From positions 1 through 35,481 of the forward strand of contig CABMCA010000078.1 in assembly GCA_902384525.1 (NCBI GenBank): a stretch of 35,481 nt of DNA, given 5' to 3'. Shown here one piece after another: positions 1 to 35,481 of the stretch. The translations under genes were made by a program, and so were the position numbers. Below the pieces are notes generated by a model. It was not told the origin of the DNA and made no database searches. It worked only from the letters and a program-made list of their open reading frames with translations. Source of the stretch: an uncultured archaeon (lineage in GTDB: Archaea; Halobacteriota; Methanosarcinia; Methanosarcinales; Methanoperedenaceae). Within the stretch, counting starts at the first letter, position 1, and each line of letters starts with the position of its first letter.

Positions 1-467
1 CACAATTTTCCAGCACTATTTACGTGCATATAAGCCATAGAGTAAGTTCCCGGAGTTATCCATATATCGGGAGTTTCATCGTTCCACACTCCATGATACA
101 TTGCGTCAAAATTTATCGTTCTTCCGTCAATTAAATTTACTAAATCCTGTTTAGTCTTTTGTTGTATTGGTGCAGGGATTGTTCTAAGATAAGGAGCAAG
201 TTCATTTGTTGCTGAAGTAAACACATCATTTGGAATTGTATCAGTTAATATCTTCGAACTATCTTCTCCATATATTATAATATTAGAAGATTTAGAAGAT
301 ATACTAATATACCACAATTTTCCAGCACTATTTACGTGCATATAAGCCATAGAGTAAGTTCCCGGAGTTATCCATATATCGGGAGTTTCATCGTTCCACC
401 CTCCATGATACATTGCGTCAAAATTTATAGTTCTTCCGTCAATGAAATTTACGAAATCCTGTTTCGT
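1..467. repeat. Two copies of a 312-bp-period coding tandem repeat
   Basis: Bases 1-155 and 313-467 are nearly identical over their full length, an offset of 312 bases (104 codons). The spacer unit (156-312) has no second copy in the window. The near identity at DNA level implies recent duplication or ongoing homogenisation. More copies may lie to the left. Confidence 0.85.
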
Positions 468-566
468 CATTCCATTGCTATATGCTAATGTCAGGCTGGT
501 ATTGAGCAGTAAAACGAGAATTCCCAATGCTGCTAACAATACATGATTTGTGCATTTTCCGTTCAT
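1..566 (-). CDS. Secreted tandem-repeat protein, 3' end beyond window
   Basis: The reverse strand is open from an ATG at 566 down to base 1 (188 codons), so the C-terminus lies outside the window. Residues 1 to about 29 form a signal peptide: a short basic start (MNGKCTNH), a hydrophobic core (VLLAALGILVLLL) and a likely cleavage site near LAYS. Residues 34-85 are repeated almost exactly from residue 138, a period of 104 residues. Each unit contains KQDxVNxIDGRTINFDAMYH followed by WNDETPDIWITPGTYSMAYM, so the mature protein is a string of small extracellular modules. A GAGG sequence about nine bases upstream supports the start. I do not recognise the family; a cell-surface or adhesive role is inference from the signal peptide and repeats only. 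Confidence 0.75.
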   Translation of the reverse strand, partial: MNGKCTNHVLLAALGILVLLLNTSLTLAYSNGMTKQDFVNFIDGRTINFDAMYHGGWNDETPDIWITPGTYSMAYMHVNSAGKLWYISISSKSSNIIIYGEDSSKILTDTIPNDVFTSATNELAPYLRTIPAPIQQKTKQDLVNLIDGRTINFDAMYHGVWNDETPDIWITPGTYSMAYMHVNSAGKL

Positions 567-591
567 ATTTTTTTCCTCACATAATAATTTC

Positions 592-825
592 ATGGCCATT
601 TGTTTAACCATTATGGTCACTATAATTATCATCATAGAAAAAATAGTTGTACTACTTCCGGATTCTGATTGGCATAAGCTTGAGGAAATAAACAAAGAAA
701 TCCCTGTCTTGACACATCAACTGGAAGAGATTACCCTTTTCTTGCGAGAATCCTTCATAAATAAAGAGAATCTGAAATTAAAAATAACAAGCAAGAGGCT
801 TCGATTTTTAGACGTTCCCATTTAA
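592..825 (+). CDS. Small hypothetical protein, doubtful
   Basis: A 77-codon frame opens at ATG 592 just upstream of, and divergent from, the secreted repeat protein. It would encode a short hydrophobic start (TIMVTIIIII) followed by a charged helical stretch rich in Glu, Lys and Leu. I recognise no family and see no clear ribosome binding site. It lies in the decayed region immediately left of the IS630 element, so it may be a gene fragment or chance. Confidence 0.2.
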   Translation: MAICLTIMVTIIIIIEKIVVLLPDSDWHKLEEINKEIPVLTHQLEEITLFLRESFINKENLKLKITSKRLRFLDVPI

Positions 826-844
826 CATCTCATCAACCTGATTA

Positions 845-1867
845 TAGTATAGTTCTTAAATTTTAGTAATATATAAATACCACTTCGACCTATTAGAGGT
901 TATGTCGACTGAGGTGGTTTAACTGACAATAGTTCCTAAGGGAGAAACATTTCTACCGAATTATTCAATTAAAAAATTGACTGATTTCTATCATAGAGAA
1001 AGAGATGCCAAAGCAAAAATACGATTGTTAGCTGCAATTTTTCGAAAAGAAGGGAAGACATACGATGAAATAGGCCAGACATTAAAATATCCCTTAACGA
1101 CAATTCAGGATTGGTTAAACCTCATACACATTGAAGGATTATCAAGAAAAATCGATATAAAGCAAACAGGAAAACCAAAGAGATTAACAGAAGAGCAGAT
1201 AGAAAAATTAAAACCTATTCTTCTTAAATCTCCTGAAGAACATGGCTATCCGTTCTTATTTTGGACAACAAAACTTGTTATTCAGCTTATTAAAGAAAAA
1301 TATGATGTATCTTATAAACCGCTTCAAGTAAGACGTATTCTTCACCGCCTCGGCTTATCTTGCCAAAAGCCACGACCAACCCATAAAAAAACCAGTATGA
1401 AAGCTCAAGAAGATTTTAAAAAAACTTCCGAGAAAGAGTACAACCATATGCAGAAAATGGATATGAGATCTTATTTCTGGATGAAAGCATCTTCCCTCTA
1501 AAGCCATATCTACATATGGGTGGTTCTTGAAAAGCGGTCAACCTGTCATCAAATATGAGCATAAAAGAAAGGATAAACACTGTGTCATGGGAACTCTAAA
1601 TTCAGATCATTTTATTTATGAACTTTCTGATAAATTAAACAGTGATATTTTTAAGAATTTTTTACTTCGACTTATAGATCAATTCAAAAAGGTGGTTATT
1701 GTTATTGATCATGGCCCATATCATGTCTCAAAAAATATGCAGGAATTCTATGTAGAAAATCGATAAGAAATTGGAACAATAAAGCCGATTTGAAAGAGCA
1801 ACTTATATCTGCATTTCAGCAGGATTTTGTAAAAATACCAATTTACGATTATTTAAGAACTTGACTA
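845..1867 (+). mobile_element. Degenerate IS630-family insertion sequence, about 1.02 kb
   Basis: Imperfect terminal inverted repeats match at 15 of 17 positions: 844-860 (atagtatagttcttaaa) and the complement of 1852-1868. TA dinucleotides flank the element at 843-844 and 1868-1869, the target duplication typical of the IS630/Tc1/mariner superfamily. The transposase inside is broken by frameshifts and lacks its last catalytic segment, so the element is dead. The sequence right of it is a leuD 3' end; the sequence left of it is unrelated to leuD, so the original target gene is not intact. Confidence 0.8.
923..1864 (+). pseudogene. IS630-family transposase, frameshifted and internally deleted
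   Basis: The N-terminal part (from about 923, frame 2) is a helix-turn-helix region with AAIFRKEGKTYDEIGQTL. The reading then jumps near 1450 to frame 1, giving LFLDESIFPLKPYLHMG with the first catalytic Asp, and again near 1516 to frame 0, giving KKVVIVIDHGPYHVSKN with the second Asp. After a stop at 1764-1766 only a C-terminal tail remains (QLISAFQQDFVKIPIYDYL, ending 1862-1864). The usual PELNPIE segment with the catalytic Glu is absent. A good ribosome binding site (gaggtgg, 911-917) precedes a CTG at 923, suggesting that the start codon has mutated; TTG 977 would be the next candidate. Confidence 0.8.
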
Positions 1868-1868
1868 T

Positions 1869-2042
1869 AAGATCGATTGCAAAGAAGGAGATACAATAGG
1901 GATATATCTGGAGAATGGAATAATCGTGCATGATAAGGTGAAATATACTGCGACGAAGCTTCCTGATTTCCTTCGTGAGATACTGGCTGATGGCGGATTG
2001 GTGGAGCATCGGAAAAATCGGAAAATAACTGGTTTGGTCTGA
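1869..2042 (+). pseudogene. leuD: 3' fragment of 3-isopropylmalate dehydratase small subunit (LeuD-like)
   Basis: An open frame with no start runs from the right edge of the IS630 element to a TGA at 2040-2042. It encodes about 57 residues resembling the C-terminus of aconitase-superfamily small subunits: CKEGDTIGIYLENGIIV, then KLPDFLREILADGGLVEH. The family is normally about 160-170 residues, so roughly the last third remains. The missing front is not on the other side of the insertion, which means a deletion accompanied or followed the insertion. The intact enzyme would act in leucine or 2-oxoacid chain-elongation biosynthesis; this copy cannot. Confidence 0.65.
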
Positions 2043-2135
2043 AAGATCGCAGAAAAATAGGATTATCCTGACTCCATGCAGACAGCTTTATTAAGAAGCG
2101 GCATAATTGTCCAAACGCTTTAAAGGAGTCTTAAA

Positions 2136-3374
2136 TTGAAGCTATCGAATACATCCCCTGAACCTCATGGCGAACATACCCCGACATCCGCTGACACTGA
2201 CCGCCGATTGATGTACTACATCTCCTTATTAGGTTTTTTTGCGATATTTTCAACCACGATCTCGAAAAACCCGGTGCTACCCCTATTTATGCAATCGATC
2301 GGGTCAAGTGATGCAGTGATCGGCCTGATCTCCGCCATCTCGCCATTTGCCGGCATCCTGTTCAGCTTTCCGGTCGGCGTCCTCTCGGACCGTCTCGGAA
2401 GGCGGCGCCTTCTTATCACTGCGGGGGCGATATTCCTGGTCGCTCCGCTGCTATACCTGTTCATTGAAGCGCCCCTCTGGATGATCCCTGTTCGGTTCTT
2501 TCATGGTACTGCGACTGCGATCCTGGGTCCTGTCATCTCTGCTATCATTGTTGAACGCTTCTTTGACAAAAAAGGAGAGATGCTCGGTAAGTACGCATCC
2601 TCAACCCTGATCGGCCGGACATTTGCGCCCCTTGCTGGCGGCATGATCCTGTCATTCTTTGCCGCGTACCCTGGTATTTTTCGGTTCAGGATGGTCTATG
2701 TTGCTGCCGCGCTGGCTGCGGTTCCTGTCTTTGTGATGACCCTGTTCTACGGGGAGAGGAATGACAGGCCGCTGAAAGTTATCACCTTATCGATATTCAG
2801 GAAGAGCTTTGTTGATTTCTTTTCCCACAGCAGGCTTCGTGCTGTCGCTCTTGTCGATATGGCGACCTATTTTGCATTCGGAACATTCGAAACATTCCTG
2901 CCGCTATTCCTCGCATCCAAGGCTGTTGATCCGTACCAGACCGGCATCATCTTTGCGGTGCAGGTGTTACTGATCGCGATCACAAAACCAGTATTCGGCT
3001 GGATCGCTGATCGCATTGATAAGCGCCTGCAGATATGCACAGGTCTCCTCCTGTCAGGGATATCGATCGCCGCCATTTCGCTCTCTTCATCATTTACCCA
3101 GTTCATCGCGATCAGCATCGGAACGGGTCTTGGGATTTCCCTGTCCACAGTAGCAACAAGCGCGTATGTCGCCGATATTGCCAGAAGTGAAGAGATCGGC
3201 GCGTCCATGGGGGCTCTTTCATCAACAATGGATATCGGGCACTCGATGGGCCCGCTGGTGACCGGCATGATCATTACCGTGGCAGGGTTCACAGCCGGCT
3301 TTTTTGCGAGTTTTGTGCTTGCGCTGGTAATAACGGGTGTATTCGTGTGGTCGGTATTTGGAAAAAGTATTTGA
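2136..3374 (+). CDS. Major facilitator superfamily transporter
   Basis: A 412-residue inner-membrane protein with about 12 hydrophobic segments. The MFS signature motif A is clear in the loop between helices 2 and 3 (GVLSDRLGRRRLL, residues 81-93), and a degenerate second copy (GWIADRIDKRLQI) occupies the equivalent loop in the second half, as expected for the duplicated 6+6 fold. The N-terminal 24 residues are polar and cytoplasmic. The start is TTG 2136, preceded by AAAGGAG at 2122-2128; no ATG lies nearby. Substrate cannot be told; the closest look is to drug or sugar efflux-type members. The gene is noticeably more GC-rich than both neighbours, which may mean separate acquisition. It converges with fic, with nine bases between the stop codons. 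Confidence 0.9.
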   Translation: MKLSNTSPEPHGEHTPTSADTDRRLMYYISLLGFFAIFSTTISKNPVLPLFMQSIGSSDAVIGLISAISPFAGILFSFPVGVLSDRLGRRRLLITAGAIFLVAPLLYLFIEAPLWMIPVRFFHGTATAILGPVISAIIVERFFDKKGEMLGKYASSTLIGRTFAPLAGGMILSFFAAYPGIFRFRMVYVAAALAAVPVFVMTLFYGERNDRPLKVITLSIFRKSFVDFFSHSRLRAVALVDMATYFAFGTFETFLPLFLASKAVDPYQTGIIFAVQVLLIAITKPVFGWIADRIDKRLQICTGLLLSGISIAAISLSSSFTQFIAISIGTGLGISLSTVATSAYVADIARSEEIGASMGALSSTMDIGHSMGPLVTGMIITVAGFTAGFFASFVLALVITGVFVWSVFGKSI

Positions 3375-3383
3375 ATCTTCCAT

Positions 3384-4310
3384 TCACTTCATCCCATGTT
3401 TGGATAGATACTCCTCCACAGCCCGTTTTGATGAATACCATGCTTTCCCGGTTTTCACAGCATCCAGAATTCCCTGTCTTGCTCTCAGGCTCAGATACTC
3501 CTGGGAATAAGGAGTTCCTTTCGCAAGCTCTTTCAATGGCAGCAATTCATCAATCCCTCCATAGATTGAAAGATACATTGTCAGGCTCTCATCCATGGCT
3601 TTTGCAATGAAATTAGCAAAAGTGCCAAGGTTCCCGGCATCAGCAGCCCTTAAGAATTTGTAATATTTCCCCCTGTCTTCATTTTTCAATAAGATGGCCG
3701 GATATCCCCATGTGATCAAATACAGGTTTGTAAGTAAACGTGCCACTCTTCCGTTGCCATCAATGAATGGATGGATCTGGACAAATCTGTGATGAAGGTA
3801 TGCAGCAGTTTCAACCGGATGTGTTTTGCTTCCTGATTTTTTCTCAGTCAGCCCATCCATCAGCTTAACTATCTTTGACCAGTCCGGCGGAGTTTTTACC
3901 GCGCCAGTGATCCTGACATTTTTGCTTCGGTATTTGCCTGATTCTTCGAGTATGCCAGCAGTTACAACCTCGTGAATTTGCTGGATTGTAACATGGTCTA
4001 TTGGCTTTTTTTTCTTTGCAATATCTTCGATCAAATCAAATGCCCTTGCATTATTTGTTGCTTCAAGATGCTCTCGCAGGGATTTTCCTCCTATTGTTGT
4101 GCCTTCATCAAGAACAAGCTTTGTCTCAGAAAGAGTCAGGGTATTCCCTTCTATTGCATTGGAATGATAGGTATGAAGAAGGCGTATTTCATCATGCAAT
4201 CTTTTGACAGCATCTGTCGGAAGAGGGCGCAGCGAGTTGAGGCGGCGCATTTTTTCTTCGATGCGAGCCAGGAGTTTCTCATGGATCAATGAACTATCGG
4301 TATCGGACAT
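3384..4310 (-). CDS. Fic family protein (AMPylase-type), class II with N-terminal inhibitory helix
   Basis: A 308-residue Fic-domain protein. The catalytic motif HPFIDGNGRVAR (residues 180-191) is complete: the His that deprotonates the target hydroxyl, the acidic metal ligand and the phosphate-binding Arg. An inhibitory helix motif SNAIEG (residues 50-55) matches the (S/T)xxxE(G/N) signature that blocks ATP through its Glu in class II Fic proteins, so activity is probably autoinhibited. The C-terminal 45 residues (from GTPYSQEYLSLRARQG) look like a small winged-helix module, common in this Fic group. Such proteins transfer AMP to target proteins; the target here is unknown. The gene stands alone with its own promoter and repeated sites nearby. 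Confidence 0.9.
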   Translation of the reverse strand: MSDTDSSLIHEKLLARIEEKMRRLNSLRPLPTDAVKRLHDEIRLLHTYHSNAIEGNTLTLSETKLVLDEGTTIGGKSLREHLEATNNARAFDLIEDIAKKKKPIDHVTIQQIHEVVTAGILEESGKYRSKNVRITGAVKTPPDWSKIVKLMDGLTEKKSGSKTHPVETAAYLHHRFVQIHPFIDGNGRVARLLTNLYLITWGYPAILLKNEDRGKYYKFLRAADAGNLGTFANFIAKAMDESLTMYLSIYGGIDELLPLKELAKGTPYSQEYLSLRARQGILDAVKTGKAWYSSKRAVEEYLSKHGMK

Positions 4311-4357
4311 AATTTAACTATAACGATATGAGTATCAAATGTATATATCGGTATCGG
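4295..4357 (-). promoter_or_regulatory. fic promoter with a repeated operator-like sequence
   Basis: Reading toward fic, a TATA-like stretch (CGATATATAC, about 4341-4350) lies about 35 bases before the ATG at 4310. The 12-base sequence tatcggtatcgg occurs exactly twice, at 4346-4357 (overlapping the upstream edge of the TATA box) and at 4295-4306 (inside the first codons). The spacing of 51 bases, about five helical turns, would let a dimeric regulator bracket the promoter. Function is inference. Confidence 0.4.
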
Positions 4358-4437
4358 TAATAAAACAAGATATCCCGATATTATACTGACCTCGCCAGAT
4401 AGGAGACTTTTTATTATCATCTTGCACACCTTAGAAA

Positions 4438-4970
4438 CCTAACTTTGACAGGTAAATAATATGATTGTCCTCAGCATGCTTGTTATTGATGACATATCAA
4501 ACAAAACTAAGGACACATGAAATAATCCCAAATGAGAATATATGCTTTCCTATTGGAACAATTCTTGCTGTGAGAAAAAAATATGAAAAGTTACAACTTC
4601 CAGGTGTTTTTGAAAAATATAAAAAGAAAGGCAAAGATATAAACTCAATCATCCAAGCTTATTTGAGTTACAAGCTGTTTATTTCTTTGATACGATTTGA
4701 GATCAAGGAATTGAAGAATACTTCGACAAAATTCATAAAAAACAGCTTGATGAATTTGACAGTTACAGTGAATTTCGAAATAAACAAGTCAAAAAAGTAT
4801 ATTTTTGCCAATTTTGACCTGATAAATAAGCTGATTTTATTGCAAAATGAAGGAATAATATGGCAAAAAGTTAAGACATAGAGTTAATTTTTTGTTACTG
4901 TCAAATTGATTTTCATGCAAAAAAAGTAGACATACCCGATTAATAGGATTTTTTAACTGTCAAAGTAGGG
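4438..4970 (+). mobile_element. Internally deleted IS remnant with inverted ends (IS1634/IS4-like)
   Basis: Related ends in inverted orientation, CCTAACTTTGACAGGTAAA (4438-4456) and the complement of 4952-4970 (CCCTACTTTGACAGTTAAA), enclose 533 bases with a broken transposase. A third, subterminal copy of the ACTGTCAAA core lies at about 4890-4898. A full element would be about three times longer, so this is a deletion derivative. Confidence 0.6.
4465..4881 (+). pseudogene. Transposase fragment, frameshifted
   Basis: The first half of this frame resembles the N-terminal region of IS1634-type DDE transposases: PIGTILAVRKKYEKLQLPG followed by FEKYKKKGKDINSIIQAYL. After about residue 70 the sensible reading moves to another frame (EYFDKIHKKQLDEFDSYSEF, ending with a stop at 4815-4817). 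The whole DDE catalytic core is missing. It cannot transpose unless an intact element acts in trans. Confidence 0.6.
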
Positions 4971-5033
4971 TTACAATTTTGTAGTTATTGGTAGAATTCA
5001 GGTATAGGTCGTGTTTCGCTATGTTTCAAAAAC

Positions 5034-5840
5034 TCAATCCCCAAACCTATTAACCTCACATCTCACTCCCTTCTCCTCGCATCCCCTCAAAACCTTCTCA
5101 AAAACCTCGGTGTAATAATCCTCTTCTCTTAAAAAAATCCTTTCATAATCAGCAAGCAGCTCAGGCTTAAACTCCGCAATAAATCCCCGGACTTTCTCCC
5201 ACACCCCTTCCTTCAGCCTCAACTTATCTACAAGCACATACTTAGGTTTCACCTTTGCAATAGAATCAACCAGCGTATCAACATCAGTTATATACGGCAT
5301 CACTGGCCCCAAAAAAACCCAGGTATTGATCCCATTTTTCGATAGTTCCTCCAGCGTGCGCAGCCTTTCTTCAACAGTGGATGCGCCAGGTTCCATTTTT
5401 ACCCTCGCGCTGTCGTCAAGCGTTGTCAGGGTTATGCCCACTTCGATGTTTGTGAACTTCTTAAGTAAATCCATATCCCTCAACACTAAAGAAGACTTGG
5501 TCTGGATGCAAACCGGGAAATCATGCAATAACAGCAGTTCAAGACACCGGCGCGTTATTTCATACTTCTTCTCAGCCGGCTGGTATGGATCAGTAACAGT
5601 TCCAAGCCCCGCAACACCTTTTTTCTTTACCCTGAGTTCTTTTGAAAGTATCCGTGGCAGATTCACTTTTGCTTCTACAAGCTCGCCCCACTCCCCCTTC
5701 TCCTTATCCCAGTGAATGACAGATGGGGCATAACAATAAACGCAGGCATGTTCGCAGCCCCTGTATGGATTGAGGGCATATTCAAGCCCGGGAAGTTTTG
5801 AAGGCGAGAGAGCAGTTTTTACTTTTACTTCTTTTATCAT
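5034..5840 (-). CDS. Radical SAM protein of the SPL (spore photoproduct lyase-like) family
   Basis: A 268-residue SplB-like radical SAM enzyme. The 4Fe-4S motif CxxxCxxC is at residues 29-36 (CEHACVYC), within the family-typical context NPYRGCEHAC. The motif DPYQPAEKKYEITRRCLELL follows at about residues 84-103, and a conserved IQTKS segment comes after it. Members cleave SAM to a 5'-deoxyadenosyl radical. True spore photoproduct lyases repair thymine dimers in spores, but archaeal members lack an established substrate. The gene lies 16 bases after nreA on the same strand and is probably cotranscribed with it, which hints at DNA repair; this is inference. Confidence 0.85.
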   Translation of the reverse strand: MIKEVKVKTALSPSKLPGLEYALNPYRGCEHACVYCYAPSVIHWDKEKGEWGELVEAKVNLPRILSKELRVKKKGVAGLGTVTDPYQPAEKKYEITRRCLELLLLHDFPVCIQTKSSLVLRDMDLLKKFTNIEVGITLTTLDDSARVKMEPGASTVEERLRTLEELSKNGINTWVFLGPVMPYITDVDTLVDSIAKVKPKYVLVDKLRLKEGVWEKVRGFIAEFKPELLADYERIFLREEDYYTEVFEKVLRGCEEKGVRCEVNRFGD

Positions 5841-5856
5841 TTGATGACCTTAGCAT

Positions 5857-7110
5857 TTATGTAAAAAAATCCTCCAGTCCTCTCTGGTATAACGTATTTT
5901 TCAAAATCGTGCTCTCCTTGATCCATCGCACTTTCGGGATAACAAGCCTTGTAGAGATGTATGAAAAAGCATCATCAAGGGATGAAAACTTCCTCGGCGG
6001 CGCTTTTAGCGCTGCCCGAACATTTTCCCTTACATTCCATACGCCCACTGGCATTATGTAACCCGGATGTGCTTCCCTCAGGATCACAACACGTGCCTGC
6101 CGTCTTTCTTTGATAAGATATTCATTAACTGCAAGCCGGGCAGCATAATAGCAGCCCCCGATCTCAGCATATGTCGTGCGCCCTTCATAACCCTCGGAGG
6201 ATGACATTATCGCCACATCTTTCCCGAACGGGTTCCATACAGTATTTGGATACCATGCCTCAATAAGTTCATAGCTCCAGGCGCGGGGAATCATCACCAC
6301 GACAAACCTGTTATCAAGCTGCCACGATTCAAAAACAAGATATTCATTTATAAGGGGAAAATCCTTCATCTTCTCCATAAGATTCGCGCCGATCATGCTG
6401 TCAACTGCTGTTATGCTCCATCTTGTCGGAACAAAGCGGCGCGCTTTTCCTTCCCCGAATGCACCCACAGAGAACGCTTTCTGGATGCTTGATATGATCG
6501 TATCTTTTTTATAAAGCTCAAGGACGGCCTCCTTTGCCTTGAGGTCAGTATCATTATATGCTTTTTCCATCCTCTGGTCGAATTTTGTGTTCCCAACATC
6601 GATCTTTTTAAGCGGAGCCGTAGGGCCAAAAGGCTGCACTTCATCATCAAGTACAAGCCTTGTATGTGGTTTTTTCAGAAATTCAGCCTCTACATCAATA
6701 GGGGACGCACAAAGAGCCATCTCGCGGGTAGCTTCTACGATGCGGCTGCTGTCAAGGTCTCTTATATGAACAAGATGTTTTCCCCGGACAAGCTGCGAGC
6801 GAAAATCCACTATCTCATCGATACTTTTCCCGATCCACATTTCAGGGGTATCAAGAAGAGTGGTATCCCCATGTGTCGGTGGAATGAGAGGCCCTATTGA
6901 AACGTAGGGATAGCCGATCCTGCCTATAAAAACGCCTGGCGGGGAAGAGCCATCGATATTCAGGCTATCTGTCAGCGGTTTGACCTTTACGTTCGAATAG
7001 AATTTGACAAGGACCGGACACCTCTGTTTGCCGCATAGTAATTTTGAACCGCGGCAAAGGATGCAGAGGGCATCGCTTTTTCCGCTGAATAGCGAATCCG
7101 GGCTTTCCAT
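5857..7110 (-). CDS. nreA: Archaeal DNA repair protein NreA with C-terminal PIP box
   Basis: A 417-residue member of the archaeal Nre family (DUF650/DUF651). An N-terminal zinc-binding cluster is visible (C16, C19, C26, C31), followed by the conserved core with PPGVFIGRIGYPYVSIGPL. The last residues, QRGLEDFF (409-416), fit the PCNA-interacting motif QxxLxxFF, so the protein should dock on the sliding clamp. NreA has been linked to mitomycin C damage tolerance in haloarchaea. On the minus strand a TATA-like TTTATATT lies at 7133-7140, about 26 bases before the ATG at 7110, implying a leaderless mRNA. An SplB-like gene follows 16 bases downstream. Confidence 0.92.
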   Translation of the reverse strand: MESPDSLFSGKSDALCILCRGSKLLCGKQRCPVLVKFYSNVKVKPLTDSLNIDGSSPPGVFIGRIGYPYVSIGPLIPPTHGDTTLLDTPEMWIGKSIDEIVDFRSQLVRGKHLVHIRDLDSSRIVEATREMALCASPIDVEAEFLKKPHTRLVLDDEVQPFGPTAPLKKIDVGNTKFDQRMEKAYNDTDLKAKEAVLELYKKDTIISSIQKAFSVGAFGEGKARRFVPTRWSITAVDSMIGANLMEKMKDFPLINEYLVFESWQLDNRFVVVMIPRAWSYELIEAWYPNTVWNPFGKDVAIMSSSEGYEGRTTYAEIGGCYYAARLAVNEYLIKERRQARVVILREAHPGYIMPVGVWNVRENVRAALKAPPRKFSSLDDAFSYISTRLVIPKVRWIKESTILKNTLYQRGLEDFFT

Positions 7111-7132
7111 GTATCAGTTGATGATATTATGG

Positions 7133-7281
7133 AATATAAAATAAATGTAAACCCGATGAAGTGGTGGTTGGCAAATTGAAATGATAATTTCTAAATTTTC
7201 AACCACATAATATCTGAAGTGAATGTTCACATGGATTACAATAACTCCAAAACAGTCCCAGGTAAAGCAAAGCTATATAAA
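7133..7281. promoter_or_regulatory. Divergent TATA promoters for nreA and the DUF234 ATPase
   Basis: Minus strand: TTTATATT at 7133-7140, about 26 bases from the nreA ATG. Plus strand: CTATATAAATC starting at 7273, with its centre about 27 bases from ATG 7304. Both spacings are those of archaeal leaderless transcripts. Confidence 0.5.
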
Positions 7282-7303
7282 TCCTGAACCACCATTCATG
7301 AAT

Positions 7304-8536
7304 ATGGGTTCAGAAATTATATACAGGGACGAGTCCGATGAAATAAAAAAATTAAACGGCTGGATATTAATTTATGGAAGAAGAAAAGTTGGAAAAACAT
7401 TTTTGATAAAGAACTTCCTGGAATACGATGTCTTTTTCAGGGTAAACAGGGACGGCAGCATTTTAGCAGAAAAGTTCATCATCAGCACAATAAACAATAT
7501 GGATGATTTTTCAAAGGCAGTATCGGAGCTGCTTCTTGCTGATAAAAAAGTGGTGATAGATGAGTTCCAGAGGCTTCCTGAATCTGTTATTGAGCGAATA
7601 TCAACTCTTCATCCAAAAGGAAAGATTATTCTTTCCGGCTCCAGCATGAGGGTAATAAAAAAGCTGTTTGGCAGCAAATCACCGCTCCTTGGACTGGCTA
7701 TGCAGTACAAGCTCGGACTGATAAGGCCAGTGAACATATTAAGGGAGCTTTCAAAAAAAATGGATGCGATGCAGGCAATTGAACTTGCCCCTTATCTTGC
7801 AGATGCATGGACTATCCCCTTTTTTATGAAAGAAAGCGACAGTGAGAAGGTCATATATGATCTCTTGAAATATTCCAAATTCACTGTCCCTTCGCTTGTC
7901 GGGGAAATATTTACGGAAGAGGAAAGAGAGTTCACGAAGGTATACGAGGCTATTTTGAGACTTATAGGAGCAGGCGAATTGGATTACAAAAATATTGCCT
8001 CGATCCTTGCAGGCAGAAAGGTGATCGAGCGGGCAGACAGCTCTTTGATAATTCCTTACATAAAAAATATGGAAGGCATGGGGCTGGTGGATTCCCTGCC
8101 AATTTTTTCCTCAAAGAAAAAAATGTACCGATTGTCTTCATCTATGATGGAGGCTTTTTTTTATCTTGCTGATCGATATGGTTTTGAAGATAGGGACGTA
8201 AGTTTTGAAGAAGCAAGGCCGACTATAGAAAAACTAAGAAATTTTGCAGTCCAAAATATTATAGGGGATTTGTTCGCCAGCGCCTACCATGGAAAAAAAG
8301 AATATTATGTAACGCCTTCAAAAGAGCTGGACTTCATCATAACCGTAAGAAATAAGGCGGTTATCATTGGAGAAGTAAAATGGGGAAAATACGATAGCAA
8401 CGATCTAAAAAAATTCGTGGAAAAAACAACTTTTATCAAAGCAGAAAAAATATTCATAACAAAAAATAAAAACGAAATAAAAATGGATAATATTAAAATA
8501 ATGGACGTAGACGATATTTTAGCCATGGTTAATTAG
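7304..8536 (+). CDS. Archaeal P-loop ATPase with C-terminal DUF234 (PD-(D/E)XK-like) domain
   Basis: An archaeal-type ATPase of the AAA/STAND-like group. Walker A is GRRKVGKTF near the N-terminus, and a Walker B-like segment (KKVVIDEFQRLP) follows. The C-terminal part has a nuclease-fold signature, ELDFIITVRNKAVIIGEVKW, matching the D...ExK pattern of DUF234. Members are abundant in archaea and often lie beside mobile or defence genes; cellular function is unsettled. The frame is open upstream to 7223, but ATG 7304 (410 residues, starting MGSEIIYRDES) is chosen because a TATA box lies 27 bases before it and family members begin this way; ATG 7298 is the alternative. Confidence 0.85.
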   Translation: MGSEIIYRDESDEIKKLNGWILIYGRRKVGKTFLIKNFLEYDVFFRVNRDGSILAEKFIISTINNMDDFSKAVSELLLADKKVVIDEFQRLPESVIERISTLHPKGKIILSGSSMRVIKKLFGSKSPLLGLAMQYKLGLIRPVNILRELSKKMDAMQAIELAPYLADAWTIPFFMKESDSEKVIYDLLKYSKFTVPSLVGEIFTEEEREFTKVYEAILRLIGAGELDYKNIASILAGRKVIERADSSLIIPYIKNMEGMGLVDSLPIFSSKKKMYRLSSSMMEAFFYLADRYGFEDRDVSFEEARPTIEKLRNFAVQNIIGDLFASAYHGKKEYYVTPSKELDFIITVRNKAVIIGEVKWGKYDSNDLKKFVEKTTFIKAEKIFITKNKNEIKMDNIKIMDVDDILAMVN

Positions 8537-8609
8537 GAAAATTACATTTATTCAGACAGGATGAACAGTTCAGAAAAGATTATACTAACATGAGTAATTA
8601 AGCAACCTC

Positions 8610-9089
8610 ATGTTCATTGAAATAGACGGATGGATGGCAAAACTGAGATTTTCAGCATGCCATTTCATCCCCAATCACCCAAAATGCGGATGCCTTCACG
8701 GTCATACATATGCGATCAGCGTCAGGATCGAGGGCGAACAGAAAGGTGAATTCATTATTGATTTTGAGACCGTAAAAGGAATAGTTAACAGGATTTGCGA
8801 CAGGCTTGACCACAAGATCCTGATCGCAGAAAAAGACCCACGCCTCGTGATAAAGAAAAGCGATAGCGTATCGATTGGGATTATTGATAGCAAAAAAAAA
8901 TATGTGCTTCCACTTGAAGATATTATGTTCCTTCCCACAAATTCTGTAAGTGCAGAAGACCTGTGCAAATATTTCACATCCAATTTAGCAAAGAACCTTA
9001 AAGCCAGTGGAGTAGATAATATCACGAAAATCCATGTACGGGTGGACGAGGGAATAGGACAGGGCGCAGGCTGCGAACATCAGTTATAG
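8610..9089 (+). CDS. 6-pyruvoyltetrahydropterin synthase / QueD family protein
   Basis: A 159-residue single-domain enzyme of the PTPS/QueD family. The zinc site is intact: H18 (FSACHF), H30 and H32 (CGCLHGHTY). The catalytic Cys is C26 or C28, and the substrate-anchoring Glu lies in the C-terminal GCEH. In archaea such proteins either make 6-carboxytetrahydropterin for the archaeosine/queuosine 7-deazaguanine pathway or act in pterin synthesis; the sequence alone does not decide. The 65 residues between the two halves are longer than in short QueD proteins. A TATA-like GATTATACT at 8578-8586 is about 27 bases before the ATG, again suggesting a leaderless mRNA. Confidence 0.88.
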   Translation: MFIEIDGWMAKLRFSACHFIPNHPKCGCLHGHTYAISVRIEGEQKGEFIIDFETVKGIVNRICDRLDHKILIAEKDPRLVIKKSDSVSIGIIDSKKKYVLPLEDIMFLPTNSVSAEDLCKYFTSNLAKNLKASGVDNITKIHVRVDEGIGQGAGCEHQL

Positions 9090-9160
9090 TCTTTTCTACT
9101 CAGTTCTCATTTTGTTATTCTTCGACTTTTTGAGCAAATGTTGCGCTTTTGGATAACTAT

Positions 9161-9207
9161 ATATACCTTAAGGTATATTGTCATATTGTGCATAAATTGC
9201 ACAATAT
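9161..9207. promoter_or_regulatory. Two adjacent palindromes in a promoter (operator candidates)
   Basis: 9161-9178 is a perfect 18-base palindrome (ATATACCTTAAGGTATAT) overlapping a TATA-like stretch (ACTATATATACC). Five bases further, ATATTGTGCA (9183-9192) and TGCACAATAT (9198-9207) form perfect 10-base arms around TAAAT. A weaker copy of the second site (TTGTGCA-AAAAT-TGCATAT) lies at 9322-9340. They precede a small gene with a strong ribosome binding site and look like binding sites for dimeric repressors. Confidence 0.6.
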
Positions 9208-9233
9208 ATTAGAATATATCAGGAGGTTCACAT

Positions 9234-9359
9234 ATGTTTGGAATAAACGAATTGGACGTTATAATAGTTCTTTTATCTTTCTGCCTGACGCAGTTAATAT
9301 TGTTGCCAGCGGCATTTCAAGTTGTGCAAAAATTGCATATAAAAATTGAAAAATTATAA
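9234..9359 (+). CDS. 41-residue single-span membrane mini-protein
   Basis: A short frame begins at ATG 9234, eight bases after a consensus GGAGG (9222-9226), the strongest ribosome binding site in this part of the window. It encodes MFGINELDVIIVLLSFC, continues with a hydrophobic segment to about residue 29, and ends in a basic amphipathic tail (VQKLHIKIEKL). The layout (short N-terminus, one membrane helix, charged tail) recalls small regulatory or TatA-like membrane peptides, but I cannot assign a family. It is preceded by the two palindromes at 9161-9207 and followed 154 bases later by purL. Confidence 0.55.
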   Translation: MFGINELDVIIVLLSFCLTQLILLPAAFQVVQKLHIKIEKL

Positions 9360-9513
9360 TTGCATCATAAATTGGCCATCATTCTTTTTTTCGACTCATA
9401 TTTTTGATTTTATCCAAAAGTTCTTGCTCTAATTACATATTATTTTATATCAGCTTCTCGTAATATAACGCATTTGATGAGTCAGAACCAGGATCAACAA
9501 AAAGGAATGAATA

Positions 9514-12444
9514 ATGACCAGCAGAATTGAAGTCGGTTTTAAAAAAGGGATAAAAGATGCGCTGGGAGACAGCACGAGAAAAAGGATAGTTGAAGACCTG
9601 CACATAGATGTGGAGAGTGTCAGGACACTTGATGTTTATACCATCGATGCAGATATTTCCAATGAACAGGTAAAGATTCTCGGTGAAGAATTGTTTGCAG
9701 ATCCCGTGATACAGGAATATTCTCATAAACCGCTTGCAAAGGATTTTTTCTGGCTCATTGAAGTTGGCTTCAAACCTGGTGTAACTGATAACGTTGGAGC
9801 TACTGCGAAAAAAGCATCTGAAGATATTCTTAAGACCACAATAAACGGAGTATATTTTTCAAGACAATATCTGATAAACGGGAAGATCACAAAAGAAGAT
9901 GCTGAAAAGATAGCTGGCGGGCTTCTTGCAAACACCCTTATTGAGCGATGGGTAATAATCAATAGTATTGATTGGGATAAACAAAAAGGTGTACATCTGC
10001 CGCTTCCTGTCGTAAAAGGAAAACATAAACCAACAGTCATGGAAATTGACCTGAATACCAGTGATAAAAAATTAAAGGAATTAAGCACGCAGAGACTTCT
10101 TGCTTTGAATAATGGGGAAATGATCGCTCTTAAGGAATATTTTAATACGCAAGAGACAAGAACGCAAAGAAAAGATATTGGGCTGACACTTCCTACGGAT
10201 GTGGAAATAGAAGTGCTTGCCCAGACATGGTCTGAGCACTGCAAACATAAAATATTCAACAGCCGGATAACTTATTCAGACGGTAAAGAAAACCTTGTAA
10301 TAAATTCACTTTTTAATACTTTCATAAAGCGCGCCACAAAGGAAATAAACAAACCATGGCTTGTTTCTGTTTTTACCGATAATGCGGGCGTGATCAAATT
10401 TAACGATGACTATAATCTTGTCATGAAGGTGGAAACGCACAATACTCCTTCTGCTCTTGATCCGTACGGCGGCGCCATAACAGGTATTGTTGGCGTAAAC
10501 CGCGATCCCATGGGTACGGGAATAGGTGCCAGATTGATATTTAACACTGATGTCTTTTGTTTTGCATCCCCTTTTTATGATAAAGAGCTGCCGCCGCGGC
10601 TTCTTCATCCCAAGAGGATATTTGAAGGCGTAAGGCGCGGCGTCGAACATGGCGGGAATAAATCCGGCATTCCTACAGTGAACGGATGTATAGTTTTTGA
10701 TGTGCGGTATCTTGGAAAACCTCTCGTATATTGCGGAACAGGCGGAATAATGCCTTCAGTGATCAATGGAAAACCCTCCCACATAAAGGAGATCCATAGT
10801 GGTGACCTCATAGTAATGACAGGGGGCCGCATAGGCAAAGACGGCATCCATGGCGCAACATTCTCGTCACTTCAACTTGACGAGGATTCACCTGTTACCG
10901 CGGTACAGATAGGTGATCCCATAACCCAGAAGAAGATGCTTGATTTCCTGCTTGAGGCTCGCGATAAGGGATTATATGGGTCTATAACAGATGACGGCGC
11001 AGGCGGCCTTTCATCATCGGTTGGTGAGATGGCGCAACTTTGCGGAGGATGCCTGATCGAGCTTGATAAATGCCCCCTGAAATATCCAGGCCTTGACCCC
11101 TGGGAGATCCTTGTTTCCGAGTCACAGGAGAGGATGACACTTGCTGTTTCTCCTGAGAAGATTGATGAATTCCTCTCTCTTGCCAAAACAAGAGACGTTG
11201 AGGCCACTGTTATCGGAACATTTACAGATTCAGGCAAATTCCATGTAAAATACGGGGATAGGAATGTGGCTTACCTGGATATGGAGTTTTTGCATAATGG
11301 TCTTCCAGCCATGAAACTGAATGCTTGCTGGATACAGCGCAAGTTTGAAGAGCCTGTGCTCGGTGCTGTGGATTTGACCGCGGTTCTGAAAAACCTCCTT
11401 TCGCGCCTCAATATCTGTTCAAAAGAATATGTCATCAGGCAGTACGACCATGAAGTCCAGGCAGGATCTGTCATCAAACCATTGACGGGAGATGGTCCGA
11501 GTGACGCAGCGGTTATCCGCCCGCTGCTTGATAGCATGGAAGGAGTTGTTGTTGCAAATGGCATCTGCCCGAGATACGGTGATATTGATACTTACCACAT
11601 GACGGCCTGCGCCATCGACGAGGCAGTACGAAATCACATTGCAGTGGGCGGTTCGTTTGATCATCTTGCAGGTCTTGATAATTTCTGCTGGTGCGACCCT
11701 GAGAAATCAGAAAAAACGCCTGACGGCGAATATAAGCTCGGGCAGCTTGTGAGGGCCAACATGGCTCTGTATGATTATACGAAAGCGTATGGAGTTCCCT
11801 GCATTTCAGGCAAAGACAGTATGAAAAACGATTACCAGATAGGGGGCAGGAAGATATCCATTCCCCCAACTGTTCTTTTTTCAACGATAGGTAAAATAGA
11901 AGATGTGCGAAAAGCAGTGACAATGGATGTCAAGCATCCTGATGACAGGGTTTACGTACTCGGAATGACGAAAGACGAACTTGGAGCTTCGGAATACTAT
12001 GCATCTCTTGGATTTATCGGGAACGACGTACCAAGAGTGAATGCCAGTTCTGCAAGAAAATTATATATTGCTCTTGAAAAAGCCATAAATTCCGGCGTTG
12101 TGGCCTCCTGCCATGACTGTTCTGACGGTGGTCTTGCCGTGGCGCTGGCTGAAAGTGCATTTTCAGGTGATCTCGGGATGACTATCGAGCTAACGAAAGT
12201 TCCTGTTGAGAACATCAAGCGTGCTGATACGATATTATTCTCAGAATCCCAGAGCCGCTTTGTGGTCACAGTGGCGCCTAGAAATGTGAAGAGATTCGAA
12301 ACGCTCATGAAAGGAAATGTGTTCGCGGATGTTGGCACTGTCACAGCGCAGCTAAATTTTAGTGTGATGGACGGGGAGAAAGTGGTGTTGAGCGAAGGGA
12401 TCGATGTGCTTAAGGATGCATGGCAGAAGACATTGAGATGGTAA
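9514..12444 (+). CDS. purL: Phosphoribosylformylglycinamidine synthase, PurL with two N-terminal PurS-like modules
   Basis: A 976-residue FGAM synthase, the fourth step of de novo purine synthesis (FGAR plus glutamine-derived ammonia and ATP to FGAM). The first 75 residues (IEVGFKKGIKDALGD to FADPVIQEYSHKP) and residues about 78-155 (LIEVGFKPGVTDNVGA to LIERWVIIN) each resemble PurS, replacing the separate PurS subunit. The synthetase part carries TWSEHCKHKIFNSRI (about residues 235-250), the nucleotide-binding ETHNTPSALDPYGGA with its catalytic His (about 305-320), and a second half with GKDSMKNDYQIGG. No glutaminase (PurQ) domain follows, so PurQ must come from elsewhere. An AAGGA site lies 10 bases before the ATG, and a TATA-like TAATATAAC near 9460 fits the promoter. 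Confidence 0.93.
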   Translation: MTSRIEVGFKKGIKDALGDSTRKRIVEDLHIDVESVRTLDVYTIDADISNEQVKILGEELFADPVIQEYSHKPLAKDFFWLIEVGFKPGVTDNVGATAKKASEDILKTTINGVYFSRQYLINGKITKEDAEKIAGGLLANTLIERWVIINSIDWDKQKGVHLPLPVVKGKHKPTVMEIDLNTSDKKLKELSTQRLLALNNGEMIALKEYFNTQETRTQRKDIGLTLPTDVEIEVLAQTWSEHCKHKIFNSRITYSDGKENLVINSLFNTFIKRATKEINKPWLVSVFTDNAGVIKFNDDYNLVMKVETHNTPSALDPYGGAITGIVGVNRDPMGTGIGARLIFNTDVFCFASPFYDKELPPRLLHPKRIFEGVRRGVEHGGNKSGIPTVNGCIVFDVRYLGKPLVYCGTGGIMPSVINGKPSHIKEIHSGDLIVMTGGRIGKDGIHGATFSSLQLDEDSPVTAVQIGDPITQKKMLDFLLEARDKGLYGSITDDGAGGLSSSVGEMAQLCGGCLIELDKCPLKYPGLDPWEILVSESQERMTLAVSPEKIDEFLSLAKTRDVEATVIGTFTDSGKFHVKYGDRNVAYLDMEFLHNGLPAMKLNACWIQRKFEEPVLGAVDLTAVLKNLLSRLNICSKEYVIRQYDHEVQAGSVIKPLTGDGPSDAAVIRPLLDSMEGVVVANGICPRYGDIDTYHMTACAIDEAVRNHIAVGGSFDHLAGLDNFCWCDPEKSEKTPDGEYKLGQLVRANMALYDYTKAYGVPCISGKDSMKNDYQIGGRKISIPPTVLFSTIGKIEDVRKAVTMDVKHPDDRVYVLGMTKDELGASEYYASLGFIGNDVPRVNASSARKLYIALEKAINSGVVASCHDCSDGGLAVALAESAFSGDLGMTIELTKVPVENIKRADTILFSESQSRFVVTVAPRNVKRFETLMKGNVFADVGTVTAQLNFSVMDGEKVVLSEGIDVLKDAWQKTLRW

Positions 12445-12611
12445 TACTAATTCCCGCGCATTTATTGAGGGAACAAGCGTCTGAAATTCCCGAACTTTTC
12501 TTGAGAATGCAGGAACAGGCAAATCAGAAATGTATCACAAAAGGAAAAATATTAAAGGATATACGCACCGTTCGCCGTGGACTCTACATGGAGACCTTCG
12601 GTGATGATTAA
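12438..12611 (+). CDS. Antitoxin-like small protein (VapB-type), tentative
   Basis: A 57-codon gene starts at ATG 12438, overlapping the end of purL (ATGGTAA); ATG 12420 is an alternative. The C-terminal half (ITKGKILKDIRTVRRGLYME) resembles tails of small archaeal antitoxins. Its stop overlaps the start of a PIN-like reading frame (ATGATTAA), the usual antitoxin-toxin coupling. The call rests on this context more than on sequence. Because the partner is broken, it may be a leftover. Confidence 0.4.
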   Translation: MVILIPAHLLREQASEIPELFLRMQEQANQKCITKGKILKDIRTVRRGLYMETFGDD

Positions 12612-12757
12612 GTTTTTCCATGATGCAGATAGAAAAACGCATCTCTTCTGCCTGTCTATTTTGGTTCAGAATAATTTCGCTTGTTATAGACGAATATGTT
12701 CTCAAAGAAGTCAGGAAGATACTGGAGGAAGTTTATTCCTTCGATCATCAATTTTAG
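12604..12757 (+). pseudogene. PIN-domain toxin remnant, frameshifted
   Basis: A frame starting at ATG 12604 reads MIKFFHDAD, then a shift near 12637 gives LVIDEYVLKEVRKILEEVYS before a stop at 12755-12757. The second piece resembles helix 2-3 of PIN-domain ribonucleases. The first catalytic Asp region is degenerate and the C-terminal acidic residues are absent. It follows the antitoxin-like gene with a start/stop overlap. Confidence 0.4.
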
Positions 12758-12811
12758 AAAGATTTTTCATAATGATATCTGGCCATTGCTCTGAAGCATA
12801 AACTATAATTA

Positions 12812-12857
12812 ATATTGTAACATAGTAGTAATTGTTACACTTCTAATTGATAAGGAG
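12812..12857 (+). promoter_or_regulatory. Promoter with inverted repeat and Shine-Dalgarno for the mini-gene pair
   Basis: An AT-rich TATA-like stretch (ACTATAATTAATATT, about 12801-12815) is followed by TGTAACA (12816-12822) and TGTTACA (12833-12839), an inverted repeat about where transcription would begin. AAGGAG at 12852-12857 serves the ATG at 12867. The arrangement suits autoregulation by a small DNA-binding product. Confidence 0.45.
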
Positions 12858-12866
12858 TAAAATTAA

Positions 12867-13049
12867 ATGGTAACTGAAGAAGATATAATAAACAAATATG
12901 ACGAAATAATAATGGATGCTACTATTGAGGATTTAGCAGAATCATTGCCTGAAATTGAATCAGACGCATTTATATTGGAAAATCTTACTATCGAAGCACA
13001 AGAAAAAATTAACGAGGCGAGGGAATATGCCAAAAACAATCCCGATTAG
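12867..13049 (+). CDS. Acidic 60-residue protein, first of an overlapping pair
   Basis: ATG 12867 follows AAGGAG by nine bases. The product is strongly acidic and helical (MVTEEDIINKYDEIIMDATI, ending EAREYAKNNPD). I do not recognise a family. It overlaps the next gene by 23 bases, indicating translational coupling; with a possible DNA-binding partner and an inverted repeat in the promoter, a toxin-antitoxin-like or anti-defence accessory role is conceivable but unproven. Confidence 0.55.
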   Translation: MVTEEDIINKYDEIIMDATIEDLAESLPEIESDAFILENLTIEAQEKINEAREYAKNNPD

Positions 13050-13167
13050 AATCTATGAATCTGATTGGGAATGGTTAATGAATCATCGAACAAGCAAAGA
13101 AAAAACGATTCCTGAGGTTGTCAGGGGTTTGATTCGATTTAAAGGGGAATTTGACCCATCGAAGTAA
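13027..13167 (+). CDS. 46-residue basic protein, possible ribbon-helix-helix type
   Basis: The start at ATG 13027 is preferred over an in-frame ATG at 12955, because the shorter form begins MPKTIPIRIYESDWEWLM, a beta-strand then helix pattern like ribbon-helix-helix antitoxins, and has purine-rich gaggcgaggg just upstream. The rest (EKTIPEVVRGLIRFKGEF) would be the second helix. It overlaps the acidic gene before it and ends 28 bases before the glycosylase gene, so the three may form one transcript. Confidence 0.5.
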   Translation: MPKTIPIRIYESDWEWLMNHRTSKEKTIPEVVRGLIRFKGEFDPSK

Positions 13168-13195
13168 TCATGATTTCCAAAATTAAGACTTATTT

Positions 13196-13921
13196 ATGAC
13201 CCCTGATTTTTTTAAAAACATACCATCTGAGAAAGAAATTTATAAATTTAGAAATTACATCTTGAAATGGTTTGAAAAAAATAAAAGAGATTATCCTTGG
13301 CGAGAAACAGATGACCCATTTAGACTCTTAATAGCAGAGATTATGCTCCGGCGTACTAATGCAGATCAAGTTAAAAATGTTTATATTGAGTTATTTAATA
13401 AATATCCGGACTCATATTCAATATCAAAAGCTGATAAAAAAGACATTGAAAAAATACTTTATCCTCTTGGTTTGAGATGGCGTGTTCCTTCCATTATTTC
13501 TGTGGCGCAGCAGATACAGGAAAAATTCTATGGAAAAGTTCCTCATACAAGAAATGAACTTATTGAGCTACCGGGGGTGGGAGATTATGTGGCAGGCGCC
13601 GTATTATCCATGGCATTTAATGAAAAGGAGTGGATAGTTGACAGCAATATTGTTAGACTTTTTAAAAGATATTTTGGTGTAGAAACATCAAAAGAAGGGC
13701 GTAGAGATAAACATATAATTAATATCGCAAAAGTTTATTCATCTTCCAAGAAAAGCCGGGATGCAAATCTTGCCATACTTGATTTTGCAGCCATTGTTTG
13801 TACTCCAAAAAATCCCGACCATAAATGCTGTATTTTAAAGAAAAATTGTTCTTATTTTACTTCAAGATTGAATGAAAAAATTATGAATTTGAAAAAAATT
13901 GAAAAGATACCTCATGGATGA
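13196..13921 (+). CDS. Mig-like G:T mismatch DNA glycosylase (HhH-GPD, MutY/EndoIII superfamily)
   Basis: A 241-residue helix-hairpin-helix glycosylase most like Mig.MthI, the thymine glycosylase of the Methanothermobacter plasmid pFV1. Matching features include DYPWRETDDPFRLLIAEIML (residues 32-51), the hairpin LPGVGDYVAGAV (125-136) with Tyr at 131 instead of the lyase Lys of EndoIII, and the catalytic Asp149 in IVDSNIVRL. The Tyr-Asp spacing of 18 equals that in Mig (Tyr126/Asp144). It should be a monofunctional enzyme removing T opposite G after 5-methylcytosine deamination. The iron-sulfur loop reads C202, H209, C212, C218, so one of the four usual Cys is His, with an extra Cys at 211. 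It faces the methyltransferase operon, with 24 bases between its stop and that of the AIPR gene. Confidence 0.88.
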   Translation: MTPDFFKNIPSEKEIYKFRNYILKWFEKNKRDYPWRETDDPFRLLIAEIMLRRTNADQVKNVYIELFNKYPDSYSISKADKKDIEKILYPLGLRWRVPSIISVAQQIQEKFYGKVPHTRNELIELPGVGDYVAGAVLSMAFNEKEWIVDSNIVRLFKRYFGVETSKEGRRDKHIINIAKVYSSSKKSRDANLAILDFAAIVCTPKNPDHKCCILKKNCSYFTSRLNEKIMNLKKIEKIPHG

Positions 13922-13930
13922 AAATAACAA

Positions 13931-13954
13931 GTTAATATTTTTACTCTAATTAAC
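13931..13954. terminator. Possible bidirectional terminator between glycosylase and AIPR gene
   Basis: GTTAAT (13931-13936) and ATTAAC (13949-13954) are inverted around a T-rich stretch (ATTTTTACTC) in the gap between two convergent stop codons. The stem is short and overlaps the AIPR stop codon, so support is modest. Confidence 0.3.
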
Positions 13955-16357
13955 ATCAAATCCTGCGTTTACCAGAGTCTGCAAATATCTTGCCAGATTT
14001 TTTTCATCGAAAGAATTCATTTTTTTATTTTCATAAACAAATTTATATACATATAACCTCTGTTTTGGTGAAAGCACTCCTGTCTTTATATCCCAATCTA
14101 CCATCTTTCTCAGCAAGGAAGTTGTCATCTGTGTTGGAATGACCTCATCAGCATTTATTTGATTTTCATTGGTTAGCTCATTTTCTTCAGTTGAGTTATT
14201 TTCGCTGGTAATTTCATTTTTATTGATTATCACATTTACGTTGTTTGGATCATTTTCGTCAAAGAAATCAGGAGATTTGTGAACAATAATGTCAATTATT
14301 GTAATTGCGTCCTTTCGTTGAATTTCAGACAGTTGTTTTTTCATTTTAAGTGTAGATTGAATATTAATTGCCCTGTTTTTTAAAGTTGGAGTGAGTTCTT
14401 CGATAAAAACCCCCATTTTGTTTATTTCATTCCATTTGTTGAGAGGAATTGATTTAATTAATTCAAGCTCACTCTTCATTAAATTGTCTTCAATATCTGA
14501 ATCGGTCATATTTTTGCGCCGGGGAGAATCATCAGTTTCAAGATCATCTGACAGAATATTAAGGTTGATTCCGAAATCTTCTTTTATGATTTGATTCCAA
14601 CATTCTTCTTTTTTGGCCCATTCGCCATACAATGATCCGGGGGCAGTATGTATGATAAATCGTTCAACTGCAATCATAATTTCTTTAAGTATTGTTTTTA
14701 AAGCAGTACTTATTTCTTGATTTTTCCAGATTTTATATAAATCAAGCTTATAATCAAGTTTTAAACCAAGCCAGCCAATTGAATAAGGTACTGTTATATA
14801 ACGCATATCTCCCAAAGCATTTGGCTTGATACCATATATTTTTTCTGAACTCTTAAATAATATTGCATGTGCAATGAGATTCTCAAAAAAGATACTATCT
14901 GGCTTTTCGTCAAAGTTATATTTTAAGAAATAAGCATAGTTTTTTTCATTCCCCCTGACAATAATATGGGGTGCTATTACAAGTTTATTCCCTTTTGTGA
15001 ATATTTCTTCCTTGAGATTAAGATACTTTGCAAGATTTTCTTTTGTCAATAATTGATTTCTTGGGTTCATTAAGTCGAAAGCTTTTTTCTTTGAATTTGT
15101 AAAACCTTCCCGTAATCTTGCATTCTTATATTGACCTCTTGCTCTTTCAAAGAACCAGTGTGTTTGTTGAACCTGATCCTTTGAAGGCGGAGCCCAGATT
15201 GTTCTTGATAATTTTTCAAGTATTATGTAATATTCCCTGTTTGAACTCAGGTCAGCAGCCGATACTTTATTTTGTGTGTTTGCAAACTCTGCAATTTTTC
15301 CTATTATTGTTCCAAAATTATCTTTGTTTTTTATTATTGTAAGTTTTAATTGTACAAATATTTTTGAAGTATCAACGTTTTTATTTTGTTTCCATGTGTG
15401 ATAAATTGATGCTGTTGTCTGACCTCCATTAACAATTTGCAAATCCTTTACATAACCGATTCCTTTGCCTTTATTGTCAGGGAGATCAACTAATTCAATT
15501 TCCTCAGCAGTAGCAGCAATACCGTTATTATAAGCGAGGAACATATGGGGTTCATTCAATATAGTATCACGAATACCTCGGTTATATTTTCCTGTAAATT
15601 GCAAAAATGAACGAACGTTTTGTTCTAATAATCGCGCACCATATTGTCCATATATCTCAGCTAAAGCATTTCCGGAAATTATTCCTAAGTAAGATTGATA
15701 CTCATCATTAGCACCATCATTTACAATACAGGGCACTTGAAAACCATTTTCTGAAAAGTTAATTTCAATTGGAATTCTTTCCTTATCTGAAATATTGAAC
15801 ATGTAATTAATGTCAATTACCCTATAAAAAACAGAATATTTTTCAACAGTTTCAAACGTTTTTATATCTGATTTTATCTGACCATTTGTTATTAAAAATA
15901 TATTTATTATTGACAATGATTCTCTTATATCTTTAACCCTCGCTAAAGTATGTGCAAGGTCGAAAATTTGTGACGATTCTTCAATCTCATTGATATAATT
16001 TTTATTTATCGCATTTTTAAAAAATTTTAATAGCCTATCGTTCGCTTTTTCAGCTTCTGTTTTAGTCACAGATTGAATTTCGTCATTGTCAAAGTACAAT
16101 GTTATAAACAAGTCAAGTTTGTCATAGGTTTCATAAAGTGAATATCCATTTACTTTATGTATAACTCCTCTTTTACTGACCTTTTCATCATAACAAACTC
16201 TATAATTTTCTGTTTCTCCCGCCTCAGCTAATAATGAAAGAACTTTTTCAGTATATATTTGTTCTGGGGTAGTGCCTTCTTCATCTGATACAAGACCGGA
16301 TTTAATTTCCTCCTGCATGTCAGTATAAAATTTTTGCAGTTCATTATTTTCAAACAT
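13946..16357 (-). CDS. AIPR (abortive infection phage resistance) family protein
   Basis: An 803-residue protein carrying the AIPR domain at about residues 240-420. Its hallmarks are seen in order: FLQFTGKYNRGIRDTI, FLAYNNGIAATAEEIEL, then DLQIVNGGQTTASIYHTW. The N-terminal 200 residues include LDLFITLYF and a helical stretch and could be a degenerate nuclease-like module, but I cannot confirm catalytic residues. The C-terminal 200 residues are charged and low in complexity (a run of Asn/Glu/Thr near 700). AIPR proteins were named after a lactococcal abortive infection protein and recur in modification-linked MORC/Z1 operons. It is the last gene of the operon, five bases after the DUF4420 gene. 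Biochemical role unknown. Confidence 0.85.
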   Translation of the reverse strand: MFENNELQKFYTDMQEEIKSGLVSDEEGTTPEQIYTEKVLSLLAEAGETENYRVCYDEKVSKRGVIHKVNGYSLYETYDKLDLFITLYFDNDEIQSVTKTEAEKANDRLLKFFKNAINKNYINEIEESSQIFDLAHTLARVKDIRESLSIINIFLITNGQIKSDIKTFETVEKYSVFYRVIDINYMFNISDKERIPIEINFSENGFQVPCIVNDGANDEYQSYLGIISGNALAEIYGQYGARLLEQNVRSFLQFTGKYNRGIRDTILNEPHMFLAYNNGIAATAEEIELVDLPDNKGKGIGYVKDLQIVNGGQTTASIYHTWKQNKNVDTSKIFVQLKLTIIKNKDNFGTIIGKIAEFANTQNKVSAADLSSNREYYIILEKLSRTIWAPPSKDQVQQTHWFFERARGQYKNARLREGFTNSKKKAFDLMNPRNQLLTKENLAKYLNLKEEIFTKGNKLVIAPHIIVRGNEKNYAYFLKYNFDEKPDSIFFENLIAHAILFKSSEKIYGIKPNALGDMRYITVPYSIGWLGLKLDYKLDLYKIWKNQEISTALKTILKEIMIAVERFIIHTAPGSLYGEWAKKEECWNQIIKEDFGINLNILSDDLETDDSPRRKNMTDSDIEDNLMKSELELIKSIPLNKWNEINKMGVFIEELTPTLKNRAINIQSTLKMKKQLSEIQRKDAITIIDIIVHKSPDFFDENDPNNVNVIINKNEITSENNSTEENELTNENQINADEVIPTQMTTSLLRKMVDWDIKTGVLSPKQRLYVYKFVYENKKMNSFDEKNLARYLQTLVNAGFDVN

Positions 16358-16362
16358 TTGTA

Positions 16363-17361
16363 TCAGTTCTCGGAAATTTTATTGAAAAGATTTACTTCAT
16401 TAATTTTCCACGATTCAGATTCGGTTAGTATGATCGAATATTTTACATCTCCCACTCCTGCTGGGATTTGTTTTTCTGTAATTCTTGGAAAATCTCCAAT
16501 TACATAATAAATATTTTCTTGTCTAATAGTATATCCATTATCATTATAACAGTTTTTATGTATGTCAAAATAGCCATATTCCATTAATTTTAATTTGAAG
16601 AGGTTTGTGGCAAATGAATTTTCGGCTAGTAGATTGAAAACATTTTCAATTATGAAATTTAATGTTTCACCGAATCCCATTCGAACATCAAGAGATAGAT
16701 GATACAGGAAAATATTGGGTATTATTGAATCATCTAATTGTCTTTCACTGCTAATAAATATTTTTTGATGATTTTTACCATGTGTGGTTTTTACTTCAAT
16801 TGCCCAGTTTGAATATTGAAAATCTTGAATCGCATTTTCAGGACCCATCCAGGTATTTATACATTTAACGTAATCTGGAGAATTTGAAAGATATTTTCGA
16901 AGAAAATATAGTTCGCCAAACAAACCTCTCTGGGCTTCCTCGGAAAGGCCATGATGTCCAAGCTTCTCAAATAATGACTGCCATTTTGCAAGGCGTTCTA
17001 GAAGTTTGTCTATTAATATATTATCATCATTTATTTCATAAACTACAGATATTAAATCCTCACAAAGAGTTGAAAATATATCTTTATGTCGCGTATTTAG
17101 TAATAAAATTAGAAGAGCTTGTTTGTTTGAATTTTTTTCATCATTCGATACTTCAAGTTTTATGTCCTTGAATTTATTCAATTTACTTGTATCAAGGTTG
17201 AAAGAAGAACAAATAAGAAATGAAATACATCGTAATTTTTCAGGAGCTTTCAAAGCCACCAAAATATCAGGTTTTACTTTTGCAGAATAGCGTTTGTATA
17301 ACAATCCGGTTTGAAAAGATTCGTCCTTTTCAAGTTCTTCCCAAATTGTATCAATCTTCAT
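16363..17361 (-). CDS. DUF4420 PD-(D/E)XK family protein (putative nuclease)
   Basis: A protein of 332 residues from the chosen start. A conserved helix Glu (GLFGELYFLRKYL) precedes D...ExK: QDFQYSNWAIEVKTTHGK, which fits the PD-(D/E)XK nuclease core (E150, D180, E189, K191 in this numbering). This makes it the probable DNA-cutting component of the operon. The frame is open to 17388, but ATG 17361 is preferred: it overlaps the helicase stop codon (ATGAAGATTGA) and gives MKIDTIWEELEKD, whereas the longer form begins with a low-complexity Met/Lys run that merely shadows the helicase tail. Translation is therefore probably coupled to the helicase. Confidence 0.82.
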   Translation of the reverse strand: MKIDTIWEELEKDESFQTGLLYKRYSAKVKPDILVALKAPEKLRCISFLICSSFNLDTSKLNKFKDIKLEVSNDEKNSNKQALLILLLNTRHKDIFSTLCEDLISVVYEINDDNILIDKLLERLAKWQSLFEKLGHHGLSEEAQRGLFGELYFLRKYLSNSPDYVKCINTWMGPENAIQDFQYSNWAIEVKTTHGKNHQKIFISSERQLDDSIIPNIFLYHLSLDVRMGFGETLNFIIENVFNLLAENSFATNLFKLKLMEYGYFDIHKNCYNDNGYTIRQENIYYVIGDFPRITEKQIPAGVGDVKYSIILTESESWKINEVNLFNKISEN

Positions 17362-20134
17362 TTTCTTCATAATCTTCATAGTCATCAAAATTATCTTCTA
17401 TATCAAAGAGATCAAGCAATTCTTCATTCACTGCAAAGGATTCAAAAACGTTATAATTACTTTTTGGGAAACTGATAGCATATCCGACAAATGGATTACT
17501 ATTGTCTGAAAGTCCTGTTTCACTCTCTTTTGGGTCAAGTAAATAAATAATAAGCAAAGGCTTTTTTGGATGCCTGATTTCATTTCTAACGATTTCACCA
17601 TTGGGATAAGCAGGTTCTCTTCCTTTCTTTAGCTTTAGTCTATGTTTACGAGTTAATTCCATTGCATTTTCATATTCTTGCATTGTCAAATCTATGAATT
17701 CATCCTTTGGACTGATTATGTGGGATTTTCTTAAATAATAAACACTATCATTTGAATTGGGATGATATTGAGTTCTTTTCCATTGACCTATTTTATATGT
17801 TGTGCCGGATATTTGGAAGTCAGTGGTAGCTGAAGCTTTGCTTTTATGCATTAATGCAACTCTCCATTGAATTAATTCCTTATTTGGTAATTGGTTATTT
17901 ATGAAACGGATTAAATTTTGTGGTTCATAACCTTTCAAATTTTCCATTGACTGAATCCCGCCTAAAAAAGAAATTATATCATCTGCAGGAATGTCATACC
18001 ATAGATAGCCATTTTCTTTTAGCATAAAATTGCCGGGGAGACTGGATATAAATCGTTGAGTATTACTTAAATTATTTTTTATTACTTTAATGTCTTTTTT
18101 GAGTTCATATGATTCTACTAACCTACCAGACCATGAAATTTGAACTGTCACAGCAGAACGTAATTTATTGGATGCAGAAATTTGTAACACTCCGGGATGA
18201 GTTCGGACTTTTAATGCGTACTGTTCAGGCGTTGACCCTGCAACATCTGACATATAATCAAATTCCTCTCGTAATTCTTCTGACGCATGTGTTATATGGC
18301 AGTACCATTCATTTATTTCCCTGCTTGTAAACAATCGGCATAGATCGACATAACCAGCCCTGTAACCAAACCAGCGGCCCATTTGCATTAATGTGTCATA
18401 CATTCTAGAAGCTCGCAAATAATAACTTACAGATAGCCCTTCAAGAGTCATACCTCTGGAAAGTTTATTTCCCCCTACAACAATAACAGATAGCCCATTT
18501 TTATGTTCATAATAATCAAGAGCTTCACCTGAACCTCCATGAATTGCTTTCACTTCAATTCTTGATGCAGCATCATTTAAATGAAATAAAACATCTTCCC
18601 ACATATGTAGTTGAACTTGGGAGTCGATTATAGCCAATTTTGAGTTAATTATTTGATTAGAAACTGTCACATAAGATTTATAACCGTTTTCATCAATTTC
18701 AAATGTATTTCTGAAATCTTCAATAACGTCTGGATCATTCTGGTCAATTCCTCTTCTATAAAAATTGAATTGATTTTCAATCAGCTCGACAATATGATCA
18801 TGCCATCGAGGATAAAGAGACACATGAACAAGCATAGAATTATGCACTGTAGTTTGTCCTCTAAGTCTTCTTATTGCACAGGTTATTATAAAACAACGAA
18901 TAGAACGCTTTAAAGAATCTGGTAATTCTGATGGCAATTGATCATCTTTTTTATGACGATCTGGAACAAAAGTGTCATGATCATTAATACGATTTATTAA
19001 TGGCAGAACCGTATCAGATTCTTGATCGTCTTCAACAAAATTAAATCCAAATATTTTTTCAGGACCAATATAATTTGAAGGAGCTGGAATGTTAATTATG
19101 AAATCTCTTGGGAATAGATTATCATCTTCAAGAGGTATGAAAATATTGGCAAATGGGGTTGCAGTATATCCAACATACCCATTTTTGCCGAACAGCTTCA
19201 ATATTTGAGTTATCCATTCATTGATTGTACTTCTTTTATCAGGGTCATTAGAAATATTGATTGAAGCATTATCTGCCTCATCATCAATTAATAATAAAGA
19301 CTTATTTCTAATTATTCTACCAGAATCAGTATCCTCCGTTGCCTGTGCTGACAACCACTGATAAATTCTTCTTAATACATGTGGGTTCTTTTTAATTACA
19401 GCAATTATTGGTTCATTTGTTTCAAAATTTAAGCCAAGTGCATTTGCAGCACCTTGTGTAAAATCCCCCTTTTCGAGACTCGAAGTTAAAGAATGTGGTG
19501 CATAAGGTGTACGCCCTAATCGACCAACACCAATACGAATATTATTTTGATCGAAAGCTCTTGCATGTTGGGTATCAAATCCTAAAAATCCTTCGTCAAG
19601 CCTTAATTGAGTCTGGCTTCTAAGGTTGTTGTGAATACCAGCAAGAACAATTATTAATTTAAAACCAGAATCGGCTGCTTTACAAATTAAACCAGTGTAA
19701 TTTGAAGTTTTTCCTGATTGTACCTGGCCGACAACTAATCCTTTTTTATCTATTTGAATCTTTTTTGTTGGATCAAATAAACTGTCAAGAATTTTATCTG
19801 TTAACCTATCAAGTTTGTTAATCGTATCAGGAGCAAAATTTTTCTCATCTCCCAGATAATCCCTGTAACGACCCCAAAAACCATTTTGAAAATCAATCTG
19901 AGATCTTTTTTCATTAAGCCAGGGGTTTCTTCTTTCATCTTTTTCAATTATCTGGAAATCATCTTGTCTGATCCTATATAATTCTTCGATATGTCGGATT
20001 AAAGAAGCCTTATCAAGCCCACTATAAACCTCAATTTTAAGAATGGTTTCTACTGCCTGTACTACTTGAGTCGGGGAAATTGAACCTGATTGGGGTAAAA
20101 GTGTTCTTATTGTTCTAATTGCATTCTGATACAT
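17351..20134 (-). CDS. Z1-domain superfamily II helicase/ATPase
   Basis: A 927-residue helicase of the Z1 group. Walker A is GQVQSGKTS (136-144), Walker B LLIDDEAD (281-288), motif III GYTATPFANIF (322-332), and motif VI-like QMGRWFGYRAGYVDL near residue 615. The Z1 domain lies between the helicase halves and includes the conserved FIITCAIRRLRGQ and HNSMLVHVS. The tail is a run of Asp/Glu/Tyr. Z1 helicases were predicted to work with MORC-type ATPases in modification-dependent restriction (Iyer, Abhiman and Aravind). Its start overlaps the MORC gene stop by one base (TAATG). It probably translocates or remodels DNA to bring the nuclease to unmodified sites; that part is inference. Confidence 0.92.
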   Translation of the reverse strand: MYQNAIRTIRTLLPQSGSISPTQVVQAVETILKIEVYSGLDKASLIRHIEELYRIRQDDFQIIEKDERRNPWLNEKRSQIDFQNGFWGRYRDYLGDEKNFAPDTINKLDRLTDKILDSLFDPTKKIQIDKKGLVVGQVQSGKTSNYTGLICKAADSGFKLIIVLAGIHNNLRSQTQLRLDEGFLGFDTQHARAFDQNNIRIGVGRLGRTPYAPHSLTSSLEKGDFTQGAANALGLNFETNEPIIAVIKKNPHVLRRIYQWLSAQATEDTDSGRIIRNKSLLLIDDEADNASINISNDPDKRSTINEWITQILKLFGKNGYVGYTATPFANIFIPLEDDNLFPRDFIINIPAPSNYIGPEKIFGFNFVEDDQESDTVLPLINRINDHDTFVPDRHKKDDQLPSELPDSLKRSIRCFIITCAIRRLRGQTTVHNSMLVHVSLYPRWHDHIVELIENQFNFYRRGIDQNDPDVIEDFRNTFEIDENGYKSYVTVSNQIINSKLAIIDSQVQLHMWEDVLFHLNDAASRIEVKAIHGGSGEALDYYEHKNGLSVIVVGGNKLSRGMTLEGLSVSYYLRASRMYDTLMQMGRWFGYRAGYVDLCRLFTSREINEWYCHITHASEELREEFDYMSDVAGSTPEQYALKVRTHPGVLQISASNKLRSAVTVQISWSGRLVESYELKKDIKVIKNNLSNTQRFISSLPGNFMLKENGYLWYDIPADDIISFLGGIQSMENLKGYEPQNLIRFINNQLPNKELIQWRVALMHKSKASATTDFQISGTTYKIGQWKRTQYHPNSNDSVYYLRKSHIISPKDEFIDLTMQEYENAMELTRKHRLKLKKGREPAYPNGEIVRNEIRHPKKPLLIIYLLDPKESETGLSDNSNPFVGYAISFPKSNYNVFESFAVNEELLDLFDIEDNFDDYEDYEENED

Positions 20135-21624
20135 TATTCGATACCTAATTGTTCTATGTATTGTGGGTAAAAGTTAAAAGGCTCAATATTCAAAATAAAT
20201 AATTTAGCTTGCTCATCTGTTTTTCCATTCATTATTAGATTTTGATACATTGTTTTCATTGCATTTCTAACAGCATCATGATCTTTTCCTTCAAATGGCT
20301 GGCCATGTGGTAGAATATTCTCATTTTCTTGAAGTGTTATTAAAGGCACAGGAATAGTTTCTTCAATAAATTGTAAAACCTTCTCTATATCACCTTTTAA
20401 ACCATTTGATCTGGTGAATAGTTCAATTAATATCGGATGATTACGATTTATTTTATAAAACCTTTTTCCATGTCTTGCTCTTTCTTCCCAAAATGGAAAA
20501 TATTCATCTTTGGATAACTTTCGTTTTAATATTTTTCCTTTATGTCGATACACTTCTAAAGCTTGTGTTCTAACTTCTTTTGCAACTGATATTATTTGAT
20601 CTTTGTATTTCAAAGGAGGTCTAGCAATTGATTTTTTAATGTCTATTTGCCAATCCTCATCAACATTGTTTGGCAGGTCTATTCGAATTCGGCATAAATC
20701 GTAATGCACCTCATTTTTAAACATACCAAGCCAGTCTCCTGCAACAAGTAAACGTCTTTTGCGATAAACATAAAATCCCTGATGCGCAGTCCAGCTACAT
20801 TTTGGGCCTTTTCCATAATTGTATTTTTCAGATGATAGTTTTGATCTATGGGGCAGAACAAATCCTTTAATAATTATTTGTTCGTCTTGAAATTTGACTT
20901 CTGGTTTTGGTTGCAATCCATCACATTCTATCATGAAAGGATCCCATGGTTCTATTTTTCTGCCCTTGAAAAATATATTTATACCATTCTCAATAAACCT
21001 GTGAAACACCATGGAAAGATGTGATTTTACGATTTCCATAGTCTCTAAGAACTTATTTTTTGAATCATCGCTATCTTCTTTAGTATCTTTTGTTATCCTA
21101 TCTAGATCCCACCACATTACACATGTTCCAGAGGTCAATTGCTCGACTTTTTCAGTAAAATTACTTTCTTTGGGGCAATATTTTATCAGACTCCATGAGT
21201 GTAATTTGTTAACGAAATCCAGATCCCAACTCCAGAAACAAATTTTACAATCAATCCGTTTTGAAATTACTGTAAACTTTCTGGTTTGAGAAAATGAAGC
21301 TGTTTTTAATCCTAAACCAAATCTTCCCAAATCATCGCTATCTCTTATGTCAAGAGGATTTTTGCATCCAGGTCGCATGGCATGAATTAACTGTTCATTG
21401 TTCATTCCATTGCCATCATCCAGAATTGATAAAACCGTATTTGGCCCTTCCCAAATATAATCTATCCAGATATTTTTTGCATCAGCAGTTATTGAATTGT
21501 CTATAATATCTGCAATTGCAGTTTCTATTGAATAACCTATAGCTCGAAAAGTTTCAATCATCGAGCTTGCATCTGGTTCTGCCAGTGCAGTTTCAAAGTT
21601 TGAATAGTCAAATTCATTATTCAT
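20134..21624 (-). CDS. MORC/MutL-like GHKL ATPase
   Basis: A 496-residue ATPase of the GHKL (gyrase, Hsp90, histidine kinase, MutL) superfamily. The ATP-site motifs are complete: ADIIDNS (38-44, with the catalytic Glu at 35), DDGNGM (69-74) and GRFGLGLKTAS (100-110). An S5-type second domain with basic residues (RIRIDLPNNVDEDWQIDIKK) follows. Prokaryotic relatives in restriction-like operons are the proposed ancestors of eukaryotic MORC proteins. ATP-driven dimerisation on DNA would make it a sensor or clamp. Second gene of the operon: eight bases after the methyltransferase, one-base overlap with the Z1 gene. Confidence 0.92.
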   Translation of the reverse strand: MNNEFDYSNFETALAEPDASSMIETFRAIGYSIETAIADIIDNSITADAKNIWIDYIWEGPNTVLSILDDGNGMNNEQLIHAMRPGCKNPLDIRDSDDLGRFGLGLKTASFSQTRKFTVISKRIDCKICFWSWDLDFVNKLHSWSLIKYCPKESNFTEKVEQLTSGTCVMWWDLDRITKDTKEDSDDSKNKFLETMEIVKSHLSMVFHRFIENGINIFFKGRKIEPWDPFMIECDGLQPKPEVKFQDEQIIIKGFVLPHRSKLSSEKYNYGKGPKCSWTAHQGFYVYRKRRLLVAGDWLGMFKNEVHYDLCRIRIDLPNNVDEDWQIDIKKSIARPPLKYKDQIISVAKEVRTQALEVYRHKGKILKRKLSKDEYFPFWEERARHGKRFYKINRNHPILIELFTRSNGLKGDIEKVLQFIEETIPVPLITLQENENILPHGQPFEGKDHDAVRNAMKTMYQNLIMNGKTDEQAKLFILNIEPFNFYPQYIEQLGIE

Positions 21625-21632
21625 ATTCGTAT

Positions 21633-22865
21633 TTATTTAATATTTGTCAGAAGTTTTTTTATTGATTCTGCAATACTTTTTGCCATCAATGGAGGTACAG
21701 CATTACCTATCTGTCGAAATGCAGCACTTCTACCACCTTCAAAAAAGTAATCATCAGGAAATGACTGAATTCTTGCAGCTTCACGAACAGACAAAGATCG
21801 AATCTGCTTAAAATCAGGATAAATATAATAATGTCCATCTTTAGCTATATGAGCAACCACAGTATGAGAACACCCATCCGGATCTACAACTTTAAACCTA
21901 TCTAAAAAAGATTTCTGGTTATTATGTGTTTTTAGATGGTCTGGTAAATCTGAATACTTTAATCTTTCACCATTTTTCAACCATTTTTGTATTGCAATTT
22001 CATAAATTGAAAGGTCTCTTTCATTATGTGGTCTGGTGACATGCTGGGTAACAAAATCCACTCCATTCCGGATTTCAAATGTTTCCAGATAATTTGTTAA
22101 CCCAGTTTTATATCCCATTATTTTTTCCCCGCCTCCTGGTTTTAAATCAGGTAAATCAGCAAATAAATCAGATTTTATTTTCCATTTATTAACTGTTTTT
22201 TCAAGTTCAGGAAAATCAAATTTATTATTACCTCTTTTGCCGATAACGATGACTCGTCTTCTTTTTTGCAACACGCCATATTCCATAGCATCTAATATTT
22301 TCCAGGAAATACTATATCCAACTTCTTCGCTTTCAAATAGAGTCTTCATTTGTTCAAAATAATTACTGGCAGTAAGCAAACCAGTTACATTTTCAAATAC
22401 AAAATATTTTGGCTTATATTTTTTTAGAAAGTCAGCATAATATTTAAATAAGTAATTCCTGGTGTCATTTTTCATTCTGTTGGTGTCTCTCGAACGACCA
22501 ACAAGTGAATAAGCCTGGCAGGGAGGACCACCGATTATTAAATCAATTTTCTCTTTTTTATTCAAATCATCTATTTTCTCAAAAATAGAATCAATTGTTG
22601 AACTATCAATTTTCTCGCAAATAACAGTATCAAGTTGTTCCCGGGGTATTTTCGCATATAATTTTTCTTGTGTGATTTTTTCCTGCAAATAATTGTAATA
22701 AATATCAAGTTGTTTATTTGCTTTTAAGTTATGATAAGCTATTCTTGTTTTTAAAGTATTACACGCATGATCATCCATTTCAATATGTGCAATGGGTGTA
22801 AATCCAGAACAAACAAATCCTTCTGAAAGTCCACCAGCACCAGCAAATAAATCAATATAATTCAT
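21633..22865 (-). CDS. C5-cytosine DNA methyltransferase
   Basis: A 410-residue m5C methyltransferase with the ten-motif order intact: SAM-binding DLFAGAGGLSEGF (motif I, residues 5-17), catalytic GGPPCQAYSLVGRSRD (motif IV, Cys116), FENV (motif VI), QKRRRVIVIGKR (motif VIII, 200-211), and the C-terminal QIGNAVPPLMAKSIAE (motifs IX-X). The variable region between VIII and IX (about 220-330) sets target specificity, which I cannot predict. An insert of about 40 residues lies between motifs III and IV. It is the first gene of the operon and should mark host DNA for the downstream MORC, Z1, DUF4420 and AIPR proteins. Confidence 0.95.
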   Translation of the reverse strand: MNYIDLFAGAGGLSEGFVCSGFTPIAHIEMDDHACNTLKTRIAYHNLKANKQLDIYYNYLQEKITQEKLYAKIPREQLDTVICEKIDSSTIDSIFEKIDDLNKKEKIDLIIGGPPCQAYSLVGRSRDTNRMKNDTRNYLFKYYADFLKKYKPKYFVFENVTGLLTASNYFEQMKTLFESEEVGYSISWKILDAMEYGVLQKRRRVIVIGKRGNNKFDFPELEKTVNKWKIKSDLFADLPDLKPGGGEKIMGYKTGLTNYLETFEIRNGVDFVTQHVTRPHNERDLSIYEIAIQKWLKNGERLKYSDLPDHLKTHNNQKSFLDRFKVVDPDGCSHTVVAHIAKDGHYYIYPDFKQIRSLSVREAARIQSFPDDYFFEGGRSAAFRQIGNAVPPLMAKSIAESIKKLLTNIK

Positions 22866-22876
22866 GGATTAATTCT

Positions 22877-22940
22877 ATCCTTAACACGTATTTATTGTAA
22901 CTTTTCCTTAATTTTATTTAACTCTTTACAATATTATATA
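22877..22940 (-). promoter_or_regulatory. Promoter and ribosome binding site of the methyltransferase operon
   Basis: Reading leftward, GGTATATAATATTG (TATA core about 22932-22940) would start transcription near 22909, giving a leader of about 44 bases. AAGGAT (22877-22882) lies 11 bases before the ATG at 22865. No other promoter-like spacing is available inside the operon because the genes overlap or abut. Confidence 0.5.
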
Positions 22941-23002
22941 CCTTTCTATCAATCATTCTCATCATGAGACTGATTTTTAAAATCAAACGAACATGCCCGA
23001 TC

Positions 23003-23578
23003 TTATTTCACCCACACCACTTCAGGCTCTTTCCTTTCAGGCATTTCCGTACTGCCTTTCGGATACCCGAATATCAATGGCGCAACAATGATGTAGCCCT
23101 CAGGTATGCCAAGTTCTTTCATTATTTTTTCATCCATCAGGGCGCGCTGGACGCCTCCTATCCAGCAGCTTCCGATTCCTATGGAATGGGCAGCAAGCAT
23201 TATTGTCTGGGCGGCCATCGCGCAATCATAAGCTGCCGTAGGTGCTTTATTATTCCCAAGGACTATTACCATCAAAGGTGCGTCATAGAACATATCTGAA
23301 CCTTCTGTTTTAAGAAATGAAAGAAAATCAGCCGCAGCTTGTGATGTATTCTTAAATTGTTCCAGCAGCGGAATCATGGATTTTTTTCCAAATTCTGAAA
23401 GCCGCCGTAAAACATCTTTATTTTTTATCACCAAAAAACCCCATGGCTGCATATTCAAACCTGAAGGAGTATACCCGGCGCAATCGATGAGGAATTTAAT
23501 ATCGTCATCAGGGATCTGGTCTTCTTTGTAATTACGGACACATCGCCGTGTTTTTATTATTTCAATAACGTCTTTCAT
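23003..23578 (-). CDS. Nitroreductase family FMN oxidoreductase
   Basis: A 191-residue nitroreductase-fold protein. The FMN phosphate motif RRCVRNYKEDQIP lies near the N-terminus, APSG-like TPSGLNMQPWGFLVI in the first third, and the second FMN-contact segment GIGSCWIGG with a C-terminal IVAPLIFGYPKG. These dimeric enzymes reduce quinones, nitro groups or flavins with NAD(P)H; the substrate here is unknown. ATG 23578 is preferred over the in-frame start at 23587 because GGTG lies six bases upstream of it and it begins MKDVIEIIKTRR. The gene is single and reads away from ftr by 97 bases. Confidence 0.88.
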   Translation of the reverse strand: MKDVIEIIKTRRCVRNYKEDQIPDDDIKFLIDCAGYTPSGLNMQPWGFLVIKNKDVLRRLSEFGKKSMIPLLEQFKNTSQAAADFLSFLKTEGSDMFYDAPLMVIVLGNNKAPTAAYDCAMAAQTIMLAAHSIGIGSCWIGGVQRALMDEKIMKELGIPEGYIIVAPLIFGYPKGSTEMPERKEPEVVWVK

Positions 23579-23675
23579 GCAGTTCACCTATTATTGAATG
23601 TTGCTTCTTATTAGAATAGATTTCCGGATAATATAAACAATTTCAGTAAAAAAGAAAAGGGGAATTTACCCCTGT

Positions 23676-24569
23676 TTAAATGAGGTCTTTGAGGTAAAAT
23701 TTATGTGGGCCCAGCGTACCGCCATAGTTCCCTGCGCTTATCTTCTTGACACCAGGGACTCTTACAGCCGCAGCGATACCGGCTTTCATAGACCTGGTTA
23801 TTGAATCTGCGTCAAGTCCATTGATAACGATCTCATATATTGCATTTACATCAGCAGGCACATTTGTATCTTTTACCTTTGCTTTTATTGAAGGGCTGAA
23901 TTTTTCATTGGTTGTTGCCTTCATGAATTTATAATTTGTAAATCCAACCTTGGAGCCGCTTGCAACGACGCCGCCAGGGAAAGGAGTGATCGTACCTGTC
24001 TGCGTCATTATTACATCAACCGCATTTTCAGCAGCGGCAAGAGCCGTCATCTGCGTATCTGCCATAATAAAGAAATTGCCGCCTGCAATGCCTTCCTGCG
24101 CTCCGATACTGTGTTCAGTAATGAAATCACCCTGCATCATGGGGATCTTATATGCTTTTCTTCCACTAATATTGGTTTCGGATTCAAATCCATCTCCAAA
24201 GAACTTGAGCTTGAATCCCGTATCAAATTGCTTCTCAGCATTTGGAAGTCCATTCCACATTGCAGCAGTTGGGGCAGTCAGGACGCACTGGCCGAGACGT
24301 TTTAATAACTGCTCTTCAAGGCTCTTATATCCAAATGTGCATATATAAATATACACACCAGGCCTGCCGTCCGGTGTCTCGCTGCCATCCACAACCTTTT
24401 CAACGCCGGCTTCGGCAGGGCACATTATTACAGAGGTTCCAAAGCCTGTTGCTTCCTGTGCCGCAACCATTGCCCATCGCCGTGTTGCGCCTGTGATCAA
24501 TATTCTAGCTATCTTTATCGGAAATGCTTCCGCGAATGTATCTTCTATCTCTACTCCATTGAGTTCCAT
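23676..24569 (-). CDS. ftr: Formylmethanofuran:tetrahydromethanopterin N-formyltransferase
   Basis: A 297-residue Ftr, which moves the formyl group between methanofuran and tetrahydro(sarcina)pterin in the cytoplasm, the second step of CO2-reductive methanogenesis or its reverse in methane oxidation. Typical sequences include MELNGVEIEDTFAEAFPIK at the start, PTAAMWNGLPNAEKQFDTG in the middle, and VPGVKKISAGNYGGTLGPHK at the end. Length is normal for the family. ATG 24569 is chosen over the in-frame 24596 because family members begin with MELNGVEI and GAGGG lies eight bases before it. This gene places the host among methanogens or anaerobic methanotrophs. Confidence 0.96.
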   Translation of the reverse strand: MELNGVEIEDTFAEAFPIKIARILITGATRRWAMVAAQEATGFGTSVIMCPAEAGVEKVVDGSETPDGRPGVYIYICTFGYKSLEEQLLKRLGQCVLTAPTAAMWNGLPNAEKQFDTGFKLKFFGDGFESETNISGRKAYKIPMMQGDFITEHSIGAQEGIAGGNFFIMADTQMTALAAAENAVDVIMTQTGTITPFPGGVVASGSKVGFTNYKFMKATTNEKFSPSIKAKVKDTNVPADVNAIYEIVINGLDADSITRSMKAGIAAAVRVPGVKKISAGNYGGTLGPHKFYLKDLI

Positions 24570-24644
24570 AAAATATCCCTCACATGATGAACCCAAAAAT
24601 ATCCATTACGGGTCATCAAACAATCCGTTATTTTTATTGTAGTA

Positions 24645-24675
24645 CCTAATATATGCTTCGAAATGTTTCGAAAGC
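24645..24675 (-). promoter_or_regulatory. ftr promoter with adjoining inverted repeat
   Basis: On the minus strand GCATATATTAGG (about 24645-24656) is a TATA-like box about 80 bases before the ftr ATG. Directly upstream of it, 24655-24675 is a near-palindrome (GCTTCGAAA-TG-TTTCGAAAGC) containing TTCGAA twice. It could be an operator for ftr or the stem of a terminator for the gene before it. Confidence 0.4.
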
Positions 24676-24705
24676 TTGAAAAAAAAGAGACGTTTTTTTA
24701 CTTTT

Positions 24706-24981
24706 TTAATGCACCATTTCATCCACAGCGCGGCTTGCAAGTTCCTGCATTCGCACCTGTGTTCTTCCCGGTCCTGAGAATTCATCAAGGGTCATTACAG
24801 AAGCTATCTCTTTACCAAGAATGAAAATTGCATGTTTGTGTTCGGCTTTGCTTCGATGCACGTGTATGGGGCTTATCTGAAGGGACTGGTATTGTACAAA
24901 TTCTCCATGGCCATTTTCCTCAAAAAATTTCTTCATTTGCACCATTAGTGTATGCAGCTGGATTAACTCTTCTTTGTGTAT
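24706..24981 (-). CDS. UPF0058 family protein, apparent AUA start
   Basis: A small methanogen-type UPF0058 protein with the conserved segment PIHVHRSKAEHKHAIFILG. The first ATG is at 24945, but the family-typical N-terminus (HKEELIQLHTLMVQ) is encoded 12 codons further up, starting at an ATA codon at 24981. No ATG, GTG or TTG lies in frame before the upstream stop. A strong AGGAGG sits seven bases before the ATA, so initiation there gives the normal length of 91 residues. Function unknown. Its 5' region contains a 17-base palindrome (25011-25027). Confidence 0.75.
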   Translation of the reverse strand: MHKEELIQLHTLMVQMKKFFEENGHGEFVQYQSLQISPIHVHRSKAEHKHAIFILGKEIASVMTLDEFSGPGRTQVRMQELASRAVDEMVH

Positions 24982-25010
24982 AAAACCGCCTCCTATCTCT
25001 ATGTAGCTGT

Positions 25011-25027
25011 TTACTGCTGAGCAGTAA
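25011..25027. promoter_or_regulatory. 17-base palindrome upstream of UPF0058
   Basis: TTACTGCT-G-AGCAGTAA, perfect arms of eight bases around one base, 30 bases before the UPF0058 start. Its position in the leader or core promoter suggests an operator. Confidence 0.45.
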
Positions 25028-25108
25028 CTCTATTCTAGTCACATCAATTCGATACTAAAATGATTTTGTTAGGAAATACACTTCCTATGTTTAACGTTTA
25101 AAGTTTAC

Positions 25109-25141
25109 GAATTAATCATCATGATTCATAATGATTAATTC
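25109..25141. terminator. Long inverted repeat downstream of the lipoprotein gene
   Basis: GAATTAATCAT (25109-25119) and ATGATTAATTC (25131-25141) are perfect 11-base arms with an 11-base loop. It lies 28 bases past the stop of the lipoprotein gene and about 130 bases before the UPF0058 start, so it could be a terminator, an mRNA-stabilising hairpin or an operator. Confidence 0.4.
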
Positions 25142-25168
25142 ATTTAAAAATATTATTTTATTCATGTT

Positions 25169-25657
25169 TCAGGAATTCACGATTATTTTCTGATGAGCAA
25201 CTTTCGGGAATTCTTTTATATAAACCTCATAATTTCCAGGATTGTTAAATGTGTAATTGAACCAGCTATATGAAGTCCTCAATCTGGAACTGGAATTGTC
25301 CCATAAGCCCTCCTGGCTTACGATCGTTAGAGGAGAATTCGTCTCAGTTACACTTATCCATTTGACTGTATCGCTTGCATTTATTGTAAGTGTATGATTA
25401 GTATAATTTGATGAACCATTTTGTACGGTTACCTTGTAAAACCCATATGAATCATGAACATCAGAAATATATAATGCCTGCGTTCTGGCGATTGTCGGGA
25501 TCGGGGTTGGCTGCACAGTTGTCGGAACCACCGTGGGCATTGGAGTCGGCGTTATTGTTGGCGTCGGAACTGGAGTTACGCCAGTTTTCTGATCAACGCA
25601 TCCCAGGAAAATCAAAGATAATACAATGATAAATATTGAAATAATTTTAAAGTTCAT
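25169..25657 (-). CDS. Lipoprotein with cupredoxin-like domain lacking copper ligands
   Basis: A 162-residue exported protein. The N-terminus MNFKIISIFIIVLSLIFLGC is a lipobox signal with acceptor Cys20. Residues 25-57 are a Pro/Thr linker, followed by a plastocyanin-like fold: ALYISDVHDSYGFYKVTVQN, DTVKWISVTETNSPLTIVS and YTFNNPGNYEVYIKEF. In true type I copper proteins the segment after W carries His and the last loop carries Cys, His and Met. Here the first His position is replaced and Cys and Met are absent, so copper binding is unlikely. ATG 25657 is preferred over the in-frame 25669 because the signal begins there and GGTGAG precedes it. Extracellular, membrane-anchored; role unknown. 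Confidence 0.75.
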   Translation of the reverse strand: MNFKIISIFIIVLSLIFLGCVDQKTGVTPVPTPTITPTPMPTVVPTTVQPTPIPTIARTQALYISDVHDSYGFYKVTVQNGSSNYTNHTLTINASDTVKWISVTETNSPLTIVSQEGLWDNSSSRLRTSYSWFNYTFNNPGNYEVYIKEFPKVAHQKIIVNS

Positions 25658-25769
25658 TATACTCACCAACGGTATAAATGGAATAAGTTATAAATAATAT
25701 TATCGATTTGTTCTCTGATAGCGATTAATATTATGGGTTTATTATTGATGCATTCCATCAGAACATTGA

Positions 25770-26996
25770 ATGGATAATGAACCCATAAAGGAAAAGAAGT
25801 GGATATATGAAGAAATCGTTGGCAGGATCCCTCCGTTTTCTCTACTGTCCTACAAATACAGCATCCTTCTTCAATTTTTATTGCTTCTTGTAATCGGCAT
25901 AACCCTTGGTTTTATCTTTGACCTTGGACAGATTTCCCTGCTATATGGCTCACTTGCCATCCTTGTAGCAATATCATGGAGTCTTCTGATCCTGCAACTT
26001 GCGCCAACACTTCGTAAATTCAGGGCCCCGTTAAGCAAGGATGAAAATGAATTACTTGAGAGATATAAAGGGATACTTTTCCATAAAAATCATTATGAGG
26101 CTGTGCCAGGGCTGGTTATTTTCATCCCTTTTATGTTTTATCTTTTCTATTTTGGCACGGATTTACTGGATATGTGGCTTGGAAAAGCTCCTCACCCGAT
26201 TTTATTATTGTTCGTAAGTCTCCTGATATGGGATATTTGCTACAGGATGGGGCTTGGGTTATGGACATCAGTCCTTGCTTTATGGAGATCTATAAGACTT
26301 AAAAAACTTGCGGAAAAAAGAAGTGAGCTTGAACATACACCATATACTGAACTTCGATATCTTCAAAAACTTGATATTAATAATGTCTTCTTCGGAATTA
26401 TTTCCCTTCTTTTATTACCCCTGTTCAAGACAGATGCTTTTTTGGTTATAATCACATTTTTTTTCATGGGTTTTGTAATCCTTACCTCGCTTTACTCAGC
26501 ATATATAATCTCAACAGTGCCATGGCTTCCCCCAGATATCTATAATCTGGTAAATGAATCAAGTTTTGCATATATCGGCACTTCCCTGAAAGGAAAAACC
26601 CATGTAACTCCGGTTGTTTATGTTTTTGACGGGCAGAAAATCTTTTTTAATACATCTAAAGAAGCGAAAAAATTAAAGATCATGCAGGAAAACAACAAGG
26701 TCGCTTTCCTGATAGATAAAAGGGATATGAGTAACATATATGAAAACAAAGCAGTTCTTTTTACCGGGGAAGTCAAAATCTACGGCATAATGGATATTCC
26801 AATGCATTTCATAGATATGCTTTCGGCTCTTAAGTTATTTATGAAAAAATATCCTGAATACACAAAAAAGTATTCAACTTCAGAATTACCAAAAGCATGG
26901 CAACTGACACCAATTATTGCAAGGATACTTGTGGAAGTAAAACCAGCTAAAATAATCTATTGGAGAGGCGCAAAACAAATAAGCGTACCGGTGTAG
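25770..26996 (+). CDS. Polytopic membrane protein fused to a PNPOx-like flavin split-barrel domain
   Basis: A 408-residue two-part protein. Residues 30-250 contain about six hydrophobic segments (33-50, 55-77, 112-132, 142-165, 205-220, 222-248). Residues 258-405 form a pyridoxamine-phosphate-oxidase-like domain: SSFAYIGTSLKGKTHVTPVV, then FDGQKIFFNTSKEAKKLKIM and a C-terminal EVKPAKIIYWRGAK, the pattern of FMN- or F420-binding split barrels. Such soluble domains bind FMN, F420 or haem; having one attached to a membrane domain is unusual. It is followed two bases later by a stand-alone relative. No strong ribosome binding site precedes the ATG, which lies close to a divergent promoter shared with the lipoprotein gene. 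Confidence 0.75.
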   Translation: MDNEPIKEKKWIYEEIVGRIPPFSLLSYKYSILLQFLLLLVIGITLGFIFDLGQISLLYGSLAILVAISWSLLILQLAPTLRKFRAPLSKDENELLERYKGILFHKNHYEAVPGLVIFIPFMFYLFYFGTDLLDMWLGKAPHPILLLFVSLLIWDICYRMGLGLWTSVLALWRSIRLKKLAEKRSELEHTPYTELRYLQKLDINNVFFGIISLLLLPLFKTDAFLVIITFFFMGFVILTSLYSAYIISTVPWLPPDIYNLVNESSFAYIGTSLKGKTHVTPVVYVFDGQKIFFNTSKEAKKLKIMQENNKVAFLIDKRDMSNIYENKAVLFTGEVKIYGIMDIPMHFIDMLSALKLFMKKYPEYTKKYSTSELPKAWQLTPIIARILVEVKPAKIIYWRGAKQISVPV

Positions 26997-26998
26997 AT

Positions 26999-27481
26999 AT
27001 GAGAATCCCTGAAGAAATACGAAATATCCTGTACGGTAATTATTTCGGTTATGTATGCACAAGCGATAAAAATGATCAGCCGCATCTGACCCCGGTTTTT
27101 TTCATATACGATGAGAATTCACAGAAACTTTTTTTCATCACAAATGATCGATCAAAAAAGGTCAAGAACCTGTCTGAAAATCCCAATATCAGTATTACAA
27201 TCGATATCCGTGATCCTGTAAATCCTTTCAATAATGAGGGGGTTATGGCCCAGGGCACAGCTACTATTACAGATAAAGCACCAATATATTTCCTGTCCGA
27301 AGAGACGCTGCAATTATACTATGACATCTATCAGGAATTTAAAAGCAAATACCAGAAAGTAATAGAGAATAAGCCCCTTGGCGAGAACGATGTGATCGTA
27401 CAGATAAATGTTGAGAAAATGGTGTACTGGAAAGGCCCACATTTCAAATCATTGAAATTCAAAAAAGACTTTTCAGGATAA
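26999..27481 (+). CDS. Pyridoxamine 5'-phosphate oxidase-like flavin-binding protein
   Basis: A 160-residue split-barrel protein: LYGNYFGYVCTSDKNDQPHL at the N-terminus, KLFFITNDRSKKVKNLSENP in the middle, and QINVEKMVYWKGPHFKS at the end. It aligns segment by segment with the C-terminal domain of the preceding gene, so the two are paralogues. ATG 26999 is chosen because it lies two bases after the upstream stop. Members bind FMN or F420 and act as reductases or oxidases on small molecules. Its last nine bases overlap the convergent FlaD/E-like gene. Confidence 0.82.
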   Translation: MRIPEEIRNILYGNYFGYVCTSDKNDQPHLTPVFFIYDENSQKLFFITNDRSKKVKNLSENPNISITIDIRDPVNPFNNEGVMAQGTATITDKAPIYFLSEETLQLYYDIYQEFKSKYQKVIENKPLGENDVIVQINVEKMVYWKGPHFKSLKFKKDFSG

Positions 27482-28093
27482 TGAGCCTGATTCTTTTGAC
27501 CTCTTAGGGTTCTTGCCGCTTCGGCCTGCTTTTTTCAACTTTATGTTTTGATCCATGATATCCATAAATATCTTTTTTCTCATCATTTCTTTCTGGTTTT
27601 TAAGAAGAGTTTTTTCAAGCTCCCTTATCCTTTCCTTTAGCCCCACAATCTCTGCATACTTTTCTTCCAGTTCTTGCTCAAGGTTATTGATAGTGACTTC
27701 GCGGCGGTGTATACTGATCTCCATCTTCTTTTTTTCAGCCGGGTGAATATGTTCTGATGGTTTGATCTGGATTTTTTTTTCAATATCAGGTCTCGCTTTT
27801 CCAGAAAAAGGAACATTTAGAAGAGAATCCTCTATATCCTCCCCTTTTAGCTTCTCAATAAAAAGCCTTGATATTCGCTGTTCCTCGGCAGAAAGAGTCC
27901 ATGAAGCCCCTTTGTAGCGTTTCTCCAGACTTGCGATATCAAGTAGTTTTTCAGCCGCTGATCCACTGATCCAGCCTATGCTCTGGTAGTAATTAAATAG
28001 CTTCGGGAGATTATTATGGCCAACCCTTGCAAGAAGGAATTTAAGCCATTTTCGCTGGGTTTCAATTGTTGTGCCAGTAAGTTTATCCAGCAT
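27473..28093 (-). CDS. Coiled-coil protein with N-terminal FlaD/FlaE-like domain
   Basis: A 206-residue protein. Residues 14-50 (RKWLKFLLARVGHNNLPKLF then YYQSIGWIS) match the archaellum accessory FlaD/FlaE domain (pattern WLxFLxxRVGxxNLxxxxxYYxxIGWIS). Residues 60-95 are a helical linker, and 128-185 a coiled coil with regular heptads (EQELEEKYAEIVGLKERI). The tail (186-206) is strongly basic, then Ser-rich. FlaD/E proteins link the archaellum motor to chemotaxis and polar scaffolds; no other archaellum gene is here. Its ATG directly follows the stop codon of the MamK-like actin gene (TAG-ATG), so the two should be made together. I infer a filament adaptor. Confidence 0.75.
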   Translation of the reverse strand: MLDKLTGTTIETQRKWLKFLLARVGHNNLPKLFNYYQSIGWISGSAAEKLLDIASLEKRYKGASWTLSAEEQRISRLFIEKLKGEDIEDSLLNVPFSGKARPDIEKKIQIKPSEHIHPAEKKKMEISIHRREVTINNLEQELEEKYAEIVGLKERIRELEKTLLKNQKEMMRKKIFMDIMDQNIKLKKAGRSGKNPKRSKESGSLS

Positions 28094-29149
28094 CTATGCA
28101 GTTTGCCAGAATTCAGGCGGCATATCCTGTGCCAGTTTCAGGGCACCATTTGCGCCGCTAAAAACGGGGTCTGTATCTTTGAAGACCTTTCCGCCATCTA
28201 TTAATTCGAGTTCCTTTCCCAGAACGACATCAATGTTCCTGATCAGGCTGCCTCCGCCTGCCAGCCAGATATTATTGCGCAGATATTCCTGGAAGTCAGG
28301 ATCATATGTGGATATCAGTTTGGATATGCCGGACATTATATCCGGAATAATGGATTCACACGCATTTCTTATCTCTTTTGTAATTGATAATTTAAGTATG
28401 GAAGAATCAACAGGTATATCAACAACAATTTCTTCTTCAGGCTCACCCACGAATGAACTGTGTTCTTTCCATTTTTTTGCCACCTCATTTGTTACCCTGA
28501 CATTGGCATATTCTTCGGAGATCAGCCTTACTAATTCAGCATCAATATAATCACCTGCTTTGTTGCTGCTTATCTGGTCATCAGGTTCCGGAAGCGTACC
28601 ATGTACCCTGCATATATCCGTGGTCCCTGCCCCTATATCCACGACCAGGGTATGTTCCAGCTCTCCCAGGTTATATGCGACACAAAAAGGTTCACTTGCA
28701 ACCATTACCCCATCAAAGAAACCTTTTGCCATTTCCGTAATGATCTTTTTATTAAGTACACTGGCCTGGGATGGAACTCCTATGATGGCATACTTTTTTA
28801 TATCGCGGTTAGCATCCACAAGCCCCATTATATATTGAAGCAGACCTTTGGCAGCCTCAAGGTCCTCTCTCTGGTTCTTTAATAACCCTGACTCGATAGG
28901 TTTGAACATGTTAAGCGCAACCCTGTGTTTTAATGCCTCATCACCATACAGGCGCTCTTTCTTCAGGAATTTTGATGCTACTGCATCTCTTGGGATACCC
29001 ACAATGCTGAGAATGCTCTTTTTCTTTCCTTCACTTGTCGATATTGCAGTATGGTTCGTTCCAAGATCAATTCCTATATATAATGTCTTATTTTCTTTTA
29101 CACGGGCTGCACCCGCCTTTTCGATTAGTACTTTTTTCTTATTTGCCAA
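28094..29149 (-). CDS. Actin-family ATPase, MamK-like
   Basis: A 351-residue actin/Hsp70-fold protein. Phosphate-1 loop IGIDLGTNHTAIST (25-38); the catalytic-type Glu153 in ASEPFCVAY; phosphate-2 loop VVDIGAGTTDIC (169-180, Asp171); adenosine loop WLAGGGSLIRNI (295-306). The closest family I can recall is the magnetosome actin MamK: both have SEPF and DIGAGTTDIC with the two acidic residues 18 apart (E143/D161 in MamK), the SFVGEP and PDI segments, and an ending like PPEFWQ. It should form ATP-dependent filaments in the cytoplasm. Start is TTG 29149 after GAGGG (29156-29160). The next gene encodes a FlaD/E-like coiled-coil protein. Confidence 0.82.
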   Translation of the reverse strand: MANKKKVLIEKAGAARVKENKTLYIGIDLGTNHTAISTSEGKKKSILSIVGIPRDAVASKFLKKERLYGDEALKHRVALNMFKPIESGLLKNQREDLEAAKGLLQYIMGLVDANRDIKKYAIIGVPSQASVLNKKIITEMAKGFFDGVMVASEPFCVAYNLGELEHTLVVDIGAGTTDICRVHGTLPEPDDQISSNKAGDYIDAELVRLISEEYANVRVTNEVAKKWKEHSSFVGEPEEEIVVDIPVDSSILKLSITKEIRNACESIIPDIMSGISKLISTYDPDFQEYLRNNIWLAGGGSLIRNIDVVLGKELELIDGGKVFKDTDPVFSGANGALKLAQDMPPEFWQTA

Positions 29150-29155
29150 AAGTAT

Positions 29156-29204
29156 CCCTCATAATGATTATGTACATGATACAAATGCATTACTTAAATA
29201 TATA
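29156..29204 (-). promoter_or_regulatory. Promoter of the actin-FlaD/E operon
   Basis: ACTATATATTTAAG (about 29194-29207 read leftward) is a strong TATA box; transcription would begin near 29173, leaving a leader of about 24 bases that contains the GAGGG site for TTG 29149. Confidence 0.5.
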
Positions 29205-29322
29205 GTTTACCTAACATTTATCACATTTATCTAAAAAAATGCATCTGATTTTATTTTTTTTTTCAGTTTATGCATAATATAGGGGACTATCGGAAAAGCG
29301 GCAAAGTGGAAAAATTCAAAAC

Positions 29323-30273
29323 TCACCCAATATTACTGATCTCCTGCCTCAATTCCCCAAGTGTTGATTTCCTTTCTGCGAATGCATTATGCCTGTGGAT
29401 GCTCTCTTCATTTATCTGTTTTACCACAATAACAGAATCATCCGGCAGCTCAGGGAATTGATTAACGATTTTCTGGGCCATAGTCCGCACGCAATCTTCT
29501 ACAAATTTAGGGTTCTTGTGCGCCCTTTCAACGATCATAACCTCATCAGCCCGCTTCAATAATTCAAACATCTGCGAACTCATGGAATTCTCGATGATAT
29601 TGATGATCTTTTCAAGCGAGACAAAATGACTGTCATGAGTTTCTATCGAAATTATACCCCGCCCCCTCTGGTTATGTGTGGGCATGGGCACATTATTCAA
29701 GAATTTCTTAACTACATCTGATTCCACGCCAAGCTTCTTTAATTCCTTTCGTGCCTTATCAACCATTATTTCCTGGGCGCATGGACATGCGGTGATACCA
29801 AGTACTTCAGCGCCTACAAGTTTTCTGATAGTGAGTGTTTTACCACGTATCGCTTTTGCCTCGGCGAAAATATTTACAACTTCCTGGCAATTCAATTTTG
29901 TCGCAGGTGTTTCCCTCTTAAGGATATATTCACTTTTCATCCTCACTTCAGCGATCAAAGCATATTCATGCCTGTCAATTAGCCTTTTTGCGACTTCGCT
30001 GCATAAATCCTCTATTTCAAAAACCGGAGATGCGATCATTTCTTCAAGCACCTCGTCTATGGCCTCAAAATTCCTTGATAAATTCGCGCCTTTCCTGTCA
30101 GAAGGAAGGTCAACAAAAATATCAAACGTAGATACAAGCACGATAGGGCGTTTATCCTTTCTTGCCACTTCTACAAGTTTCTTGACATCCGTTACTCCCA
30201 CGCGAGTCAGTGTTATAGCTATATCAGGCGGGTTCGCCTGTATGTCTGGTAGATGAACTACAGGAAGTTTCAT
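29323..30273 (-). CDS. mptA: GTP cyclohydrolase MptA (GTP cyclohydrolase IV, FolE2 family)
   Basis: A 316-residue MptA, the iron-dependent cyclohydrolase that opens tetrahydromethanopterin synthesis by turning GTP into 7,8-dihydroneopterin 2',3'-cyclic phosphate. Family features are [20 protein letters not shown] at the N-terminus, the metal/active-site segment [16 protein letters not shown] (about 156-171), [10 protein letters not shown], and [16 protein letters not shown] at the end. Length is typical. A GGAG site precedes the ATG by about nine bases. Together with ftr it supports a C1 metabolism based on methanopterin. Confidence 0.95.
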
Positions 30274-30434
30274 TCTTGATTATCTCCGAATGTTTATTAA
30301 TTAAATAATTTTACACTCTTAACAAAGCACACAATAACTATCTTGTATTATTAAATTATTGCTATTTGAGTTTTGATTCTTAATGGCATTATGTTTATAT
30401 ACCCTTAATTATATTTTGTTTTCAGAGGGATACT

Positions 30435-31238
30435 ATCAAATTCAAATCAAATGACTTTACCAGGATACTGGCAATCGTAGCCGGAATTGCATTTATCATG
30501 ATATCTGTTGCCTATGGGCTAACTTATATTTTCCAGAGCGGTCACATCGTTTTTCCCTATGAGCCATATTATTTCCTATTCATATTCTCTATAGGGTTCG
30601 TGATTTTCACAATATATTTTGAACGGGAGAAAAAAGCTTTTTTTCACAGGGAGCTTATCGGTGGCGCAATAGCATCTGCGTGTTTGACTTTCCTGATAAT
30701 AGCGTGTGTGGCTGGAGTGAAATATATATGGGAAAAGGGATTGTCAGGCATCGGTATCGAGACTCTTGCATATGCGTTTTCCATATCCATGATACTGAGC
30801 CTTATTTTATATTTTGTCATAGGAAAAATAGAAGTTAAATTCTTCCCCGGTGATTTTACCAGAGTGCTTTCAATAGTCATCGGGATCGCGATTCTTATAA
30901 TGGTAACAGTGGTCTACGGGATAAATTATATTATTAAGATCAATCCATTTCCGGTCAAACCTTACGTTCTCTTTTTCATGTTCGCGATCCTTTTCGTCCT
31001 TGCTTCTGTTTTTTATGAAAAAAGAGGGGCAGTATATCCCTGGTTCCTTCTTGGCGGCGCCGTGGCCTCAGCCTGTCTTGTTTTCATGATCGCGGCAATC
31101 ATCGGGGGATTGAGGTATGTATTGGAAAAAGGATTTACCGACCTTGGTACTGACACGGTGTTCTATTCTTTGTCGATATGTATAATCCTGAGCATGATTT
31201 TATATAACCAGTATGATATCATAAAAGAAAAGCTTTGA
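30435..31238 (+). CDS. Internally duplicated membrane protein, apparent AUC start
   Basis: Two homologous halves: NDFTRILAIVAGIAFIMIS, GGAIASACLTFLIIA and SISMILSLILYFV in the first are echoed by GDFTRVLSIVIGIAILIMV, GGAVASACLVFMIAA and SICIILSMILYNQ in the second. Each half has four hydrophobic segments, about eight in total. The first ATG (30498) would cut off the start of the first half. The frame extends upstream without NTG, and an ATC at 30435 lies five bases after GAGGG (30425-30429), giving an N-terminus (KFKSNDFTRI) that matches the second half. Function unknown; small repeated membrane proteins of this kind are common in methanogens. A TATA-like GTTTATATACC lies at 30393-30403. Confidence 0.6.
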   Translation: MKFKSNDFTRILAIVAGIAFIMISVAYGLTYIFQSGHIVFPYEPYYFLFIFSIGFVIFTIYFEREKKAFFHRELIGGAIASACLTFLIIACVAGVKYIWEKGLSGIGIETLAYAFSISMILSLILYFVIGKIEVKFFPGDFTRVLSIVIGIAILIMVTVVYGINYIIKINPFPVKPYVLFFMFAILFVLASVFYEKRGAVYPWFLLGGAVASACLVFMIAAIIGGLRYVLEKGFTDLGTDTVFYSLSICIILSMILYNQYDIIKEKL

Positions 31239-31282
31239 AGAAACAAAACAAAAAAAAGTGAAATTCAGGTTGATAAAATAAA

Positions 31283-33034
31283 ATGGGAAAAATCCAGATC
31301 CTTGATGAAGCATCGATAAACAAGATAGCAGCGGGTGAAGTGATCGAACGCCCTGCTTCTGTTGTCAAGGAGCTGATCGAAAACTCAATAGATGCGGGTG
31401 CGGACACTATCAGGATCGAAGTTACAAAAAGCGGTAAAGGCTCGATCCGCATCACTGACAACGGCTGCGGGATGAGTAAGGATGATGCTGCTCTCTCTTA
31501 CGTGAAACACGCTACAAGCAAGATCAGGAAAATCGAAGATATAGAGACCGTCAGTACAATGGGATTCAGGGGTGAAGCTTTATCTTCAATTTCTGCAATT
31601 GCTAATGTAGAGATCATCACAAAAACAAAAGATGAATTATCAGGTACAAAAGTGATCATCCAGGGCGGGAAACTGATAAGCATTGCAGAAACCGGGGCAC
31701 CTGATGGGACGACAATTATAGTAAACGACCTCTTCTATAATACACCGGTCAGGAAAAAATATCTGAAATCCGACGCAGTTGAACTTACCCATATCATCGA
31801 TATAGTTTCAAGGATAGCGCTTGGACATAATAACATTTCTTTTTCTCTTTTCAATAATGGAAAAGAGTTGCTGCGCTCACCTGCAGCCGAACTTCAAGAT
31901 ACAATCGTTCATATTTATGGCCAGGAAATCGCACGGGAAATGCTTCCAGTAAATCTTGAATCTGCTATTGTGCGAATAACAGGTTTTGTCTCAAGACCTT
32001 CCCTGACGCGGGGCAGTCTTGATTACCAGTCATTCTATATCAATGACAGGAATATCAATTCAAAAGCGATCGGTTTTGCGCTAAGGGACGCCTACGGTAC
32101 CCTTATGCCAAGAGGGCGTTTTCCGATTGCGGTATTAAAGATATATGTTGATCCACGGGAAGTGGATGTGAATGTCCATCCCACCAAGAACCAGGTGCGC
32201 CTCGACCACGAGAGGGATATTTGCGATATGGTTACGCAGGCTGTTAAGAATGCACTTACCCACAAAGACCTTATTCCTGATATAAAGATACCAATGCAGC
32301 AGCTACTTTACGAAACTCCTGCGGCTGGATATTTCGATGTAAAAGAGACTGTCAGCGATTTCAGGCCGTCTGTAAAAGACACGGAAAGAAGACTCAGACA
32401 ATCAGAAAGGGCGAGCATGGAAAAGGAAAATATAGGAGCTGCTGAGACTGAGATTGGGATTGAGATGCCTGATGTAAAGGTACTTGGGCAGGTGGATAGC
32501 CTGTATATCCTTGCCGAAACAAAGAACGGCTTGATGATCATAGACCAGCATGCAGCGCATGAGCGCATATTTTTTGACCTTATCCGCGAATCAAAGAGGG
32601 ATGATTCCCAAGAACTGATCGTTCCGGTTAACATTGAACTTGATCCCAGGGAGAGATTATTGATAAAAGATACTATTCCCTATCTTGAAGAGTTCGGCTT
32701 TCGGATATCTGAATTCGGACATGATTCATTTGCAGTAACGGCTGTCCCTATTGTCCTAGGAAAACTTGAAGACCCCGGGATGGTGCATGATATAATATCC
32801 GATATTCTTTCAGAAGGAAAAGTAAAAGAAGAAACAGGGATATTTGAGCGGGTAACTAAAAGCATCGCATGCAGAAGCGCCATCAAGGCAGGAGCTGATT
32901 GTTCTGTCTCCCAGATGGAAAGCCTCATCAAACAGCTTTTCAAGACACAGAATCCATATACCTGCCCTCATGGAAGGCCAACGATGGTATCTTTTAACAG
33001 GCAGGAGCTTGATAAGCTATTCAGGAGAGTGTGA
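31283..33034 (+). CDS. mutL: DNA mismatch repair protein MutL
   Basis: A 583-residue MutL. The N-terminal GHKL ATPase has KIAAGEVIERPASVVKELIE, the DNGCGM loop (59-64) and GFRGEALSSISAIA (94-107). The C-terminal dimerisation part keeps endonuclease motifs: DQHAAHERIFFD (421-432) close to the DQHA(X)2E(X)4E consensus but with Asp for the last Glu, ACRSAIKAG, and CPHGRPT (561-567). It is therefore of the nicking type found in organisms without MutH. It passes mismatch recognition by MutS to strand excision; no mutS is in the window. It overlaps the possible GTG start of the next gene, which suggests an operon with the zinc-ribbon gene and cgi121. Confidence 0.95.
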   Translation: MGKIQILDEASINKIAAGEVIERPASVVKELIENSIDAGADTIRIEVTKSGKGSIRITDNGCGMSKDDAALSYVKHATSKIRKIEDIETVSTMGFRGEALSSISAIANVEIITKTKDELSGTKVIIQGGKLISIAETGAPDGTTIIVNDLFYNTPVRKKYLKSDAVELTHIIDIVSRIALGHNNISFSLFNNGKELLRSPAAELQDTIVHIYGQEIAREMLPVNLESAIVRITGFVSRPSLTRGSLDYQSFYINDRNINSKAIGFALRDAYGTLMPRGRFPIAVLKIYVDPREVDVNVHPTKNQVRLDHERDICDMVTQAVKNALTHKDLIPDIKIPMQQLLYETPAAGYFDVKETVSDFRPSVKDTERRLRQSERASMEKENIGAAETEIGIEMPDVKVLGQVDSLYILAETKNGLMIIDQHAAHERIFFDLIRESKRDDSQELIVPVNIELDPRERLLIKDTIPYLEEFGFRISEFGHDSFAVTAVPIVLGKLEDPGMVHDIISDILSEGKVKEETGIFERVTKSIACRSAIKAGADCSVSQMESLIKQLFKTQNPYTCPHGRPTMVSFNRQELDKLFRRV

Positions 33035-33039
33035 AAACC

Positions 33040-33630
33040 ATGACAGACTGTTTCTTTTGCAGTAAGCCTTCCCGTAAAATCTATATATATTACACCCTGG
33101 ATATCTGCCATAGGTGCTACCTCAAGCTTAAATTAAAAAAACTGGAGAAGAAACCTATTCCCGATGATACATATTTGAAATCACTTGTTGATAATAAAGA
33201 ACAGCCATACGTGGATGCATTGGATCATTTTGCCACATTTTTCCCTAAATCCCTTTCAGAAGACCTGCTTGGAATGATCATCTTCTCTTCTGATGAGAAT
33301 GGCGATATCGATCCTATATTTGCAAATTCCATGATAATTGCAGCGCGCTCTGTATTGCTTTTCGGGGAAGGTGTGAAAGTAAATAAAAACGCAAGTGAAG
33401 TCCATGCGCTTCACGCCCTTGGAAACCTTGCAGGTATTTCTATTATAGGAAACCTGACAAATTCCCACAAGAATGCAGATATGGATGAAGAAGCAATCAT
33501 GTCTGCTGTTTCTGAAGAAATTGATAGGACTATGATCGATATCTTAAATGATATAGATAAAAACGATGGATCTTTGCATGATCTTATTGTGGATACTATT
33601 GACTTAATAAAAGCATGGGAAGAATCATGA
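33040..33630 (+). CDS. Zinc-ribbon protein of unknown function
   Basis: A 196-residue protein starting MTDCFFCSK. Two CxxC pairs near the N-terminus (CFFC and CHRC) form a zinc ribbon, followed by a helical domain (SEDLLGMIIFSSDENGDIDP, HALHALGNLAGISIIGNL) and an acidic C-terminus. I do not recognise the family. ATG 33040 is preferred to the GTG at 33031 that overlaps the mutL stop. The stop overlaps the start of cgi121 (ATGA), so the genes are translationally coupled. Confidence 0.75.
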   Translation: MTDCFFCSKPSRKIYIYYTLDICHRCYLKLKLKKLEKKPIPDDTYLKSLVDNKEQPYVDALDHFATFFPKSLSEDLLGMIIFSSDENGDIDPIFANSMIIAARSVLLFGEGVKVNKNASEVHALHALGNLAGISIIGNLTNSHKNADMDEEAIMSAVSEEIDRTMIDILNDIDKNDGSLHDLIVDTIDLIKAWEES

Positions 33631-34115
33631 TCCGAATCCTGGAAGGTACAATATTTATCGAGAATATTGAAATTTTCCTTACAAAAATTAAAGAAATGAG
33701 GAAGGGAAAAGATTCTGTTATCCTGGCGCTTGATGCTGATAAACTGGCTGGTAAAGATCATCTCATGTTTGCTATCGAAAAAGCGATTGATTCATTCAAA
33801 ACAGGCAGGAATATCGCAAACGACCTCGGAAAAGAAATAATGCTTTATGCATCAGGCACACGCCAGATAAACCGTGCCATGAAAATCGGTGTGCATAACG
33901 GAAAGAACAATATTGTACTTGTGGCTATCGGAGAGGATGTTGATCTATCTGTGTTTGATATTATGCCGAAGGATGTTCTGCAATATGAGGGATCAAAGAA
34001 CAGGGCTTTGATGGATATTTTCAATATTACTGATGAAGAGATCAAAGCTACTGGTGTTGAAAAGATCCCTGAGCTTGTTATGGAAAGGGTTGCGCTTGTG
34101 GATGTTTTGAAATAG
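33627..34115 (+). CDS. cgi121: KEOPS complex subunit Cgi121
   Basis: A 162-residue Cgi121-family protein. KEOPS adds the threonylcarbamoyl group to A37 of ANN-reading tRNAs; Cgi121 binds the tRNA 3' end and contacts Bud32. Recognisable parts are ALDADKLAGKDHLMFAIEKA, MLYASGTRQINRAMKIGVHN and the C-terminal NITDEEIKATGVEKIPELVM. ATG 33627 overlaps the preceding stop (ATGA); an upstream in-frame ATG at 33615 would add only MGRI. The other KEOPS genes (kae1, bud32, pcc1) are not in the window. Confidence 0.88.
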   Translation: MIRILEGTIFIENIEIFLTKIKEMRKGKDSVILALDADKLAGKDHLMFAIEKAIDSFKTGRNIANDLGKEIMLYASGTRQINRAMKIGVHNGKNNIVLVAIGEDVDLSVFDIMPKDVLQYEGSKNRALMDIFNITDEEIKATGVEKIPELVMERVALVDVLK

Positions 34116-34179
34116 TTGTGTTCCTACCCATTTTCCGCACATTTTAATATAACTTCCTGCTAAATCAGGAATTAGATTA

Positions 34180-34628
34180 ATGAAATACAGTAGTAAAAGC
34201 CTGGATCATCCTGGCATAGTAGCAGGAGTTTGCAAGGAAATTGAACTTGCAGCGGAGATAGACAGAATAGTAGGAATAGATAAAAAGACCCATTATTTTT
34301 TGCTCATAGCATATTCCTGAAAAACGAAAGCAGGATAATAGCACTCGTGATGATTATGGGACTTGCTCTCATGATCTATAGTATAGCTCAGAGGACGTTG
34401 AGGGAGGCACTTCTCAGAGAGAATCAAGCAATATCGGATCAAACAGGGAAGCCTACCAAAAAACCGACTATGAGACGTGTTTTCCAGGTATTTGAAGGAA
34501 TCACGGTTCTTTATGAAAAAGAGAAAAGAGTGATGATCATGAACTTGAATGATATGCACCGAAAAATACTCGCACTTTTTGGAAACAGATATGAAAGAAT
34601 ATACTGCATAAATTATATTATCAGCTGA
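34180..34628 (+). pseudogene. IS1634-family transposase with large internal deletion
   Basis: ATG 34180 opens a DUF4277-like N-terminus (MKYSSKSLDHPGIVAGVCKE, then AAEIDRIVGIDKK) that stops at 34318-34320. A second frame, open from about 34314, continues with the family C-terminus: NESRIIALVMIMGLALMIYS, LREALLRENQAISDQTGKPT, and NLNDMHRKILALFGNRYERI. The whole DDE core between them is gone (about 400 residues in an intact enzyme). It sits right after cgi121. I could not identify convincing terminal inverted repeats. Confidence 0.78.
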
Positions 34629-34730
34629 ATAGAACATGCTACACATCTATACAATGAGTTCTACAGGTCTGGTAAAAAGATTTTGTAAATTTGGGAATAA
34701 ATTTCACACAGATTCAACCTTTACTTAACG

Positions 34731-34869
34731 AAGTATATAACTTGTCAGTTAAGTTTAAATGGTGAACCTATGAATTGGTAACCACCAATGTGGTCGAGAT
34801 GAGATGTAAAATTCCCGGCGCCGGACAGGAGCGGCGGGCTGCACTGAAAGCGGATGCAGGCGCGCCGGG
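34731..34869 (+). ncRNA. Candidate structured RNA: TATA box followed by GC-rich hairpin
   Basis: A TATA-like GAAGTATATAAC (about 34730-34741) precedes a stretch far richer in GC than its surroundings. CCCGGCGC (34814-34821) pairs perfectly with GCGCCGGG (34862-34869), and inside the 40-base loop CTGCA pairs with TGCAG. No convincing protein is encoded here. The structure is visible; that it is transcribed and functional is inference. A remnant of foreign DNA is the alternative. Confidence 0.3.
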
Positions 34870-34912
34870 TGTTCTGTGCCTGAGCCTTTTTGTGTGCGCA
34901 GGGGTCAGGGGA

Positions 34913-34966
34913 TGGAACACGGATTGCGCGGATGACGCGGATACGCACGGATTTTTCATGTCCATT
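34913..34966. repeat. Low-complexity GGATnnCGC/ACGGAT repeat segment
   Basis: The stretch from about 34913 to 34955 is built of short repeats around CGGAT (acacggattgcgcggatgac and gcggatacgcacggattttt). Its translations give the RIRVIRAIRVPS and NTDNTD-like patterns that appear as spurious proteins in many genomes. I treat it as a dispersed intergenic repeat, not a gene. Confidence 0.5.
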
Positions 34967-35099
34967 TTTTACCCACCTCCACAATCTTCTCCTTAATCTT
35001 CCCCTCAAAAAGCTCGATCAGTTTCTTATTTGCATCGACCAATTTCTGCTCCTCTCCGATTAGGGCAACGATTTCCGTCCGGAAAGGGGCAGAATGGCA
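34956..35099 (-). pseudogene. C-terminal fragment of a type I restriction-modification subunit
   Basis: The reverse strand reads IGEEQKLVDANKKLIELFEG then KIKEKIVEVGKKWT to a TGA at 34956-34958. The pattern ExxLVxANKxLIExxExKIxxxIxxVW is the usual C-terminal helix of HsdM-type (or HsdS-type) type I proteins. About 45 residues are recognisable and the rest is lost. No other hsd gene is here. Confidence 0.5.
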
Positions 35100-35115
35100 T
35101 ATCGAAATTGTAGCT

Positions 35116-35355
35116 TTATAATAAATCAACGATAGATGATAGCACAATAACTTCTATTTCATTCGTCAAACCTTTAAAATCTGAATCTATAGTAACTACT
35201 GATGCTTGTTCCTGCTTTGCAATGGCAACAAGTAATAAATCCGCTGCTCCAAGACCCCCATGTCTGCTTCCGATTTCCATAGCCTCTCTGTGTAATTCTT
35301 CATTTTCATAGATGACATGCCATGAAGAGTTAAGAATCTTTTTAAGGACATCATT
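35116..35355 (-). pseudogene. PIN-domain toxin, 5' end cut off by an IS3-family element
   Basis: The reverse strand is open from the IS edge at 35355 to a TAA at 35116-35118 (79 codons). It encodes the C-terminal half of a PIN ribonuclease: RHGGLGAADLLLVAIAKQE with the third acidic residue and ASVVTIDSDFKGL with the fourth. The N-terminal half with the first catalytic Asp is missing at the point where the IS3-type end begins. No antitoxin gene is visible beside it. Confidence 0.7.
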
Positions 35356-35481
35356 TGGACTGCGCCCCTTCGAGTGGACAATTAGTTAAGGTGGCATATT
35401 TAAATTTTTCGTCTTCTCAAAATCGACTGGGGATTTGTAGCCAATCGATGAATGTAAGCGTTTTAAATTGTAGACCTCTTC
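35356..35481 (-). mobile_element. End of an IS3-family insertion sequence, continuing past the window
   Basis: The end sequence TGGACTGCGCCCCTTCGAG (35356-35374) resembles IS3-family terminal repeats of the TGGACTG type, and an orfB C-terminus follows directly. The junction coincides with the truncation of the PIN gene. The other end lies outside the window, so intactness is unknown. Confidence 0.7.
35386..35481 (-). CDS. IS3-family transposase OrfB, C-terminal end (partial)
   Basis: The last 31 codons read VYNLKRLHSSIGYKSPVDFE and end KNLNMPP at TAA 35386-35388. The YNxxRxHSSxGYxSPxxFE motif is the conserved C-terminus of the rve-type DDE integrase OrfB, right after its catalytic Glu helix. 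The gene starts outside the window. Confidence 0.85.
   Translation of the reverse strand, partial: EEVYNLKRLHSSIGYKSPVDFEKTKNLNMPP

Follow-up and report, generated by a model that had tools for sequence, protein, structure and literature searches.

Does the actin-like gene of a Methanoperedenaceae contig belong to a cytoskeletal system of its own, and does the gene directly behind it encode an adaptor of the actin filament? The question arises from a 35,481-nucleotide stretch of DNA from an uncultured archaeon (contig CABMCA010000078.1, hereafter called the window), in which an original prediction, made from the sequence alone, had paired a MamK-like actin with a coiled-coil protein carrying a domain related to the archaellum proteins FlaD and FlaE (FlaD/E) and had proposed a new archaeal cytoskeletal system.

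The two-gene locus and its actin

Both open reading frames and their immediate stop–start junction were found on the minus strand as originally described (Table 1). The pair looks bicistronic, because a TATA-like box, the likely promoter of the operon, and a GAGGG motif precede the actin gene, and a convergent gene overlaps the 3′ end of the partner gene by nine bases. The abutting stop and start codons likely couple translation of the two genes; among the 19 Methanoperedens genomes with the pair, the junction was TAR-ATG with a gap of 0 in 17, and the gap was 1 and 3 in the remaining two. The two genes are in frame, and an actin–partner fusion by read-through of the TAG codon was ruled out, since TAA is the stop codon at several orthologous junctions and the two genes of one pair are in different frames. 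The nearest named contigs, from Candidatus Methanoperedens strains BLZ2 and METP1, encode actins with 94% and 93% identity, respectively, which assigns the window to Candidatus Methanoperedens. As predicted, no magnetosome or other archaellum protein was found among the window proteins scanned. Elsewhere in the window, the minus strand encodes an MZA-type anti-phage defence system (13946-22865), in which homologues of MzaE, MzaD, MzaC, and MzaB are lined up with a DNA cytosine methyltransferase, and a member of the Fic family (3384-4310) whose relatives include mobile mystery protein B and SoFic.

Table 1. Coordinates of the actin–partner locus in the window, and of FlaD/E-domain genes at salactin loci on other contigs
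Feature	Position	Strand	Evidence
Actin-like protein, MamK branch, 351 aa, TTG start	28094..29149	-	NCBIfam, Pfam, and PDB matches
Partner protein, 206 aa, ATG start: FlaD/E-like domain, linker, long helix, short basic tail	27473..28093	-	Pfam Arch_fla_DE; adjacency in 19 genomes
Actin motifs SEPF ... DIGAGTTDIC (nucleotide/catalytic; Glu153 to Asp171, spacing 18)	28610..28696	-	Sequence; alignment to MamK
FlaD/E-like domain of partner, residues 15-84	27842..28051	-	Pfam; helices in AF2 model (moderate confidence)
C-terminal helix of partner, residues 118-191, with conserved IHR module	27521..27742	-	HMM matches; pLDDT mostly >90
Lysine/arginine-rich tail of partner, varying among orthologs	27476..27535	-	Ortholog comparison
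Abutting codons TAG ATG (actin stop, partner start)	28091..28096	-	Sequence; ortholog junctions
Shine-Dalgarno-like GAGGG, 6 bases before actin TTG start	29156..29160	-	Read from sequence
Archaeal TATA-like box CTATATATTTAAG, ~50 bases upstream of actin start	29193..29205	-	Read from sequence
FlaD/E-domain proteins directly upstream of salactin	L149 3367-3852; L151 5209-5733; L150 5316-6161; nine further loci

Among the NCBIfam models, MamK (NF040964) ranked first for the window actin with 388.2 bits, below its curated cut-off of 400, followed by BeeR (NF053558) with 198 bits against a cut-off of 530, and no match was obtained to salactin (NF053533; cut-off 400 bits). The MreB/Mrl models TIGR00904 (62 bits) and PRK13927 (66.9 bits) remained under their subfamily cut-offs of 365.75 and 293, while the broad Pfam family MreB_Mbl included the protein at 80 bits; the Pfam scores for salactin (PF25229; 24.4 bits, cut-off 27.1) and Hsp70 (PF00012; 12.6 bits, cut-off 20.6) were under the cut-offs. 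MamK was also the best solved structure by a wide margin in a PDB search (E 4e-75), including when the family profile was used, with PDB 5ljw matching at 256 bits. Alignment to 5ljw reproduced the predicted catalytic Glu–Asp spacing and showed corresponding C-terminal endings in the window actin and MamK (MPPEFW / LPPQYW).

Relatives of the actin in other genera scored between 151 and 381 bits with the NCBIfam MamK model. In a tree with one MamK and one BeeR sequence, the actins of the order Methanosarcinales formed one clade against both (support 99). In another tree, very long branches separated them from the salactins; with salactin, MreB, and BeeR included together, the branches were too long and the root order was left uninterpreted. 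Profile scores and trees agreed in placing the window actin outside Hsp70/DnaK and generic MreB, and on this comparison it is a MamK-branch actin, not an Hsp70, MreB, or salactin. Its nearest family is MamK, whose mode of action it probably shares, although it is no MamK by that family's own cut-off; the original likeness holds for the top NCBIfam and PDB match and fails as a family assignment.

The partner and its co-inheritance with the actin

Residues 15-84 of the partner matched Pfam Arch_fla_DE (PF04659) at 49.7 bits, above the gathering cut-off of 21, in agreement with the predicted FlaD/E-like domain, and the core W..FL..G...L..Y...WI was common to the partner and ArlD/E-like proteins in the alignment. 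The "long coiled coil" was predicted in the AF2 model as a single long C-terminal helix of 74 residues (pLDDT mostly >90). The model as a whole, computed from an alignment of five sequences, had a mean pLDDT of 68 and consisted of short N-terminal helices and this long helix; Foldseek comparison of the model with the PDB yielded no match with E below 1. A read-through model of actin and partner, likewise from a five-sequence alignment, reached a pLDDT of 40 and was useless as a model of the complex. The predicted basic tail is real (+6 in 20 residues), but short and variable; in the partner sequences compared, no part is less conserved than this tail, while conservation extends most widely in the C-terminal coiled-coil module.

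Nineteen of 31 Methanoperedens genomes carried the actin and partner genes adjacent to each other, and the other 12 carried neither. Both genes were under purifying selection (dN/dS 0.09-0.21). This both-or-neither pattern in 31 congeneric genomes, together with purifying selection, made chance adjacency unlikely. The flanking genes change between genomes, with the pair as the constant unit. We found no carriage by viruses in IMG/VR, and a plasmid search returned only two distant MreB-like matches.

The expected conservation of the pair in related genomes extended to other groups of the order. The actin was present in 54 of 186 genomes of the order and absent from the further genomes of the class that were examined; most of the order is without the pair. 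In two groups, f3 and f5-g27, the gene downstream of the actin encodes an N-terminal FlaD/E domain followed by a coiled coil, with 630-1940 aa in complete copies; one partner tested per group gave FlaD/E scores of 38.8 bits (f3) and 30.5 bits (f5-g27). In genus f5-g23, the downstream gene encodes a coiled coil of 450-607 aa with an N-terminal FTPNIYRKP-like motif, and the two partners tested showed no FlaD/E match. From their place in the order, the occurrence of MAGs versus complete genomes, and multihaem cytochromes, our guesses are that f3 corresponds to ANME-2a/b, f5-g27 to ANME-3, and f5-g23 to Methanolobus. Across lineages, the coiled coil of the partners ranged from 74 to >1800 residues. 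Horizontal spread between the lineages with a FlaD/E-type partner was considered and found unsupported, as the two f5 groups grouped together (support 82); the AU test for a clade of FlaD/E-type lineages gave p 0.23.

Two further features of f5-g23 were observed. Some of its actins (L076, L082, and L083) no longer have the catalytic Glu in SEPF, a hint that ATP hydrolysis is changed or missing in them, and at four loci (L074, L076, L078, and L080) the pair adjoins polyphosphate-kinase-like and Ppx-like genes.

Over their final 75 residues, the complete partners had in common the pattern IHR....I..L...LE and an asparagine near the end. An HMM of this C-terminal module, built without Methanoperedens sequences, matched all 19 Methanoperedens partners at 28-50 bits, whereas the decoys, either shuffled partner sequences or fragments of other coiled coils, reached 10 bits at best. 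The IHR module was the only module found in all complete partners.

FlaD/E-domain neighbours of salactin

The study of salactin reported poor synteny and no conserved neighbourhood from which a function could be read (PMC10746226). Salactin grows and shrinks out of the cell poles, and cells deleted for it partition their DNA abnormally when phosphate is low (PMC10746226). For the archaellum proteins, FlaD-GFP is polar (PMC6509185), and archaeal proteins connecting chemotaxis with the motor are binding partners of FlaCE and FlaD (PMC2666748).

Salactin loci were collected from across the phylum. With a FlaD/E profile whose training set combined the order's partners with ArlD/E-like proteins and contained no haloarchaeal sequences, we found a FlaD/E-domain reading frame directly upstream of salactin, on the same strand, at 12 of 14 haloarchaeal salactin loci. 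The three proteins tested against the Pfam FlaD/E model confirmed the domain with 68-106 bits. The 14 loci are related, several coming from one genus, and do not represent 14 independent events; the pairing occurs in at least six genera in three families, which their salactins and composition suggest to be haloarchaeal. Volactin loci served as a control, and none of 30 had a FlaD/E neighbour. The FlaD/E neighbours of salactin are without the IHR module, and those read carry an NPRDYD-like N-terminal motif. Our search of open-licence PMC papers found no paper joining salactin or Methanoperedens with a FlaD/E pairing.

Other actin loci showed different neighbours. Salactins that we call Archaeoglobi-like, a name inferred by us (L160 5064-6508, L161 5119-6432, L162, L163, L164, and L166), are followed by a coiled-coil protein of 168-245 aa ending in SPR(I/L)L and, also downstream, a MinD/ParA-like ATPase; the three genes may form a polarity or segregation operon. 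At the five volactin loci inspected (L178, L184, L195, L199, and L203), the upstream gene encodes a protein of 250-294 aa that looks membrane-bound and is possibly a membrane anchor.

Proposed mechanism, alternatives, and relation to known systems

The idea of a MamK-like filament with a dedicated adaptor is sound as a candidate system and is supported by these data. We propose that the actin filament is anchored or tethered by a coiled-coil adaptor that binds actin with one end and docks to a polar scaffold with the other, thereby positioning cargo, a mechanism that we would accept about as readily as doubt. The operon would supply an ATP-dependent actin-like filament, as suggested by the actin family and the intact nucleotide motifs, together with its own elongated adaptor, in which two functional ends would be joined by a coiled coil differing greatly in length between lineages. 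The C-terminal IHR module would most likely bind the filament or filament end, since it alone occurs in all complete partners, while the N-terminal FlaD/E-like domain would most likely dock on a polar or membrane-bound scaffold, as proposed from its homology to ArlD/ArlE, switch proteins at the cell pole. The pair would then anchor or nucleate filaments at the cell pole and position cargo, and the coiled coil of the order's partners could act as a tether of variable reach; arithmetically, 1800 residues of helix correspond to ~270 nm.

The opposite division of labour, with the FlaD/E domain itself binding actin, deserves consideration because this domain is what both pairings have in common; it is disfavoured by genus f5-g23, which is without FlaD/E. 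That this genus keeps the actin and a coiled coil also means that docking cannot depend on FlaD/E everywhere. Moreover, the FlaD/E neighbours of salactin are without the IHR module and upstream of the actin, and the two pairings may therefore differ in how they work. The low-confidence AF2 models, the lack of a Foldseek relative in the PDB, and the absence of the pair from 12 Methanoperedens genomes and from most of the order also count against the adaptor model. A broader reading, possible but on the doubtful side, is that FlaD/E domains serve archaeal actins generally as polar adaptors, because two distantly related actin families, salactin and the MamK-branch actin, each have a FlaD/E-domain partner. 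Archaea would then possess a dedicated polar actin-anchoring apparatus sharing a docking domain with the archaellum, with tethers >250 nm in some methane-cycling lineages.

The effect of salactin deletion on DNA partitioning (PMC10746226) and the basic tail of the partner invite a further explanation, namely chromosome or plasmid partitioning in a ParM- or salactin-like manner, in which DNA is pushed or pulled by the filament, with the partner as DNA-binding adaptor. We consider this unlikely: the tail varies most among the partner's parts and was not seen in partners from other genera, a Pfam scan found no DNA-binding domain in the partner, and the genes flanking the pair vary.

Placement of the archaellum or of chemosensory arrays, in which the FlaD/E-like domain joins ArlD/E, or mimics them, within the motor ring while the motility machinery is positioned by the filament, would account for the homology of the domain to ArlD/E. 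It is also consistent with three f5-g23 loci (L075, L077, and L079), at which the actin pair adjoins CheW-like, CheR-like, and receptor-like genes, and with a second FlaD/E-domain protein of the window genome (386 aa; L204 7092-8252), which has CheW-like and receptor-like genes close by. The pair is nevertheless missing from several genomes that encode an ArlD/E-like protein, Methanoperedens among them, no other archaellum gene lies near it in the window, and salactin deletion left the motility of H. salinarum unchanged (PMC10746226), which makes this explanation improbable.

Scarcely probable, in our judgement, is a filament for cell shape or internal architecture, comparable to the roles of MamK in magnetosome chains and of volactin in cell shape; the coiled coil would serve as a spacer, either along membranes or from filament to filament, and FlaD/E would be an oligomerization module only. 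MamK is the closest solved actin and the wide range of coiled-coil lengths is as expected of a spacer, but the window holds no magnetosome gene, and the recurrence of FlaD/E beside another actin family suggests a role beyond generic oligomerization. That the two genes are unrelated chance neighbours has a negligible probability, given their co-occurrence in all 19 genomes of the genus that have either gene, the retention of the pair in other families while the flanks change, and the parallel pairing at salactin loci.

The actin–partner pairing appears to be a genuine cytoskeletal module of archaea that had not been described before. The original claim of novelty stands for the pair, but archaeal actins near MamK, such as salactin, have already been described, and the module is not peculiar to the window archaeon. 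Hardly any partners of archaeal actins are known, and in the salactin study the gene neighbours gave no clue to a function; a conserved, co-inherited FlaD/E partner now provides a named candidate for salactin's polar nucleator or anchor in a genetically tractable organism. In the methane-oxidizing Methanoperedens, an actin system is accompanied by a candidate adaptor of its own, and how archaea build cell polarity becomes directly testable.

Among the known systems, MamK (PDB 5ljw and 5jyg) resembles the window actin in full-length alignment, equal catalytic spacing, and C-terminal ending, whereas the window actin is archaeal, falls under the family cut-off, has no magnetosome genes nearby, and has its own FlaD/E coiled-coil partner. 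BeeR (PDB 8r2n) is the next nearest actin family, yet its score is far below the cut-off. Volactin (PF25216) is likewise an archaeal actin-like protein of the same phylum, but differs in having an apparently membrane-bound upstream protein at the loci inspected and no FlaD/E neighbour. ArlD/ArlE (FlaD/FlaE) are homologous to the N-terminal domain of the partner; ArlD/E-like proteins of ~360-480 aa, however, carry the domain near the C-terminus, whereas the partner has it at the N-terminus with the IHR coiled coil behind it, is paired with an actin, and lies outside any archaellum cluster. Salactin, an archaeal actin of the same phylum, is very distant in sequence and forms a separate long branch, and its FlaD/E gene lies upstream of the actin; nevertheless, it is, like the window actin, genetically linked to a FlaD/E-domain protein.
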